DNA from: Salinibacter grassmerensis
GTDB lineage: Bacteria > Bacteroidota > Rhodothermia > Rhodothermales > Salinibacteraceae
NCBI RefSeq assembly: GCF_947077765.1
Contig: NZ_CAMTTF010000003.1
Coordinates: 186,001-250,000, forward strand
Length of the DNA stretch: 64,000 bases
Direction: 5' to 3'
The notes below the pieces were generated by a model. The model saw nothing but the letters and a program-made list of their open reading frames with translations, was not told the DNA's origin and made no database searches. The translations under genes and the position numbers were made by a program. Of this stretch, positions 1-64,000 are shown in pieces (the first letter of the stretch is position 1; every line of letters begins with the position of its first letter).

Positions 1-141
1 GCCTTCCAGGAGCAACCCCACCTTGACTTCTTCCGGTGTGGTTACACCATGATGGAGTTGGGCCGCCCGTCAAAGGAACGATGTGCCCGCTAAGAGGTGC
101 ATAACAGCGCGAAGTTCTCCCCGACCTTCTCGACGCTTTCT

Positions 142-885
142 ATGCCTGATCCCGACGACTTCCTGCAGTTTAGCAAGAGCATGACGTCGCTGCCCAGTAG
201 CATCTTCCAGGGCGGCCTCGGCGACCAGCCGCAATCTGGGCTCGTCCCCAAGGTTGTGGAACAGACCACTCGCGGCGAGCGGGCCTACGACATCTTCAGC
301 CGCCTACTGAAGGAGCGGATCGTGTTCATCGGCACGCCGATCAACGATCAAATTGCCAACCTGACAGTGGCCCAGCTTCTCTACCTGGAGAGCGAAGGGT
401 CCAGCCAGCCGATCAACATCTACATCAACTCTCCGGGCGGCGTTATCTACAGCGGCCTGGGCGTGTACGACACCATGCAGTACGTGGAGGCGCCCATCTC
501 CACGACGTGTGTCGGCCTGGCCGCGTCGATGGGATCGGTGCTGCTTGCCGGCGGCGAAGACGGTCAGCGGGCCTGTCTTCCCAACTCCCGTGTGATGATG
601 CACCAGCCGATGGGGGGAACCGAAGGGCAGGCCTCCGACATCGAGATTCAGGCGAAGGAGATGGCCTGGCTCAAGAATCGCCTGTACCAGATCTTGTCCT
701 TCCACACCGACAAGGACATCGATCAGATCGAGGAAGACGCGGATCGGAATCACTGGTTAAGTGCCGAGGAGGCACGGGACTATGGGCTCGTCGATAAGGT
801 TATGAATGAGGACAACCTCGACGCCCTGAAGTCCATCCACACCAACGGAGAAGCCAGCGGCGCCGACGAGTCAGACGAGGAGTAG
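142..885 (+). CDS. clpP: ATP-dependent Clp protease proteolytic subunit
   Basis: Serine peptidase (MEROPS S14) that forms the barrel chamber in which unfolded proteins delivered by ClpX or ClpA/C are degraded in the cytoplasm. The fold signatures are visible: NSPGG near residue 97, the nucleophile Ser129 in GLAASMGS, His154 in MMHQPMGG, and the acidic DADRNHW segment that carries the catalytic Asp. At 247 aa it is longer than the usual ~200 aa because of about 40 extra N-terminal residues before the conserved VVEQT block. The frame is open further up to a GTG at 97, and another ATG lies at 181, so the start is uncertain; I chose ATG 142. A strong terminator follows at 910, so this is the end of its transcription unit. 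No clpX is visible in the window. Confidence 0.95.
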
Positions 886-909
886 CCCCCTCATACCGTT
901 CGGCCCAAT

Positions 910-945
910 GCCCATCTCCGGCTGTCGCCGGGGATGGGCTTTTTT
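910..945 (+). terminator. Rho-independent terminator after clpP
   Basis: Two 13-base arms (910-922 and 927-939) pair with one mismatch around a TGTC loop and are followed directly by six T residues (940-945). It lies 24 bases after the clpP stop. The next gene is on the other strand, so it most likely ends clpP transcription. Confidence 0.9.
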
Positions 946-979
946 GTTTAGCCCCCTGGCTCGTCCCGGATGTCCCTCG

Positions 980-1525
980 CTACGGCTTTTCGGTCTCCGT
1001 AAAGACCGATACGTTTTCGTCGTTGATGTACCGCTGGTTCGCCTCCAGAAAATTCAGCTGGGAGTGGCGGTGCGACCGCGTAGCAGAGTAAACAGCCCCC
1101 ACCACTCCCCCGACCACCAGCCCCGCACTGTAGGCGCTCGTCCAGAGCCCCCAGAGGTACTGCACGAGGTACACACCCAGTGCCCCCATCACGAGCCCTA
1201 TGACCGTGTATTTCAGCACTGGAAGAAAACTCGTCAGGACGTCCCGTCGCCACAGGAGCCAGGCTCGAGGGGCGCGCCTGCCTAAGCACCGGAAGGCCCC
1301 CTGGCCCGTGACGAGCCAGGCGACGATTCCGACCCCACAGCCGATGGCAAAAATGCCGGCGCCCTCGAGCTCATTCAACAGCACGGCTCGATCGAAAGGG
1401 AGCCACTCCAATACTCCCGTAAGAACGATCGCCACCTCGCTGCTCGAGGCCCCGAGCCACATCGTGAAGGCGACCCCCGCGCCCACCCCAATTACCCCGT
1501 ATGCGATGCGAGTACTGTATTTCAT
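980..1525 (-). CDS. Hypothetical multi-pass membrane protein
   Basis: I do not recognise a family. The 181-aa product has four or five strongly hydrophobic stretches: roughly residues 7-24, 28-45, 57-73, 105-125 and 132-150. An Arg-rich linker (residues 80-92) separates the second and third groups, and the tail is polar. It is therefore most likely an inner-membrane protein of unknown role. Its ATG overlaps the stop of the upstream 60-codon frame (ATGA overlap at 1522-1525), which suggests translational coupling. It converges on clpP and its terminator. Confidence 0.7.
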   Translation of the reverse strand: MKYSTRIAYGVIGVGAGVAFTMWLGASSSEVAIVLTGVLEWLPFDRAVLLNELEGAGIFAIGCGVGIVAWLVTGQGAFRCLGRRAPRAWLLWRRDVLTSFLPVLKYTVIGLVMGALGVYLVQYLWGLWTSAYSAGLVVGGVVGAVYSATRSHRHSQLNFLEANQRYINDENVSVFTETEKP

Positions 1526-1704
1526 TCGAGGACGGGGCGGCGGCGTTGAGGCTGCATTTTGAGCGTGTAAGGGACAATGTTATTTCTTTCTGAGCGCAAA
1601 AACCAGACCAGGTTTGGATCGATGAGCGCGGCCTCGTCCCAGTGGCCCCCACGCGTGAGAAGTACAATGTCTCCCCAACGGAGTTTGTCCTCCAGACCCT
1701 CCAC
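1522..1704 (-). CDS. Small hypothetical protein, possibly a gene remnant
   Basis: A 60-aa frame starting at a GTG and ending in a four-base overlap with the membrane-protein gene downstream. Its composition (GGHWDEAALIDPNLVWFL) looks protein-like. No family is recognised. The same frame stays open upstream to 1737, where a TGA interrupts it, with plausible residues before the GTG. It may therefore be the tail of a larger gene that has been truncated rather than an intact small gene. The coupling overlap is the main argument that it is translated. Confidence 0.4.
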   Translation of the reverse strand: MEGLEDKLRWGDIVLLTRGGHWDEAALIDPNLVWFLRSERNNIVPYTLKMQPQRRRPVLE

Positions 1705-1932
1705 AGCAGCTAATCGGGACCCGTCCTTGAAACTCGCTCAGCACCAATCAGGAGGTAGGCACACACAGACCGACCACCTGAAGTGTCAGGGCCCCTCAAC
1801 TCATACCGCTCTTATTCGCCGCCGCAGCTCTCGCCTCCCCGGCCCCTTCGTCATCATCACGGACGCCTCATCCTCGGGGGCGTTTCCCAGAGGGGCGCGT
1901 CCAGAATGGGAGAGGGTTCGGCCCCGGAATCA

Positions 1933-2277
1933 TCACGGCGAGGCAGCAGTCTCGTCGCCAGCCACATCGCCCTGGACCTGTAACTGATAGGAGGCCCCTG
2001 CCCGGTCGAGGGTCGGCGCAGCGCAGAGAAGGGTGTAGGGGGCATCCCTCTCCAGCACCTGTACCCGAAGCACAACGGGCGTGCCGTCCGTCTCCAGGTC
2101 GCTGAACCGATTGGACAGGAACTGATCGTTGAAACGGGCTTGCGCCTGGACGCTACCTCCCTCGGCGACGAGATGACCCGTGGTGAACCCGTGGAGGGGA
2201 CGAAAGGCCCCATCTCGGTCCTGTCGTCGCCACTGGACATTTGTGAGAAGGTATTCGCCGTCGGGGAGCGTGCTCAT
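1933..2277 (-). CDS. Hypothetical protein
   Basis: 114-aa product with no recognised family. I start it at the ATG at 2277 (MSTLPDGEYLL); the frame is open further upstream, but those residues are Ser/Gln-rich and look non-coding. The protein has no signal peptide or membrane segment and appears to be a compact beta-rich domain, with alternating hydrophobic runs such as VVLRVQVLE and SYQLQVQGDV. About 230 bases separate it from the small frame downstream, and nothing recognisable lies in that gap. Confidence 0.55.
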   Translation of the reverse strand: MSTLPDGEYLLTNVQWRRQDRDGAFRPLHGFTTGHLVAEGGSVQAQARFNDQFLSNRFSDLETDGTPVVLRVQVLERDAPYTLLCAAPTLDRAGASYQLQVQGDVAGDETAASP

Positions 2278-2539
2278 GGTCGGAGAAGATTGCTGGAAGG
2301 ACGAGGAAAAACTGTTGCTCTGGGTCCGCGTGCTTCTCACAGGTGTTGAGGAGCACTACTGCTCGGACTACTGTCCGTAAATTCGGACGGTCCTACGTCG
2401 GGTGCTTTTGAAAGTTGCGAGGCCCACCACGGATCCAAGCGCCGAGCAGACCATTGCCGGACCGGTCGCGCGGTTTCCACTCTCTCTTCTTTTCCGACGG
2501 TCCACCTCCTCGTTTCTTCAAGGCCAGCGTTCTTCTCCC

Positions 2540-3370
2540 ATGTCTGATCTCCTTCCGTGGTTTGAACAACTGTCGCCCGTTCTTCAGTCGCTGCTGGCCG
2601 GGGGATTTACCTGGGGGGTCACCGCGGTCGGGGCGTCTCTGGTCTTTTTCACCCGACGCGTGAACCAGCGCCTCCTCGACGCGATGATGGGATTCGCGGC
2701 CGGCGTCATGATTGCCGCCAGCTTCTGGTCTCTGCTCGCCCCGTCCATCGACATGGCCGCGGCGCAGGGCATCACGGAGTGGGTGCCCCCGACAATTGGA
2801 TTCCTGTTGGGCGGCGTGTTTCTTCGCCTGTCCGACGCGCTCCTCCCCCACCTTCACCCTGGGGCGCGGCGGGCCGACGCCGAGGGCCCCTCCACGTCGT
2901 GGCGCCGGGCCACCCTCCTGGTCCTCGCCATCACGCTGCACAACATTCCCGAGGGGCTCGCCGTGGGCGTGACGTTCGGGGCCGCCGCCATCGAACTGGA
3001 GGTCGCAACCGGAGCAACGCTCGCAGGGGCCCTCGCACTGGCCCTGGGGATCGGGCTGCAGAATTTTCCCGAGGGGATCGCCGTCGCCATGCCCCTGCGG
3101 GGAGAGGGCCTCTCACGGGGTCGGAGCTTCTGGTACGGACAGCTGTCCGGCATCGTCGAACCGCTCTCCGCCGTGGCGGGGGCCCTCGCGGTCGTGAGCA
3201 TCCGACCTCTTCTCCCCTATGCCCTGTCCTTCGCCGCCGGCGCCATGATCTACGTTGTGGTCGAGGAGCTCATTCCCGAGTCGCAGCGCCACGACAACAC
3301 CGACCTCGCCACCCTCGGGGTCATGGGCGGCTTTGCGGTCATGATGGTACTGGACGTCGCCCTCGGCTAG
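2540..3370 (+). CDS. ZIP family divalent metal transporter
   Basis: Inner-membrane transporter of the ZIP (ZupT-like) family, which moves Zn2+ and related divalent metals into the cytoplasm. The 276-aa product has about eight hydrophobic segments. Both conserved metal-binding helices are present: [10 protein letters not shown] in TM4 (around residues 134-143) and [11 protein letters not shown] in TM5. A His/Arg-containing loop (HLHPGARR) precedes TM4, as expected for the variable cytoplasmic loop. The ATG at 2540 gives a normal ZIP N-terminus; the open frame further up is unlike protein. It is followed after 64 bases by a DapA-family gene on the same strand. Substrate range cannot be read from sequence. 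Confidence 0.9.
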
Positions 3371-3434
3371 CAAAATTCTCGGCCCCGTCCGTGGGCCTCG
3401 TACTTCGTTGCTTCTCAAAACGCTCGATGTGTCC

Positions 3435-4370
3435 ATGTCCCCACGCCTGCCCTCCGGCGTTCTCGCCGCCGGCCTCACCCCGTTCCACGCGGACCAGTCC
3501 CTCGCTCACGACTCGTTTGCCGCCCACACGCAATGGCTTCTCGATCACGGCTGCGACGCGGTGCTGCTGTTCGGCACCACGGGCGAGGGGCTCTCGCTGT
3601 CGGTCTCCGAGCGTTTGGCGGGCCTCGACGCCGTATTGGCGTCGGGAATCCCGGCTCGCCGATTGCTGGTCGGGACGGGGGCCTCGGCACTCCCCGACGC
3701 CGTCGAGCTGACCCGCAAAGCGACTCAGGAGGGGGCCGGGGGCGTCCTCGTGCTTCCGCCCGTCCACTTTCGCCAGGTCTCGCCCGAGGGGCTTTTCCGC
3801 TTCTACGATCGCCTCATTCAGGCCGTCGGCGACCCCGGTCTGCAGCTCTATTTTTACCATTTTCCCGAGCTATCGGGGGTCCCGATCCCGTTCTCCGTCA
3901 TTGAAGAGCTGCGGGGCGCCTACCCCGACCAGATCGCCGGCGTCAAAGATTCGAGCGGCGAGTGGGACCACACGGAGGCCCTCTGCCGCCACTTTTCGGA
4001 CCTACAGGTCTTTTCCGGAACCGAGCGCCTGCTGCTGCGCGTCCTGGAGGCCGGGGGCGCCGGATGCATCTCCGCCACGGCCAACGTGACGGCCGCCCTG
4101 GCCGCCAAGGTGCTTCGTCGGTGGCGGGAGAACGAGGCCCCTGGGTCCGTGCAGGACACACTGAGCACGTTCCGAACCGCGTTTGCCTCGCTGCCCACCA
4201 TTCCGGCCCTCAAGTTTCTGCTGTCTCGGCGCCTCGACGCACCCGACTGGGCCACGGTGCGACCGCCACTCGCCCCGCTCGCCGACACGGAGCGGAAGGC
4301 CGTGGAGGATATTGCCGACCGGCTCGAAGAAGAGGTGCACCTGCCGGGCTCGGGTGCACAGCCTACATGA
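3435..4370 (+). CDS. DapA-family (dihydrodipicolinate synthase/NAL) aldolase
   Basis: Class I aldolase with a TIM-barrel fold. The family condenses or cleaves pyruvate with an aldehyde through a Schiff base. Visible marks are GTTGEG (residues 47-52), Tyr141 in YFYHF, and the Schiff-base Lys171 in GVKDSSGEW. Length (311 aa) is typical. It is probably not the main DapA: the YFYHFPE segment (DapA usually has YNVP) and the lone position resemble the broader N-acetylneuraminate lyase, KDG or hydroxy-oxo-acid aldolase branches. No lysine-pathway gene adjoins it; dapF is 16 kb away. Start ATG 3435 is chosen over an upstream TTG at 3408. Confidence 0.85.
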   Translation: MSPRLPSGVLAAGLTPFHADQSLAHDSFAAHTQWLLDHGCDAVLLFGTTGEGLSLSVSERLAGLDAVLASGIPARRLLVGTGASALPDAVELTRKATQEGAGGVLVLPPVHFRQVSPEGLFRFYDRLIQAVGDPGLQLYFYHFPELSGVPIPFSVIEELRGAYPDQIAGVKDSSGEWDHTEALCRHFSDLQVFSGTERLLLRVLEAGGAGCISATANVTAALAAKVLRRWRENEAPGSVQDTLSTFRTAFASLPTIPALKFLLSRRLDAPDWATVRPPLAPLADTERKAVEDIADRLEEEVHLPGSGAQPT

Positions 4371-4371
4371 C

Positions 4372-4662
4372 CTACGGCGTACGATTCCCGTCGTTGGGCG
4401 ACACGACCTGTCCGTCCGGCGTGATTCGCTCGTCAGCGGCCGGCTTTTGAGTAGGGAATCGACTGACCGATGCGTCGGGGTTTCGGTCCCTTGGGACGTA
4501 GTGCACGTGGTCGCCGTGCGGGATTTTCTCGAAGCGCTGTCCCCGGTACGGGTTCACGACCTCCCGCATTATCACCACGAAAAATACGAGGAAGAGCCCC
4601 GCTGCCACCCATCTGCGCCAGGAACGCGAGGACGGTGCGGACTCGGACGAGTCGTCGGCCAT
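4372..4662 (-). CDS. Small single-pass membrane protein, unknown
   Basis: 96-aa product: an acidic/Ser-rich N-terminus, then Arg/Trp, then one hydrophobic helix at about residues 17-33 (WVAAGLFLVFFVVIM), and a soluble C-terminal part with the GDHVHYVPRDRNPD segment. No family is recognised. It follows dcd on the same strand after 46 bases and converges with the aldolase gene, whose stop lies 1 base away. The HVHYVP tail could bind metal, but that is a guess. Confidence 0.6.
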   Translation of the reverse strand: MADDSSESAPSSRSWRRWVAAGLFLVFFVVIMREVVNPYRGQRFEKIPHGDHVHYVPRDRNPDASVSRFPTQKPAADERITPDGQVVSPNDGNRTP

Positions 4663-4708
4663 GGGGGTTGGACAATCGTTCGTAGATACCGCGGCGGTTC
4701 TTTAAGTG

Positions 4709-5266
4709 CTACTCAAGCCGGGGAAGCGTAATGCCTTGTTGGTTTTGATATTTTCCCTGCTTCTCCTCATACGACACCTCCGGCGTCTCGCCACGCAAGA
4801 AGACCACCTGCGCGATGCCTTCCTCCGCGTATACCTTGGCCGGAAGGGGCGTGCCGTTCCCAATTTCGATGGTCACGTGTCCTTCCCAGCCGGGCTCCAG
4901 CGGGGTCACGTTGACGATGATGCCGGAGCGCGCGTATGTGGACTTTCCGAGCACGAGCCCCAGCGTGTCCGACGGCATTCGAAAATACTCGATCGAGCGG
5001 CCAAGGACGTAGGAGTTGGGCGGGATCAGGATGTGGTCGTCCGCCTCGTGCTCGACCAGGGCCCGCTCGTCGATCCGCTTCGGGTCCACCACGCTGTTGT
5101 GGACGTTTGGGGTGAAGACGCGGAATTCACCTGCCACCCGCATGTCGTAGCCGAAGGAGCTAAGCCCGTAGCTCACCACGTCCTCCCGCACTTGCTCGTC
5201 GACGAACGGGTCAATCATGTCGTGCTCGGTTGCCAGGGTGCGGATGTGGTGGTCGGGGAGGATCAT
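4709..5266 (-). CDS. dcd: dCTP deaminase
   Basis: Converts dCTP to dUTP, feeding dTMP synthesis and keeping dCTP/dUTP balanced; trimeric cytosolic enzyme of the dUTPase superfamily. The 185-aa product carries the family core: [22 protein letters not shown] and the following TIEIGN with its catalytic-region acidic residue, and the C-terminal [11 protein letters not shown] tail. Length is normal. It lies between the WbqC-like gene (94 bases upstream) and the small membrane protein (46 bases downstream), all on the minus strand. Confidence 0.96.
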
Positions 5267-5360
5267 GGACGTAGCGGGTCGTGAGAAGAGCGTCGGGGGA
5301 GAATTAAAGGTACCCGTGAGGAGTAACGAAGGTCAACCGGCCCTCAACCTTGGCCTGCGG

Positions 5361-6047
5361 TTACGTCGACGGCCGGCCCTCTGGGTGGGACGTGCGGCCC
5401 TTGGCGAGAATGCGCCGGGCTTCCGGGCCGTAGTTGAACACGAGGTCCGCCGCGGACATCCCGGGCTCGAAGTCTTCAAAGTTTTGTCGGTAGGTGGGAT
5501 GGTCGTATTCAATCACGTGTGACGTGGTGTCTTCGGGCAAAGACTCGGGGGCGTGCCTGGACGGCGTGAGCACCGTTTCTGCGTCCAGTGACCGGGCCAC
5601 GCCGGAAACCCTATCGGGCGTTCCATCCAGGGCTGATGCCCGCGTGATGGGGGTCTGCAGACCGAACAGCTCCGCCAGCAGCTCGACGGACCGGCTGGCA
5701 CAAGGGCTGAGGCGCTCCCAGGTCCGCTCAAAGAAGGGACGAAACGAGGCCTCGAAGTAATCGAAGTACATTGTCGTGCGGTAGTTGTAGAGGAACGACC
5801 GCCAGTGTTTTTCCCGCCACCGGCCGCCGGTCTTAAGCTCGACCTCTCGCACGGGTGCCCCGTCCCGGTTCCCAAACACGGGAACTGTGATCCAGTGCCA
5901 CCCCTGGGGGCTTCGAAGTTTGCTACGGTTCTGGAACGATTGCCGACGGTATGGGAACGTGTTGCCCAGAACAAAGTGATCCACCCGCTGAATTATCGCC
6001 ATGTATTCCAGTCGGGGAAAATACTCCGGTGGTTGCACGGCGATCAT
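5361..6047 (-). CDS. WbqC-like family protein
   Basis: 228-aa member of the WbqC-like family, often found near surface-polysaccharide genes and of unproven enzymatic role. The family start is clear: MIAVQPPEYFPRLEYMAI followed by the aspartate/His region (IQRVDHFVLGNTFPYRRQSFQNR). Further conserved features are WHWITVPV and KTGGRWREKHWRSF, and the NYGPEARRIL tail. I use ATG 6047. The frame extends about 78 codons further, but those residues are Arg/Pro-rich without family similarity. No glycan-synthesis genes are beside it. The 193-base gap to the divergent cruF gene must hold both promoters. Confidence 0.85.
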   Translation of the reverse strand: MIAVQPPEYFPRLEYMAIIQRVDHFVLGNTFPYRRQSFQNRSKLRSPQGWHWITVPVFGNRDGAPVREVELKTGGRWREKHWRSFLYNYRTTMYFDYFEASFRPFFERTWERLSPCASRSVELLAELFGLQTPITRASALDGTPDRVSGVARSLDAETVLTPSRHAPESLPEDTTSHVIEYDHPTYRQNFEDFEPGMSAADLVFNYGPEARRILAKGRTSHPEGRPST

Positions 6048-6240
6048 GACCCGCGGTGTCGCGTTGAGGCTCTGGCTCGCCAATTCTGACGTGCCATCTG
6101 GGGGGGATGGTCCCCGGTCCCTACAGACTTCGTCGGCCTTTCTGCTCCCCGGCGCGTGATGTCGCGGGGACTGCCACTGTGTCCGATGCCATCTGCGTGC
6201 TCGTCCCTGTCGTCCCACCAATTTGACCAACCGCTTCTTC

Positions 6241-7110
6241 ATGTCGAACTCGGACCCCTCCCCCCCCACCTTGGAGGGCAACTACGACCTCCTCTTCCGA
6301 TTCGCGTTTTGGTTGTTTGTCGGTGCCATCTCGTTCAGCGTGGCGGGCATGTTGCTGCTTCGCCTTGTACCCTCCTCGATGGCATTCTTCGGGCCCGTCT
6401 ACACGAAGCTTGTGAAGACGCCCACCTGGACGTTTATGACCCTGCTGGCGTTGCTGCCGCTACTGATGTACGGCCCCTCCCTGGGCTGGAAGAAGATAAG
6501 CCTGATCGCCGCCTGGGGGTGCATTATCGGCGGCGCAAGTGAACTGATCGGCACCACCGGGTGGTTGAATGTAGGGGGCGTTGCCCTTCCGTTTGGGGAG
6601 TATCAGTACACGCAGTGGCTCGGCCCCAAGATTGCCGGGCACGTGCCGTATTTCATTCCGCCATCCTGGTTTGCGATGTCGATCGTCTCCCTCGACCTTG
6701 CCCGCCGCGTTACCCCCCGGCGGGCCGGATCGCTCTTGCTGGGGACGCTTTTTATGGTGCTCTGGGATGTCTCCCTGGACCCGGCGATGAATCAGGCATT
6801 CCCCTTCTGGGAATACGGGGTCGACGGAATGTTCTTCGGAATGCCCCTCTCCAACTGGGTCGGGTGGGCCGGGGTCACGTTCGTGATTCTCCTCGGCTAC
6901 GAGTACATTGGCAAAGGAGCCTCCATTCAGAATGAATGGGCACCGTGGGTGTACGCCCTGAACTGCATTTTTCCGCTCTCAATCTGCCTACTCCGAGACG
7001 TGTACCTGCCGGCCCTGATCGGCGGTCTCGCGACCCTGGTGCCCTTCCTCCTGCTGTGGCGCTACAATCCGGATTCGCTGGAGCGGGCCGTGTCGCTCTT
7101 CCGGGGGTAG
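6241..7110 (+). CDS. cruF: Carotenoid 1',2'-hydratase, CruF family
   Basis: Integral membrane protein of the CruF / bisanhydrobacterioruberin hydratase family (DUF422), which adds water to the psi end of lycopene-like carotenoids to give the 1'-hydroxyl that is later glycosylated. The 289-aa product has seven to eight hydrophobic helices and the family segments GASELIGTTGWLN, PFGEYQYTQWLGP and WDVSLDPAMNQ. The start is the ATG at 6241; a TTG at 6223 is in frame. It heads a co-directional run with crtB 36 bases downstream, which supports a carotenoid role. In Salinibacter this step would lie on the route to salinixanthin; that placement is inference. Confidence 0.88.
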   Translation: MSNSDPSPPTLEGNYDLLFRFAFWLFVGAISFSVAGMLLLRLVPSSMAFFGPVYTKLVKTPTWTFMTLLALLPLLMYGPSLGWKKISLIAAWGCIIGGASELIGTTGWLNVGGVALPFGEYQYTQWLGPKIAGHVPYFIPPSWFAMSIVSLDLARRVTPRRAGSLLLGTLFMVLWDVSLDPAMNQAFPFWEYGVDGMFFGMPLSNWVGWAGVTFVILLGYEYIGKGASIQNEWAPWVYALNCIFPLSICLLRDVYLPALIGGLATLVPFLLLWRYNPDSLERAVSLFRG

Positions 7111-7146
7111 TCGCACCCGCTGTCGTCTCGTCACCCAGGACGCCTC

Positions 7147-8061
7147 ATGTCAACCCTCTCCCTCGACACCCGTACCGACGAAGATGAGTGGATCTGGGAG
7201 TCATTCCGGTACCACTCCCGCACCTTCTCCCTGGCGGCGTACCTCCTGCCGCGCTCCGTGCAGATGTCCGTCGCCACCCTCTACCTCTACTGCCGCCGGG
7301 TCGACTCGATCGCCGACCAGCGCGTGCTGGAGGTGGGGCGCGAGCGGGCCCTGCAGGAAGTGAAGCAGGTGCGGGACCGGCTGGACGAGACCCTGGCGGG
7401 CCGTCCGCCCTCCGAGACGGTGCTGTGGCGTCGCCTCGCGGAGGTCCACGAGCAATCGTCTCTCCCTCGAGGTCCGATGTACGAACTCATCGAAGGGGCC
7501 CTCTGGGACCTGGAAGGGCGTCCGGTCGTCTCGAAGTCCGACTTGATCGAGTACTCGAACCTCGTTGGGGGGAGCGTGGGGGCCATGATGCTTCCTTTTC
7601 TCGCCGACCCGGAGCGACACGACGAGTTGGAGCCGACGGCCCGGAAGCTCGGCATTGCGATGCAGATCACCAACATCGTGCGAGACGTCGGGGAGGACAT
7701 CGAGGAGCTGGACCGGGTGTACCTTCCTGAACGCTGGCTCGACGAGCATGACGTGTCGGTGGAGGCCCTCCGCAACGCCCGGGTCCCCGACGGGTACCCC
7801 GAACTGTTGGAGGCAGCCATGGAGGCGGCCGAGCAGCGGTACGTGGACAGCTTCGAGGGGGTGGCGGCGCTTCCGTTCCGCAGCCGATACGGCATCCGGG
7901 CCGCCGCCCGGATGTACCGGGAAATCATGAACGAGGTGCGCGCGAATGACTATGACAATCTTGGTCGGCGAGCGTACGTATCTTTTCGCCGGAAGCTCTT
8001 CCTCCTCCTCTACGACGGCTACGAACGCCGCAAGCATCGCCTGACCCCGGACGCGCTCTGA
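7147..8061 (+). CDS. crtB: Phytoene synthase
   Basis: Condenses two geranylgeranyl diphosphates head to head into phytoene, the committed step of C40 carotenoid synthesis. The 304-aa product is the usual length. Both Mg-diphosphate-binding DxxxD motifs are present: D53-SIA-D57 in the YCRRVDSIADQ segment and D180-VGE-D184 in NIVRDVGEDI. Also seen are SRTF near residue 24 and YLP within RVYLPERW. It sits between cruF and an acyltransferase gene with gaps of 36 and 26 bases. No phytoene desaturase is in the window, so the rest of the pathway is elsewhere. Confidence 0.96.
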   Translation: MSTLSLDTRTDEDEWIWESFRYHSRTFSLAAYLLPRSVQMSVATLYLYCRRVDSIADQRVLEVGRERALQEVKQVRDRLDETLAGRPPSETVLWRRLAEVHEQSSLPRGPMYELIEGALWDLEGRPVVSKSDLIEYSNLVGGSVGAMMLPFLADPERHDELEPTARKLGIAMQITNIVRDVGEDIEELDRVYLPERWLDEHDVSVEALRNARVPDGYPELLEAAMEAAEQRYVDSFEGVAALPFRSRYGIRAAARMYREIMNEVRANDYDNLGRRAYVSFRRKLFLLLYDGYERRKHRLTPDAL

Positions 8062-8087
8062 GTGGCCTCTGAACTGCTCCTTTTCCC

Positions 8088-8765
8088 GTGGCTCTTGTTC
8101 GTCGGCTCGTAGCGACCCTCCTGCGGTGGGACCTTCACCGAGCGTTCCGGCGCGTGCAGTGGGTGGGCCCCGAGCCGTCCGCCCTGCCCGACGGCCCCGT
8201 CATCGCGTACGCCAACCACCACCACTTCTACGACGGGCACCTCGCATGGCTGCTGTTCCGCCGGTACCTAGAGCGCCCCCCGACCCTCTGGATGGCCGAG
8301 TGGGATCGGTTTCCCTTCTTCGCCGCCGTGGGCGCGCAGCCGTTCCCACCCGACGATCCCGCCCGCCGCGCCGCGACGGTCCGCCGCACCGCCCGCCGGT
8401 TTCGGGCCCGCCCCCGCACCGTTCTCGTGTACTATCCGGGGGGCACCCTCCATCGGCCTGAAGACGGAATCCAAGACTTTAGCGCCGACGCGGTAGCCCG
8501 CCTGGCCCGGCTCTACCCGACAGCCACATGGTGGCCCTACGCCGTACACGTGACCTGGCGGAACGAAGCCACCCCGACAGCTCTTCTCACCGGCGGTTCT
8601 CCCCACGAGGCCGACGGGCAGGAGCACGCCCGGCTTCAGCAGCTCTGGCGCCGCCTCCAGACGCCGCAGGACCGGCCCTCGACAACCCTTCTCCGCGGCT
8701 ACCGAAGTGCGGAGGAGTGGTGGGACTTCTCCTTTGCGTCTTCCTTCTTCGAGCGCTACTTGTAG
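8088..8765 (+). CDS. PlsC-like acyltransferase, probable carotenoid-glycoside acylation
   Basis: 225-aa protein with lysophospholipid-acyltransferase (PlsC) signatures: an HX4D catalytic motif in ANHHHFYDG (around residues 43-50) and YPGGTLHRPED, an equivalent of the FPEGTR acceptor-binding motif. Start is GTG 8088; no ATG fits. It lies 26 bases after crtB and shortly before a GT2 gene. Salinixanthin is known to be an acylated glycoside and Chlorobium uses a CruC/CruD pair for this, so I infer that this enzyme acylates the sugar of the carotenoid. A phospholipid role cannot be excluded; the altered block 3 (GG for EG) and genomic place favour a special substrate. Confidence 0.78.
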   Translation: MALVRRLVATLLRWDLHRAFRRVQWVGPEPSALPDGPVIAYANHHHFYDGHLAWLLFRRYLERPPTLWMAEWDRFPFFAAVGAQPFPPDDPARRAATVRRTARRFRARPRTVLVYYPGGTLHRPEDGIQDFSADAVARLARLYPTATWWPYAVHVTWRNEATPTALLTGGSPHEADGQEHARLQQLWRRLQTPQDRPSTTLLRGYRSAEEWWDFSFASSFFERYL

Positions 8766-8772
8766 CGTCTCC

Positions 8773-9396
8773 ATGGTCGTTCTTCTCGTACTCGCCATGC
8801 TCTCGACCCCATTCGCCGAGGCAACCCAGACGGCCTATGCCCAGGAGGACGCTGATCGCCTCCGCACCCTCTTTGAGCAGGCATCCTCTCGGGCCGATAG
8901 CTTCCTCGTGCGGTACCGGTTGTATCCCCTCACCGAGGAGGCCTCCATTCTCGACGATCTGCCCTCGTCCCTTTCGGAAGGAACCGCACGGGAGTATGCG
9001 TTGCTCTCGGGGCTCTGGGCGTACCGCGCCGGGGAAGCGTCGATCTTCTCCGCGGTGACGTACGGCCGGCGGTCCACGAACCTACTGGAGGAGGCCAAAG
9101 CCCAGGCCCCCGACGCGCCCTTTGTGCTGCTGGTAGAGGGCCAGTCCCTCCTCTTCCGTCCCTCCATCGCCGGCAAAGACCCGGACGGCGCGGCGCGGCG
9201 GTTTGCCCGGCTGGCCGAAATCGTCGCGACGAAAGAGGGGAGCGCCATCACCGAAACCGAGGCGCACATGTGGCAGTGGCTCGCTCTTCGGGAGGCGGAC
9301 CGGCCCGACGAGGCCCAGCCCCTCTACGACCGGCTGGCCAGCCAAGACCTCCCTTCGCTCTACCGGCAGTTTCTGGAATCGCCCCCCGACGTGTAG
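8773..9396 (+). CDS. Exported hypothetical protein in the carotenoid block
   Basis: 207-aa product from ATG 8773, 7 bases after the acyltransferase stop. The N-terminus is a clear signal peptide (hydrophobic VVLLVLAMLSTPF, then AYAQED as likely cleavage region). The mature part is helical and acidic, with repeated Ala/Leu heptads reminiscent of TPR repeats: LLSGLWAYRAGE, LLEEAKAQAPDAP and LALREADRPDEAQPLYDRL. No enzyme motif is seen. Tight packing between acyltransferase and glycosyltransferase genes suggests co-expression, but a role in pigment assembly is not shown by sequence. Confidence 0.7.
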   Translation: MVVLLVLAMLSTPFAEATQTAYAQEDADRLRTLFEQASSRADSFLVRYRLYPLTEEASILDDLPSSLSEGTAREYALLSGLWAYRAGEASIFSAVTYGRRSTNLLEEAKAQAPDAPFVLLVEGQSLLFRPSIAGKDPDGAARRFARLAEIVATKEGSAITETEAHMWQWLALREADRPDEAQPLYDRLASQDLPSLYRQFLESPPDV

Positions 9397-9429
9397 TCGA
9401 CCCGTCCGCCTGTTGGCACCCCCACCCTT

Positions 9430-10551
9430 ATGACAGCTGAGCTCGTTCCCCTGGTTCTGATTCTGCCCCTGGCGTTCGTTCACGCTGGGCTCTGGGGAAT
9501 TCTACTGTTGAACCTTGCCTACCTGCGGCGTGCCCCCTCAGGTACGGCCGAGCCGCCCCCGTCGCTCTCGGTCTGCATTCCGGCCCGCAACGAGGCCGAC
9601 AACCTGCGGCGACTGCTGCCCACCCTCGAGAACCAGGACTACCCCGACCTGGAGATTTTCGTCTGGGATGATGGCTCAGAGGACGACACGTGGGCGGTGC
9701 TCTCCGCCGCCGAGAGTGATCGCCTCACGCCGCTTCGGGGGGAGGACCCGCCGCCCGGATGGGTGGGCAAGGTGCACGCACTGCATCAATGCACGCGTCA
9801 GGCCTCGGGCAAGTGCTACCTGTTCCTGGACGCCGACGCGGAGTTGCGTCGGCCCGATGCGCTTCGCCAGTTGGTCGCCCGGCACCGGGGCAGCCAGACC
9901 CGAGTGTCGTCCGGATTCCCGCGGCTCCGGGGAGCCGCCCTGCTTCTCGTCAGCCTCGTCCCCCACGCGCTTCTCACCAGCCTGCCCTGGCCCCTCGTGC
10001 CTCGGACCCAGCTACCAGAGCTCAGCGCCCTCAACGGGCAATGCTGGCTGGTGGACCGGGACGTGTACCAGCGCCACGAGCCCCACGCGCAAGTAAAGGA
10101 TGCGGTGCTCGAAGATGTCGCCATCGGGCGCTATCTGAAGCGGATGGGCCATCCCCCCACGCTCCTCGACGTGCAGGACCTCGTGGCCGTGCACATGTAC
10201 GACGGATTTATGGAGTCCTGGCGTGGATTCCGAAAAAATGCGTACCTGTTGCTCGGCGGCACCCCCCTTCGCTTCACACTCATGTACGGAGGGTTTCTTC
10301 TGAGCTGGCTGGTCGCCCCGCTCCTTTCAATCTGGTTTCTCGTGTCCCTGTACGGGCTCAAGTTGGTTACCGACCGATCCAGCGGCATGCCCATCCACAT
10401 CACTGTCCTCGCCCCCCTCTCCTATCTTCTCGGGTTGATTCTGCAGTTCGACTCGGCCGTGCACCACTGGAGCGACGACGTGCGGTGGAAGGGCCGCTCC
10501 GTCCCAAGCTCCGCCCGAGAAGAGGCCCCCACAGCCCCGACGGATCGGTAG
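9430..10551 (+). CDS. Family 2 glycosyltransferase, CruC-like carotenoid glycosyltransferase
   Basis: 373-aa membrane-associated GT2 enzyme. One N-terminal helix (residues 6-30) precedes the GT-A domain: SVCIPARNEADNL, the WDDGSEDDT acidic pair, the FLDADAEL DxD site, and LEDVAIGRYLKRMGH, which supplies the catalytic-base region. Two C-terminal helices follow (about 285-345). The segment MYDGFMESWRGFRKNAY resembles the CruC/CrtQ/HpnB group. With cruF and crtB upstream, the likely reaction is transfer of glucose to the 1'-hydroxyl made by CruF. The sugar and acceptor are inferred from context. Confidence 0.85.
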   Translation: MTAELVPLVLILPLAFVHAGLWGILLLNLAYLRRAPSGTAEPPPSLSVCIPARNEADNLRRLLPTLENQDYPDLEIFVWDDGSEDDTWAVLSAAESDRLTPLRGEDPPPGWVGKVHALHQCTRQASGKCYLFLDADAELRRPDALRQLVARHRGSQTRVSSGFPRLRGAALLLVSLVPHALLTSLPWPLVPRTQLPELSALNGQCWLVDRDVYQRHEPHAQVKDAVLEDVAIGRYLKRMGHPPTLLDVQDLVAVHMYDGFMESWRGFRKNAYLLLGGTPLRFTLMYGGFLLSWLVAPLLSIWFLVSLYGLKLVTDRSSGMPIHITVLAPLSYLLGLILQFDSAVHHWSDDVRWKGRSVPSSAREEAPTAPTDR

Positions 10552-10618
10552 ACAGGCAGTCGATTGAACATTACGTTCGTGGTGTGATCGGCCTCTCTCC
10601 TCAATTCCTATTTCCGCT

Positions 10619-10936
10619 ATGCGCCTCGGCCTGGTCTTTTCGCTGATTCTCGCCATCTTTGCCGTTGTCTTCGCGCTGCAGAACCCGCAGACGATGGACG
10701 TCAATCTCCTCTTCTTCCAGACCCAGGGATCCACCGCCCTCATCTTAATCCTTACCTTCGGGTTTGGCGTGCTGGTGGGCCTTCTAAGCACCCTCCCCAA
10801 GCAGCTGCGCACCCGTCGCAAGTTGAACGAGCTCCGGCAAGAGCAGGAAGGCCCGACGTCCAGCTCGCCAGTGGAACCGCCGACCTCGTCTCCTGAAAGC
10901 CCGCGGCCCGGCGGAACGGAGTCGGACGCCGAGTAG
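10619..10936 (+). CDS. LapA domain (DUF1049) membrane protein
   Basis: 105-aa protein with two transmembrane helices (residues 3-20 and 38-58) and the LapA/DUF1049 signature: FALQNPQTMDVNLLFFQ between the helices and a charged segment RTRRKLNELRQEQE after the second. The tail is Pro/Ser/Glu-rich. Related E. coli LapA works with LapB in controlling lipopolysaccharide synthesis, but many members are uncharacterised. It lies 67 bases after the GT2 gene and 8 bases before the LD-carboxypeptidase gene, so these two envelope genes are probably co-transcribed. Confidence 0.8.
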   Translation: MRLGLVFSLILAIFAVVFALQNPQTMDVNLLFFQTQGSTALILILTFGFGVLVGLLSTLPKQLRTRRKLNELRQEQEGPTSSSPVEPPTSSPESPRPGGTESDAE

Positions 10937-10944
10937 CGCCGCGG

Positions 10945-11910
10945 ATGATCCGTCGTTCGTCTTCCAGCCCCCATCGCCCTGTGCTACGACGCCCCCCGCC
11001 GCTTTCCCCCGGTGCGCCCATCGCGGTCGTGGCGCCGGCCAGTCCGCCCCGTTCCGCGGACACCTACCAGGCCGGCCTGGACCGTCTCCGGACCACCTAC
11101 GACGTGCGACAGACCTGGACGCCCGGCTCGGAACGAGGCTATCTTGCCGCTCCGGATGCCGAGCGCGTCGCTGCGCTTCATCGTGCCATCGAAGACCCGG
11201 AGATTCGTGCGGTCATTTGCGTCCGGGGCGGGTACGGGTGCCTCCGCCTCCTCCCCAAGATCAACTGGGACCTTGCCCGTCGGCACCCCACCCTAATAGT
11301 GGGCTATAGCGACGTGACGGCCCTCCACCTCGCGTTCTACGAAAAGGCAGGCTGGCCCGGCCTCTCCGGCCCCGTGGTCACCGAATGGGCTCAGGCCGAC
11401 GACGCCACCCTCGCCTCGTTTCGAGGCTGGGCCGCGGGGGAGACGCCCAGCTTCGTGGAAGCCTTCGGCGACCCCTTGGCTCCCCGTACGTCCGGAACGG
11501 CGTCCGGGCCACTTCTCGGCGGCAACATGGCGGTCCTGACGCGCCTTCTGGGGACCCCCTTCGCCCCTGACTTCGAGGGGGCCGTGCTCGTGCTCGAAGA
11601 GGTTGCCGAGGCCCCGTATCGGGTGGACCGCATGCTCACGCACCTCCAGCAGACCGGCGTTCTGGACGCCGTGGGCGGCGTCGTCCTCGGGACCTTCACG
11701 ACGGGATCCCTGAATCCCGATACGCCCACACGCCCCCTCGAGGAGGTGTTTCGGGACCACCTGGCCGACCGGCCCTATCCCGTCGCGAAGGGCCTTCCGT
11801 ACGGCCACCATCTGCCCCGTTGCTCCCTCCCGCTTGGCATTCCCGTGCGCCTCCACGCCACGTCAGCCCACGCTACGCTCACCGCCGAAGCCCCCCTCAC
11901 AGATCTGTAA
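10945..11910 (+). CDS. LD-carboxypeptidase (S66), murein tetrapeptide processing
   Basis: Serine peptidase of MEROPS family S66, which removes the terminal D-Ala from murein tetrapeptides during cell-wall recycling in the cytoplasm. The 321-aa product shows the nucleophile Ser in VGYSDVTALH, the oxyanion-side GGNMAVLTRLLGTPF, the catalytic Glu in LVLEEVAEAPYRVDRML, and the His in GLPYGHHLPRCSLPLG. Length fits the family. The first 20 residues are Ser/Arg/Pro-rich and not conserved, so the true start may be slightly later. Gene order with the LapA-like gene suggests an envelope unit. Confidence 0.9.
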   Translation: MIRRSSSSPHRPVLRRPPPLSPGAPIAVVAPASPPRSADTYQAGLDRLRTTYDVRQTWTPGSERGYLAAPDAERVAALHRAIEDPEIRAVICVRGGYGCLRLLPKINWDLARRHPTLIVGYSDVTALHLAFYEKAGWPGLSGPVVTEWAQADDATLASFRGWAAGETPSFVEAFGDPLAPRTSGTASGPLLGGNMAVLTRLLGTPFAPDFEGAVLVLEEVAEAPYRVDRMLTHLQQTGVLDAVGGVVLGTFTTGSLNPDTPTRPLEEVFRDHLADRPYPVAKGLPYGHHLPRCSLPLGIPVRLHATSAHATLTAEAPLTDL

Positions 11911-12100
11911 CCCGATGGGAACGAGGACGGAACACAGGGGCACGGAATCGGAACTTCCGGCGTACCCGCCCGAACAATGGGAACCATATTAGAAAAGTGT
12001 CACCTGAAACGCCGCTGCCGCTTCCGGCCGTGGCGTTCCTTTTTTGGCAGGTGTGGCACGTTTGCACTCGCGCATCCCTGTACCAATGGACCCCAGCAGC

Positions 12101-12580
12101 ATGGCTGACGACGAGACCGTTTACATGACCGAGGAGGGCCTTGAGGAACTGAAGGAGGAGCTCCACCAGCTCAAAACGGAGGAGCGTTCCCGCATCGCCG
12201 ACGAAATTGCCGAGGCCCGTGCGAAGGGCGATCTGTCCGAAAACGCCGAGTACGACGCCGCCAAGGAAGAGCAGGGCAAACTAGAGTCCCGCATCAAGCA
12301 AATTGAGGACACCATCGCGCGGGCTCGCATCGTGGACGAGTCTACCGTCGACGACAGCAAGGCCTACATTCTGTCCGACGTGACCGTCGAGAACCTGGAT
12401 ACCGGCGACGAACAGACGTTCACACTCGTCTCCGAAGAGGAGGCCAACATTTCCGAAAACAAGATCTCGGTGGATAGTCCCATTGGGGAGGGCCTGCTGG
12501 CCCAGGAAGAGGGCGACGAGGTCTCGATCGACGTGCCGGCCGGCACCGTAAACTTCGAGATCAAAGACATCTCCCGGTAG
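12101..12580 (+). CDS. greA: Transcription elongation factor GreA
   Basis: Enters the RNA polymerase secondary channel and stimulates cleavage of backtracked transcripts. The 159-aa product has the N-terminal coiled coil with its acidic tip ([20 protein letters not shown], residues around 37-56) and the C-terminal FKBP-like domain ([19 protein letters not shown]). I start it at ATG 12101 ([13 protein letters not shown]); an upstream ATG at 12086 would add five residues. The protein is very acidic, as expected for a salt-in halophile. The 190 bases upstream contain its promoter region but I cannot place it with confidence. Confidence 0.96.
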
Positions 12581-12620
12581 GTCCGCCTCGCCGGTTCTCC
12601 CGAGTGTCGATTCCCTGCTT

Positions 12621-13667
<1,047 letters not shown>

Positions 13668-13677
13668 GGCTTTCGTC

Positions 13678-14283
13678 TTAGGGCACGACCCAGGTGGCCT
13701 CCGTCTCGTCCGTCGTGTATTCGAATCGGGCGCGGTAGTGACCGTCCGGATGGAGATGCAGCCACTCCACGCGGTCGATCACCGTCCGGATGGCGGCGAA
13801 GTACTGGCGGCCACTCGCCACATCCTCTTCGGTGATCGGGTCGGTTTTTGCCTCCGGGCGGAGCTTGTCCTCGGGGGCGTCGATGGACGTGCCGGGCGCC
13901 GTGGGGCGAGGGTAGACGGACAGGGACCCAGGGGACTGGGACTCCCAGAGGGCCGTGGCCACCTCGTCATCCGTGTGAACGGTGGCCGTCCCGTGCAGGC
14001 GAATCTGCTCCAGGGACTCCGTGTCCCACGCGTGCCACGCGATCTGGTCGTTCTCGCGGAGGGCCTCCACCTTCCGCGACCGGCGATCCGAGTGAAACTG
14101 GAGCTCGCGCGTGTCGGCGCCTGCGGCGCGGAGCACCACCGTGCGGAGGTCCGGCGTCTTCTCGTGGACGGTGCCAAACGTGAGCTGGCGGTACGGGTGG
14201 CCCGGGTCCTCAGCGGCCATCTCAAGGTCGTCCCAGACGTGGGTGTGAACGGCGTCGAGATCAGTGTACCGGGGAACGGACAT
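13678..14283 (-). CDS. Pyridoxamine 5'-phosphate oxidase-like flavoprotein
   Basis: 201-aa split-barrel FMN-binding protein of the PNPOx-like superfamily (the Alr4036-type branch is closest by eye). Supporting features are the N-terminal WDDLEMAAEDPGHPYRQ segment, TVVLRAAGADTRELQFHSD (strand pair, FMN-phosphate region), RSRKVEALRENDQIAWHAWD, and the QIRLHGTATVH strand. The C-terminal WLHLHPDGHYRARF matches the usual end. Bona fide PdxH substrate residues are not obvious, so an oxidase acting on vitamin B6 is uncertain. Divergently placed from nothing close; the FAH-family gene follows upstream on the same strand. Confidence 0.78.
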   Translation of the reverse strand: MSVPRYTDLDAVHTHVWDDLEMAAEDPGHPYRQLTFGTVHEKTPDLRTVVLRAAGADTRELQFHSDRRSRKVEALRENDQIAWHAWDTESLEQIRLHGTATVHTDDEVATALWESQSPGSLSVYPRPTAPGTSIDAPEDKLRPEAKTDPITEEDVASGRQYFAAIRTVIDRVEWLHLHPDGHYRARFEYTTDETEATWVVP

Positions 14284-14341
14284 CGTGGAAAACTGGGTTG
14301 ATGCAACGAGTCAGGTGTAGTCGGTGCGTCGGTCAGAAGCT

Positions 14342-15004
14342 TCATTCGGGCCGCTCGACCGAGACGCTCAGGGGGTCCAGCCCCGTCGCGGAAGCGTGCA
14401 GCCGATCGCCCTCCTGCACGGGGCCGACCCCGGATGGGGTGCCGGTGTACAACAGGTCGCCCGGCGACAGGGTAAAAATTTGCGAGCAGTAGTGCACGAG
14501 TTCCCGCACCGGAAAGATCTGGTGTCGGGTGCTGGCCTCCTGACGCGTCTCGTCGTTCACCGTCAGTTGTAGGGTCAGGTCCTGGACATCCCCCACGGCC
14601 TCCACAGGCTGGATGGGACCGAGCGGCGCGAAGGTATCGAACCCCTTCGCCACCGACCAGGGATGACGCCGCTCTTTGGCCTCCGCCTGCAGGTCACGCG
14701 CCGTCATGTCAAGCCCCACGGCGTAGCCGGCAACGTGATCGAGCGCCGCCGATCGGGCTATCCCTTTTCCCTTCCGCCCGACGACCGCCACCAGTTCGAC
14801 TTCGTGGTGTACGTCCCGGGACTGCGAGGGTAACTGCACCGCCGCCCCCGACCGGATGAGGGCCGACGGCGGCTTCAGAAACACCATCGGCTCGTCGGGG
14901 ACATCCCGGTCCATTTCGGCGGCGTGGTCGGCGTAGTTGCGACCGATGCAGAGAACCTTGCCGACGGACACCGGCGCGGAATGGGTGGGAAGAGGGATCT
15001 TCAT
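14342..15004 (-). CDS. Fumarylacetoacetate hydrolase family protein
   Basis: 220-aa enzyme of the FAH superfamily, in size and pattern like FAHD1/YcgM: acylpyruvate hydrolase or oxaloacetate decarboxylase. Core motifs: KVLCIGRNYADHAAEM at the N-terminus, EPMVFLKPPSAL, metal-binding EVELVAVVGRKGKGI preceded by VHHE, GYAVGLDMTARDLQ, and GDLLYTGTPSGVGP near the C-terminus. Length fits the small single-domain branch. It is upstream of the PNPOx-like gene on the minus strand with a 58-base gap, and divergent from rplU. Confidence 0.9.
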   Translation of the reverse strand: MKIPLPTHSAPVSVGKVLCIGRNYADHAAEMDRDVPDEPMVFLKPPSALIRSGAAVQLPSQSRDVHHEVELVAVVGRKGKGIARSAALDHVAGYAVGLDMTARDLQAEAKERRHPWSVAKGFDTFAPLGPIQPVEAVGDVQDLTLQLTVNDETRQEASTRHQIFPVRELVHYCSQIFTLSPGDLLYTGTPSGVGPVQEGDRLHASATGLDPLSVSVERPE

Positions 15005-15139
15005 GCGAAACGGAAGGGGGCGTGAATGATGATCGGGAACGGATGGGCGGACGCTGCGTGGCTAAGCCTCGGCATTCACTCGAAATCCGGTCACTCTCGC
15101 GTCGGTATCCAACCCGGCGCTCCAAAGCAGAGACGCCTT

Positions 15140-15550
15140 ATGTACGCAGTTGTTGACGTCAAGGACAAGCAGTTCAAAGTTCAAGAGGGCGACACCTTGT
15201 ATGTCCCCTACCATTCGGACGCGACCGCCGGTCAAGAATTGACCCTGGACCGGGTGCTTCTCGTGTCCGACGGCGACGGGGATGTCACCCTCGGGACGCC
15301 GGCCGTTGAGGACGTTACCGCCACGGCCCGTGTGCTGGAGCACGTAAAGGGCGACAAGGTCATCGTGTTCAAGAAGAAACGGCGCAAACGGTATCGCGTT
15401 AAGAAAGGACACCGGCAGCAGTATACCCAGATTGAGATTGAATCGTTAAACGTAAACGGCACCGCGTCCTCCGACGACGAAGAGGAGTCTGCCGAGACGT
15501 CAGAGGCGGAGACCAATGCGGAATCGGACGCCGAGCCGGCCGAGGCGTAA
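15140..15550 (+). CDS. rplU: Ribosomal protein L21 with acidic C-terminal tail
   Basis: Large-subunit protein that binds 23S rRNA. MYAVVDVKDKQFKVQEGDT, the GDVTLGTPAVEDVTATA strand and the basic KKKRRKRYRVKKGHRQQYTQ rRNA-binding stretch are typical. ATG 15140 is the correct start; the frame is open upstream. The 136-aa product is about 30 residues longer than usual because of a Ser/Glu/Asp-only tail after residue 108. The tail is probably a halophile adaptation. rpmA follows after 53 bases, the normal partner. Confidence 0.96.
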   Translation: MYAVVDVKDKQFKVQEGDTLYVPYHSDATAGQELTLDRVLLVSDGDGDVTLGTPAVEDVTATARVLEHVKGDKVIVFKKKRRKRYRVKKGHRQQYTQIEIESLNVNGTASSDDEEESAETSEAETNAESDAEPAEA

Positions 15551-15603
15551 CGCTTCTCTCTCCCCTGCACTAGATTTGTTGAACCAACCCCCACGAGGTT
15601 GTC

Positions 15604-15864
15604 ATGGCACATAAGAAAGCCATGGGGTCTACGGAAAACACCCGTGACTCCAATCCCAGCTATCTTGGCGTAAAGTCGTACGGTGGCGAGCACGTGCACG
15701 CGGGCAGCATCATTGTCCGTCAGCGCGGCACCAAGTTTCACCCCGGCCACAATGTGGGCCGCGGCAGCGACGACACGCTATTTGCGAAGGACCACGGCGT
15801 TGTCAAGTTCGCCCGGAGCGGCGGCGACCGCAAGTACGTCCACGTGGTTCCGGAAGAGGCGTAG
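15604..15864 (+). CDS. rpmA: Ribosomal protein L27
   Basis: 86-aa large-subunit protein that reaches the peptidyl-transferase centre. The N-terminus starts directly at [16 protein letters not shown], so no cleavable Firmicutes-type extension is present. The core [22 protein letters not shown] and [10 protein letters not shown] are classic. It ends the rplU-rpmA operon and is followed by a terminator hairpin. Confidence 0.97.
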
Positions 15865-15885
15865 CCTCTTCTGCCATTCTGCCCC

Positions 15886-15927
15886 GCAAGAAGCTCCTCT
15901 CGCCCTTGTGCGGCAGGAGCTTTTTGC
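15886..15927 (+). terminator. Terminator hairpin after rpmA
   Basis: Thirteen-base arms (15886-15898 and 15915-15927) pair with one mismatch around a 16-base loop. The right arm contains a run of five T. The hairpin begins 22 bases after the rpmA stop and ends 27 bases before the next start codon, so it probably separates the ribosomal operon from the PLP-enzyme gene. Confidence 0.7.
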
Positions 15928-15954
15928 ATTTGAGGCTAGTGTTTCTGCCCCGCT

Positions 15955-17196
15955 ATGTCTATTCCGCCCATTCCCTCCGCGTACCGCTTCCCCGACGAGC
16001 CCAACGTGGTGGAGCTCCGGTCCTTCACCCACGGCCTTCAGCCCGAGCGGGTACCCCACATGATGGAGCAATTCACGGAGGACTGGCGTCAGCGAGGGGT
16101 GGACGCCTGGAACGAGGTCCCCAACCACTGGCGCCCCGACGCGGAGGACACGGTCGGCTGGTGGACCCTGCCGACCTACCTCGGCGATGAATTTGTCGCT
16201 CCCCTGCTGGGCGCGCCACCGAAAACCTGCATTCTGCAGCCGAGCGTGCACTGGACGGTTCAGTGCCTCCTCTCCAGCCCCGAAGTGGCCACCCGCGGTC
16301 GCGAGGTCCTCGTCCCCGAGACCGCCTTCCCCTCCGTCCTGCACAGCGTGCAGCGGTGGAGTGACCTCCGCGATCTCGACCCGCACGTCGTTTCCTCCAC
16401 CGACGCGCACCGCGTCGACCAGACGGCCTTGCTCAATGCCATCGGCCCCGACACCGCCCTCGTGGCCCTCAGCCACGTCGGGTTCACGACCGGCGCCTGC
16501 CTCCCGGATTCATTTCTGCGATCGGTCGCGGAGCGTGCACGACGGCACGACGCGCTGTTTCTACTGGACGGCTACCACGCCGCCGCCACCCGCCCAATCG
16601 ACGTGGCCCATCTCGGCTGCGACCTCTACGTCGGGGGCCTTTTGAAGGAAGCGTCTGGCTCGGCGGGGAATACGTTCGTGTATCTGCGGGACGGACTGGA
16701 GCTGACCCCGCGGCTCACCGGCTGGTTCGGAAACGCGGCCCCCTTCGAGTTTCGGCCCGAGCCGACCCCACACCCTGACGTGCGCCGGCGGTTTCTGGGC
16801 GGGACGACGCCCGTAGCCCCCATGTACCACGCCGTAGAGGGCGTTCGGCTGCTGCTCGACCTGGGCCTGGACGCCGTGCGCGACCACTCGCTCACCCTGA
16901 CCGACCGCGCCATCGAGCGGGCCGATGCCCTCGACGTGCCCCTGCGCTCTCCCCGTGCCCCCGACGAGCGGAGCGCAATGGTGCTTCTGGAGGTACCGGA
17001 GGCCGAGCGCCTTGCGGCCCACCTCAAGCAGCATCACGTCTACACCGACAGTCGTCGCAACGAGGTCCTCCGCATGGCCCCCTTCGTCTGGAACACCAAG
17101 GACGAGATCGACCGGGCCTTCGACTTGCTCGGGGACGCTTTGGAGGCGGGCGCCTACCGCTCCCGCTCCGTAGACGCGGCCGGTCCGGTCACGTAG
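15955..17196 (+). CDS. Kynureninase-like PLP-dependent enzyme
   Basis: 413-aa fold-type I PLP enzyme of the class V aminotransferase group, closest by eye to kynureninase-like proteins. The cofactor site is visible: LVALSHVGFTTG, LDGYHAAATRPIDVAHLGCD with the PLP-contacting Asp, and the Schiff-base Lys in YVGGLLKEASGSAGNTF. The C-terminal RMAPFVWNTKDEIDRAFDLL is standard. Tryptophan or NAD-pathway genes are absent around it, and kynureninase substrate residues cannot be confirmed, so a different C-C or C-S lyase is possible. Its 3' end overlaps the converging MtfA-like gene by 8 bases. Confidence 0.72.
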   Translation: MSIPPIPSAYRFPDEPNVVELRSFTHGLQPERVPHMMEQFTEDWRQRGVDAWNEVPNHWRPDAEDTVGWWTLPTYLGDEFVAPLLGAPPKTCILQPSVHWTVQCLLSSPEVATRGREVLVPETAFPSVLHSVQRWSDLRDLDPHVVSSTDAHRVDQTALLNAIGPDTALVALSHVGFTTGACLPDSFLRSVAERARRHDALFLLDGYHAAATRPIDVAHLGCDLYVGGLLKEASGSAGNTFVYLRDGLELTPRLTGWFGNAAPFEFRPEPTPHPDVRRRFLGGTTPVAPMYHAVEGVRLLLDLGLDAVRDHSLTLTDRAIERADALDVPLRSPRAPDERSAMVLLEVPEAERLAAHLKQHHVYTDSRRNEVLRMAPFVWNTKDEIDRAFDLLGDALEAGAYRSRSVDAAGPVT

Positions 17197-18100
17197 GGCT
17201 CGGCGCCGTCCCGGCCTCCACCGCCGCGTCGCCCGTCGCCCCGGTGCGGGGATCAATGCGGAAAAATGAGACCAGGGCGCGGAAGAGCTCCTCATGCCGG
17301 CGCGCCATCAGGGCCGGCTGCTCGACGAAGTGCTCAACGGCCACGGCGAAGAACTCCGACGGGGCCTCCGCCCCGTATGGCCGCAGCACCGACCGCCCCT
17401 GCCGGATCCGACGCATCTCCTCCCGCACCAGCGCCTGCCAGTCGGGGGCCGACCCCGGATCGACAAGGGAGGGCACGCCGTCCGCCCCTTCGTTGTCGAA
17501 ATCGAAGAGGTGGGCCAGCTCGTGCAACACCACGTTGTTTCCGTCGCCCGGGTGCGCCCAACTGCGCCGCACCGCGGCGACCGTCAGGATGATGGGCCCC
17601 TGCTGATGGGCCATGCCGTCGTAGCTGGCCGTGATGTTATCGTGGTAGGTCTCGTCGAACCGCTCCGGATAGAACAGCACCGACCGACTCCCCGGCAGCT
17701 CCCAGGAGGGCCGTCCGTGCAGCAGCGTCGCGATGCCCGCGGCGACGCTGAGTCGCAGCGTATCGGTCACCGCCACCCCCTGGACGCCCTCAAAAGAATA
17801 TTCGTCTAGGGCAAACTGCACGTCGCGCCCAAATCGGGCACGGCCGGCCGCGTCCAGTTTTCGGTACAGGGGGACTCGCTCTCGAAGCCACTGGCCGTGC
17901 TCGGGACCGAGGTCCGTCTGGGCCACTCGCCAGCGCCGCCAGGGACGACGAAGCCCCACTGCTAGCACCATGACCGCCGGGACGAGGCCCAGGGCGGGCC
18001 CCATCGGGGTCGCCTCGTGCCCGACCACCGCGCCCCCACCGCCAAGGATCAGGGCCAGAAGCCCCGTCGTGATCATGGAGGAGCGTCGGACGATGCGCAT
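17189..18100 (-). CDS. mtfA: MtfA-like zinc peptidase
   Basis: 303-aa protein of the Mlc titration factor A family (M90), a zinc aminopeptidase whose E. coli member binds the repressor Mlc. The zinc motif is clear: NVVLHELAHLFDFDNE, with the third-ligand region EAPSEFFAVAVEHFVEQP. The family segment PGSRSVLFYPERFDETYHD is also present. Unlike E. coli MtfA it has two hydrophobic N-terminal helices (about residues 10-27 and 34-50) and is therefore likely membrane-anchored. Start ATG 18100 is preferred over a GTG at 18124. No Mlc or PTS gene is nearby, so the target is unknown. Confidence 0.85.
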   Translation of the reverse strand: MRIVRRSSMITTGLLALILGGGGAVVGHEATPMGPALGLVPAVMVLAVGLRRPWRRWRVAQTDLGPEHGQWLRERVPLYRKLDAAGRARFGRDVQFALDEYSFEGVQGVAVTDTLRLSVAAGIATLLHGRPSWELPGSRSVLFYPERFDETYHDNITASYDGMAHQQGPIILTVAAVRRSWAHPGDGNNVVLHELAHLFDFDNEGADGVPSLVDPGSAPDWQALVREEMRRIRQGRSVLRPYGAEAPSEFFAVAVEHFVEQPALMARRHEELFRALVSFFRIDPRTGATGDAAVEAGTAPSPT

Positions 18101-18350
18101 GGGGACGAGAGCGCCGGCGGGCACTGGGCGGCTCTTTAAGACTTACGGTGTGTGCGAAGAATCAATGTAACGCGTCACCAGGGGCGGTGTGCCTCGAGGC
18201 CGGCGGTTCGTCTTGCCCTCTGCCCCGCACTGATTCGGTTCCCAACGCGAACAATCTGTTACAGGGCAAGGTACAGTGCAGGAGTCTCTGGTCTTCTGAT
18301 CAGAACCGGTTTGCGGAACACTTCTTCCTCACCAATACCCTCACGTCTCC

Positions 18351-20426
18351 ATGGGCGCGATGAACAAGCTCCGGCAGAACACCGGGGTGATTCTCTGGAT
18401 TCTTGTCCTTTCATTCGGCATCATCTGGACCCTTCAGGATTCCGATGTCTTTTCGGCCATGAACCAGACGAACCGGAACGTGGCCACCGTCAACGGCAAT
18501 CCGATTCAGAATGAGGACTACCAGCGCATTCTCAAACGCCAGCGCCAGCGGTTCCGGCAACAGCTGGGCGGCGACATGAATCCCCAGATGGAGAGCCGCG
18601 TGCGGGAGCAGGCCTACAACCAGGTCATCAACCAGGAGCTGCTGCAACAAGAAATGAAGCAGCTGGGCATCTCGGTGACCGATTCGGAGGTGGAGGCAAT
18701 GGTATTCGGCGAGAACCCGCACCCCATCATCCGCCAGCAGTTCGCGGACTCGACCGGGCAGATCAACCGTCAGTTGCTGCAGAACATGGCGTCCAATCCG
18801 GAGGCCCGCTCCCAGTGGATCAAGCTTGAGGAATACCTGGGGCGGCAGCGGCGCCAACAGAAGATGAACTCTCTCGTGCAGTCCACGATTCAGGTGTCGG
18901 AGACGGACATCAAAGACTACTACCGCCGCCAGAATTCTTCTGCCTCGGCCCAGTACGTGGCCCTTCGCTACGCCCGCGTCTCAGGCGACTCGATCACGGT
19001 CACCGAGTCGGACCTCCGCAACTACTACGACAACAACCGTGAGGAGTACAAGCGCGAGAAGACGGTCACGTTGCAGTACGCAACGACGTCGAAGGAGGCC
19101 ACGGCGGAGGACTCGTCAGGGATCTCCAGCGACCTGGCCAGTCTGCGGTCGGACTTCGCGACGACCGAGAATGACTCCCTCTTCCTGCTCAACAACGCTT
19201 CGGACCAGGACTTCTCGGGCACGTACCGCACCCCGGACCAGATGAATGCCCGCGTTGCCGACTCGGTCTACACGTCCCCCGAGCCCGGACGCATTGTTGG
19301 GCCCGTCTTCGGGGGCGGCCAGGCCCACCTCCTCAAGATCCGAGACACGCGCCCGGCCGAGGATGATTTCCTTCATGCCCGACACATTCTCCTGAAAACC
19401 GACCAGGCGGACCCTGAGGTGACCGGTCGGTTGCAGGCAATCCGGGACAGCATTGAAACGGGCGCTGCCTCGTTTACGGAGATGGCCCGCCGGTACTCGG
19501 ACGATGGGTCGGCGTCGGACGGGGGCGACCTCGGTTGGTTTGCCCGCGGCAGCATGGTGGACGCATTTGAGGACGCCGCCTTTGGGGCCGAGCCGGGGAC
19601 CCTCATCGGCCCCGTCCGGTCCGAGTTCGGCTACCACCTCATTCGGGTCGAGGCCCGTGCCACGCAGGCCATTCAGGTCGCCGACCTGGCCTACAACTTG
19701 AGCCCGAGTCGGGCTACCCTCTCCGACAAAGAGAGCATGCTGGGGGATCTCGCCTACTTCGCCGAGGAGGACGGGGCCTTTCGCGAGGAGGCCGAGCGCC
19801 TGGGTCTGACCGTGGAGGAGGTGCAGGTGGAGACCGACCAGTCCTCCGTCCCCGGCATCGGCCAGAGCTCCGCCCTGTCCCAATTCCTGGAGTCCGCCTC
19901 CGACGGCGCGATCAGCGACGTCATTGAGCTGAGTGACAAGTTTGTGGTCGCCGAGGTGACGAACGTCACCCCTGAGGGCTACCGCTCGTTCAGCGAGGTC
20001 AAGTCGCAGATCCGTCCGCAGGTGGAGCTTCAGAAGAAGCGTGAAGTGCAGACGCGGCGCATGGAGCGGGCCCTTGCCCAGAACGCCTTCGATGCCCTGC
20101 CGGATGTCCTCGGCACGGAGCTTCGCACGCAGTCCGAGATCACCTATTCCACCAGCACCGTGCCCGGACTCGGCCAGGAGCCGCAGTTCGTCGGTGCGGT
20201 CTTTGGGCTCGACGAGGGCGAAACGTCCGACGTAGTGGCGGGCAACAACGCAGCCTTCATTGTGCAGACCACTCAGAAGACCACTCCGCCTCCACTGACG
20301 GATCAAAAGCGCCAGCAGTTGCGCCAGCAGTTGCTCAAGCAGCGTCGCCAGCAGGTATTTTCCGACTGGATCGCGGCCCTCAAAGAAGATGCCTCCATCG
20401 AGGACAACCGCACCCAGCTGCGGTAG
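18351..20426 (+). CDS. ppiD: PpiD/SurA-type periplasmic peptidyl-prolyl isomerase
   Basis: 691-aa membrane-anchored foldase that helps outer-membrane and secreted proteins fold. One N-terminal anchor helix (residues 13-29, VILWILVLSFGIIW) is followed by a SurA-N-like helical region (about 40-190) starting with VATVNGNPIQNEDYQ. A parvulin rotamase domain is at about 340-445 (HARHILLKT, FTEMARRYSDDGSASDGGDLG, FGYHLIRVE). A second, weaker rotamase-like region lies near 480-570. Gln/Arg-rich helices close the protein. It stands alone; dapF converges 30 bases later. A second ATG at 18360 is possible. Confidence 0.92.
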   Translation: MGAMNKLRQNTGVILWILVLSFGIIWTLQDSDVFSAMNQTNRNVATVNGNPIQNEDYQRILKRQRQRFRQQLGGDMNPQMESRVREQAYNQVINQELLQQEMKQLGISVTDSEVEAMVFGENPHPIIRQQFADSTGQINRQLLQNMASNPEARSQWIKLEEYLGRQRRQQKMNSLVQSTIQVSETDIKDYYRRQNSSASAQYVALRYARVSGDSITVTESDLRNYYDNNREEYKREKTVTLQYATTSKEATAEDSSGISSDLASLRSDFATTENDSLFLLNNASDQDFSGTYRTPDQMNARVADSVYTSPEPGRIVGPVFGGGQAHLLKIRDTRPAEDDFLHARHILLKTDQADPEVTGRLQAIRDSIETGAASFTEMARRYSDDGSASDGGDLGWFARGSMVDAFEDAAFGAEPGTLIGPVRSEFGYHLIRVEARATQAIQVADLAYNLSPSRATLSDKESMLGDLAYFAEEDGAFREEAERLGLTVEEVQVETDQSSVPGIGQSSALSQFLESASDGAISDVIELSDKFVVAEVTNVTPEGYRSFSEVKSQIRPQVELQKKREVQTRRMERALAQNAFDALPDVLGTELRTQSEITYSTSTVPGLGQEPQFVGAVFGLDEGETSDVVAGNNAAFIVQTTQKTTPPPLTDQKRQQLRQQLLKQRRQQVFSDWIAALKEDASIEDNRTQLR

Positions 20427-20456
20427 GCCCTGCGGGGAGCCCGGAGGGCAGAGCAG

Positions 20457-21293
20457 TTACGCCTCATCTTCCGGGCGCTCGATGTGCCCGTCAAATACCG
20501 AGACGGCCGGGCCCTGGAGGTACAACGTTCCCTCTTCAGTCCGGCCCACGGAGAGTTTGCCGCCCGGCGTGTTGACCTGCAGGGTAACATCGGGATCAGT
20601 CTTTAGGAGACGGCCGGCAGTTTCTGCCGCGGCCAGCACCCCGGTGCCACAGGATGGCGTCTCGGCCTCCACTCCCTTTTCGTAGGTGCGGAGCCCAAGG
20701 TCCTCCTCATGCCCCAGCTCCACGAAATTAACATTGGCCCCGGCGGGGGCGAGGCTGGGATCGCGGCGGAGCCGACGCCCCCACCTTGAGACCGGCACGG
20801 CCTCGAGGTCGTCCACCACGGCCACCAGATGCTCGGTGCCCGCGTGGGCGAAGCAAAGCGTCTCAACGGCCTGTGGCACCGATCGCTCAAGCACCACCCC
20901 GGCCCGGAAGTCCGTAACGTCCGGGACGAAGAGGCGCACACCCGCCGGCTCCTCCCCCGATGCCGCAGTGGCCCGGTACAGTCCCGCGTCGGTATCGAAC
21001 GCCAGCGGATCATTTTGAAATCCGACGCGTCGGGCGAACCGAAAGAGGCATCGTGCGCCGTTTCCACACATGGTCGCACGCGACCCATCGGCGTTCACGT
21101 AGTGCATCCGATAGTCGGCTGTCGAGGTCTCCGGGGCATCGAGGGCCAGAAGCCCGTCCGCCCCCACTCCATAGCGACGCGGGCACCAGGCCGCCGCACA
21201 AGCCGACAGTTCGTCCGGACTGAGCTGGGGGGACCGGTTGTCGAAGACGATGAAGTCGTTCCCCGTCCCGTGCATCTTCGTAAACGAAACCAT
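20457..21293 (-). CDS. dapF: Diaminopimelate epimerase
   Basis: Interconverts LL- and meso-diaminopimelate in lysine and peptidoglycan synthesis, using two cysteines as acid and base. Both sites are present: Cys in MCGNGARCLFR and Cys in SCGTGVLAAAETA. The N-terminus FTKMHGTGNDFIVFDNR and the GANVNFVELG block are textbook. 278 aa is the normal length. It is divergent from phoH with a 124-base gap and convergent with ppiD. Confidence 0.97.
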   Translation of the reverse strand: MVSFTKMHGTGNDFIVFDNRSPQLSPDELSACAAAWCPRRYGVGADGLLALDAPETSTADYRMHYVNADGSRATMCGNGARCLFRFARRVGFQNDPLAFDTDAGLYRATAASGEEPAGVRLFVPDVTDFRAGVVLERSVPQAVETLCFAHAGTEHLVAVVDDLEAVPVSRWGRRLRRDPSLAPAGANVNFVELGHEEDLGLRTYEKGVEAETPSCGTGVLAAAETAGRLLKTDPDVTLQVNTPGGKLSVGRTEEGTLYLQGPAVSVFDGHIERPEDEA

Positions 21294-21417
21294 TCAACTA
21301 CGCGTCTCGGTCATGTGTAGCTCGTGACCTCCAATTTCCCCTCGGCACGATTGCGGTCGCCCCCCGTAAACCCCGTAAATCCACTCGCACTCTGCGCTCA
21401 TCACCCCCCTGACCCCG

Positions 21418-22380
21418 TTGCCCGAAAAACAACTGAGCATTGACGGTGCCGATCCACTCCTGCTGTTCGGCTTCAACGACATTCACCTCCGAAAGATCGA
21501 GGACGCGTTCCCGGAGACCCAGATCACGGCTCGGGGCTCGGAGATTCACCTTGAGGGCGAGCCGGAGGCGCTGGAAAAGGTCGAGCGGGTCTTCAGCGAG
21601 ATGATGACGCTCCTCGAGCGCAACGAGCACCTCACCGAAGAGGATGTCGACACGGTCCTGTCTCTGTTCGATACGGACGGCGCGACCGCCTCAGCCCCGA
21701 CGGCAGACCCCGGCCAGCGCGACCTGATCCTCACCACTCCCGACGGTGAGATCATTAAGCCCCGCTCCGCCAACCAGGAGCGCCTCGTCCAGTCGGCCGC
21801 GACCAACGACGTGGTGTTCGCCATCGGGCCCGCCGGTACCGGGAAGACGTACCTGGCCGTGGCACTGGCCGTTGCCGCCCTCAACAACCACGAGGTGGAC
21901 AAGATCGTCCTCTCCCGCCCCGCCGTGGAGGCCGGGGAAGAGCTCGGGTTTCTGCCGGGCGACTTCTACGAGAAGGTGGCGCCGTACCTCCGCCCTCTCT
22001 ACGATGCCCTCGGGGAGATGATGCCCCGCGACGAGCTGGCCGAGTCGCTAGAGCAGGACCGTGTGGAGGTGGTCCCCCTGGCCTACATGCGAGGCCGGAC
22101 GCTGAAGTCCTCGTTCGTCATCCTCGACGAGGCGCAGAACGCCACCACGAGTCAGATGAAGATGTTTCTGACCCGGCTTGGGCCCCACAGCCGGGCCGTC
22201 GTAACGGGTGACATCACGCAGACCGACCTTCAAGACCGGAACGCAAGTGGCCTCATCCAGGTGCAGCACATCCTCAAGGGCGTTGACGGGATCGAGTTTG
22301 TCTACCTGGAGCGCGAGGACGTGGAGCGGCACCGCCTGGTGCGTGACATCATCGCCGCCTACAAGGAGCACAATGAATAA
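21418..22380 (+). CDS. PhoH family ATPase
   Basis: 320-aa PhoH/PhoL-type protein: an N-terminal KH-like part (residues 1-95) and a P-loop ATPase with Walker A GPAGTGKTYLAVALAV near residue 138, the sensor-like SRPAVEAGEELGFLPGD, and Walker B in SFVILDEAQNAT. The family is linked to RNA metabolism and ribosome maturation (next to ybeY in many genomes), but its exact role is unsettled. No ATG is available: the frame opens after a stop at 21376-21378 and only TTG at 21418 or CTG at 21409 are candidate starts. YbeY is not adjacent here. Confidence 0.9.
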   Translation: MPEKQLSIDGADPLLLFGFNDIHLRKIEDAFPETQITARGSEIHLEGEPEALEKVERVFSEMMTLLERNEHLTEEDVDTVLSLFDTDGATASAPTADPGQRDLILTTPDGEIIKPRSANQERLVQSAATNDVVFAIGPAGTGKTYLAVALAVAALNNHEVDKIVLSRPAVEAGEELGFLPGDFYEKVAPYLRPLYDALGEMMPRDELAESLEQDRVEVVPLAYMRGRTLKSSFVILDEAQNATTSQMKMFLTRLGPHSRAVVTGDITQTDLQDRNASGLIQVQHILKGVDGIEFVYLEREDVERHRLVRDIIAAYKEHNE

Positions 22381-22466
22381 CCCGGGGACGGACGCGAGCA
22401 GAGGGAGGCGCAGCGTACGGGCCAGGCCCCTCGTTCGGACCGCCCCCGCATCGTGGCAACGAGCCG

Positions 22467-23321
22467 TCAGTCGTATTCGAAGAACCCCTCCCCCGTCTTT
22501 CGGCCTAGTTGACCGGCCGTCACTTTGCGACGGAGGAGCGGACACGGGCGGTACTTGTCGTCCCCAAGCTCTTCGTGGAGCACCTCCAGGATGTTCAGGC
22601 ACACGTCCAGCCCAATGAAGTCCGCCAGCGTGAGTGGGCCCATCGGGTGATTCATCCCCAGCTCCATCACCGTGTCGATGTCTTCGGGGTCGGCCACCCC
22701 CTCCATGACGCAGAAGACCGCCTCGTTGATCATGGGCATGAGGATGCGGTTCGACACGAAGCCCGGATAGTCTTCCACCTCCACTGGGTTTTTGTCGAGG
22801 TCTTCCGCGACGCCGGCCACTGTCTCGAACGTGGCGTCACTCGTGCGCTGTCCCCGCACCACCTCGACGAGTGTCATCACCGGCACAGGGTTGAAGAAAT
22901 GCATCCCGGTGACCTGGTCGGGCCGGTCGGTCTGATCGGCAATCCAGGTGATCGAGATGGACGACGTGTTGGAGGCAAGGATCGCGTCGGTGGGCGCATG
23001 CTCGTCGAGTGTGCCAAAGACGTCCGACTTAATCTCCTGCGCCTCCGGCACGGCCTCGACGACCAGATCGGCGGACGCTACGCCCTTGGACGTGTCGGGC
23101 GTAAACGAGAGACGGTCAAGGGCCGCGGCCTTGTCCTCCGGTGTAATCGCGTCGTTCTCGACCTGGCGCGACAGGTTTCCCTCAATCGTCGATCGGGCGT
23201 CCTCGAGAAGGGATTCATCGAGGTCAATGAGGGTCGCGTCGTAGCCGTGACGGGCGAAGACATGGGCGATGCCGTTGCCCATGGTGCCGGCCCCCACGAC
23301 CGCGGTGGTATGCACGGACAT
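22467..23321 (-). CDS. hbd: 3-hydroxybutyryl-CoA dehydrogenase
   Basis: NAD(P)-dependent oxidoreductase acting on 3-hydroxyacyl-CoA in butanoate, beta-oxidation or PHB-type metabolism. The Rossmann motif VVGAGTMGNGIAHVFA starts at residue 8. The middle has the family LVVEAVPEAQEIKSDVF and ASNTSSISIT blocks, the catalytic His in GMHFFNPVPVM, and the C-terminal helical domain with NHPMGPLTLADFIGLD and a final GRKTGEGFFEYD. 284 aa is typical of the single-domain enzyme. No partner thiolase or crotonase is nearby. It converges on phoH. Confidence 0.93.
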   Translation of the reverse strand: MSVHTTAVVGAGTMGNGIAHVFARHGYDATLIDLDESLLEDARSTIEGNLSRQVENDAITPEDKAAALDRLSFTPDTSKGVASADLVVEAVPEAQEIKSDVFGTLDEHAPTDAILASNTSSISITWIADQTDRPDQVTGMHFFNPVPVMTLVEVVRGQRTSDATFETVAGVAEDLDKNPVEVEDYPGFVSNRILMPMINEAVFCVMEGVADPEDIDTVMELGMNHPMGPLTLADFIGLDVCLNILEVLHEELGDDKYRPCPLLRRKVTAGQLGRKTGEGFFEYD

Positions 23322-23602
23322 GCTGAGGCGAAGAGTTTGTGAGTGTGTCAGTACGCGACGATAACCTAGGCCTGCGGCTCCACTGTGTCGAGCCCGTTGG
23401 GACGAATTTCAGGTAGGAATCGGCCCCGGGGCCACCTCACCTTTCGGGGTTCTCCACAAAATGAGCACAAAGCTTCAATTGCAATAACGGATATCACCGC
23501 CACCCGTATCCAGATGCAATCTCTGGGGCACTTCCGCCGAGAACTGCGAAGCACTGGAGGTGCGTGATCCCGCCCCACGCAACAGAACCCAGGAATAATC
23601 CC

Positions 23603-24043
23603 CTACGACTGCGGCCCGTCGGCGATGAGGACATCCTCCATGCCGTCCGGCGCGAGGCCTCCGTCCGTCTCTTTCGCGACGTCGAGGGTTCGCGTTTTCG
23701 TCACGTCGTTATTCTCATCGACGTGAACCACGCGTGGATGATGCTCGCGGGCCTCGGAGGGGGTGAGCTTGGCGTACGCGATTACAATCACTTCGTCGCC
23801 CAGGGCTGCGAGCCGGGCCGCTGGGCCGTTCAGGCACACCGTGCGCTCGCCCGTCTCCCCCGGAATTGTGTAGGTCTCGAGCCGGCTTCCATTGTTTACA
23901 TTGACCACCTGTACCTTCTCGTAGGGCAGCATGCCGGCGGCGTCCAACAGCTCTTCATCGATGGTAATCGACCCCTCGTAGTACAGGTCGGCCTCGGTGA
24001 CGTGAAGCCGGTGGAGCTTTGCCCTGAGCATCGAAAGGTCCAT
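23603..24043 (-). CDS. panD: Aspartate 1-decarboxylase
   Basis: Makes beta-alanine from aspartate for pantothenate and CoA. It is a pyruvoyl enzyme that cleaves itself between Gly and Ser: the site is the GS in LYYEGSITIDEEL. MLRAKLHRLHVTEADL before it holds the conserved Lys, and NVNNGSRLETYTIPGE and CLNGPAARLAALGDEVIVIAYA are standard. The 146-aa product is about 20 residues longer than usual because of an acidic C-terminal tail. ATG 24043 is used; ATG 24031 (MLRAKLH) is an equally good start. panC is immediately upstream on the same strand. Confidence 0.95.
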   Translation of the reverse strand: MDLSMLRAKLHRLHVTEADLYYEGSITIDEELLDAAGMLPYEKVQVVNVNNGSRLETYTIPGETGERTVCLNGPAARLAALGDEVIVIAYAKLTPSEAREHHPRVVHVDENNDVTKTRTLDVAKETDGGLAPDGMEDVLIADGPQS

Positions 24044-24083
24044 GGGGGAAGAGGAATTGCACAAGAAGCACGGCGCCCGGGCC

Positions 24084-24971
24084 CTACGCCTGGGCCGGCG
24101 GCACCTGCACGAAGGTGTTGTCGATAAGGCGCGTCTCGCCAAAGAAAACTGCCACGGCGGCCAGTACCTCCTGCCCGGGCACGAGGTGATCGACGGGCTG
24201 GAGGGTGTGGGCGTCCACGACCTCCGCGTACTGCACGTCCGCGTCGGGCGCCGCTGCGAGCTTATTTTCCATCGCTCCAACAACACCTTCCGCCGCCTGT
24301 TCCCCCCCTTCGACCGCCTCTTCGGCGGCGGTTACGGCCTCGTACAGCACCGTCGCCTGGTTCCGCTCCTCGGGATTGAGGTACTCGTTCCGGGACGACT
24401 GCGCGAGGCCGTCGGGCTCCCGCACGGTCGGCACGCCCACAATCTCGATGTCGAGGAGCAGGTCTTCCACGAGGCGCCGGAGGATGACGTACTGCTGCGC
24501 GTCCTTGCGGCCAAAGACCGCCATGTCGGGCTTACAGGCGTGGAAGAGCTTGGTTACGACGGTGGTCACCCCACGAAAATGCCCTTCCCGATACGCCCCG
24601 CAAAGGTGCTCGTCGAGCCGATCCACGTCGACCCACGCAAGGGGGCCAGGCAGGGCCTCGTCGTCGGCGTAGGGGTACATCTCTTCGACCGACGGGGCGA
24701 ACATCGCGTCCACGTCGAGCGCCTCCAGCGTTTCCCGGTCGCCCTCCAGGTCGCGCGGATAGTCGTCGTAGTCTTCACCCGGTCCAAATTGGGTAGGATT
24801 GACGAAGACGGAGACGGTCACGTGATCGGCCTCTGTCAGGGCCCGGCGCACGAGGGCCAGGTGTCCCTCGTGCAGGGCCCCCAGGGTCGGCACGAGGGCG
24901 AGGGTTTGTCCCTCGACCCGGGCCGCGTCGGCCTGAGCCTGCATGGCGTCAACGCTACGAAGCAGTTCCAT
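24084..24971 (-). CDS. panC: Pantothenate synthetase (pantoate-beta-alanine ligase)
   Basis: ATP-dependent ligase joining pantoate to beta-alanine. The nucleotidyltransferase marks are present: ALVPTLGALHEGHLALVRRA (HxGH), FVNPTQFGPGEDYDDYPR, FGRKDAQQYVILRRLV, and the KMSKS-equivalent segment QSSRNEYLNPEER. 295 aa fits. Start ATG 24971 gives the normal MELLRSVDAMQAQ N-terminus; upstream residues in the open frame are not conserved. panD follows after 40 bases, so the two genes supply and use beta-alanine in one operon. Confidence 0.96.
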   Translation of the reverse strand: MELLRSVDAMQAQADAARVEGQTLALVPTLGALHEGHLALVRRALTEADHVTVSVFVNPTQFGPGEDYDDYPRDLEGDRETLEALDVDAMFAPSVEEMYPYADDEALPGPLAWVDVDRLDEHLCGAYREGHFRGVTTVVTKLFHACKPDMAVFGRKDAQQYVILRRLVEDLLLDIEIVGVPTVREPDGLAQSSRNEYLNPEERNQATVLYEAVTAAEEAVEGGEQAAEGVVGAMENKLAAAPDADVQYAEVVDAHTLQPVDHLVPGQEVLAAVAVFFGETRLIDNTFVQVPPAQA

Positions 24972-25159
24972 TGGCGGGCGCGTCGGGTTGGTGCACGAGA
25001 CTGCAAACAGATGCCGCACGGAGCTACGGGGCCACGTCCATCTAGTTCGTGCCCTCGGGTCTGACGGCCCCCACCGCCCCCGGTGGCCCGGAGCAGTGTC
25101 CCCAACGATCGGTACCCCTTCGCACACCGCATTACACCAGACGATACGTTTCACGTCTC

Positions 25160-25924
25160 ATGGCCCAGTCCATCGACGCCGTTCTCGAGGAGCTTGACCA
25201 GATCCTGGCCGAGGCCCGTCGGCAGCGGAGTCGTCTCGGCTACTTTGCGGCCCTCTACCGAGACGTCACGGCCCGCGTGCAGGACGCCATTGAGGCGGGG
25301 AATTTTGACGACGGGACCCGGATGGAGCGCCTGGATGTCCGTTTTGCACGCCACTACCTCGATGCCTTAGAGGCGCACAATTCAGGAGGCGACCCGCCCC
25401 GAGCATGGACCCACACGTTCGAGGCCGCATCTCGGTGGCGCCCCCTCGTGCTTCATCACCTCCTGCTCGGCATGAACGCACACATTAATCTTGATCTCGG
25501 CATCGCCGCCGTGGAAGTGACCACCGAAGAGACCCTCCCCGACTTGAAGGGCGACTTCGACCGGATTAACCGAATCCTGGGGGACATGATCGAAACGACC
25601 CAGACCCGAATCGCAGACGTCTCGCCGTGGATCGGCGTTCTCGATCGGCTTGGGGGGCGAGCCGACGAGGTGATTAGCAACTTTTGCCTCGTTCAGGCAC
25701 GGAACGACGCGTGGGACTTCGCTGCGAGCCTAGCGGCGCTTGACGCCGAGGCGCAGGCCCGTGCGATCGAGACCAAGGATGAGGAGACGGCCCGGCGTAC
25801 GGCAGACATTCTCCGACCGGGCGGCCCATGGATTGTCCCGGCCCTCCTATGGGTTCGACTGTGGGAGACGGCTTCCGTCCCAACGATCCTGTCAACCCTC
25901 TCGCGCACGAGCCCGGCGGTGTGA
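25160..25924 (+). CDS. DUF5995 family protein
   Basis: 254-aa all-helical protein resembling DUF5995. The strongest landmarks are HHLLLGMNAHINLDLGIAA and the preceding YFAALYRDVTARVQDAI, together with the FEAASRWRPLVL segment. HH plus NAHIN could form a metal site, but no biochemical role is established for the family. It is divergent from panC with a 188-base gap, and the 3' end of a tRNA gene on the opposite strand lies 100 bases downstream. Confidence 0.75.
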   Translation: MAQSIDAVLEELDQILAEARRQRSRLGYFAALYRDVTARVQDAIEAGNFDDGTRMERLDVRFARHYLDALEAHNSGGDPPRAWTHTFEAASRWRPLVLHHLLLGMNAHINLDLGIAAVEVTTEETLPDLKGDFDRINRILGDMIETTQTRIADVSPWIGVLDRLGGRADEVISNFCLVQARNDAWDFAASLAALDAEAQARAIETKDEETARRTADILRPGGPWIVPALLWVRLWETASVPTILSTLSRTSPAV

Positions 25925-26023
25925 TGCTGAGAACCCCACACGAGAGTCAAACATGGAGGCCAGGCGAAAGCCGTCCGCGGCGATGCGGAGCCAGGAGCGC
26001 GCTTCCTAGAAAGCAAAAGCCGG

Positions 26024-26303
26024 TACCGGGGGTGGGACTCGAACCCACACGGGCCACAAGGCCCAACGGATTTTCGTACCACTCCAATTTTCATTGGTGG
26101 GTGCGTGGTCTGGACTTTCTCTTCACCGTGTCCGGCCGGACGTAGGTGCTGCCCGTCAAGTCTCTGCACCTTCCCGCGGTCGGGCTTGGCTCAGGATTAC
26201 CAGTCGAAAGGCTTCCCTGACTTTGAGCAGGTCTACATGGGGCGTTTCCACCCCAGCACTCATTCAATAAGTCCGTTGCGTCTACCAATTCCGCCACCCC
26301 GGC
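26024..26303 (-). tRNA. tRNA-Leu(UAA), interrupted by a group I intron
   Basis: Reading the minus strand, the 5' exon (26269-26303, 35 nt) has acceptor GCCGGGG, a D arm GCGGAATTGGTAGACGC, and the left half of the anticodon arm ending ACGGACTT. The 3' exon (26024-26074, 51 nt) begins AAAATCCGT. Joined, they give stem ACGGA/TCCGT and loop CTTAAAA, so the anticodon is TAA. A long variable arm (GGGCC/GGCCC, loop TTGT) identifies a leucine or other class II tRNA. The T arm is GTGGG-TTCGAGT-CCCAC and the acceptor closes with CCCCGGT plus discriminator A. The 1:72 pair is G-U and CCA is not encoded. The mature length is 86 nt. Confidence 0.95.
26075..26268 (-). ncRNA. Group I intron (IC3-like) in the tRNA-Leu(UAA) anticodon
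   Basis: The 194-nt insert splits the anticodon after U34, the site used by cyanobacterial and plastid tRNA-Leu(UAA) introns. Its last base is G, as required for omegaG, and the upstream exon ends in U. An internal guide (GAGT, shortly after the 5' splice site) can pair with the exon ACTT, giving the required U-G wobble at the splice site. Core segments of this subgroup are present on the minus strand: AATCCTGAGCCAAGCC (26183-26198) and GGTGCAGAGACT (26159-26170); the GACTT there can form P7 with AAGTC (26113-26117). No open reading frame or homing endonuclease is encoded. It should self-splice to give functional tRNA-Leu. Confidence 0.9.
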
Positions 26304-26682
26304 GATTTGGAGCTTCTAGTATAAGCACTCGCCGGGATGTGGTTCGCCGACACCGGCACCTCCCACCTGCGGCTTCCGCCCAATGCATTCAGCCCCCCGG
26401 TTGTGAACCCGTCGGCCTCGATACGGCAGACGCTTCAGGATCCGCGTCCGGAGAAAACTCGAGTTCGGGGGTGGGCGTACTAACTTATTGAATCCAGTAC
26501 TCAGGAATTCTGCAACGCGCATTGGACAGGCGCTCTGCTGAACCCCGCTCCTTACGATACCGTCACGTTCCGTCGATCACAACGTTGCTCCAGATCAATT
26601 TGGCGCGTCGCCAATAGTGTGACTGTTATACTGACCAGTTTCTCTTAGCGGGTCTTCTGCCCCACCCTCACAGCCCGAGCCG
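26304..26682 (+). other. Intergenic region between tRNA-Leu and the export operon
   Basis: 379 bases with no convincing gene on either strand. It must hold the promoter of the minus-strand tRNA and that of the plus-strand export operon. At 26483-26493 the plus strand repeats in inverted sense the 11 bases spanning the tRNA exon-intron junction (ACTTATTGAAT), preceded by GGGGTGGGCG, which resembles the tRNA 5' end. The stretch just before the ABC gene is AT-richer than its surroundings and probably contains the promoter, but I cannot fix the boxes. Confidence 0.5.
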
Positions 26683-28977
26683 ATGCCGAAACGCGGTGAT
26701 GGAGCCCTCAGTGACCAATCGACGACAGCCTCTCAGACCGGGGCGTCCTCTCCAGACCGATCGTTAGACGAGCAGGCTGTCGAGGCGTTTGAGATCGTCC
26801 AGCGGCGTGTTGACCGGGACGTGAGCCCCGAGCGCCTTCGCGGATTCTTGCAGGTGAAGACGGTTACCCCGGATACCATCCTCGGTCTCCTGGCCGACTA
26901 TGGGCGCGCCCGTGGCCTGGTCATGAAGCCCCGGGCCCTTTCCCCCTCCGATGTGCTCAAGGCGGCGGCCCCCGGCGATTTGGTGCTCATGCCGGATCGG
27001 AATCTCGGGGTGGTGGAGGAGACCCGCACCAGCGTCCTCTCCGTACGCAGCTTTGGGCGGGATGAGGTGCAACGTGTAGGCCCGGACGCTTTGACAGGAC
27101 CCGACGGGGCGGTGTCTCTTCTCCACATCGAGGGGGAGACGCCTCATTTTCTCAACAGCGAACGGCGGTCCTCGTCGGGTTCGGACGTCCGCTCCGCAGA
27201 ATACATCCACGACCCGCACGACCACCGTGAGAACATCCAGGAGACCTTCGCCAGTCTCCTCAGCCTGCTGGGCGACGAGGACAAGGACCTCGTCACGGTA
27301 GCGGTCTACGCCGCCATGGTGGCGATCTTCTCGCTCACGGTTCCTCTTGCGTCGCAGGGCATCATCGACTCGGTGTCGCTGGGCACGTTCACCAATCAGA
27401 TCGTGGTGCTTTGCTTCGCGATCACCGTGGGGCTGTTGCTCTACGGGGGCTTCGACATTCTGAAGTACTACACGGTGGACATGCTTCAGCGTCGCCTCTT
27501 TGCCTCCACGTCCATGGAGATGGCCTACCGACTGCCCCTCATGAAACGGTCGGAGCTAGAGGGGGAGTACGGACCGGCCCTGGTCAACCGGTTCTTCGAC
27601 GTGGTCTCGATGCAGAAGAGCCTGTCGAAGATTCTTCTGGACGGGATGGTGTACGCACTCATCGCGCTGGTGAGCCTCATCCTGCTCACGGTGTACAGCT
27701 CCTTTTTCCTGATTGTGGGCCTGATGGCCGTCTTATTTACCCCGGTACTCATTTGGGGGCTGGGCCGAAGGGGCCTGCGAACAAGCATCGAACAGTCGAG
27801 CTTCAAGTACGCCACGGCCCACTGGTTGGAAGACCTCGCCCGGTGCCAGCAAAGCTTCAAGCTGAACGGGTCCCCGTCATATGTGCACGCCCGCACCGAC
27901 CGGCTCGCCTCCGACTACGTCCGGGCCCGCGGCAACCACTTCCGAATTTTTGGGCGTCAGCTTGCGGCCGCGGCGGCCTTCCGGGCCATCATCGTGGGTC
28001 TCGCCCTCGGGATTGGCGGGTACCTGGTCACGCAGGGCGACATCACGCTTGGCCAGTTCGTTGCGGCGGAGCTTCTGATCGTCTACCTCACCAACAACGG
28101 CTTCAGCCTGGTTCAGCTTTTCGCGTCCGGGTATGACCTGCTGACGGCGATCAGCAAGATCCTGCACGTCACCGAAAAGCCCCTGGAGGAGGTCGGCGGC
28201 GAGGAGGTACCCCCCGAATCCGGCCCCGCCTCGCTTCGCTTGCGCAACGTCACCGTCGGGTACGAGGACGCCTCGCCGGCACTCAGCGAGGTCTCGTTCG
28301 ACGTAGCGCCGGGCGAACACCTGTGCATCGTTGGGAACAGTGGGGCCGGAAAGACAACTCTCACGCAGGCCCTCGTGCGAATGCATGATCTCGATCAGGG
28401 TCAGATCATGTTCGACGGGCACGACATCGCCCGCCTCGATCCGCAGGCGTACCGGAGCGTCGTGGGCCTGGCCCTGTCCAATGATGAATTGTTCAAGGGC
28501 ACGGTGGAGGAAAACATCACCATGGGCCGCTCGCTGAGCTACGCGGACGTGGAGCAGGCCCTCCATCTGTCGTGCCTTGAGGATGCCATTCTGGAGCTTC
28601 CCGACGGACTGCAGACCCCCATCACGTCTGCGGGCCTCGCACTTCCGCAGGGAATGGTCCGGCGCATTATGATCGCGCGGGCGGTGATCGGGGAGCCTCG
28701 GCTGCTGATTCTGGACGAGCCGTTGAACGGCATCGAGGACCCGGTGAAGAAGACCCTGGCCGACCGGCTGTACGATCACGACGCGTGGACCATCGTCTCC
28801 GCGGCCGACGACAACCCGACGGCCGTGCGCCGGGCCGATCAGGTTCTTGTGCTGGAGCAGGGAGAGATCGTGTGGCGGGGCGCAGCGGATCAGCTGAGCA
28901 ACGAGTCCGATGACTTCCTCCGGCGGCACTTTTCCCGCTTCGTTTCGACAATACAGGACGACGGGGTCCCGTCCTGA
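26683..28977 (+). CDS. Type I secretion-like ABC transporter with degenerate ATPase motifs
   Basis: 764-aa half transporter, first gene of an ABC-HlyD-TolC operon. The N-terminal ~190 residues form a soluble domain that is not a C39 peptidase (no catalytic Cys/His pair seen). Five or six membrane helices follow (about 200-490), then an ATPase domain. Walker A GNSGAGKTT (near 551) and Walker B LLILDEP with catalytic Glu (679) are intact. The signature LSGGQ is LPQGM (near 654), the Q-loop Gln is Ser (near 597), and the H-loop His is Asp (near 709). A homodimer would thus have two non-consensus sites. It probably powers or gates export through the two partners; the cargo is unknown. Confidence 0.85.
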   Translation: MPKRGDGALSDQSTTASQTGASSPDRSLDEQAVEAFEIVQRRVDRDVSPERLRGFLQVKTVTPDTILGLLADYGRARGLVMKPRALSPSDVLKAAAPGDLVLMPDRNLGVVEETRTSVLSVRSFGRDEVQRVGPDALTGPDGAVSLLHIEGETPHFLNSERRSSSGSDVRSAEYIHDPHDHRENIQETFASLLSLLGDEDKDLVTVAVYAAMVAIFSLTVPLASQGIIDSVSLGTFTNQIVVLCFAITVGLLLYGGFDILKYYTVDMLQRRLFASTSMEMAYRLPLMKRSELEGEYGPALVNRFFDVVSMQKSLSKILLDGMVYALIALVSLILLTVYSSFFLIVGLMAVLFTPVLIWGLGRRGLRTSIEQSSFKYATAHWLEDLARCQQSFKLNGSPSYVHARTDRLASDYVRARGNHFRIFGRQLAAAAAFRAIIVGLALGIGGYLVTQGDITLGQFVAAELLIVYLTNNGFSLVQLFASGYDLLTAISKILHVTEKPLEEVGGEEVPPESGPASLRLRNVTVGYEDASPALSEVSFDVAPGEHLCIVGNSGAGKTTLTQALVRMHDLDQGQIMFDGHDIARLDPQAYRSVVGLALSNDELFKGTVEENITMGRSLSYADVEQALHLSCLEDAILELPDGLQTPITSAGLALPQGMVRRIMIARAVIGEPRLLILDEPLNGIEDPVKKTLADRLYDHDAWTIVSAADDNPTAVRRADQVLVLEQGEIVWRGAADQLSNESDDFLRRHFSRFVSTIQDDGVPS

Positions 28978-29071
28978 GCGGCCCGTTTTGCCCCCCCTTC
29001 CCATTCCCTGCCCAAACTGGGGCGGAACAACATAATTCATCTCTTCCTTCCGGCCCAAACGCTTGCCCAAT

Positions 29072-30367
29072 ATGAGCGCTGACCGTCCCGACTCGGACTC
29101 CTCTCCGGATGCACTGCCTCCTGCATGGGAACGGCAATGGCTGCAGCCAACGGCTAAGATGGACGCGCCCACGAACCTGGGGCGCACGAGTGCCCTCGAG
29201 GCGGCCCAGTCCCCCGCAATCACGCGCTCGATTCTCGTCGTCTCGGCGTTTTTTCTCGTCGCCCTGGGGGTGGCGCTGACATTCATTCCGTGGCGCCAGA
29301 CGGTCTCCGGCAGCGGTGAGGTGACGGCGTACGCCCCGGAGGCCCGTCCCCGAACCGTTGAGTCCCGGATCTCGGGCCGCGTCACCGACTGGCACGTCGT
29401 CGAGGGGGACGAGGTGGCGGAAGGGGACACCATTGCGGTGTTGGGGGATCTGGGCTCCTCCTACCTAGACGACCAGTTTGCGGACCGGGTGGCCGAACAG
29501 CGGACCAACAAACTCAATGGACTGCGCCTGGAGGTGGAGCAGGCCCGCCAGAAACTTGCCCAGGCCCGCCAGAAACGACGGTCCGCCGAGGCAAAGGTTG
29601 AAAACGCCGCCCTGGGCATATCGACGGCCCGCACCCGGCTCGCCCGCATCGAGGACCTGCAGAGCGACGGCATCTCGTCCGTCCGGGACCTGGAGACCGC
29701 CCGGCTCAAATTTCGGAAGGCACGGACCGACTCGGTCGCCGCCGCGGCGGACCTGGCCGCGGCACGCCGGGCCGTTGAGTCGGCTCGCCTCAACGTGGAC
29801 CGGAAGGAGCAGAAGCTGGGGGCTCAGCAGGCTGCGCTCAGCCGCAAGGTTGACAATGCCCGGGAGCGCGCGTCCAACGCCGTGGTCCGTGCGCCCATCG
29901 GCGGAACAGTGTCCAGCATCAACCGCGTGGGGCCGGGCCAGACGGTCAAGAAAGGGACCTCCCTCGCAACGGTCGCCCCCGAGACGGACGACCGGGCCGC
30001 GGAGCTCTTTGTGAGCAGCATCGGCGCCTCCCTCGTCGAGCCGGGCCGGCAGGTCCAACTGCAATTCTCCGGGTTCCCTGCCCTCCAGTTTTCGGGGCTG
30101 CCCGACGTCTCCACCGGTACCTTCAGGGGAACCGTCCGCTTCATCGATCCCATCGGAGATGGGTCCGGCCGCTTCCGGATGCTGGTCGTCCCGGACACGA
30201 CCACAGACGACTCCAGCTGGCCCAGTCCTGAATACCTCCGTCAGGGCGCGCCGGCAAAGGGGGCCGTACTGCTGTCCAACGTGTCGCTCGGGTACGAAAT
30301 CTGGCGCCGCATGAACGGCCTCCCCCCGCAGCTCTCCACGCAACAAGGGGCGGCCTCGGCGAAGTAG
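29072..30367 (+). CDS. HlyD-family membrane fusion protein
   Basis: 431-aa periplasmic adaptor linking the inner-membrane ABC exporter to TolC. One membrane helix (about residues 48-70) is followed by the first half of the biotinyl/lipoyl domain (SRISGRVTDWHVVEGDEVAEGDTIAVLGD), a long coiled-coil hairpin rich in Ala/Arg/Glu (about 130-265), the second lipoyl half (VRAPIGGTVSSINRVGPGQTVKKG), and a beta-barrel domain. ATG 29072 is chosen; an in-frame TTG lies three codons earlier. It starts 94 bases after the ABC gene and precedes the TolC-like gene by 52 bases. Confidence 0.9.
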   Translation: MSADRPDSDSSPDALPPAWERQWLQPTAKMDAPTNLGRTSALEAAQSPAITRSILVVSAFFLVALGVALTFIPWRQTVSGSGEVTAYAPEARPRTVESRISGRVTDWHVVEGDEVAEGDTIAVLGDLGSSYLDDQFADRVAEQRTNKLNGLRLEVEQARQKLAQARQKRRSAEAKVENAALGISTARTRLARIEDLQSDGISSVRDLETARLKFRKARTDSVAAAADLAAARRAVESARLNVDRKEQKLGAQQAALSRKVDNARERASNAVVRAPIGGTVSSINRVGPGQTVKKGTSLATVAPETDDRAAELFVSSIGASLVEPGRQVQLQFSGFPALQFSGLPDVSTGTFRGTVRFIDPIGDGSGRFRMLVVPDTTTDDSSWPSPEYLRQGAPAKGAVLLSNVSLGYEIWRRMNGLPPQLSTQQGAASAK

Positions 30368-30419
30368 ACCGCCGGAAGCACCCCGACTGCCTCGCACATC
30401 CCAACTCCCCCCAACCCGG

Positions 30420-31913
30420 ATGACCGTTCGCGCTCTGGTCCTCATTCTCGCGTTCGCCCCGATTGGGGCGGTGGCTCAGGACCCCGGCATGCCGGCACGA
30501 GGCAACGACACGAACGCCGCCCTCCCCTGCGCGTCGGCGGACGACTGCCCGGTGCTCACCCTGGATGACGTGCGTCGCCGAGTGCTGGCGACCAGTCCGG
30601 CCGCCCGGGCCAATCGGTTGGCAGACGACCGGGCGGCGGCGCGAATCTTGGACGCCCGGGGCGGTTTCGAACCGTCGCTCGTGTCCGGCTACGAGTACAA
30701 GACGCAGGACGGGAAGGACAAACTGAACGTGCTACGAAGCGGGGTCAACTGGCCCCTGAACCTGCCAGCGAGCCCAACCCTCAAGTTCGACTATCGCCGG
30801 GGGCTCGGCTCCAGCATCGATCCGTCGGTGAAAACCTCCCGGGTGGGCGAGACGCGCTTTGGCCTCTCGTTCGCTCCGCTCGGGGGATTTCGGACCGACA
30901 AGTCTCGGGCCGCACTCGACAAGGCCCGGCTGGCCCCCCGACGGGCCGACGCCCTGCAGGCCAGAAAGCGAAACCTGTTGCTGTTGAAGGCCTCTCGGGC
31001 CTTCTGGGACTGGGTGAAGGCCCGCCAGACCCTGGAGGTGAGCCGCGGGCTGCTTCAGCTGGCCGAGCGGCGCCAGACCCTGGTCACAAAAGAAGCACGG
31101 GCCGGCGAAATTCCGGCGGTTGACAGCATCGACGCGGCCCGGACGACCGCCAGCCGCCAGGCAACGCTGGAGAAGGCGCGACGGACTGCGCGCGAGAAGC
31201 GCATCAAGCTCGCCACGTTTCTGTGGGACGAAGACGGCTCCCCGGCGTCGTTCCGGTACGCGCCCCCGGACTTGGACATGCCCGCCCCCGTCGACACCAC
31301 CCAGCAGTCGGATGCCGTGGAGAGGGCCCTTACGCGCCGCCCCATGTTGCGGGTGATGGACCTCAAGCGCCAAAAGACCGAAATCGAGCAGCGACTGGCC
31401 CAGGAGCAGCTCCGTCCCAAGGTCAAACTTGAGGCCCAGGCCGTATCGTACACGGACAGCCCGTTGAACATTTCGGATGTCAAGGTAGGCTTCGAGGTGG
31501 ACCAGCCGTTCTTTTTCCGGGGCCGACGCAGCGACGTGCAGGAAACCGAAATTGCGCTGCGCGACCTTGAACTGAAGCGGGATGCCGCCAGGCGGACAGT
31601 GCGGGCGGATGTGGAGTCGGCCCTCGCCGCTCTGACGCAGTCTCACCGCCGGGCTCGGTCGGCGCAGCGCAACGAGCAGCTCGCCGAGCAGCTCCGACGA
31701 GCAGAGCAGCGCCGCTTCGAGCAAGGACAGGGCACCCTATTTGTGCTCAACAAGCGGGAGCAGTCCCTGGCGAAGGCACGGAAGCAGTTCATCGCCGCCA
31801 AGATTAGCACCCTGAAGGCCCGCGCGACCTACCAGTGGGCCACCGGCACCATCGGAGACCCGTACGTTGACAGTGGCCTGCAAAATGAGCAGAAGGACTC
31901 CGTGCGAGAATAG
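30420..31913 (+). CDS. TolC-family outer-membrane efflux protein
   Basis: 497-aa outer-membrane channel component. A short signal peptide (MTVRALVLILAFAPIGAVAQ) is followed by two repeated OEP-type halves: long helices with NLLLLKASRAFWDWVKARQTLEVSR and DLELKRDAARRTVRADVESALAALTQ, and strands such as PSLVSGYEYKTQDG and KVKLEAQAVSYTDSP that would build the barrel. It completes the tripartite exporter begun at 26683. The Cys-containing linker just after the signal (ALPCASADDCPV) is unusual for TolC proteins. Confidence 0.9.
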   Translation: MTVRALVLILAFAPIGAVAQDPGMPARGNDTNAALPCASADDCPVLTLDDVRRRVLATSPAARANRLADDRAAARILDARGGFEPSLVSGYEYKTQDGKDKLNVLRSGVNWPLNLPASPTLKFDYRRGLGSSIDPSVKTSRVGETRFGLSFAPLGGFRTDKSRAALDKARLAPRRADALQARKRNLLLLKASRAFWDWVKARQTLEVSRGLLQLAERRQTLVTKEARAGEIPAVDSIDAARTTASRQATLEKARRTAREKRIKLATFLWDEDGSPASFRYAPPDLDMPAPVDTTQQSDAVERALTRRPMLRVMDLKRQKTEIEQRLAQEQLRPKVKLEAQAVSYTDSPLNISDVKVGFEVDQPFFFRGRRSDVQETEIALRDLELKRDAARRTVRADVESALAALTQSHRRARSAQRNEQLAEQLRRAEQRRFEQGQGTLFVLNKREQSLAKARKQFIAAKISTLKARATYQWATGTIGDPYVDSGLQNEQKDSVRE

Positions 31914-32006
31914 CCTCTTCCTGCTCTCCCCCGAAAGGCACATCCCCCGAACGAAGGCTGCTCCACGCAGCCGATACGAAAATCCTCTTCTCATACAGCC
32001 AATGTT

Positions 32007-32144
32007 ATGACGCTCGCCTTCATTAGTCTTATAGCCATCACACTTGGAATCGTACTCGTCTTTGGCCTCGGCTTTGGCGCCATGTACGTCCTGTGGACAC
32101 TGCTTCAGCCCCCCGAGACTCCAGATGACTCCGAGGAGAATTGA
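32007..32144 (+). CDS. Small single-pass membrane protein (45 aa)
   Basis: A 45-codon frame starting at ATG 32007, 93 bases after the TolC-like gene. Residues 3-33 form one long hydrophobic helix (AFISLIAITLGIVLVFGLGF, then AMYVLWTLL), and the last 12 residues are acidic (PPETPDDSEEN). A helix plus an acidic cytoplasmic tail and clean start/stop suggest a real small membrane protein. No family is recognised. It may belong to the export operon or be independent. Confidence 0.55.
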   Translation: MTLAFISLIAITLGIVLVFGLGFGAMYVLWTLLQPPETPDDSEEN

Positions 32145-32283
32145 GAATACAGGCGGGCCTCTTCTGCCCACGTAGACCCTACTGGAAGACCGCCTTCCGT
32201 CCAAAAACCGAAACCACGGGAGCGGCGCAGTTCGGATCCCCGGCCGTATACTATGTAAATACGAGGTCTTCCTGAGCGCTTTT

Positions 32284-32664
32284 TTAGGTTTCACCGCCGC
32301 CATCGTTATCGGTGTCGTCACAGAGGACGGCGGGGTCACGCTGGGTCTCCTCGTAGGTGATGGTCCGACCCTTCGGAAACGTAATGTCCATCGTCTGCTC
32401 GTCCACCCGCTCCACCATCCACTCGGTTCCTTGCCGAAATTGGATCTTGTCGTTCTCGTACTGAACGGAGGAGGGATACATCATGCAATTCCCTTCCTCC
32501 CCCACACGCCACGTTTCGATCCACTGGTCTTCAATGCGGAGATAGACTGTGTACTTCTCTCCCTCCCGCTGAAAGTCGTGCTTCAGCGTCTGGGCCTCGG
32601 CAGTCGGCACCGTAGCAAATGCGAACAGGGCAGCGTAGAGGAGGCACTGGAGAAACCGGGTCAC
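32284..32664 (-). CDS. Secreted hypothetical protein
   Basis: 126-aa product from GTG 32664. The N-terminus is a clear signal peptide (RFLQCLLYAALFAFATVPTAEAQ). The mature part is rich in strands and aromatic residues (YTVYLRIEDQWIETWRV, QFRQGTEWMVERV) with two cysteines (NCMMYP and VLCDD) that could form a disulphide, and an acidic Asp/Gly tail. No family is recognised. The frame extends to a TTG at 32730, but that would put 22 charged residues before the signal. It is followed by no gene on its strand for 370 bases; the small membrane gene faces it. Confidence 0.65.
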   Translation of the reverse strand: MTRFLQCLLYAALFAFATVPTAEAQTLKHDFQREGEKYTVYLRIEDQWIETWRVGEEGNCMMYPSSVQYENDKIQFRQGTEWMVERVDEQTMDITFPKGRTITYEETQRDPAVLCDDTDNDGGGET

Positions 32665-33493
32665 GATACGAAGCTGTGTGTCGGGAGGTGAGGATCGGCG
32701 GGGTTCCGTGTCGCGGTTCCGATGCACCAAGACGTGTTCTTGACGAATGCCGTCTCGGAAGATTCTGACAAACTGGATTGGAAGAACGGTTTGTGCCTCT
32801 GAAGAACCGCGACTGTAGGCTTTGTGTAGTAGTTAGGAGCACGTCGCGCCAGCAAAATTGCTCCGTCGTATCAACGGCCGAACGTAATAGAATTGGAAGC
32901 CCTGGTCTAAATCGGAAATCGCGAAGATCTGAGACATCTCTAGACCCCGATTTGTACCCGAGGATCTGAGTTCACGTACTGTATGGGAATCCCGTAGGGC
33001 TCCGTGGCGGAAAACAATCGCGCCTCACTCTCCCTGTTTTCCTCGCCCTTCCTTCTTCTAAGGGGTAGTAAGCTGTCTCGAAGTCAATCGCGTCGACCCA
33101 TAAGAGAAGAAGCCCCCACGAAGGAGACGATCTGGGGGGCTTTAAGCCTTGCGGAAACGACGCACGACAGGGGACTTGGAATGAAGCTCTGCGGTTTCAG
33201 TGATCGGGGCCACAATGCCGTTTCGGACGATTCGCCTCCTTTCATCGTGCTCCCCTCCTCCGATGCGTCAGACGATCTAACCCGTCGCCACGGCCGTGAC
33301 CATTGTGATGTGCCTTCCCTTAGGCCATCCGCATGGACTTCGGCAAGAGCGCCTCAGACAACACAGACGAAGATCACCAGGTATTGCTACTTTGCCGCGG
33401 AGCCCAGATGGAAGAACTCCTGCTTACTGTATACAAAAGGGATCAAGAAGAGAGGACTTCTACGTCCGCGGAAGAAGTAGACCCGAAAAGCAG
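32665..33493 (+). other. Long stretch without a convincing gene
   Basis: About 830 bases of lower GC than the neighbours. The longest frames (for example a GTG-started frame 33004-33480, and one at 33333-33518) have Ser/Arg-rich, basic translations unlike the acidic proteins around them, so I do not call them. A terminator-like hairpin lies at 33110-33142. No tRNA, rRNA, tmRNA or RNase P signature was found. It could be decayed DNA or carry a small RNA upstream of the hairpin. Confidence 0.5.
33110..33142 (+). terminator. Terminator-like GC hairpin in a gene-free stretch
   Basis: Arms AAGCCCCC (33110-33117) and GGGGGCTT (33135-33142) pair perfectly around a 17-base loop and are followed by TAAGCC rather than a T run. 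It could end a short transcript on either strand, since the arm ends are A-rich on one side and T-rich on the other. No gene is close enough to assign. Confidence 0.35.
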
Positions 33494-33838
33494 TCAGTCT
33501 TCTTCGGACTGGACGTGAAGCTCGTGCCGCTCCGTATCTACCTCAATGCCGGGGTCGTCGACCGACGCGAGGGCCGATTCCAGGTCCAGATCGGGACGGG
33601 GAAGCCCCGCCACCACGAGCGTCCAGAAGTCGGCGTCGTAGCTTCGAGGATCAATGGCCGCGGCGCCGGTCGTGATGTCAACCTGTAGTGCCAACCGGAG
33701 GGCCCCGGTCTCGGCGTCTCGGTAGGTCGTCGTAAAAAGATGCTCCTCGCTACGGGTCGTCTCTACCCGGAGGTCGTCTCCCTCCTCGGAGGTCACGAGG
33801 CTCTCTCCCACGGCGATCTCAGTCGGTTCGTCGGGCAT
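33494..33838 (-). CDS. Acidic hypothetical protein
   Basis: 114-aa very acidic cytoplasmic protein (DEPTEIAVGESL, SEEGDDLRVETTRSEE) without signal or membrane segments. Pattern: several amphipathic strands in the first 70 residues (HLFTTTYRDAETGALRLALQVDI), then a helix (DADFWTLVVAGLPRPDLDLESALA). No family is recognised. The ATG at 33838 faces the cytidine deaminase gene across 160 bases. Confidence 0.6.
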   Translation of the reverse strand: MPDEPTEIAVGESLVTSEEGDDLRVETTRSEEHLFTTTYRDAETGALRLALQVDITTGAAAIDPRSYDADFWTLVVAGLPRPDLDLESALASVDDPGIEVDTERHELHVQSEED

Positions 33839-33998
33839 GCGGCAGCGGGTATTTTGGGGGAGTGTATTGGTTTAAAACGTAAGCACCAGCCGGTTCGACC
33901 GAAAGGTCGCCCCGCGCTCGTCTCTGGTCCAAAACGGAACCTCCCCCCGTTTTCATCGATTCCCACCGGTCCAATTTGTCAATTCCGCCCCCCGGCCT

Positions 33999-34802
33999 AT
34001 GCCCCTACCTGACTCCGCCCTCGATCCGCTTCGCCGCCGGGCGCGTGAGCTTCTCCCCCGCGCCCACGTGCCATTTTCCGATGCCTCTGCGGCGGCTGTA
34101 CTCCTTCTGGACGACGGCAACTGGATTCCAGGGGTCCGCCTGGAGAGCGCCTCCTACTCCCTTACCATTCCGGCACTGCTCAATGCCTACACCACGGCCG
34201 TCGCCCTCGGTCGCGAAACGTCGATCGCGGCCTTTGTGCTCTCACGCCCCTTTCGCCGAGAAGAAGCCCTCTACGTTGAGGACTTGCCCCAGGGCCCCTT
34301 CAAGCCGGCCGCCGATGACGCCTGGATTCGAGGCGCGGGACAAAACAGCACGCTGCCCACTGTGCAGTCTCCAGTCCCCCCAGGCCTCGACGTCTCCATC
34401 GACGAGACAGAGGACGGCGTTCAGGCGGTCCGCCACGTGTCGCAGCGGGCCCATGTGCCGTCCTCCGGCTACCCCGTGGGGGCCATTCTTGATACCCAAG
34501 AAGGCCCCTTCGTGCCGGGCGTCAACGTAGAGCACCCGGACTGGGCCCGGATCCTCTGTGCCGAGCGGAATGCCCTGGGGACCCTGCAGTCGTACGCGCT
34601 TCCGTCGCCGCGTCACCTCTACCTCACGTGCGAGGACGACGCTAACGGCACGCCGTGTGGGGCCTGCCGGCAGCTCCTCGCGGAACTCGCTCCCGAAGCG
34701 ACGCTTTGGATGGATCGACACGGTGCCCCCCCCGAGCGCTCCAGCGTGTCGGCCCTGCTACCGGGTTCGTTCCAGGGTCGAGCCCTGCTCGGCGCCTCAT
34801 AA
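33999..34802 (+). CDS. cdd: Two-domain cytidine deaminase with the active site in the C-terminal half
   Basis: Deaminates cytidine/deoxycytidine to uridine forms in pyrimidine salvage. The 267-aa product has two CDA folds. The C-terminal one carries the zinc site: Cys187-Ala-Glu189 in RILCAERNAL, and Cys220 and Cys223 in TPCGACRQLL. The N-terminal one keeps the strand-helix pattern (VRLESASYSLTIPALLNAY) but has no Cys-Ala-Glu, so it is a catalytically dead copy. In E. coli Cdd the order is the reverse, with the active half first. It begins 160 bases from the divergent acidic protein. Confidence 0.85.
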   Translation: MPLPDSALDPLRRRARELLPRAHVPFSDASAAAVLLLDDGNWIPGVRLESASYSLTIPALLNAYTTAVALGRETSIAAFVLSRPFRREEALYVEDLPQGPFKPAADDAWIRGAGQNSTLPTVQSPVPPGLDVSIDETEDGVQAVRHVSQRAHVPSSGYPVGAILDTQEGPFVPGVNVEHPDWARILCAERNALGTLQSYALPSPRHLYLTCEDDANGTPCGACRQLLAELAPEATLWMDRHGAPPERSSVSALLPGSFQGRALLGAS

Positions 34803-35020
34803 GGCCCTGCAAAGACCCCACCCCGCCCGAATGTCCTCGACACCACGGCAGGCCCGCAACTGAGACGCGCCTGCTCCTCATCGGTCGGGCTGCTGAATGA
34901 CTCCTTCTCAGCGAACCGCCCCCAACGCCCCGCCGGCCCCGTGCGACCAGCTCCCCCACTGTTCACCGGTCCGTCGGTGGAATCTTCGCTCCGGTCGGCG
35001 ATTCACGCGAGTAGTTCTGC

Positions 35021-35974
35021 ATGACCCTATACGTTTTTCTCTTCTTCGCCGGCCTGCTGCTGCTTTATCTGGGTGCCGAGGGCCTCATTCAGGGCGCCTC
35101 CAGCATTGCCCTCCAGTACGGGATCCGCCCCGTCGTCTTGGGACTGACGGTGGTCGCCCTCGGAACGTCGATGCCGGAGTATCTGGTCAACGTGTTTGCG
35201 CTGATATCGGGGGAGTCCCCGCTCGCCATCGGCAACATTATCGGGTCTAACATTAGCAACGTGGCCCTCATCCTTGGGGCGTGTGCCATGGTGCTGCCCC
35301 TCGCCGTCGCGCCCGATGTGTTACGACGCGAGTACCCCGTGATGCTCGGCGTGATGGTGCTTTTTTACCTCTGCGCCCTCGACGGCGTCATCGGTGCCAG
35401 GGACGGCATTGCGATGGTGATCCTACTCTCCGGGCTCGCCGCCTACGTGTTCTACGACGCCCACCAGACCACAAAGGGCACGGTCCTCGAAAGCATGGAG
35501 GGTGAACTCGACTCCGCCGATCCCGAGCTCTCAACCGTGGCCAAGACGGTTTACGTGACTGGCGGCATGGGGGGACTCACGCTCGGGGCGCATCTGATGG
35601 TCGAAAACGCCTTAGCGATCTCGGATGTCCTGAACATCGACCACGTTGTGATCGGCCTGACGGTGGTGGCGATTGGCACGAGCCTGCCCGAGTTGGCGGC
35701 CTCCATGGTGGGCACCTTGAAGAAGGAGGTCGACATGACCGTGGGCAACGTGATTGGGAGCAATCTCTTAAATGTGTTGTTCGTGGTGGGGACGCTGGCC
35801 ATCGCCGAGCCCATCACGGTCGATCCAGAGACAATCCGCCTGCACTTTCCCGTCATGCTGGGATTTTGTGCCCTGGTGGTGCCCCTAACCTGGTGGGATC
35901 AAAAGATTACTCGGGTGGAAGGGGCATTCATGGTGATTGCCTTTCTGGCGTTCATGGTGTTTCTGTATGTGTGA
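35021..35974 (+). CDS. Calcium/sodium antiporter of the CaCA family (YrbG-like)
   Basis: 317-aa cation/Ca2+ exchanger with ten hydrophobic helices and both alpha repeats: VVALGTSMPEYLVNVFA with GNIIGSNISNVALILG in the first half, VVAIGTSLPELAASMVG with GNVIGSNLLNVLFVVG in the second. The conserved Glu of each PE(Y/L) motif, needed for cation binding, is present. The acidic loop (residues 150-170, LESMEGELDSADPE) lies between halves, as in the family. Its last 8 bases overlap the start of the S8 protease gene. Confidence 0.93.
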   Translation: MTLYVFLFFAGLLLLYLGAEGLIQGASSIALQYGIRPVVLGLTVVALGTSMPEYLVNVFALISGESPLAIGNIIGSNISNVALILGACAMVLPLAVAPDVLRREYPVMLGVMVLFYLCALDGVIGARDGIAMVILLSGLAAYVFYDAHQTTKGTVLESMEGELDSADPELSTVAKTVYVTGGMGGLTLGAHLMVENALAISDVLNIDHVVIGLTVVAIGTSLPELAASMVGTLKKEVDMTVGNVIGSNLLNVLFVVGTLAIAEPITVDPETIRLHFPVMLGFCALVVPLTWWDQKITRVEGAFMVIAFLAFMVFLYV

Positions 35975-37631
35975 GTCGCCTGCGTCCGCCCTCGGAGAGG
36001 TCTTCCCTTCGGGCCTCCTGTCTGGACTCCCGGTGCGAACGGCCCGGCTCCCTCCCGTTCTGGCCGTCACGATCTGCTTGTGCGCGTTCTGCATCGTGCA
36101 GCCGGCCGGGGGGACTCCCGCCGACAGCGCGTCCGCGGAGAAGTACTGGATCCTTCTCACGGACCGGCCCTCCGAGCCCTCTTCTATCAGTGATACGTCT
36201 TCGGCCCGTCCGGTCGCGCCGGCGTTTCTGAACCGCCTCCGTGCCCTCAACGTGCGGCCTCTTGTCCGGAGCCGCTGGCTCCACGCCGTCTCCGCTCGGC
36301 TCTCGCCCGACACCCGTGCTGCGGTGGCGGCGCTTCCCTTTGTTCGGGAAACACGGCGGGTGGGCTCGCTCCGCCCCCAGGGCTCATTCTCGGAACCGAC
36401 CGGTCCACCCCCACCCGATTTGGGGGCTGCGGCCGAGCCGTTGTCCCGCATCAACGCCCTCCCCCCGCTGGCCCGCGGCCTGAACGGACACGGCGTAGAC
36501 GTGGGCTTCCTGGACGCGAGCTACGCCGGCCTTCGCCACCCCGTATTTTCGCACCTGCGCGCCAACGATCGGCTCGGGGGGCTACGGAACGTCACGGCTG
36601 GGCAGCAAGGAGGCACCCACGGCGCCAGCGTCGTGTCCGTGGCCGCCGGCTACGATCCCGGCTCGCTCGTGGGGCCGGCCCATGGGGCGACGATTTGGGG
36701 AGCGACGACGGAGTTTACCCAGTACGAGCGCAACGTGGAGGAGGACAACTTCGTAGCGGGCCTGGAGTGGCTTACCCGCCGCGGGGCAGACGTGGTAAAC
36801 GCCTCAATCGGGTACACCCGTTTCGATGAGGGCCAGCGCAGCTACGGGCCCGAGGACCTGGACGGAGACACGGCCCTCACCACGCGAGCAGTCGACCAGG
36901 CCGCCCGGCGCGGCGTGACGGTAGTGGTCAGCGCCGGCAACAGCGGCTGCGGCACGCCGGCCAACTGCTGGTACTACGTCAACACGCCCGCCGACGCCGA
37001 CTCGGCCATCGCGGTGGGCGCCATTGCCCCGGACTCGTCGGTGGCGTCTTTCAGCGCCCGCGGCCCGACCGCGGACGGTCGCCGCAAGCCGGACGTGGTG
37101 GTGCAGGGCGAGAAGGTGCCCGCCGCGTGGGAGAACGACCAGTACGCCCAGGTCGGTGGCACCTCCTTCGCCAGCCCCCAGGTGACCGGCATCGTCGCCC
37201 AAATGCTGCAGGTGAACCCCGCGCTGGGCCCAATCGAAGTCCGGCGGCTCCTGCGACAGACGGCCTCGCAGGCCCACGCCCCCGACACCACCCGCGGCTG
37301 GGGCATCGTGGACGCCGAGGCCGCCGTCCGACACGCCGAGTGGCAGGCACGCCGCACGGCGCCCCGCACCCTTCAGGCATCGACGCCAGACCCCGCTCTA
37401 GACGCCCCTTCACTCGTCGTTCCGGTATCTGCTCCGGCCCATACGACGACGATTCGGATCTCCCTCCGTACCGCACTCGGGCAAAGGGTGCGCCGCATCG
37501 AACGGGCGGGGCACCCCGGTCCCAACCGGCTTACGATCAACGTGGACGGCCTCCCGTCCGGCCTGTACCGGTACGTGGTAACGACGGACCGGGGCCACCG
37601 GGCCGCAGGGCGCGTCACAATTTCAAAGTAA
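35967..37631 (+). CDS. Secreted subtilisin-family (S8) protease with C-terminal sorting-like domain
   Basis: 554-aa exported serine protease. A long N-terminal region leads to a hydrophobic signal segment (about residues 30-45, VLAVTICLCAFCIV), then a prodomain-like part. The catalytic triad is readable: Asp in GVDVGFLDASYAG, His in QGGTHGASVVS, Ser in GGTSFASPQVTG, with the oxyanion Asn in VSAGNSGCG. The last ~80 residues form a beta domain (RISLRTALGQRVRRIE, LPSGLYRYVVTT, GRVTISK) that looks like the Por/type IX secretion C-terminal domain. Whether it is used for sorting is inference. I start at ATG 35967, overlapping the antiporter stop. Confidence 0.87.
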   Translation: MCESPASALGEVFPSGLLSGLPVRTARLPPVLAVTICLCAFCIVQPAGGTPADSASAEKYWILLTDRPSEPSSISDTSSARPVAPAFLNRLRALNVRPLVRSRWLHAVSARLSPDTRAAVAALPFVRETRRVGSLRPQGSFSEPTGPPPPDLGAAAEPLSRINALPPLARGLNGHGVDVGFLDASYAGLRHPVFSHLRANDRLGGLRNVTAGQQGGTHGASVVSVAAGYDPGSLVGPAHGATIWGATTEFTQYERNVEEDNFVAGLEWLTRRGADVVNASIGYTRFDEGQRSYGPEDLDGDTALTTRAVDQAARRGVTVVVSAGNSGCGTPANCWYYVNTPADADSAIAVGAIAPDSSVASFSARGPTADGRRKPDVVVQGEKVPAAWENDQYAQVGGTSFASPQVTGIVAQMLQVNPALGPIEVRRLLRQTASQAHAPDTTRGWGIVDAEAAVRHAEWQARRTAPRTLQASTPDPALDAPSLVVPVSAPAHTTTIRISLRTALGQRVRRIERAGHPGPNRLTINVDGLPSGLYRYVVTTDRGHRAAGRVTISK

Positions 37632-37644
37632 CCTCTCCGTCGGT

Positions 37645-39804
37645 ATGGCGTTCTCGTTTGGGTACTCGCCCTGGCTGCTCCTCCTCTGCGTGGCGGTGGC
37701 GGGGGGCCTCACGTACTGGACCTACCGGGCGACCGTCCCTTCACTCAGTGCAGGGTGGCGCCTTTTGCTGGGCGGCCTCCGCTTTCTCGCCCTAGCCCTC
37801 ATCTGCTTCCTGCTGTTTGAGCCCGTCCTGCAACAGTTTCAGTCGACCGAGCGCCCGCCGGTTCTGGCCGTCCTCCTCGACGACAGCCAGAGCATGCAGG
37901 TGGTGGCGAACGGGGACACTTCTGCCGCCCGCCCCAGCGCGGCCCGAAGCTCTGTGCGGCCAGTCGTGGACGCTTTTCAGGACGAGGCCATGCCGGGGAC
38001 GACGCGCTTCTTCCGGATCGGGGACGGGGCGCCGCGGGGCCTCTCCGGATCGGTCCTCGACTCGCTCCGCTTCGACGACGCCCGCACAGACCTCGCGAAC
38101 GGCCTCCAAGCGGCACCCGAGGAGTTGCGGAGTGAAAATCTGGGCGGCATCGTGCTCGTCTCTGATGGGCAGTACAACACAGGGCAAAATCCCCTGCGCG
38201 TGGCCGACCGGTCTCCGGTTCCTGTGCACACCGTCACCGTTGGCGACACCACCCGACAGCGCGATCTGCGCATCCAGAGCGTTACGACGAATGAGCGAGC
38301 CTACCTCAATTCGTCGGTGCCCGTCCGCGTTACCCTCAGCGCCACCGAGGGACCCGGCCAGCCGGTTTCCGTCACCCTCGAACAGGCCGGTCGCACGCTC
38401 GACCAACGCCAGGTGCGCCTGCCGAGCGGCACCGGAGAGGCGTCGGTGGATCTCACCTTTGAGCCCAAGCAGGCGGGTCGCCGACAGTTGACCGTGCGGG
38501 TCCCTCAGCTCTCCGGCGAAGTGACGACCCGCAACAACGCGCAGTCGGTATCGCTGCGGGTTCTGGAAAGCAAACGGCAGGTGCTGGTCCTCGGCGCGGC
38601 GCCCTCCCCCAACGTGAGCGCCCTCCGCCGCGTCTACGACCAGACCGCCGACACAGAGGTCACGACCCGCATCCCAACCCCTGAAGGGTCCTTCCTGGAG
38701 GGCCCCCTGCCGGACGACCTGTCGTCCTTCGATGTCGTAGTCCTCGCCGGCTTTCCGAGCACCTCCGTGCCCGACGACATAACGCAGCGCGTCGCCACGC
38801 TCGTGGACGATGGCACCCCTGCCCTCTTCTTTCTCGACCGCCAGACGGACCTATCCGCCTGGACTGAGCACTTCGACGCGGTATTGCCCGCCCGCCCCGA
38901 TGCACCAATCTCATCGTTTTCGGAGGCCTCTTTCAGGGTCGTGGAGAGCGCCCGGCAACATCCTGTCTTTCGCATCGAGGACGCCGAAGGGGCGTTGTTT
39001 GAGCGGCTCCCGCCCCTTCAGATTCCCACGTCTGCGTGGACGCCCACGCCGGACGCTCAGGTGCTGGGCACCGCCGCCACGACATCCGCTCCCCTTCTGG
39101 TTCTTCGTCGCCGCGCGGGCCTGCGTACCGCCGTCCTTCTCGGAAGCGGGGTGTGGCGGTGGGCGCTTCTGCCGTCGGAGCTTCGGGCGGCCGATCCGCT
39201 CTGGCCCGGCCTGGCCTCCAACCTGCTTCGGTGGGCCAGCACCGAGGCGGACGATTCGCCGGTGCGCGTCCGCCCCACCGCCTCCACCTTCGGGGGCACC
39301 GACGCTGCCTCCTTCACCGGCCGGGTATACGACGAGAGCATGCAGCCGGTGTCGGAGGCCACGGTGGACGTAACGGTCACGGACTCCACCGGCACCGAAT
39401 ACCCCTACACCATGGACCCGGCCGGGCAGGGCCGGTACACACTCGACATCGGGACGCTGCCGGAGGGCACCTACCAGTACGACGCCCAAGCCCGGCTCGG
39501 CGAAGCCAATTTGGGGACGGACCAGGGGACATTCTCTGTGGCCCCCCTCCGGATTGAGTACCAGTCGCCTCGCGCCGACGCCGTGCTCATGCGTCAACTG
39601 GCCAGCCGGTCGGGCGGAGCGTCCTACACGCCCCAGACGGTCGACCGGTTGCCAGAAAAGCTGTCCGGCCAGGCCTCTTTTTCCAACGAGGTCGTCCAGC
39701 AGTCTTCAGAAGCCGAACTGTGGCGCACGTCGCTCTTCCTGATCGCCATTCTCGCCCTGCTGGCCAGCGAGTGGACGCTGCGAAAATTCTTCGGACTCAC
39801 GTGA
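37645..39804 (+). CDS. VWA-domain membrane protein
   Basis: 719-aa membrane protein. Two N-terminal helices (about residues 8-26 and 38-60) precede a von Willebrand A domain with the MIDAS motif DDSQS near residue 79. A beta-sandwich region (VPVRVTLSATEGPGQP) and a Rossmann-like region resembling inactive glutamine amidotransferase folds follow (KRQVLVLGAAPSPNVSAL, FDVVVLAGFPS). A single C-terminal helix lies near 695-712. The layout matches BatA-like or DUF4159-type proteins common in Bacteroidota, whose function is poorly known. It starts 13 bases after the protease stop, so the two are probably co-expressed. Confidence 0.8.
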   Translation: MAFSFGYSPWLLLLCVAVAGGLTYWTYRATVPSLSAGWRLLLGGLRFLALALICFLLFEPVLQQFQSTERPPVLAVLLDDSQSMQVVANGDTSAARPSAARSSVRPVVDAFQDEAMPGTTRFFRIGDGAPRGLSGSVLDSLRFDDARTDLANGLQAAPEELRSENLGGIVLVSDGQYNTGQNPLRVADRSPVPVHTVTVGDTTRQRDLRIQSVTTNERAYLNSSVPVRVTLSATEGPGQPVSVTLEQAGRTLDQRQVRLPSGTGEASVDLTFEPKQAGRRQLTVRVPQLSGEVTTRNNAQSVSLRVLESKRQVLVLGAAPSPNVSALRRVYDQTADTEVTTRIPTPEGSFLEGPLPDDLSSFDVVVLAGFPSTSVPDDITQRVATLVDDGTPALFFLDRQTDLSAWTEHFDAVLPARPDAPISSFSEASFRVVESARQHPVFRIEDAEGALFERLPPLQIPTSAWTPTPDAQVLGTAATTSAPLLVLRRRAGLRTAVLLGSGVWRWALLPSELRAADPLWPGLASNLLRWASTEADDSPVRVRPTASTFGGTDAASFTGRVYDESMQPVSEATVDVTVTDSTGTEYPYTMDPAGQGRYTLDIGTLPEGTYQYDAQARLGEANLGTDQGTFSVAPLRIEYQSPRADAVLMRQLASRSGGASYTPQTVDRLPEKLSGQASFSNEVVQQSSEAELWRTSLFLIAILALLASEWTLRKFFGLT

Positions 39805-39917
39805 TGACCCATGGCCGCCGAATCTCTCGGGGGATCGCTTCGTTGGTTCATTCTGGCCACCCCGAATTACCGGGGTGAGCTGATCGTCAGCGTCGCATAC
39901 GAATCTACCACCTCCGA

Positions 39918-41213
39918 ATGCTCTCCTCCGTCTCGCCCGTTGATCGCTCCCACCTCCCCGACCCCGTCGCCGACGTTGCCGACGAGGCGCAGTCTCTGGC
40001 CCAGGTCCTGGTGGGCGTGCGGCGCTACCTGCACCAGCACCCCGAGGTGGGAATGGAGGAGCACAACACATCCCGCTTCATTCGGGAAACGCTTGAGGGG
40101 TACGGGCTCGACGTGCATGGCCCGATCGCCGGCACCGGGCTGTATGTCGATATCGAGGGCGAAGCCCCAGGCGGGGCCGTAGGCTACCGGGCCGACATCG
40201 ACGCCCTGCCCACGCAGGATCAGAAGCAAGTGCCCTACCGCTCACAGACCCCCGGCGTCGCCCACCTCTGCGGGCACGACGCCCACACGGCCATCGCCAT
40301 CGGGGTTGCCCTGGTGCTCCACAACAACCGTGATCGACTACAGGGGCGGGCCCGCGTCTTTTTTCAGCCCAACGAGGAAGGTCTCCCCAGCGGAGCGCCC
40401 CTCATGATCCGAGGGGGGGTCCTGGAAGGGCTCGACGCCGTGTACGCGGTGCACGTCGACCCGACCTTAGAGGTGGGACGCTACGGCCTCATCACCGGTC
40501 CCGTGACGGCCTCCTCCGACCGATTCGAGGTCCGGATTCGGCAGGAAGGGACCGGCCATTCGGCCCGTCCCCACGAGGGTGCCGATACCGTATGGATCGC
40601 CTCGCAGCTGATGAATCAGTTTTACCAGCTGTCTGGACGCATCACCGACGCCCGCACCCCGAGCGTCCTGACCGTCACCATGCTGGACGGCAGTGAGGCC
40701 CACAACGTGATCCCCGAACAGGCCTCTCTCGGAGGCACCCTGCGGACTGTCTCCCGAGACGATCGCGAGACGATCCGTGCCTACATGCACCAGACCGCCG
40801 ACCGGATGGAGGCGCTCCATAGTGCACATGTGGAGTTGGATTTTGAGGACGGGTCTCCCCCCGTGATCAACGACGAGGACGCCATCGCGAACGTGGAGGA
40901 CACCATCCGGGAGACGTTCGGGGAGGAGGCGATTCACCAGATCTCAGAGTCGAGCATGGGCGGCGAGGACTTCGCCCACTACCTGAAGCACGTCTCTGGC
41001 GGCTTCATTCGGGTTGGCACGGCGTCCGGCCCGGAAACCAGCTATCCCCTGCATCACCACCGGTTCGACCTCGACGAGACGCCCCTCGCCCCCACCTCTC
41101 GCCTGATGGCACGGGTGCTTCTGAACCACCTGGACCAGGAGACATCGGGGGACACCTCCACCGGCCCCGATCTGACGTCGACGGACAACGGGACTCCTGA
41201 AGTGACCCATTAA
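39918..41213 (+). CDS. M20-family amidohydrolase
   Basis: 431-aa metal-dependent hydrolase of the M20D group (N-acyl-amino acid, hippurate or IAA-conjugate hydrolases). Metal ligands and catalytic residues are visible: LCGHDAHTAIA, the Glu pair in FQPNEEG, VYAVHVDP, and the late SSMGGEDFAHYL. A dimerisation domain with RQEGTGHSARPHEGAD lies in the middle. The N-terminal RRYLHQHPEVGMEEHNTS is the usual start, preceded by about 25 extra residues. It may act on peptides or acyl-amino acids. A 7-bp hairpin without T run lies at 39858-39877 before it. Confidence 0.9.
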   Translation: MLSSVSPVDRSHLPDPVADVADEAQSLAQVLVGVRRYLHQHPEVGMEEHNTSRFIRETLEGYGLDVHGPIAGTGLYVDIEGEAPGGAVGYRADIDALPTQDQKQVPYRSQTPGVAHLCGHDAHTAIAIGVALVLHNNRDRLQGRARVFFQPNEEGLPSGAPLMIRGGVLEGLDAVYAVHVDPTLEVGRYGLITGPVTASSDRFEVRIRQEGTGHSARPHEGADTVWIASQLMNQFYQLSGRITDARTPSVLTVTMLDGSEAHNVIPEQASLGGTLRTVSRDDRETIRAYMHQTADRMEALHSAHVELDFEDGSPPVINDEDAIANVEDTIRETFGEEAIHQISESSMGGEDFAHYLKHVSGGFIRVGTASGPETSYPLHHHRFDLDETPLAPTSRLMARVLLNHLDQETSGDTSTGPDLTSTDNGTPEVTH

Positions 41214-41516
41214 CCCCCATTCCAGTAGGGCATGCACCTCCGTGGTGTGCCCGTCGGACTACGCTTCACTGGTGGGAGACCCGAAGAGACGTCTCCCCCT
41301 TGTATGGGCTCCGTGTTTTGTGTTGACTCCGTATTTGTGTTGACTCCGCATAGGACCGAGCCGAGGGGACCACAGGGTACAGGGCGGTATTTTGCACTGA
41401 TGCAGTCGGCCTGTTGACGTTCGTTCAGACTTGACCAGAAGTCGCCCTTTTGTTATTTTATATTCAAATGTTTGAACAGACAATTCCTAGTCTCCGGTCT
41501 GGATCCCCGTGGATCC
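41214..41516 (+). other. Intergenic region before the lamin-tail protein gene
   Basis: 303 bases without a gene. It contains the tandem repeat at 41317-41348 and an AT-rich block at about 41447-41475 (TTTTGTTATTTTATATTCAAA), which is the most likely promoter for the downstream gene. No RNA structure was recognised. Confidence 0.45.
41317..41348 (+). repeat. Tandem 15-bp direct repeat in a gene-free stretch
   Basis: TTTGTGTTGACTCCG occurs at 41317-41331 and again at 41334-41348, a 17-base period. Each copy contains TTGACT, close to a -35 hexamer. It lies about 170 bases before the lamin-tail protein start. It may be an operator pair or a chance duplication. Confidence 0.6.
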
Positions 41517-44042
41517 ATGCGTCTGCTTTCGTGGAGCGTCGTACTTCTTCTCTTAGGGGGCGGGACTGTCTTCTCCCCCCGATCCGTCGCCGCACAGCCG
41601 GCGCCCGGAGATGTAGTGATCAACGAGGTTTTATACGCCCCGTCGCCCTCGACCAATGAGTTTGTCGAGTTCTATAACCGGTCTGGAGGCCCCATTGCAC
41701 TTGAAGAGCTTGCTTTCGCGGACGCCAACCAGTCGTACGAACCGGTAGCGGCGACCGACACGATGCTGAGTGACGGAGCCCATGTCGTCCTGGTGCGGGA
41801 CCCGGAGGCCTTCACGGCGGCGTTCTCGAGCGCGACGTTCCTGACACCGGACGAGTGGCCAGCGCTCAACAATGGGGGCGATACGGTCTACCTCCGTCAC
41901 ACCCCCTCCAGCACCTCTCTCGACTCGGTGCCGTACGATCCCTCGTGGGGCGGTCGTGACGGCCGGTCCCTGGAACGGATCGATCCGGGTGGGCCGTCCG
42001 ACACCGATACGAACTTTGCGTCGTCGGACGCTACGTCCGGGGCCACCCCCGGCACCCAGAACAGCGTCTACGCTCCGGACGAGACGCCCCCGTCCCCCGT
42101 CCGTGTCGTTCCCTCTCAGACCGGCGACTCGGTAACGGTCGTCTTCTCGGAGCCGGTCGCCTCCACCAGCGTCTCTCCCGAGGCGTTCCGGTTCGACTCG
42201 GCCGACGCCCCCTCCATCGTGGCGACCCGGATCGACGACGGCAGCCCGGCACAGGTCCGCTGTGCACTGGCAAACCCCCTCTCCACCGGCGAGTACCGCC
42301 TCGTCGCCACTGGCATATCCGACCCACGGGGCAACGTGCAGACCGAAGACACCGTCTCGTTCTCCTACGTCGTCGCCACCCCGCCCACCCTCGGCGACAT
42401 CGTTGTGTCCGAGATCATGTACGCCCCCTCCCTGGCCTCCAACGAATTCATCGAGGTGTACAACCGGTCGGACAAGGTCCTCGATCTGGGTGCCCTCCAC
42501 TACGCGGACGACGAGCGAGACTTTGCGCCGGCCGCCCCTCCGCTCACCCCTTTCCACCCCGGCCAGTACGCCGTGCTCGTGCGCGACGAGGAGGCGTTTG
42601 AGGAGACATATCCGTCTGTGAAATTCACTGCCCCAGAGGGATGGGATGCCCTCAACAACGGCGGAGATACGGTCATTCTGCGCCACGCTCCGTCCAGTAC
42701 CCAGATCGATTCAGTGCCGTACGCCCCATCGTGGGGGGGTAGTGGCGGCCGGTCGCTGGAACGGATCGACCCGCGCGGGTCCTCGGACAAAGCATCGAAC
42801 TTTGCGTCGTCAGCGGCCCCGAATGGAGCGACACCCGGCGCACAGAACAGCCGCTTCGCCCCCGACACCATGCCCCCACAACCCACCTTCGCCGAGCAGG
42901 TGGACTCTTTGGGCGCTGCGGTCGTCTTCGGCGAGCCGGTCCGCAGCGCAAGCATTCGCCCGGAGCGCTTTCAGTTTGAGGACGTGACGGTCACGCAAAC
43001 GCAGGTCCAGGCCGACAGCATCGTGCGCCTGTCCCTCTCGGATCGCCCGACCGCCGAGGCCGTGGTCGTCACCGGCGTGCAGGACCAAGTGGGCAATCGC
43101 CTGGATCGGGCCTCCCTGCCGTTCGCCCGGCGTCCCACCCCCGGCACCCTGGTTCTAAACGAGCTCATGTTCGATCCCCTGGCGGACGACTTCGACGACC
43201 GGCCCAACCAGGTGGAGTACGTGGAGCTGCGCAACCTCGCCGACCATTCCCTGACGCTCACTGGACTCGCGCTCACCGACCGCCCCACCGAGGACGGGAC
43301 GGCAGACACGCTCCGGGTCGGGCGGCACCGCGGCCTTGCCCCCGGTGGATTCGCCGTAGTGGCTGCCGCTCCGAGGGACACCGTGCAGCCCCGGTCGTCC
43401 CAACTCGCCGCCGCGTTTCCGGACGCGCCGCTGCTCTCAGATTCTGTCACCTTTCTCCCGGTCCAGAGCGCCTCCCTCAGCCTCCGCAACGACGGGGACC
43501 GAGTTCGGGTGCACCGCCGCGACACTGCGGTCGTTGCGGACGTAACCTACTCTCCGGACTGGCACGCCGCCGGCCTCGCAGACCCGAAGGGCACCGCGCT
43601 CGAGCGGATCAGCCCAACTGCCGAGGCCAGTGCCGCCGACAACTGGACGAGCAGCACGGCGTCCGCAGGAGGCACGCCCGGTGCGCCGAACGACGTGTCG
43701 CTGGCCCCGCCCGACGATGCCCCGAACGCCCCGGGCCTTGCCATCCACCCCAGTCCATTCTCCATTGAGCGAGACGGAGCGACGCGCATCCAGTACACCC
43801 TGCCCGACCGCCCGAGCCTCGTTCGGGTGCGCATTTATGATGCGCGGGGCCGCCGCGTGCGCACCCTTGAAGAAGCGCGCCTCGCCGGCCGTAGCGGCGA
43901 ACTGGTCTGGAACGGCCGCGACGACGAGGGCGATCGGGTCCGGATCGGTCCCTACGTGGTGCTGCTCGAGGCCGTACAGGCCGATGGCGGCACCACCACC
44001 GAACTCAAAGAGACAGTTGTGATGGCCCGTCCCCTGAACTGA
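41517..44042 (+). CDS. Exported protein with three lamin-tail domains and a FlgD-like C-terminus
   Basis: 841-aa exported protein. A signal peptide (VVLLLLGGGTVF ... SVAAQP) is followed by three lamin-tail (LTD) domains beginning GDVVINEVLYAPSPSTNEFVE, GDIVVSEIMYAPSLASNEFIE and GTLVLNELMFDPLADDF. Each of the first two ends SWGG..GRSLERIDP and ATPG(T/A)QNS. Ig-like linkers with VVF(S/G)EPV segments separate them. The last ~90 residues match FlgD-like Ig domains (IQYTLPDRPSLVRVRIYDARGRRVRTL). LTD proteins are often attached to surface or extracellular nucleases; here no enzyme is fused. ATG 41517 is used over an upstream TTG. Confidence 0.85.
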   Translation: MRLLSWSVVLLLLGGGTVFSPRSVAAQPAPGDVVINEVLYAPSPSTNEFVEFYNRSGGPIALEELAFADANQSYEPVAATDTMLSDGAHVVLVRDPEAFTAAFSSATFLTPDEWPALNNGGDTVYLRHTPSSTSLDSVPYDPSWGGRDGRSLERIDPGGPSDTDTNFASSDATSGATPGTQNSVYAPDETPPSPVRVVPSQTGDSVTVVFSEPVASTSVSPEAFRFDSADAPSIVATRIDDGSPAQVRCALANPLSTGEYRLVATGISDPRGNVQTEDTVSFSYVVATPPTLGDIVVSEIMYAPSLASNEFIEVYNRSDKVLDLGALHYADDERDFAPAAPPLTPFHPGQYAVLVRDEEAFEETYPSVKFTAPEGWDALNNGGDTVILRHAPSSTQIDSVPYAPSWGGSGGRSLERIDPRGSSDKASNFASSAAPNGATPGAQNSRFAPDTMPPQPTFAEQVDSLGAAVVFGEPVRSASIRPERFQFEDVTVTQTQVQADSIVRLSLSDRPTAEAVVVTGVQDQVGNRLDRASLPFARRPTPGTLVLNELMFDPLADDFDDRPNQVEYVELRNLADHSLTLTGLALTDRPTEDGTADTLRVGRHRGLAPGGFAVVAAAPRDTVQPRSSQLAAAFPDAPLLSDSVTFLPVQSASLSLRNDGDRVRVHRRDTAVVADVTYSPDWHAAGLADPKGTALERISPTAEASAADNWTSSTASAGGTPGAPNDVSLAPPDDAPNAPGLAIHPSPFSIERDGATRIQYTLPDRPSLVRVRIYDARGRRVRTLEEARLAGRSGELVWNGRDDEGDRVRIGPYVVLLEAVQADGGTTTELKETVVMARPLN

Positions 44043-44075
44043 TTCGACGCGGATGGCTCTTGCACACAGGCGGGG

Positions 44076-45191
44076 CTACGCGCGCTCGAAAAGCGCCCCT
44101 TCGATCGTGAGACCGGGCCCGAAGGCCATGGCCACGCCCCGCTCCGGAGGGGCCCCGTCGCCCCGCGCCGCCTGCTCAAAGATGCGCTTCAGAACGAACA
44201 GAATGGTCGGGGAGCTCATGTTACCGTAGCGCCGAAGCACCTCCAGGCTCGGCTGAACGTCGCTGGGCGTGAGACCGAGCACGTCCTGGGCCCGCTCCAC
44301 CACGGCCCGTCCTCCGGGATGAACGGCCCAGAAGTCCATCTCGGCGGGCGTCCGGCCGTTGGCCCCGAGGAGGCTCTCGACATAGCCCGGCAGGTGGTCG
44401 GCGATCACGTCCGGCACCCGTGAGGAAAGCCCCATCAGGAATCCCGTGTTGCCGATCGCCCAGGTCATGTCCTCCATCGAGTCGTCATCAAGTTGGCTCT
44501 GGCCGTCGACATAGGTCATCCGGCCGCGGGCTTCCCGGTCCGACCGCCCTGATAGAACCGTGGCCGCCGCGCCGTCGGAGAAGAGCGAGTTGACGACAAC
44601 GGTCTCCAGGGTGTCGTCGATTTGGAAGTGAAGCGTGCAGAGCTCCGTGCACACCACCAGCACCCGGGCATCGGGCTCACTTTGACAAAAGCTGTGGGCC
44701 ACCCGAAGCGCGTTGAACGCCGCGTAGCACCCCATGAAGCCGATGAAGGTTCGCTCCGTGTCGGCTGGCAGGCCGAGCCGCTTGACAAGCTCAACGTCGA
44801 GCCCCGGGGCGAAGAAGCCGGTGCAGCTAACGGCCACCACGTGCGTAATCTCGTCCGCCTCCGTGTCAGCCCCGTCGAGGGCCCGGCCGGCTACGTCCTC
44901 CGCCAGCGGGATGGCGGCCTCCCGATACTTTTCGTTGCGCTCGCGGGTGGACGGGGCCGGGTCAAGCGACCAGTTCTCCGGAAAGAAGGTGAAGGCCTCC
45001 GGATCGTCTTCCCCGTAGTCGGCCACACACGAGTACCGGTAGTCGATGGCCGACTGCCGGTAGAGCGCCGGGAGACGTGCCCGTAGCCGTGCCGGCAGGC
45101 GATCGATCTGCTGCATGAACTCGGCCGTCTCCGGCTGCGGCGTGCGCTCGGAGGGGTTGCCGGTAGCAATCGATTCGACGACGGTGTGCAT
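44076..45191 (-). CDS. Type III polyketide synthase
   Basis: 371-aa chalcone/stilbene-synthase-like enzyme that extends acyl-CoA starters with malonyl-CoA. The triad is visible: Cys155 in RTFIGFMGCYAAFNAL, His291 in FWAVHPGGRAV and Asn324 in YGNMSSPTILFVL. VSCTGFFAPGLD and the C-terminal GVAMAFGPGLTIEGALF are family hallmarks. Bacterial relatives make alkylpyrones or alkylresorcinols; the product here is unknown. ATG 45191 is chosen because upstream residues are Arg-rich and not conserved. It follows the nurA gene on the same strand after 167 bases; no methyltransferase or desaturase is beside it. Confidence 0.93.
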   Translation of the reverse strand: MHTVVESIATGNPSERTPQPETAEFMQQIDRLPARLRARLPALYRQSAIDYRYSCVADYGEDDPEAFTFFPENWSLDPAPSTRERNEKYREAAIPLAEDVAGRALDGADTEADEITHVVAVSCTGFFAPGLDVELVKRLGLPADTERTFIGFMGCYAAFNALRVAHSFCQSEPDARVLVVCTELCTLHFQIDDTLETVVVNSLFSDGAAATVLSGRSDREARGRMTYVDGQSQLDDDSMEDMTWAIGNTGFLMGLSSRVPDVIADHLPGYVESLLGANGRTPAEMDFWAVHPGGRAVVERAQDVLGLTPSDVQPSLEVLRRYGNMSSPTILFVLKRIFEQAARGDGAPPERGVAMAFGPGLTIEGALFERA

Positions 45192-45358
45192 GCAGGACCT
45201 GGCGCTTCGAAAAAGAAAGAGAACCCATCTCCGGTTTATCACACGCGCAACTCGGACAGGAGTTGGCAGCGTCCCGCTACAACTGGACCACGTACGGCCC
45301 ACGGGGGAGCTATGCATTGACCGCCCCACGTCGGCGATAACTCCAACCCGACCCATCT

Positions 45359-46534
45359 TCAAACGCGGGGCCGCTGCTTCGAACGTCGCTTTCGCGACCC
45401 GACTGGCCCCAGCCCAGCCCGTCGCAGACGCCGCTCCACGAGGCGAAAGAATGCCTCACGCTCCGACGCCCGCACCACCGCTTGCTCGTGCGCCTCCGAC
45501 AACGCGAGTGGATATCCTTCTCCCTTGTGGCACTCCTGGAGGACCGTGGCGTGAACATGCTTCAGGAGCGTCGGCTCCTCGGCGACCCAGCGCGGCACCT
45601 CCACGCGCCCGATCTCGCCCCCGTCCGCCCCGGGCACATTCACATAGAAAAAGGAGATGTCCGTCCCGGTCGGGTACTCGCCCTGCACGTGGGAGGCCGA
45701 CCCAAAGACGGCCGACCGCTCTCCGGGATCAAGCACCATGTTCACAACGTGCCGGTCGAGCACCCCGTCCAGGCGGGGCTCAGGCGGGACGTCTGAGCCA
45801 ACCGGCGGCGCGGCCTCCAAATCGCCCCCTACGAACCGAAGCAGGTTCACGACCTCGGTGCTCGCCGGCATGCTCACGTAGGACGCCAGGGCGAGGCCCG
45901 CGTCCCGGAAGCCCTCAAGGTGCTCCGTGTACCGGGCGATCAGCTCGTCTTCGAGCGCGTCGTGGTCCATGCCCCGAACCATCCACCGGATGAGGGTGCC
46001 GTCAGCCAGGGCCACGAGGGGTCGGTCCGCCACACGGGCCGTGGTCGCGGCGTCGAGAAGGGACTCCAGTTCCAGTTCATCGCGGAGCGCCGAGACCAGT
46101 TCGGTGGTGATCGTCTCGATGCGCGCGTCAAAGCGGCCGTCCACTCCCTCACGGAACTGCAGGCTCGGAACCGCGTCGAGGTGCGCGTCTTCGGTAGTGC
46201 CGTACTGGAACGCGACCTGACTCACATTTAGCAGAAAGAAGGGCGGCTCCACGTGGCGATCCGGATAAATTTGCGAGCCGTCGGTCGCCACCACCGTAAT
46301 GGGCGACGGGCGCTCCGGGAAAGCGTGCACGGCGGCGGGCGGCTCTCGCATCTGGGCCACGAGACGACGGGGCTGCGCCGTGGACACGGCCTCCCGGACG
46401 TCTTGCCAGTGGGTGTGGCAGACCCGAAGCAGGGCCTCAGCCCGATCCCGCTGCTCAGCCCGCCGGCTCCTCCGGTCGGTCTGGTGCTGCGCAAAATCGT
46501 CGAGTTGGTCCTGGAGCCGTCGAAGATCAAGCAT
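45359..46534 (-). CDS. nurA: NurA-domain nuclease
   Basis: 391-aa protein with a NurA domain, a 5'-3' nuclease that in archaea works with the HerA helicase in DNA-end resection. The metal-site motifs are visible: VVATDGSQIYPDRHV (about residues 81-95) and PLVALADGTLIRW, with YVSMPASTEVVNLLR further on. The N-terminal 70 residues are a helical region, and the C-terminus is Arg/Lys-rich. No herA is in the window. Bacterial NurA proteins exist, but their pairing is less clear. It is divergent from the voltage-sensor-like gene with a 95-base gap. Confidence 0.85.
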   Translation of the reverse strand: MLDLRRLQDQLDDFAQHQTDRRSRRAEQRDRAEALLRVCHTHWQDVREAVSTAQPRRLVAQMREPPAAVHAFPERPSPITVVATDGSQIYPDRHVEPPFFLLNVSQVAFQYGTTEDAHLDAVPSLQFREGVDGRFDARIETITTELVSALRDELELESLLDAATTARVADRPLVALADGTLIRWMVRGMDHDALEDELIARYTEHLEGFRDAGLALASYVSMPASTEVVNLLRFVGGDLEAAPPVGSDVPPEPRLDGVLDRHVVNMVLDPGERSAVFGSASHVQGEYPTGTDISFFYVNVPGADGGEIGRVEVPRWVAEEPTLLKHVHATVLQECHKGEGYPLALSEAHEQAVVRASEREAFFRLVERRLRRAGLGPVGSRKRRSKQRPRV

Positions 46535-46629
46535 ATCAGCAGGGGATCCAGTGCGGACACTTCGAGATTCTCCCGGACGCGCCGGATATTGCGGACGCGC
46601 CGTGCGGGGCGCTCAACGTCAGTCTTTCG

Positions 46630-47661
46630 ATGCAACCCTCTTTCGCCGCCATGGCCGATCGAACCACGCGCGAAACGCTTGGCCTCGTCGTGGACGTGGT
46701 GATGATGGCCCTCATCGTCGCCAACCTCACCCTCCTCATTGTGGATTGGGGCTTCGCCAGCCCGGTCGTCCAGACGCAAATGGAGAACTACGTCCCGGCG
46801 CTATACACCTGGTACGACCAGACGATCCACCAGCACTTTTTGCTGTATGACCTCGCGTTCGTCTCGATCTTCGTGGTCGAGATTCTCGTACGCTGGGGCC
46901 TCGCCATTCATCGACAGCGCTATCACCGCTGGTTCTTTTATCCGTTTGTGCACTGGTACGATGTGCTCGGCTGCATTCCGGTCGGGTCGCTGCGCTCGCT
47001 ACGCCTGCTGCGGCTCGTCGCCATGATCCCAAAGCTGCAGCGGACCGGTCTGGTCGACCTCCGGGAGACATATCTCTACAGGACGTTCGAGAAGTACCGC
47101 GACATCGTCCTGGAGGAGATCAGCGACCGCGTGACGGTCCGCATCATCGAGGGCCTGCAGCAGGAGGTCCGGACAAGCCAGGAGGTGACCACCCGCATCG
47201 GGCGTGAGGTGATTGCCCCCCAGCGCGAGGCCCTGATCGAGGCGGTAACACACCGCCTGCAGGAGGCCACGGCGGTCGCCTACGAGGAACAGCAGGACGA
47301 CTTCCACGAGTATCTCGACGGAGTCATCGAGGACGCCGTGCAGCGGAACCGCGAGATTGGCACTCTCGCCGCCCTGCCGGGGGTGGGGCGCCCCGTCGCC
47401 TCCCTCCTCGAGAATGCCATCAGCGACATTGTATTCAACGTGGTGGACCGGATGGTGACCGACGTGTGCTCGTTCGACAACGACCAGGCGATCACGCACG
47501 TCACCTCCATCTCGGCGGACGCGCTGATGAGCCCGAAGTACGATCGCCGCCTGAACCAACTCGCTCAGTCCGTTGTGCTTCAGTCCCTGGACGTCATCAA
47601 GGACCACGTTCAGGTCCGTCGCTGGAAGGACGTGGAGTCCCTCGCTACATCCGCCGAATAA
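46630..47661 (+). CDS. Voltage-sensor-like membrane protein without a pore domain
   Basis: 343-aa protein with four N-terminal helices in a voltage-sensor arrangement: S1 VVDVVMMALIVANLTLLIVDW, S2 FLLYDLAFVSIFVVEILVRW with its acidic residue, S3 around WYDVLGCIPVG, and an S4-like Arg ladder SLRSLRLLRLVAMIPKLQR. No pore helix or K+ filter (GYG) follows. Instead there is a ~200-residue, largely helical cytoplasmic region rich in Glu, Val and Arg. It could be a sensor or proton pathway rather than a channel. The next gene, a degenerate HemW homologue, begins 11 bases later, so they are probably co-translated. Confidence 0.75.
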   Translation: MQPSFAAMADRTTRETLGLVVDVVMMALIVANLTLLIVDWGFASPVVQTQMENYVPALYTWYDQTIHQHFLLYDLAFVSIFVVEILVRWGLAIHRQRYHRWFFYPFVHWYDVLGCIPVGSLRSLRLLRLVAMIPKLQRTGLVDLRETYLYRTFEKYRDIVLEEISDRVTVRIIEGLQQEVRTSQEVTTRIGREVIAPQREALIEAVTHRLQEATAVAYEEQQDDFHEYLDGVIEDAVQRNREIGTLAALPGVGRPVASLLENAISDIVFNVVDRMVTDVCSFDNDQAITHVTSISADALMSPKYDRRLNQLAQSVVLQSLDVIKDHVQVRRWKDVESLATSAE

Positions 47662-47672
47662 ACCCGTCCACC

Positions 47673-48785
47673 GTGGCTGGCTTGTACATTCACGTGCCGT
47701 TCCGGACGGCTCCCCGCCCCTACGACGACGCGTACACCGTGGTCGACCCGTCCCGCGATGCGTCCGTCCTGGCGACCGCGCTGGCTCGTGAGATTGAGCA
47801 GTACACCGACTCGGTCCTCGGGGACGCGCCAATCCGAAGCCTCTACGTGGGTGGGGGGCGCCCCTCGCTCTGCCGCCCTGCGGCCCTGCTCCCTCTTGCT
47901 CGTGCCCTCGGTCGGGTTCTGGAGCCGGCCGTCCTCGACGAGGTAACCGTGGAGCTACACCCGGCCGACACCTCTCCGGACGATCTGTCCGCCCTTCGCC
48001 GCGCAGGCGTGACCCGGCTGAGCATCGAAGGACTGTCGTTCGTCGAGGAGGACCTAGCCGCTGTCGGGGCCCCCCACAGCTCCGACGACCTCGTTCGCAG
48101 CGTTCATCAAGTTCGTCGGGCCGGGTTCAGGCAGTTCTCCGTGGATCTCCTGTTCGGCGGCGCAGGCCAGTCGCGAGCTGGATGGAAGGCGAGCCTGCAG
48201 CGGGCCGTCTCGCTGGGCGTCCCGCACCTCACGCTCCACGAGCTGGAAGCGGGCGACCCGGATACGCGCGCCGACCAGTTGGCCTTCGCCCTCACCTTTC
48301 TCCGGGCCAAGGGCTACGCCCCCTACGAACTCACTCATTTCGCCCGGCCGGGCCACCGATCAACCCACCAGCAGCACGTCTACGCCTACGGGTCTGTTCT
48401 AGGGATCGGCCCCGGTGCGGAGAGCTTCTGGGCGCCCGATTCCTCTGGGTCCTCGGTGGCGCAGCGGTGGTCGAACGTCGCGGACTTGACGACGTACGTG
48501 GGGCAGCTTCAGGCCGATGTCTTGCCTGTGGCCCACGACGAAACGCTGGGGGCATCGGCCCTCGCCCGCGAGTACATTCTTCTTCGCGTCCGCACGCAGG
48601 CGGGACTGGACCTGAGCACCCTTGCCGACCGGTATGGCCTTCGCCTTCGGGACCAGACGGCCGGTACGCTTCGGCGTCTCCGGGAAAACCGGCTCATCCA
48701 CGACGAGCCGGGCCGCGTTCGCCTGACAGATCGCGGCCGCCTTCTCGCCGACGCCATCACGCACCGGCTGCTTCGTGAAGTGTAG
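47673..48785 (+). CDS. HemW-like radical SAM homologue lacking the Fe-S cysteines
   Basis: 370-aa protein following the HemW/HemN fold throughout: AGLYIHVPF at the start, YVGGGRPSLC, VTRLSIEGLSF, FSVDLLFGGAGQS, and YELTHFARPGHRSTHQQH. HemW binds its [4Fe-4S] cluster with CxxxCxxC just after HxPF; here those positions are Arg11, Arg15 and Asp18. It cannot bind that cluster in the usual way, so a heme-chaperone or other non-catalytic role is more likely than coproporphyrinogen oxidation. Start GTG 47673. It sits 11 bases after the voltage-sensor-like gene. A canonical HemW is expected elsewhere. Confidence 0.85.
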   Translation: MAGLYIHVPFRTAPRPYDDAYTVVDPSRDASVLATALAREIEQYTDSVLGDAPIRSLYVGGGRPSLCRPAALLPLARALGRVLEPAVLDEVTVELHPADTSPDDLSALRRAGVTRLSIEGLSFVEEDLAAVGAPHSSDDLVRSVHQVRRAGFRQFSVDLLFGGAGQSRAGWKASLQRAVSLGVPHLTLHELEAGDPDTRADQLAFALTFLRAKGYAPYELTHFARPGHRSTHQQHVYAYGSVLGIGPGAESFWAPDSSGSSVAQRWSNVADLTTYVGQLQADVLPVAHDETLGASALAREYILLRVRTQAGLDLSTLADRYGLRLRDQTAGTLRRLRENRLIHDEPGRVRLTDRGRLLADAITHRLLREV

Positions 48786-48882
48786 CGCGGGCGACCCGAG
48801 GCGGGCGCCGACGGCCCGTTCTCCCACGTGCCGCGCCCCGAAGCTATCGCACGCCCGCACAAGTTCCCTACCCGTTCTCTCA

Positions 48883-49350
48883 ATGCCCAAGGTTCGCCCC
48901 GCGAAGACGGACGCCGACCTGGACGCCGCCCGTCGCCTCTTTCGGGCGTACGTCGACGGGCTGGACTTCGACCTCGACTTCCAAGACTTTGAGGCGGAGA
49001 TGGAGGCTCTACCCGGCCCGTACGCCCCGCCGAACGGAGCCATTCTGCTGGCGGACATGCGCGGGGAGCCCGTGGGGGTTGTGGCCGTCCGGCCACTCGA
49101 TGAGGAGGACGTCTGCGAGATGAAACGCCTGTACGTAGTGCCGGCACATCGAGGGCAGGGGATCGGGCGGGCACTGGCGTCGGCGATCATCGAGAAGGCC
49201 CGGACGCTGGGCTACAGTACGATGCGGCTCGACACGGTGGCCTCCATGTCCGCTGCGCGCCGCCTCTACCGGTCCCTTGCGTTCGAGGAGCGAGACGCGT
49301 ACTATCACAATCCACATCCGAATGCCGTATACATGGAACGCTCCCTCTAA
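48883..49350 (+). CDS. GNAT-family N-acetyltransferase
   Basis: 155-aa acetyltransferase. The acetyl-CoA loop is clear (VVPAHRGQGIGRALASAII), as are ARRLFRAYVDGLDFDLDFQDF at the N-terminus and ARRLYRSLAFEERDAYYHNP near the end, a pattern shared with small-molecule GNATs of the YjcF/amino-acid type. Substrate is not predictable. ATG 48883 starts the conserved part; the open frame above it is Cys/Arg-rich. It lies 97 bases after the HemW homologue and 22 bases before a DUF192 lipoprotein gene. Confidence 0.88.
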   Translation: MPKVRPAKTDADLDAARRLFRAYVDGLDFDLDFQDFEAEMEALPGPYAPPNGAILLADMRGEPVGVVAVRPLDEEDVCEMKRLYVVPAHRGQGIGRALASAIIEKARTLGYSTMRLDTVASMSAARRLYRSLAFEERDAYYHNPHPNAVYMERSL

Positions 49351-49372
49351 TTTCTTTTTCCCGTTTCTGGAC

Positions 49373-49855
49373 ATGCGACCCGCGTCCCTCTTCGTTCTCC
49401 TTACCCTCGGCCCGTTCATCCTCGCCGGCTGTGCGAGCGACAGTGCCGACCCTTCTACGGAGGAAGGGTTTGAGGTTGAAGGCTCCCTGGCGTTTCTCAC
49501 CCCCGGCGGTGATACCCTTCGGGCCATCGACGTGGACATCGCCGACACCGACGCTGAGCGCAAGCGTGGGCTGATGCGACAGCGCTCGCTTGGCTACGAT
49601 CGAGGCATGCTGTTCATCTTCGACTCGGTGGACGAGGGTGGGATGTGGATGAAAAACACGCCTCTTCCCCTCGACATCGTGTTCGTGGCCCCCGACTCGC
49701 AGGTGATCAACATCGCCCGCCGCACCACGCCCTTCTCAGAGAAATCCATCGAGCCGACCGCCCCCCGGAACTTCGTGGTCGAAGTCCGCGCCGGATTCGC
49801 CGACCGTTTCGACCTCACCGATAGCACCCGCGTCCGGTGGAGCCGGGCCGAATGA
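49373..49855 (+). CDS. DUF192 lipoprotein (first copy)
   Basis: 160-aa lipoprotein. The signal peptide ends with the lipobox LAGC (FILAGCASDS), so the protein is lipidated and exported. The mature part is a DUF192 domain: VDIADTDAERKRGLMRQRSL, RGMLFIFDS, MWMKNTPLPLDIVFVAPDSQV, and a C-terminal VVEVRAGFADRF. The family function is unknown. A paralogue follows 39 bases downstream, which points to tandem duplication. Confidence 0.9.
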   Translation: MRPASLFVLLTLGPFILAGCASDSADPSTEEGFEVEGSLAFLTPGGDTLRAIDVDIADTDAERKRGLMRQRSLGYDRGMLFIFDSVDEGGMWMKNTPLPLDIVFVAPDSQVINIARRTTPFSEKSIEPTAPRNFVVEVRAGFADRFDLTDSTRVRWSRAE

Positions 49856-49894
49856 CTGGGCAGTTCTCACTTCCACGTGCCATCTCCTGTCTCC

Positions 49895-50398
49895 ATGCGC
49901 CGTCCCCTCGGATTTACACTTCTGGTCCTCCCCCTACTTCTGATTGGGCTTGCCTGTCAAAACCCCGACAGCGCCGGGTCGGCGGAGGCCGACACGACCG
50001 ACGCCATTCCGTTCACGAAGGAGGGGCGTCTCACCTTCCTCCAGAACGGCGACTCGACGGTGACGATCGACCTTGAGATTGCCGACACGGACTCGGCGCG
50101 GGAGCGGGGCATGATGCAACGCACGGGCTTCCCCAACGACCGGAGCGGGATGCTCTTCCCTTTCGAGGAGGAGCAACCACAGAGCTTTTGGATGTCAAAC
50201 ACGCCCGTTGCGCTCGACATCCTCTTTGCCGACGCGGACTCGCAGATCGTCAGCATCGCCAAATACACCACGCCGTTCTCGACTGAGCGCTACCGCTCCG
50301 GCGACCCGGCGCAGTACGTGGTGGAGGTCCCCGCCGGCTTTGCGGACTCGCACGGGATTTTAGAGGGAGACCGCATCCGGTGGCGACGAGTGGAGTAG
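49895..50398 (+). CDS. DUF192 lipoprotein (second copy)
   Basis: 167-aa lipoprotein with lipobox IGLACQN after a short signal peptide (FTLLVLPLLL). The DUF192 domain repeats the pattern of the upstream gene: LEIADTDSARERGMMQRTGF, SGMLFPFEEEQPQSFWMSNTP, LDILFADADSQIV, VVEVPAGFADSH. The two proteins differ enough to be an old duplication. ATG 49895 is used over a GTG at 49877. A hypothetical lipoprotein gene converges 60 bases later. Confidence 0.9.
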   Translation: MRRPLGFTLLVLPLLLIGLACQNPDSAGSAEADTTDAIPFTKEGRLTFLQNGDSTVTIDLEIADTDSARERGMMQRTGFPNDRSGMLFPFEEEQPQSFWMSNTPVALDILFADADSQIVSIAKYTTPFSTERYRSGDPAQYVVEVPAGFADSHGILEGDRIRWRRVE

Positions 50399-50458
50399 GG
50401 CCGGACGACATGTTGCCCGGATCGGCAAGAGCGTCGCGGGCCGTCCGGGCATGGCGGG

Positions 50459-50860
50459 TCAATCCGGACGCACGTATAGCGATTCGGCCCCGTCCCGGTA
50501 CGCGCGGCTGATCGCGAAGGTGTCTGCCCTGACGCCCCACTGCGCACCGTTCAGGTACTCGCCGTAGGTCGTCTCCCGCTTGAGCCCCCCGTTGCGGTAT
50601 ACCTCGACGGTGTCGCGGGCCGTGAAGATGACTGTCTCGGTCTCCCCTGTGGAACTCGGGGTCGATACGTCACGGTCCCCAAAACAGCAGACCGTGCGCT
50701 TCCACGCCCATTCCCCGCGCAGGGCCGTGGTGTCCGGCGTAAATCGGGAGAAGTCCACCCACTCGGGGGTCAAGGATGACTCTTCAGTCCCGACGACCGA
50801 ACAGCCCAGCCCCAGCACGAGCGTACACACCAGCACGGAGACAGCAGAGACACGTCGCAT
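50459..50860 (-). CDS. Hypothetical lipoprotein
   Basis: 133-aa protein starting at ATG 50860, with a signal peptide and lipobox LGLGCSVV (Cys near residue 20). The mature part is strand-rich: WVDFSRFTPD, RGEWAWKRTVCCFGD, TVIFTARDTVEVYRNG and AQWGVRADTFAISRAYRDG. The pattern suggests a small beta-barrel (lipocalin-like) fold, but no family is recognised. The Cys-Cys pair is unusual. The frame extends 19 codons upstream without likeness to a signal peptide. Confidence 0.7.
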   Translation of the reverse strand: MRRVSAVSVLVCTLVLGLGCSVVGTEESSLTPEWVDFSRFTPDTTALRGEWAWKRTVCCFGDRDVSTPSSTGETETVIFTARDTVEVYRNGGLKRETTYGEYLNGAQWGVRADTFAISRAYRDGAESLYVRPD

Positions 50861-51004
50861 GCAAATCAGGGCATTTTCGACTCGAAGACGCGGGCATTGG
50901 GCGCGGATTCTCCGCAAATCCGTTCACCTTACGTACACGTGCCCCGACGCTGTACAACCACCCTGAATCGTTCAGTTTCGGTCAGGCCGTTCCCGCCCCC
51001 CCAG

Positions 51005-51337
51005 CTACACCCCAAACGACTCGCCGCACGCACACTCTCGGGAGGCCTGAGGGTTGGAGAAATGAAAACCGTCCCCGTTCAGTCCGTGCGTGAAGTCGAG
51101 CTCCGAACCATCAAGATAGAGTCGGGTCTTCTTGTCGAATACCACCGGCACACCGTTGTGCTCTTCGACCTCGTCGTCGTCCTTGACGGTCGTTTCCCAC
51201 CCGAGGTCATACGTCAGCCCGGAGCAGCCGCCCGGCACCACCGCCACGCGGAGGAATGTCTCCCCTAGATTTACCTCCTCGTTCGACGCGACCGACTCAA
51301 TCTGATCGAGGGCCCGGTCAGTAATCGAAATGGTCAT
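51005..51337 (-). CDS. sufA: A-type Fe-S carrier protein (SufA/ErpA family)
   Basis: 110-aa HesB/IscA-family protein that carries assembled Fe-S clusters to target enzymes. The three conserved cysteines are present: VPGGCSGLTYDL, and the pair in ECACGESFGV. MTISITDRALDQIESV is a normal start (ATG 51337); upstream residues in the open frame are not conserved. It is divergent from sufB with 336 bases between them, so it belongs to the SUF locus but has its own promoter. Confidence 0.93.
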   Translation of the reverse strand: MTISITDRALDQIESVASNEEVNLGETFLRVAVVPGGCSGLTYDLGWETTVKDDDEVEEHNGVPVVFDKKTRLYLDGSELDFTHGLNGDGFHFSNPQASRECACGESFGV

Positions 51338-51673
51338 ATCGAGAGCAAAACGAGTCCAGGTACAACGGACCTTTCCGTACTGCAGGCCCAAATTGAAAGT
51401 TTCTCTTTTCCTGTTCCTCCTCCCTGTCCCGCCCCCGAGCCGTCCGTCGCGTCGATCCCGTGCTACGTCCCATCATCCCCGACGCCAACTTCTCATAAAG
51501 ATGTAACGGCCTGTGCGCGCGGAGGAACGACCCGGAAGCCCCCCTGTTGTAACCGCACGTTGACACAGTGAGAGCAGCGTAAACATCGGTTTACACTCGG
51601 GTTCGACGCCCCGCCCGATAAATCGGTGCCACCATCCGCATCGGATCACGCACGATACGCCAAAGGACTGTTT
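51338..51673 (+). other. Divergent promoter region between sufA and sufB
   Basis: 336 bases without a gene. It contains a TTGACA (51560-51565), a plausible -35 box for sufB, followed by the palindrome GTAAAC-ATCG-GTTTAC (51579-51594) at the expected -10 distance. The minus-strand side toward sufA has no obvious box. No IscR-type site is recognised by eye. Confidence 0.5.
51579..51594 (+). promoter_or_regulatory. Palindrome GTAAAC-N4-GTTTAC upstream of sufB
   Basis: A perfect 6-bp inverted repeat with a 4-base spacer, about 80 bases before the sufB ATG. It starts 13 bases after a TTGACA element. A repressor bound here would block the putative promoter, which would suit iron or oxidative regulation of the SUF genes. 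That regulatory role is inference. Confidence 0.4.
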
Positions 51674-53137
51674 ATGAGCACGTCTGAGACAGAGTACCTA
51701 AAGGGCAAGGCCAGTGAGGACTACAAGCACGGCTTCTACACCGACATCGAGGCAGAAACGGCACCTGATGGCTTCACCGAGGATGTCGTTCGCTACATTT
51801 CGCAGCGCAAAGACGAGCCGCAGTGGCTTCGGGACTGGCGGCTGAAGGCCTTCCGTCACGCCCGCAACCGCCTCGACAACGGCGAAACCATCGACTGGGC
51901 TCACCTCGACTACGAGGCCCCCAAGTTCGACGAGATCAGCTACTTCTCCGCCCCGAAGGAGACGGCTAGCTACGACAGCCTCGACGAGGTGCCGGACGAG
52001 ATCCTGGAGACGTTCGAGCGCCTCGGCATTCCGCTGCAGGAGCAGAAGGCCCTCACCGGCGTGGCCGTCGACGCCGTGATGGACAGCGTCTCCGTAGCCA
52101 CCACCTTCAAGGACAAGTTGGAGGAGAAGGGCGTTATCTTTAAGTCCTTCGGCGAGGCAGCCAAGGAGCACCCGGAGATCGTGCGGGAGTACATGGGCAC
52201 GGTCATTCCGTACACCGACAACCTGTACGCCGCGATCAACTCGGCGGTCTTCAGCGACGGATCGTTCGTGTACGTGCCAGAGGGCGTGACCTGCCCGATG
52301 GAGCTTTCCACCTACTTCCGCATCAACGAGGCGGGCACCGGCCAGTTTGAGCGCACGCTCATCGTTGCCGAGCCCGGCGCATACGTGAGCTACCTGGAGG
52401 GCTGCACCGCCCCGATGCGCAAGGAGAACCAGCTTCACGCGGCAGTCGTCGAGCTCGTCGCCCACGAGGACGCGGAGATCAAGTACTCCACGATCCAGAA
52501 CTGGTACCCGGGCGACCCGGACACTGGTGAGGGCGGCGTCTACAACCTGGTCACGAAGCGTGGCCTCTGCAAGGGCGATAACTCCAAGATCAGCTGGACG
52601 CAGCTGGAGACCGGTTCGGCCGTGACGCAGAAGTACCCGTCCGTCATCCTGGCCGGAGACGATTCAGTCGGCGAGTTTTACTCAGTCGCCTTTACCAAGG
52701 GGCACCAGCAGGCCGACACGGGCACGAAGATGCAGCACATCGGCAAGAACACGAAAAGCACCATCATCTCGAAGGGGATTTCGGCCGACGTGGCGGACAA
52801 CAGCTATCGCGGTCAGGTGAAGGTGAGCAAGAACGCCGACAACGCCCGCAACTTCTCACAGTGCGACTCGATGCTGCTCGGGCCGGACTGCGGGGCGCAC
52901 ACCTACCCGTACATCGAGAGCAACAACCCCTCGGCGCAGATTGAGCACGAGGCGACCACCTCGAAGGTAGGTGAGGACCAAATGTTCTATTGTCACCAGC
53001 GCGGCCTCGGCGAAGAGGAGGCGTTGAAGCTGATCGTGAACGGCTTCTGTCAGGAAGTCCTTCAGGAGCTTCCCATGGAGTTCGCCGTGGAGGCGAAGGA
53101 GCTTCTCGACATCGAGCTGGAAGGCAGCGTTGGATAA
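51674..53137 (+). CDS. sufB: Fe-S cluster assembly scaffold SufB
   Basis: 487-aa core of the SufBC2D scaffold on which Fe-S clusters form. Recognised by MSTSETEYLKGKASEDYKHGF, GVIFKSFGEAAKEHPE, SYLEGCTAPMRKENQLHAAVVEL, WYPGDPDTGEGGVYNLVTKRGLC and YPYIESNNPSAQIEHEATTSKVGEDQ, and the ending GFCQEVLQELPMEFAVEAKELL. The Cys near the LCKGDNSKISW segment and the conserved Glu are kept. ATG 51674. First gene of sufBCDSET. Confidence 0.98.
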   Translation: MSTSETEYLKGKASEDYKHGFYTDIEAETAPDGFTEDVVRYISQRKDEPQWLRDWRLKAFRHARNRLDNGETIDWAHLDYEAPKFDEISYFSAPKETASYDSLDEVPDEILETFERLGIPLQEQKALTGVAVDAVMDSVSVATTFKDKLEEKGVIFKSFGEAAKEHPEIVREYMGTVIPYTDNLYAAINSAVFSDGSFVYVPEGVTCPMELSTYFRINEAGTGQFERTLIVAEPGAYVSYLEGCTAPMRKENQLHAAVVELVAHEDAEIKYSTIQNWYPGDPDTGEGGVYNLVTKRGLCKGDNSKISWTQLETGSAVTQKYPSVILAGDDSVGEFYSVAFTKGHQQADTGTKMQHIGKNTKSTIISKGISADVADNSYRGQVKVSKNADNARNFSQCDSMLLGPDCGAHTYPYIESNNPSAQIEHEATTSKVGEDQMFYCHQRGLGEEEALKLIVNGFCQEVLQELPMEFAVEAKELLDIELEGSVG

Positions 53138-53282
53138 CCATTCGAGCAGGAGCCCACGGGGGCGTGCGACGGACAATTCCGTCCACGCTCCCGTCCTACT
53201 TCTGCCCTGGCCTCGAGGAAGAGGCGTTTTGCCCCGAAGACGATACTCGTTTCGCACTGCACCACTCACACACGGATACGAT

Positions 53283-54053
53283 ATGGCACTTTTAGAAATT
53301 GAAAACCTACACGTCGGCGTCGAGGACGAAGACATTCACATTCTCAAGGGCGTGGACCTGACCCTCGACACGGGCGATATGCATGCCATCATGGGCCCCA
53401 ACGGGTCTGGCAAGAGCACGCTCGCTTCCGTCCTCGCCGGGCGCGAGGAGTACGAGGTCCTGGACGGAAGCATTCGCTACGACGGCGATGACCTTCTGGA
53501 GCTGGAGCCCGAGGAGCGGGCCGAAGAAGGAATCTTCCTCGCCTTTCAGTACCCGGTAGAGCTTCCCGGCGTAAGCATGACCAATTTCCTGAAGGAGGCC
53601 GTCAACTCTGTCCGGGAGGCGCGCGGTGAGGACGAGCTTTCCTCCACCGAATTCCTCCAGCAGATGCGCGATCGGGCCGACATGCTGGGCCTTGACGCCG
53701 ACCTCACGAAGCGGTCGGTCAACGAGGGCTTTTCGGGGGGCGAGAAGAAGCGGAATGAGATCTTCCAGCTCGCGATGCTGGAGCCGCGCCTCGCCATTCT
53801 CGACGAGACCGATTCCGGGCTCGACATTGACGCGCTTCAGAGCGTGGCCAATGGCGTCAACAAGCTCCGCGACGGGGACCGCGGCTTTCTCGTGATTACC
53901 CACTACGAGCGCATCCTGCAGTACATCGTTCCCGACCGCGTGCACGTCATGATGGACGGCCAGGTCGCACGCTCCGGCGACAAGGACCTCGCCAAGACGT
54001 TGGAGGAGCAGGGCTACGAGTGGATCCGCGAAGAGGTTGCTGCCACCGCGTAG
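53283..54053 (+). CDS. sufC: Fe-S assembly ATPase SufC
   Basis: 256-aa ABC-type ATPase of the SUF scaffold complex. Walker A GPNGSGKSTLASVLAG, the Q-loop LAFQYPVELPGVSMTNFL typical of SufC, signature FSGGEKKRNEI, Walker B RLAILDETDSGLD and H-loop ITHYERIL are all intact. Length is normal. ATG 53283 starts the conserved MALLEIENLHV. A 145-base gap separates it from sufB, longer than the other gaps, and no gene fits there. Confidence 0.97.
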   Translation: MALLEIENLHVGVEDEDIHILKGVDLTLDTGDMHAIMGPNGSGKSTLASVLAGREEYEVLDGSIRYDGDDLLELEPEERAEEGIFLAFQYPVELPGVSMTNFLKEAVNSVREARGEDELSSTEFLQQMRDRADMLGLDADLTKRSVNEGFSGGEKKRNEIFQLAMLEPRLAILDETDSGLDIDALQSVANGVNKLRDGDRGFLVITHYERILQYIVPDRVHVMMDGQVARSGDKDLAKTLEEQGYEWIREEVAATA

Positions 54054-54145
54054 CGGCCCCCTGCGCCCCGGGTGCGTTGACGCCCTCGGGGCCATTCCGG
54101 CCACTTGCACCTCCTCGATTCTGTCCTTCAATCCACCGCTCCACC

Positions 54146-55486
54146 ATGACCACTGCCCTTGACACCGACGTTCGTCCCGAAGACCGATTTATTTCGGCCT
54201 TCGAGGTGAACCACGGCCAGGCCATCAACGGAACGAATGCCTCAATCGCCCAGCAGCGCGAAGACGCGATCGAGCGCTTCGCCGAGCTTGGCATCCCGAC
54301 CAATGAGCTGGAGGCCTGGAAGTACACGAACATCGCGAAGACCATCGACCGGCCCTACACCCTCTCGCTATCGCCGGAGGGCCCGTCGCTCGACCCGAGC
54401 GACATCGCGCCATTCACGATTGACGAGATGGACGCCCATCGCGTCGTGCTCGTGAACGGCCACGTCGACGAGTCACTTTCCGACATCGGCGACCTGCCAT
54501 CGGGCGTCGTCCTGAGCAGCCTCGCCGAGGCCGGTGAGGAGCATCCCGATGTCGTAGAGGAGCACTACGGCCAGTACGCTGACTTCGAGGACGAGGCCCT
54601 GACGGCCCTCAACACGGCATTTGTCCAGGACGGGGCGTTCGTCTACGTCCCCTCCGGCACGATCGTCGAGAAGCCCATCTTCTTCCTCCACATCACGGCC
54701 GGCTCAGAGCCTCTCTTTCTGCAGCCGCGTCACCTGTTCGTGGTCGAGGACGGGGCCATCGCCAAGGTCGTTGAGGCTCAGCACTCCGTTACCGATGCTC
54801 AGACGTTCACGAACACGGTGAGCGAGGCCTTCGTCGGCGAGCGAGCCAACCTGGAGCACTATCTTGTGCAGGACGAAGGGTCGAACGCTTCGCAGGTCCA
54901 CACCCGTGCCGGCCAGCAGAAGGACGACAGCGTGTACTCGACCAACACCATCACCTTCAGTGGAGAGGTGGTCCGTAACAACGCCACGGTCGAGGTCGAC
55001 GGCTCCTTCTGCGAGTCAAACCTCTATGGTCTCTGCATCGGCAAGGACGAGACGCACGTGGACAACCACACGCAGATGAACCACGTGCAGCCGGATTGCA
55101 GCAGCAACGAGCTCTACAAGCACGTGCTCAACGACGAGTCGACCGCCGTCTTTAACGGCAAAGTGCTGGTCACCCGTGGCTCTCAGCGGATTGACGCCTA
55201 CCAGCAGAACGATACGATCGTCCTGACCACCGACGCGAACATTTACACGAAGCCGGAGCTTGAAATCTACGCGGACGATGTGGTGTGCAGCCACGGCGCA
55301 ACCACCGGCCAAGTGGACGAAGAGGGCGTCTTCTACCTCCGCTCGCGCGGCCTTTCCGAGCGTCGGGCCCACATCTTGATGCTACAGGCCTTCACCGACG
55401 AGGTGCTGAGCGAGTACAAGATTGACGGCCTGCGCAACTACATCACGGACAAGATCCGGCACCGCTTCGGCAGCTACTTCGAGTAG
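54146..55486 (+). CDS. sufD: Fe-S assembly scaffold SufD
   Basis: 446-aa partner of SufB in SufBC2D. Landmarks: ELGIPTNELEAWKYTNI at the N-terminus, AFVQDGAFVYVPSGTIVEKPIF, NHTQMNHVQPDCSSNELYKH, the His in SHGATTGQVDEEGVFYLRSRGLS, and the FTDEVLSEYKIDGLRNYI ending. The N-terminal ~45 residues are acidic and less conserved. It lies 92 bases after sufC. Confidence 0.96.
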   Translation: MTTALDTDVRPEDRFISAFEVNHGQAINGTNASIAQQREDAIERFAELGIPTNELEAWKYTNIAKTIDRPYTLSLSPEGPSLDPSDIAPFTIDEMDAHRVVLVNGHVDESLSDIGDLPSGVVLSSLAEAGEEHPDVVEEHYGQYADFEDEALTALNTAFVQDGAFVYVPSGTIVEKPIFFLHITAGSEPLFLQPRHLFVVEDGAIAKVVEAQHSVTDAQTFTNTVSEAFVGERANLEHYLVQDEGSNASQVHTRAGQQKDDSVYSTNTITFSGEVVRNNATVEVDGSFCESNLYGLCIGKDETHVDNHTQMNHVQPDCSSNELYKHVLNDESTAVFNGKVLVTRGSQRIDAYQQNDTIVLTTDANIYTKPELEIYADDVVCSHGATTGQVDEEGVFYLRSRGLSERRAHILMLQAFTDEVLSEYKIDGLRNYITDKIRHRFGSYFE

Positions 55487-55567
55487 CCCCACGGAGGGAA
55501 AGACGTGTGAGGGCATCCTTATCAATCACACGCCCACACGTTACTTCTACATCTTCCCCAATCTATC

Positions 55568-56824
55568 ATGCCCGCCACTACGCACCCGACTTCCGAGACG
55601 GCCTCGCTTGACGTAGAGGCGCTCCGTGCGGACTTTCCCGCGCTTGAGCAGGACGTGTACGAGGACACGCCCCTCGCCTACCTCGACAACGCGGCCACCT
55701 CGCAGAAGCCAACCCCGGTGATCGAACGGCTGGACGAGTTCTACCGCGAGGAAAACAGCAACGTACACCGGGGCGTCCATCGGCTCAGCCAGGACGCCAC
55801 CGAGTCGTACGAGTCGGCCCGCAAGTCACTGGCGCGCTTCCTCAACGCGCCGGACCCCGACCAGATTATCTTCACGCGGGGCACGACCGAGGGGCTCAAC
55901 CTCGTCTCCTCCACCTTTGGCCGCATGGCCGTCGAGGAGGGCGACGAGATTCTCCTCACGGAGATGGAGCACCACTCCAACATCGTCCCCTGGCAGATGC
56001 TGGCCGAGCAGGTGGGGGCCTCGATTGAGGTGCTTCCGGTTACGGACCGCGGCGAGCTTCGGATGGACCTGCTTCCGGAGATGCTCACCGACGACACGGC
56101 GCTCGTCGCCATCAGTCACGTCTCCAACACGTTGGGCACCATCAACCCGATGGAGGACTTCATCGACGTGGCCCACGCTGAGGGCGTACCCGTCGTCGTG
56201 GACGGGGCGCAGTCTGCCCCGCACATGCCGGTTGATGTGCAGGCGCTCGATGCGGACTTCTTCGTGTTCTCGGGCCACAAGGTGTTCGGGCCTACGGGCA
56301 TCGGCGTCCTGTACGGGAAGCGGGACCACCTCGAGGCGATGCCTCCCTACCAGGGCGGCGGGGACATGATCGATCAGGTCTCGTTTGACGGGTCGACCTA
56401 CGACGGACTGCCCCACAAGTTTGAGGCCGGTACGCCGAACATTGCCGATGCGGTCGGACTCGGCACCGCCGTCGAGTACATTATGAATATGGATTGGGAC
56501 GCGGTGCGGACCCACGAAGACGACGTGCTCCGCTACGCCACCGAGCAGGTGGACAACATCGAGGGCACCCAGATCGTGGGCACTGCATCCGAGAAGACGA
56601 GCGTCCTCTCGTTCGTCTTCGACGATATTCACCCGTATGACGCTGGAACAGTGCTCGACCGGGAAGGCGTTGCCGTGCGAACGGGCCACCACTGTACGCA
56701 GCCGCTCCTGGAGCGGTACGGCCTCCCCGGCACCATCCGTGCCTCGTTCGCGGCCTACAACACGCATGAGGACGTGGATCGGCTGGTCGACGGCCTCCAG
56801 AAGGTGCGGCACATGTTCGGGTAG
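55568..56824 (+). CDS. sufS: Cysteine desulfurase SufS
   Basis: 418-aa PLP enzyme that removes sulfur from cysteine as a persulfide for the SUF scaffold. PLP and catalytic residues: YLDNAATSQKPTPVIE, the PLP His in MEHHSNIVPW, the Asp/Gln region VVDGAQSAPHMPVDVQ, the Schiff-base Lys in FSGHKVFGPTGIGVLYGK, and the sulfur-accepting Cys in RTGHHCTQPLLERYG. This arrangement is the SufS (group II) type. 81 bases after sufD. Confidence 0.97.
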   Translation: MPATTHPTSETASLDVEALRADFPALEQDVYEDTPLAYLDNAATSQKPTPVIERLDEFYREENSNVHRGVHRLSQDATESYESARKSLARFLNAPDPDQIIFTRGTTEGLNLVSSTFGRMAVEEGDEILLTEMEHHSNIVPWQMLAEQVGASIEVLPVTDRGELRMDLLPEMLTDDTALVAISHVSNTLGTINPMEDFIDVAHAEGVPVVVDGAQSAPHMPVDVQALDADFFVFSGHKVFGPTGIGVLYGKRDHLEAMPPYQGGGDMIDQVSFDGSTYDGLPHKFEAGTPNIADAVGLGTAVEYIMNMDWDAVRTHEDDVLRYATEQVDNIEGTQIVGTASEKTSVLSFVFDDIHPYDAGTVLDREGVAVRTGHHCTQPLLERYGLPGTIRASFAAYNTHEDVDRLVDGLQKVRHMFG

Positions 56825-56907
56825 CTCACGTCCCGGCAACTCCATCGCCGGTACCAACGTACACACTACATAGCACAGCGCGTTTTGCACCAACCCTGTT
56901 CGCCCTC

Positions 56908-57333
56908 ATGCCCGCTACGGACACAGTCTCGGATCGCGCGCAGCAGATCGTCGATGAGTTCTCGCTCTTCGACGACTGGATGAGCCGATACGAGTATCTC
57001 ATCGAGCTCGGCGACGACATTCCGCTGCTCGAGGAGGACAAGAAGACCGATGACAATTACGTTCACGGCTGCCAGTCAGACGTCTGGATCGAGACCGAGC
57101 TCGACGAGGCGGATCGAGCCCTGTGCGTGCAGGGAGACAGCAACGCGAAGATCACCAAGGGACTGGCTGCGCTCATCATTCGCGTGATCGACGAGCAGCC
57201 TCCCGAGGCTGTCGCGAACGCCGACTTCGACTTTCTCGACGACATCGGCCTCCACGAGCACTTGAGCTCGCAGCGGAATAACGGCCTCAAGGCCATGATT
57301 GAAACCGTTCAGGAGCGCGCCCGCGAGACGTAG
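56908..57333 (+). CDS. sufE: Cysteine desulfuration protein SufE
   Basis: 141-aa sulfur acceptor that takes persulfide sulfur from SufS and passes it to SufB. The acceptor Cys is in YVHGCQSDVWIETEL. The N-terminus QQIVDEFSLFDDWMSRYEYLIELGDD and the LIIRVIDEQPPEAVANADFDFLDDIGL block are standard. Length matches the family. 83 bases after sufS. Confidence 0.96.
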   Translation: MPATDTVSDRAQQIVDEFSLFDDWMSRYEYLIELGDDIPLLEEDKKTDDNYVHGCQSDVWIETELDEADRALCVQGDSNAKITKGLAALIIRVIDEQPPEAVANADFDFLDDIGLHEHLSSQRNNGLKAMIETVQERARET

Positions 57334-57429
57334 GCCCGCGACACAGAGTTGGTCGCATCCGCGCTTGGTGCCCTGTCCCTTGTGTTTGTGTAGACGCGTC
57401 ATCCACTCTTTCCAACACCCCACAGATTT

Positions 57430-57891
57430 ATGAGTCCTTCAGGTGCAATGCCCGGCGGGATGGGCGGCATGGGCGGTATGCCCGGCGGCGGAGGAGGCGG
57501 AGGGGCCGCCGACATCCCCGAGGAGAAAGAACAGTCCGACATCGAACTTCCGGAAACCATTCCGGATCACGTTCAGGACACGCCGGACGACGACCTTTAC
57601 CAGCGGGTTGTAGAGTCACTCCGCGAGATTTATGACCCGGAGATTCCGGTCAACATCTATGACCTTGGGCTGATCTACCACCTCGACATGGGGGAGGACA
57701 GCCATGTGGACGTGTTGATGACCCTCACGGCGCCGAATTGCCCGGCCGCAGGCGTCCTGCCCGGCCAGGCGGAGGATGCGGTGCGCGAGACAGAAGGCGT
57801 CGAGAGCGTCAATCTCGAAATGACCTTCGAGCCGCCCTTCGCTCCGCAGATGATGTCCGAAGAGGCCCGCCTTGAGCTCGGCTTCATGTAA
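57430..57891 (+). CDS. sufT: SufT-like DUF59 protein with Gly/Met-rich N-terminus
   Basis: 153-aa MIP18/DUF59 protein of the type that matures Fe-S proteins (SufT, PaaD). The domain is clear: VESLREIYDPEIPVNIYDLGLIY and MTLTAPNCPAAGVLP with the conserved Cys, then VNLEMTFEPPFAPQMMSEEAR and LELGFM. Residues 7-25 are almost only Met, Gly and Pro, unlike the usual family start and like a GroEL tail; a DUF59 core start further in is not offered by a Met. It ends the SUF run, 96 bases after sufE. Confidence 0.9.
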   Translation: MSPSGAMPGGMGGMGGMPGGGGGGGAADIPEEKEQSDIELPETIPDHVQDTPDDDLYQRVVESLREIYDPEIPVNIYDLGLIYHLDMGEDSHVDVLMTLTAPNCPAAGVLPGQAEDAVRETEGVESVNLEMTFEPPFAPQMMSEEARLELGFM

Positions 57892-57967
57892 TCGATGCCG
57901 AGCGTCGGATCTCCGGCCTTGAATCCAGGCTGGTCTTCGATTCGGCGCTCACAACCCGTCCCGACCG

Positions 57968-59575
57968 ATGGATCACGCACGCACCATTGCGATGGCCACC
58001 ACCCTTCTCGCCGACGGGCGGACGGGAGACGTGGCCGACATGGTGGAGCCGTTGCTCGATCCCGTAACAGCCCCGGCCGCCAGCACGGGGCAGATTCTGC
58101 TCCGGGGACTGTTGGCCCGTGTCGAAGTGACTCGCCGTGACCGCCCGGAGCGGGCGCTCGAACTGCTGCCCACAGTCGAGGAGGTGTCGGACTCCTGCAC
58201 GTGTGTGCGAGCCGACGTGGCGCTCTGGCGCGGCTGGGCCCATGTGCGCCGTTCCGAGTCGGTGGACGAGGCGACCCGGGGCCTGCACCTGCTGAAGGAG
58301 GGGCGCGAGCTTTTTGCCTCGATCTGCGACCCCGTCGGCCGCTGCTGGGCGCTTTTGGGGCAGGCAGCGGCCTACAGTGCCCTTGACGAGCACGGCCTCC
58401 TGCACCGTGTGCTCGACGACGCCTCAGGCCTCCTTGATCGCCTTCAAGACACCCAGGCGGCGGAGTGGCTCGACGAGCTTCGCCGCCGGTCTCCCTCGGC
58501 GAATCCCAAACACGACGGGGCTCGGTCGGGCGCTACGGCAGATCCGACGACGGTCGTGGACGGGTTCGTGGCGGAGAGCCGCGAGATGCAGGCCGTAGCC
58601 GAAACGATTCGGAAAATTCAACCGAGCCGGAGCCCCGTTCTCATTACCGGAGAAGGCGGCGCCGGGAAGCGCCTCGTGGCGCGCACGATCCACGCCACCA
58701 GCACCCGAGCCGATGGTCCCTTAGAGTACGTTTCGTGCGATCCGACGCAGGCCGGTGCGTCTCTCAGCGCACAGCTGTTCGGCGCCGAAGCAAACGCGGG
58801 GGCAGACGGGTCGTCCCAGACTGGGGCCGTGCAGGCCGCCGACGGAGGAACCCTCATCGTCGGGGACATTGACGCCCTCCCTCGTCCCCTGCAGTCCTCG
58901 CTGCTCGATCTCCTCGACGGGCAAGCCTCTCCCCTGGCAGAAACGGCCGACGGCGACCCGCTGGACGTTCGCGTCCTCGCCACAACGACCGCTGACCTCG
59001 ACGCCCGCGTGGAGGAGGGCCGCTTCCGGCCGGCGCTGCGCAATCGGCTGCGCGTAATTTCGCTCCACGTTCCCCCCCTCCGGGAGCGACGCCCCGACAT
59101 CCCCCTCCTCGTCCGCCACTTCCTAAATCAGATGCGCCCAGAGGGCTCGTCCCTGGTCTCCATCACGCACCCGGCCATGGAGGCCCTGCTCCGCTACAAC
59201 TGGCCGGGCAACGTGCGGCAACTACGCAACGAGATCGAACGGGCGCTGGTGCACGTGCAGAGCGAACCGGCCCCGACGATCACGCTCGACATGCTTCTCG
59301 ACACGATTGTCGAAAATGCTCGAGAGCGGACGGCGGCGCACACGTCTCGGGACACCTCGGACGCCATTCTGGAGCCCGACCGAACCCTCAACGACGTACT
59401 CTCCCGCACCGAAAAGGCTGTCATCGAACGAGTGCTCCGCGCCTGTGACGGTCAGGTGACGGCCTCGGCGGACGTGCTGGGCCTGACCCGGCAGGGGCTC
59501 TACAAGAAAATGAAGCGGCTCGGCATCGACGCTTCCGCCTTCCAGCCGACCTCGGAGCCAACTCCCGCGTCCTGA
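57968..59575 (+). CDS. AAA+ regulator of the sigma-54-activator type lacking GAFTGA
   Basis: 535-aa regulator. The N-terminal ~190 residues are helical with TPR-like repeats (LLKEGRELFASICDPVGRCWALLGQAAAYSALDEHG). An AAA+ domain follows: Walker A GEGGAGKR near residue 230, an altered Walker B (GGTLIVGDIDALP instead of FLDEI), and the arginine-finger region RFRPALRNRLRVI with PLRERRPDIPLLVRHFL and NWPGNVRQLRNEIERAL. A Fis-type HTH closes it (VIERVLRACDGQVTASADVLGLTRQGLYKKMKRLG). The GAFTGA loop that contacts sigma-54 is replaced by GADGSSQTGA. It may thus act without sigma-54. Confidence 0.85.
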   Translation: MDHARTIAMATTLLADGRTGDVADMVEPLLDPVTAPAASTGQILLRGLLARVEVTRRDRPERALELLPTVEEVSDSCTCVRADVALWRGWAHVRRSESVDEATRGLHLLKEGRELFASICDPVGRCWALLGQAAAYSALDEHGLLHRVLDDASGLLDRLQDTQAAEWLDELRRRSPSANPKHDGARSGATADPTTVVDGFVAESREMQAVAETIRKIQPSRSPVLITGEGGAGKRLVARTIHATSTRADGPLEYVSCDPTQAGASLSAQLFGAEANAGADGSSQTGAVQAADGGTLIVGDIDALPRPLQSSLLDLLDGQASPLAETADGDPLDVRVLATTTADLDARVEEGRFRPALRNRLRVISLHVPPLRERRPDIPLLVRHFLNQMRPEGSSLVSITHPAMEALLRYNWPGNVRQLRNEIERALVHVQSEPAPTITLDMLLDTIVENARERTAAHTSRDTSDAILEPDRTLNDVLSRTEKAVIERVLRACDGQVTASADVLGLTRQGLYKKMKRLGIDASAFQPTSEPTPAS

Positions 59576-59607
59576 CCGACGATTGTTCTCGCAACCTCTT
59601 CCGCGCC

Positions 59608-60024
59608 ATGCCTGCCGATTCTTCTCCTTCCGAAGCGGATCCCCCAACCGCCGTGGACGTCCAACTCGACCACGCCTCCGTCATGACGACGGACCTCGAC
59701 GCGGCCGTTTCGTTCTACGTCGACCTCATCGGGCTGTCGCTGCGCACCGTGGAGGACGACCCTGTGCGCGACGGCCGCCGGCGCGCCCTGCTCACCGACG
59801 ACCGCGGGCGGGACGTCGTTGAGCTAATCGAAATGGAAGAGATGAAACACCCCACGGTGCCGGGACGGGGCGGCATCCATCACCTCGGCTTCTCCCTTCC
59901 CTCCCGCGAGTGGCATTCGCTGCGCTCTCGTCTCGACGCGGCCGGCCATCCCTACGAGGAAGTTAAGGGCCGGCTTTTCGCCCGGGATGCCGACGGGCTG
60001 GTGCTCGAGATCGAAAAGGGATAG
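59608..60024 (+). CDS. VOC (glyoxalase/dioxygenase) family protein
   Basis: 138-aa protein of the vicinal-oxygen-chelate superfamily. Conserved positions include LDHASVMTTDLDAAVSFYVDLIGL, VVELIEMEE, GGIHHLGFSL and a final DADGLVLEIEKG. The metal ligands are likely His22, His97-98 and Glu135-136. The pattern is that of methylmalonyl-CoA epimerase- or glyoxalase I-like proteins, but the substrate is unknown. It is 32 bases after the AAA+ regulator and converges on the TPM-domain gene. Confidence 0.8.
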   Translation: MPADSSPSEADPPTAVDVQLDHASVMTTDLDAAVSFYVDLIGLSLRTVEDDPVRDGRRRALLTDDRGRDVVELIEMEEMKHPTVPGRGGIHHLGFSLPSREWHSLRSRLDAAGHPYEEVKGRLFARDADGLVLEIEKG

Positions 60025-60059
60025 GGCCCCGCCGGGCTCTCAACTCAGTCACGCCCAAC

Positions 60060-60734
60060 TCACTCGTCGTCCGGCTCTCGCCCTGGGGTGCGGACGCTGT
60101 CTGTGAGTTCATTCTCGTCGTCGGGGCGGATTTCTACTCCCTTTCGCTCCAGGAGACTGCCACACATCTCAACCGCCTCCACGAGCCCCTCCGTCAGGTT
60201 GCTGTTTTGGATCCCGCGCTGGATGCGGGCGACCACGTCTGCCCAATCGTCCGGCTCCACCTGCTGGTTGATGCCGGCGTCCCCGAGCACCTCGATCCGG
60301 TGCTCTCGGAGGGAGACGAAAAGCAGAATGCCGGTTCGGTCTCGCGTGTCGAACACCTCCTCCTCGACGAACGCCTGCATGGCCCGGCGGTGCACGGTCT
60401 CGTCGAGGCGGTCGCTCCCCACTAGCAATCGCTGCAAGGGATAGACGTATCGCGTGAGGACGCCCCCCACCGTTCCGGCCACGAGAACCGACAACGCCAC
60501 GCCCCACGGGGCAAAGAGCCACCCGAGGCCCCACCCATCGTAAAACTGAAGCGTGAGCAGCACCCCCGTGAGGACGAGGAGCGTGGCCGCGCCAATCCCC
60601 CGCCACACGGCCACTTCGTAGTCGTCACTCCGTGGCACCACCACCGGCACAATCTCGCCGGCCGTCCGCTCCTCCGCGCGACCCACCGCGTCCCGAATGC
60701 GGTCCTGATCGAGGCCGTCAATCATCGTGTCCAT
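60060..60734 (-). CDS. TPM-domain membrane protein
   Basis: 224-aa inner-membrane protein of the TPM-domain family. Unlike typical members it has its two hydrophobic helices inside the N-terminal third (about residues 46-62 and 73-97), after an initial ERTAGEIVPVVVPRSDDYEVAVW that is the first part of a TPM fold. The soluble domain continues with FDTRDRTGILLFVSLREHRIEVLGDAGINQQV and QRGIQNSNLTEGLVEAVEMCGSLL. This matches DUF-type TPM proteins of Bacteroidota. Function is unknown. The tail is acidic. Confidence 0.8.
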   Translation of the reverse strand: MDTMIDGLDQDRIRDAVGRAEERTAGEIVPVVVPRSDDYEVAVWRGIGAATLLVLTGVLLTLQFYDGWGLGWLFAPWGVALSVLVAGTVGGVLTRYVYPLQRLLVGSDRLDETVHRRAMQAFVEEEVFDTRDRTGILLFVSLREHRIEVLGDAGINQQVEPDDWADVVARIQRGIQNSNLTEGLVEAVEMCGSLLERKGVEIRPDDENELTDSVRTPGREPDDE

Positions 60735-60840
60735 GGTCCACTGCGAAGCTTAAAAACGGATAAGCGGAAGTCCGGGCACGGGACGCGGCTTTTGCAAGAC
60801 CTCTATTCCCCCACAGGTTCTGTGACGAATCCACTTATCC

Positions 60841-62148
60841 CTACGGAGCCCCAGCGCCTCCCGATCCGGACGGCGCCTCAGAGGAAGATTGCTGCCGTTG
60901 TTTCTCAATGATCTTGAGGGCCTGCTCGGCCTGTCGCGTGAACGGGGACCCTTCCTCGGCAAATTCCTTTACCTGCTCGAACTCCGTCGTCGCCTGGTCC
61001 AGCCGGTTAATCTGCAGGAGCGCGAGCCCCTTCTGGAACCGGGCCGGGACGAACGTCGAGTCGTCGTCGAGCACTGCGTTGATCGCTTGGATGCCCCGCA
61101 TTGGGCGGTTCGTCAGCAGATAGGCTTCCCCCATCCGGGTCCGGGCGTCCAGGTCCTCGGGACGTTGGTCCACCACCGCCTGGTAGGCCCGGGCTGCGTG
61201 CCGGGCCACTTCAAGGACCTGCTGCCGCTGTCCCTCCCCCTGCAGCTGTTGCATCCAGCGGTACAGCAGGTCGGCGGCGCGACGCTGAGCGTCGGCAGCG
61301 CCGGTGGCATCCGCAATGTCGTCCTGCACCACGGCCGCCCGTCCCGGCTGTCCCACCCCAATCAGGAGATTGACCAGCTCCGCCTGTGCCTGTCGTTTGT
61401 CCGTCCCCGACGCTTGCTCGATCGCAGCCTCTAGCGAGTCGATCTGTCCAGCCATCGCTCCCCCGACCGACGACGTGCCCGCTTCTTCGAGGAGGGTTTG
61501 AAGGTCCGTCAGCTCGTCTCCTCCCCCCGTCCCCCCGGACTGCATGGGCGGCGATCCGCCGGCTGCGCCGGAGGCGGACGCCTCATTCCCGGCGGGACTT
61601 GACGGCGCCCCTTCGGCCTCGTCCCCACCCCACTCGTATTGCGCACTCCACTGCGTCGCGAAGAAGAGGCCAACCACGAGCACGAGTGCCCCGCCCACGA
61701 GCATCGCGATTTGCCGGCCCATCGCGCGTTCCGCATCTTTTGAGGAGACCGGGACCTCCGGGTCGGGGGCTTCCTCGCCCGTCCCGTCGGAGGCGCTCGT
61801 AGGGAGATCCGCCGTGACCGGACGCGTTCCCTCAGGGGCGTCCGTCCCAGAAAGATCCTGAAGCTCTTCGCCGCACTGGCTGCAGTACCGCGCACCCGGC
61901 GGGTTTTCCCACCCACACTGGTTGCAGAAGACGGATGGGCTGGCGTCCGGCTCGGCATCGGTACTGTCGGAACCGGACGAGGCCTCTTGGGGCCGACCGG
62001 GGTCGGGCTCGGCCCCCTCTGCCTCAGACGCATCTGCGTCGGCCTCCGTGCCCGACTCATCGACAGCGGTTCCGCACAGATCGCAGCGATCGGACGAGGC
62101 CGGCACGCGTGCACCGCACGACGGACAGGGGCGGGTGGTATCGGACAT
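60841..62148 (-). CDS. Zinc-ribbon/TPR membrane protein
   Basis: 435-aa protein. Two double-Cys zinc ribbons open it: CPSCGARVP...CDLCG (residues 8-25) and CNQCGWENPPGARYCSQCG (about 74-92). An acidic Ser/Asp/Glu linker leads to a single helix (about 148-165, IAMLVGGALVLVVGLFFA). The periplasmic part is a helical TPR region (EARTRMGEAYLLTNRPMRGIQAI-like repeats, ALLQINRLDQATTEFEQV). The role is probably scaffolding; no enzymatic motif is seen. It lies 50 bases after the HU gene on the same strand, and the TPM gene follows 106 bases downstream. Confidence 0.78.
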   Translation of the reverse strand: MSDTTRPCPSCGARVPASSDRCDLCGTAVDESGTEADADASEAEGAEPDPGRPQEASSGSDSTDAEPDASPSVFCNQCGWENPPGARYCSQCGEELQDLSGTDAPEGTRPVTADLPTSASDGTGEEAPDPEVPVSSKDAERAMGRQIAMLVGGALVLVVGLFFATQWSAQYEWGGDEAEGAPSSPAGNEASASGAAGGSPPMQSGGTGGGDELTDLQTLLEEAGTSSVGGAMAGQIDSLEAAIEQASGTDKRQAQAELVNLLIGVGQPGRAAVVQDDIADATGAADAQRRAADLLYRWMQQLQGEGQRQQVLEVARHAARAYQAVVDQRPEDLDARTRMGEAYLLTNRPMRGIQAINAVLDDDSTFVPARFQKGLALLQINRLDQATTEFEQVKEFAEEGSPFTRQAEQALKIIEKQRQQSSSEAPSGSGGAGAP

Positions 62149-62198
62149 GATCGCTGAAAGACAGTGGTGAAACCCAACACGATGACACAGCTTCGGGA

Positions 62199-62501
62199 CT
62201 ACGCCTCGTCGGCCTTGTGCGCCGCGTCTACGGCCTCACTCAGCTTGTCCGACGGACGAAACACCGGCTTGTACCGGTCCTCGATCTCGACTGGCTCGTT
62301 GGTCTGGGGGTTGCGCCCGGTCCGGGGGGCTCGGTGCTGAACCTCAAACACCCCAAACTCGCGGAGCTCAATGCGCCTGCCCTCCTTCATCGCCCCGCGC
62401 ACCGCCGTCATGAAGCCCTCCACGACTGCCCGCGTCTCGATTTTTGTGAGGCCGGTCCCATCGGCAATTTGGTCGATGAGGTCTGCTTTGGTCATGGACA
62501 T
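62199..62501 (-). CDS. HU/IHF-family DNA-binding protein
   Basis: 100-aa histone-like protein that bends DNA as a dimer. MTKADLIDQIADGTGLTKIETRAVVEGFM, IELREFGVFEVQHRAPRTGRNPQTNEPVEI and KPVFRPSDKLSEAV show the dimer core, the beta-arm with the Pro-containing tip, and the C-terminal helix. The residues fit HU and IHF about equally. Two ATG codons (62501, 62495) start the frame. It is divergent from the M1 peptidase gene. Confidence 0.93.
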   Translation of the reverse strand: MSMTKADLIDQIADGTGLTKIETRAVVEGFMTAVRGAMKEGRRIELREFGVFEVQHRAPRTGRNPQTNEPVEIEDRYKPVFRPSDKLSEAVDAAHKADEA

Positions 62502-62702
62502 GGGAAAACCGGAAGCGGGTCAATAAAAGACGAACATGTGGAGCTGCCCGAACGCCCCCACCGAATTCATGATTCGGAAAGCCCCGAGAATATCGGCGTC
62601 TTCCATTCTCCCGTCGAGAAACATTCGGGGTTCTGGGGCGAACGATAGTGCCGGCACCAAAACCCAGAGTCTTCGCCTTCTTCGGACCGACGTCTTCTCC
62701 CG

Positions 62703-64000
62703 ATGCGCGCCCGTCTCTCTGTTCTCCTCCTTTTTCTCTTGTGCAGCCCCGCCTTGGCCCTCGCACAGTCGCCGAGCCACTGGCAACAGCACGTCGACTA
62801 CGAGATGGACATTCGCCTCAACCCGGAGACCCATCAGGTCGACGGCCGTCAGCGACTGACCTACACCAACAACTCGCCGGACACGCTCCGCACGGTCTAC
62901 TACCACCTGTACTTCAATGCCTTTCAGCCGCAGTCGATGATGGCGGAGCGCAATCGGCATCTCCCCGACCCCGACGGGCGCACAGTGCCGCGCATCTTCA
63001 ACCTGACGCCGGACGAGCAGGGGCGGCAGACGGTGGAGTCCCTTACCCAGGACGGCACGCCCGTCTCCTACGAGGTGAACGATACGGTTCTGCGAGTGGA
63101 TCTCGCCGCCCCGATCCCGCCCGGCACGTCCACCACCTTCGTCATGGACTACCGCTCGCAGGTGCCCCTTCAGACACGCCGGAGCGGACGGGACAGCCGC
63201 GGGGACGACATCGACTATACCATGACGCAGTGGTATCCCAAGATGGCGGAGTACGACGAGCGGGGCTGGCACGCCAACTACTACGTTAACCGCGAGTACT
63301 ATGCGCCGTACGGCGAGTTCGACGTAGAGATCACCCTTCCCGCCGAGTATACGATTGGCGCCACCGGCGTTCTCCAAAACCCCGAAGAGGTCGGGCACGG
63401 CTACGACATTGACGGCAACGGCTCGTGGCGCCCATCGGACGGCCTGCCGGAAACGGATACGCTCACCTGGCACTTTCGGGCCGAAGACGTCCACAACTTC
63501 GCCTGGTCGGCCGACCCCGATTACATTCACGACAAGGTGACGGCGGACGGCACCACGCACCACATCCTTTACAAGCCCGGGGTTGCTGAGCAGTGGCGCC
63601 CGCTGCGAACCAACATGCCCGACATCACGGCGTTCTTCAGCGACGAGTACGGCGACTACCCGTACCCGCAGATGACCGTGGCACAGGGCGGGGACGGCGG
63701 CATGGAGTACCCGATGTTTACGGTCGTGAGCAGCTACGACGGGCCCGAGTTTGAGGCGAAGAGCAGTTACCGGTCTATTCTCGGCACCACGGTCCACGAG
63801 TTTGCCCACATGTGGTACTACTCGGCCCTGGGCAGCAACGAGGCCGACTACGCCTGGATGGACGAGGGCTTCACGAGCTACGCCACGACCGAGGGGATGG
63901 CCCACCTCGCGGGGCGACCTGCGAACCACACTGGGGCCCGCCAGAGCGTCGTCACGATGCAGAAGCTGGGGATCGCCGAGCCGTTCAGCACCCCGGCCGA
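62703..64000 (+). CDS. M1-family metallopeptidase (cut by window edge)
   Basis: Secreted zinc aminopeptidase-like protein; the first 432 codons are present and the 3' end lies beyond the window. A signal peptide (LSVLLLFLLCSPALALAQ) precedes a bowl-shaped N-terminal domain with VDGRQRLTYTNNSPDTLRTVYYHLY. The zinc motif is HEFAHMWY with its third-ligand Glu exactly 18 residues later in WMDEGFTSYA. The substrate-facing GGMEYP replaces the usual GxMEN. It starts at ATG 62703, divergent from the HU gene with a 201-base gap. Confidence 0.92.
   Translation, partial: MRARLSVLLLFLLCSPALALAQSPSHWQQHVDYEMDIRLNPETHQVDGRQRLTYTNNSPDTLRTVYYHLYFNAFQPQSMMAERNRHLPDPDGRTVPRIFNLTPDEQGRQTVESLTQDGTPVSYEVNDTVLRVDLAAPIPPGTSTTFVMDYRSQVPLQTRRSGRDSRGDDIDYTMTQWYPKMAEYDERGWHANYYVNREYYAPYGEFDVEITLPAEYTIGATGVLQNPEEVGHGYDIDGNGSWRPSDGLPETDTLTWHFRAEDVHNFAWSADPDYIHDKVTADGTTHHILYKPGVAEQWRPLRTNMPDITAFFSDEYGDYPYPQMTVAQGGDGGMEYPMFTVVSSYDGPEFEAKSSYRSILGTTVHEFAHMWYYSALGSNEADYAWMDEGFTSYATTEGMAHLAGRPANHTGARQSVVTMQKLGIAEPFSTPA

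Follow-up and report, generated by a model that had tools for sequence, protein, structure and literature searches.

A compact IC3-like group I intron in the only tRNA-Leu(UAA) gene found in Salinibacter grassmerensis

Within a window of 64,000 nucleotides of the Salinibacter grassmerensis genome (contig NZ_CAMTTF010000003.1, positions 186,001 to 250,000), a tRNA-Leu(UAA) gene is interrupted by a real and tiny group I intron, of a kind already known, in a group of hosts for which it is not commonly cited. It is considered highly probable that this IC3-like intron, devoid of any open reading frame and lodged in the only tRNA-Leu(UAA) gene found, is spliced in vivo and is horizontally mobile. 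Besides adding to the hosts from which the best-known 'ancient' bacterial intron is recorded, the case provides, within a single genus, a natural presence/absence series for intron gain and loss.

With introns allowed, ARAGORN reads a tRNA-Leu(taa) with a 194-nt intron behind the first anticodon base (Table 1), and the original prediction, which had placed a 194-nt insert at 26075-26268, proved exact to the base, the strand being minus. Once joined, the exons give a complete and clean tRNA-Leu(UAA) fold with a long variable arm, printed as 88 nt and counting 86 nt to the discriminator base, since the 3' exon end by ARAGORN takes in two bases beyond the latter. Both the complete tRNA expected from the joined flanks and the insertion after U34 are thus borne out, and it is this combination of host gene and insertion site that places the insert in the tRNA-Leu(UAA) U34 intron family. 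Such genes can be missed by tRNA annotation, as ARAGORN called zero tRNAs in the window without the intron option. Of note, the 11 nt spanning the 5' splice site (26262-26272) are repeated exactly, in inverted orientation, at 26483-26493, 210 nt off and outside the gene, probably by chance.

Table 1. Features of the interrupted tRNA-Leu(UAA) gene, in window positions
Feature	Position	Strand	Basis
Split tRNA-Leu(UAA) gene, whole	26022-26303	minus	ARAGORN, introns allowed
5' exon: acceptor, D arm, anticodon stem, up to U34	26269-26303	minus	ARAGORN -i
Group I intron, 194 nt, after U34, last base G (omega G)	26075-26268	minus	cmscan RF00028, ARAGORN, tailored model
3' exon from A35: anticodon stem, long variable arm, T arm, acceptor	26022-26074	minus	ARAGORN
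P1, including the internal guide AUGAGU, which pairs with exon ACUU plus intron AU; U34 paired with G	26258-26272	minus	drawing; sequence
P2, 7 pairs, GAAA loop, covaries	26238-26255	minus	drawing; 88% of cells paired, shuffle 53%
P3: 26225-26230 with 26149-26154, encloses P4, P5, P6, P6a	26149-26230	minus	cmscan, drawing, covariation
P4	26216-26220/26191-26195	minus	cmscan, drawing, covariation
P5	26210-26212/26199-26201	minus	cmscan, drawing
P6; P6a	26188-26190/26168-26170; 26181-26184/26173-26176	minus	cmscan, drawing, alignment
P7: 26159-26162 with 26113-26116; pseudoknot across P3	26113-26162	minus	drawing; invariant in 116 introns
P8 and P8a	26124-26148	minus	drawing, covariation
P9, 5 pairs, GAAA loop, covaries	26084-26097	minus	drawing, covariation

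Regarding the nature of the insert, cmscan matched it to RF00028 on the minus strand from 26278 to 26082 over the full length of the model (1-253 of 253), with an E-value of 9.3e-13 and a score of 56.3 bits, that is just 6 bits above the gathering cut-off of 50, and the group I assignment initially made from the letters stands on this match. A tailored covariance model built from 18 Leu(UAA) intron cores, the window intron among them, scored the insert at 137.5 bits, a figure that is partly circular and comes with rough E-values. The insert is the only match to either model in the genome. The drawn fold contains the P3-P7 pseudoknot core, and an alignment of 116 Leu introns (introns above 300 nt, copies and L169 being omitted) was used to assess its helices. 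The paired fraction beat every shuffle for P2 (0.88 vs. 0.53 in shuffles), P3 (1.00 vs. 0.85), P4 (1.00 vs. 0.94), P6a (0.96 vs. 0.76), P8 (1.00 vs. 0.91), P8a (0.77 vs. 0.55) and P9 (0.94 vs. 0.84); for P5 and for the outer pairs drawn in P9, shuffles did just as well in these 116 introns. P6 and P7 show little or no variation and therefore bring no covariation evidence, nor does P1, which exceeds shuffles hardly or not at all and is nearly constant, partly because its exon side was set constant in the alignment. The core, recognisable blocks of which had originally been claimed, is conserved. The terminal G and the guide pairing with the exon end are confirmed in the sequence and the drawn fold, where the U ending the 5' exon faces a guide G and the final intron base is a G.

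As to the subgroup, IC3 introns lack P7.1 and P7.2 and have a short P9, and docking of GAAA loops occurs in other introns of this subgroup. In the drawn structure, which served here in place of a subgroup model, P5 is one short hairpin, and extra helices would not fit into the 4 nt separating P7 from P3 or the roughly 15 nt separating P7 from P9. As the absence of a P5abc extension is described as a criterion for IC3 (PMC11835236), the window intron is, on the grounds of its sequence and drawn fold, a compact tRNA (IC3-like) group I intron. A length of 194 nt leaves no space for an endonuclease gene. The very small size pointed out at the start holds on comparison, the Salinibacter Leu introns (188-194 nt) being the shortest among 123 distinct Leu(UAA) introns parsed (127 with 4 second copies of counted loci), 103 of them from a scan whose pattern favoured short introns; a natural group I ribozyme this small is usable as a model.

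In the proposed mechanism, exon ACUU of the precursor would pair with the intron guide to form P1, and a guanosine bound in P7, by analogy the guanosine-binding helix, would attack after U34. The freed 3'-OH of U34 would then attack after the terminal G of the intron, while the anticodon stem would hold the exons together until ligation, yielding a mature tRNA reading UUA. Guanosine-initiated self-splicing of the window intron is what its sequence would predict, and self-splicing has been described for an alphaproteobacterial tRNA intron (PMC7717549). In the S. grassmerensis genome searched (3.78 Mb, 99.7% complete), 43 RF00005 matches were obtained, among which the nine long ones, whose sequences were fetched, correspond to Tyr, four Ser and the Leu tRNAs UAG, CAA, GAG and CAG, the other 34 being presumably too short for a Leu tRNA. 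A pattern for the intronless UAA gene, with up to three mismatches, gave 0 matches in the genome. The intact copy of tRNA-Leu(UAA) that would have told against the original prediction was thus found neither among the long RF00005 matches nor by the pattern, and splicing is very probably needed in vivo.

Within the genus, the proposed search of related genomes recovered the same tRNA gene with the insert in 6 of 13 genomes and uninterrupted in another 6, two of which, G008 and G011, have a completeness of 83%; neither form was seen in G002, whose completeness is 62%. No uninterrupted UAA match was obtained in the six carriers with the pattern at up to three mismatches. On an rpoB tree of 16 genomes, from which G002 (no rpoB match) and G020 are absent, the carriers fall into one clade of G000/G003/G006/G010 and another of G007/G009, intronless species standing between the two; two changes are forced by starred branches and three are most parsimonious. 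The window intron is 93-94% identical to the introns of three close congeners, and its type shares 63% identity with the G007/G009 type, no more than with proteobacterial introns. In the carrier G006, the tRNA has a Na/Ca exchanger gene and a cytidine deaminase gene on its upstream side, and the same pair is found upstream, at varying distance, in the intronless G001, G004, G005 and G012 as well as in G013, G015 and G016 from three other genera, which indicates one and the same locus with the intron (G006) and without it. G000, G003 and G010 have different genes on the exchanger side and match G006 on the opposite side. The pair is absent within 6 kb in G007, G009, G008 and G014, and the G011 contig ends at the tRNA gene; the evidence for locus identity covers the G006 type and not the second carrier clade, G007/G009. 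Elsewhere in the family, G020 has a Leu(UAA) intron recovered by the tailored model and missed by RF00028, and G024 and G026, from the same genus as G020, have an uninterrupted gene. Presence and absence, read along the single-gene rpoB tree, suggest horizontal mobility of the intron on an evolutionary scale, the genus having seen two or more gains or losses. As the intron encodes no endonuclease, its probable modes of movement are transfer within whole interrupted tRNA genes or recombination.

Beyond the genus, a pattern scan of named genomes returned at least 119 stretches, numbers that are not prevalences as the pattern favours this tRNA gene and short introns. A first parser read 95 of them and a second 103 (nine gained, L105 lost), so that at least 103 of the at least 119 are tRNA-Leu(UAA) introns. 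By NCBI names, 65 belong to Alphaproteobacteria, 10 to Beta- and 2 to Gammaproteobacteria, 5 to other Pseudomonadota and 13 to Acidobacteriota, Pseudomonadota and Acidobacteriota together making up at least 95 of the at least 103; there are also 2 from Saprospiria, 1 each from Cyanobacteriota, Bdellovibrionota, Binatota and Clostridia, and 2 unranked, the Clostridia entry, on a very long branch of the intron tree, being perhaps misbinned. Across 395 genomes from the phylum to which the window belongs, RF00028 gave 30 matches, 24 of them above the cut-off, and 29 were obtained with the tailored model; for the cyanobacterial phylum, with 79 genomes, RF00028 gave 25, with 24 above the cut-off. 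Hosts of the group I introns found include tRNA-Leu(UAA), Arg(UCU), fMet and Lys genes and 23S rRNA, following our own reading of the exons where the ARAGORN label differs. In the published record, the Leu(UAA) intron is described as common to cyanobacteria and plastids, and tRNA group I introns as occurring in cyanobacteria and alpha- and beta-proteobacteria (PMC4033280); further literature bears on what is known and what is new (PMC3984707, PMC6125680, PMC5733544, PMC4476775). The idea that such an intron is unexpected outside cyanobacteria and plastids is thus not supported, considering the at least 95 introns of Pseudomonadota and Acidobacteriota, the 2 of Saprospiria and the mention of proteobacteria already made in PMC4033280. 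In the open-access (PMC) literature, most subscription papers lying outside this scope, no paper was recognisable from its listing as dealing with this intron in Salinibacter, and none paired group I intron, tRNA-Leu and Bacteroidetes.

Mobile replicons also carry introns of this kind. Plasmid records matching at 60-80% identity number 1269, 5 of them covering at least 80% of the query, and 4 phage records match, 2 of which, of equal length (735 kb), do so over the whole query at 71%. A complete intron-split tRNA-Leu(taa) gene is read by ARAGORN on a conjugative Bradyrhizobium plasmid and on the 735-kb uncultured phage record (L272), in the latter case with 17 further tRNA matches around it within 10 kb. 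Both halves are present on pCTX-M3 of Citrobacter freundii, labelled tRNA-Stop by ARAGORN and read here as Leu(UAA); on pUSDA76 the core of the intron is found together with the 3' part, and ARAGORN calls no tRNA there. All four fetched plasmid and phage records match the tailored model and none of the four reaches the Rfam cut-off; several relatives score under this cut-off, and the tailored model recovers those tested. The plasmids and the phage record are possible vehicles rather than demonstrated donors. On two plasmids, the Leu-type intron sequences lie close to defence-like genes, namely a PDC-S36 match (L273) and a TrlF-family ATPase (L275). There is close to an even chance, slightly on the lower side, that the U34 introns form a bacteria-wide family spreading horizontally, in the form of complete interrupted tRNA genes, on conjugative plasmids and giant phages, which entered the genus at least twice and made its sole UUA-reading tRNA ribozyme-dependent. 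If true, the U34 Leu intron would be a spreading bacterial family and not the cyanobacterial relic handed to plastids for which it has long been taken.

Could the gene instead be a tRNA pseudogene holding a decayed group I intron, with UUA read by some other tRNA? UUA is rare, making up 15 of the 1694 Leu codons counted over 48 long ORFs taken mechanically from the window, so that a weak supply would be tolerable; TTA is nevertheless in use in 11 of these 48 ORFs, the exons are clean, the intron is conserved in three other genomes of the genus and no alternative UAA gene was found, on account of which this highly improbable reading was rejected. With a gene that is probably functional and spliced as the preferred reading, the question is whence the intron came, and the original alternative of transfer or deep ancestry stands only in part, the patchiness within the genus arguing for recent gain and/or loss and the intron trees disagreeing on the source. 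These three trees, of 98 of 139 rows and then of 78 and 82 rows with alike alphaproteobacteria thinned, rest on about 200 columns and involve long branches.

That cyanobacteria (or a plastid) supplied the intron, at the homologous site, appears unlikely. Such an origin would agree with the same site and core blocks in cyanobacterial Leu introns, with an unstarred branch (79/82) of the 78-row tree, inside a starred set of 25 rows, that has the six genus introns and 13 cyanobacterial ones on one side, and with the starred joining of the G007/G009 type to cyanobacteria (100/98 with 78 rows, 99/99 with 82); a tree constrained to keep the four window-type introns together with cyanobacteria is not rejected either (p-AU 0.411 and 0.462 in the 78- and 82-row trees). 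However, all three trees have a starred clade of cyanobacterial introns from which the window type is absent. In the 98-row tree the window type comes out close to other Bacteroidota and to fMet introns, and the G007/G009 type close to an alphaproteobacterium, so that the cyanobacterial grouping depends on the rows included. By identity, moreover, the nearest non-genus intron to that of the window is alphaproteobacterial, at 72% among the matches listed. Somewhat better placed, if still doubtful, is a single old intron in the genus ancestor, passed on vertically and lost several times. Constraining the six genus introns to a single clade is not rejected (p-AU 0.158 and 0.377), and neither is the constraint with G020 added (0.363), this member of another genus of the family having a Leu(UAA) intron as well; against it, the two genus types are so dissimilar (63%) that they are no closer to each other than to proteobacterial introns, and intronless species stand between the two carrier clades. 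One gain with several losses in the genus is possible from these sequences, and a grouping of the six with four other Bacteroidota Leu introns is likewise not rejected (p-AU 0.167, 78-row tree).

Compared with known introns, those of cyanobacterial tRNA-Leu(UAA) share gene, U34 site, core blocks and terminal G with the window intron but are longer (212-312 nt for 13 parsed, plastid sequences not included, vs. 194), form a clade of their own and belong to another host phylum. The alphaproteobacterial and acidobacterial Leu(UAA) introns have the same U34 site, a compact architecture and up to 72% identity among the matches listed, and differ in host lineage and in length (at least 198 nt in the sample). 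The introns of Azoarcus tRNA-Ile(CAU) and Agrobacterium/Bartonella tRNA-Arg(CCU) are likewise compact bacterial tRNA group I introns, though in another tRNA and at another insertion position. The tRNA-Arg(UCU) introns of the same order are the same kind of element, partly in the same genomes; in the 98-row tree, those inserted behind position 36 make up a starred clade of their own, and those read as after U34 have a core unlike that of the window intron and, in some, an endonuclease gene.

This second group I intron, read as lying in tRNA-Arg(UCU) after U34 (ARAGORN labels vary), is patchy in the same genus, with loci L297, L306, L307, L310, L311 and L315, and L312 in the family. It is present in G001, G003, G005, G007, G010 and G012, plus G015 from another genus, where the tailored model recovered it, and G000, G004 and G006 match an uninterrupted gene; the RF00028 search of the family reported 0 of these 7 introns. 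Open reading frames for a PD-(D/E)XK endonuclease (PF11645), the product of which is likely a homing enzyme, occur in Arg(UCU) introns at L304:1093-1554 (E 1.6e-33) and L315:1556-2050 on the minus strand (E 4.3e-35), the latter in G007, hence in the window's own genus, and L302 and L303 have similar open frames. In G054, of the same order, a tRNA-Leu(UAA) intron (L294) apparently lies one base earlier, after U33, by our own reading, and group I introns in tRNA-Lys(UUU) were similarly read in the same order and phylum (L035-L037, which ARAGORN labels otherwise, and L215).
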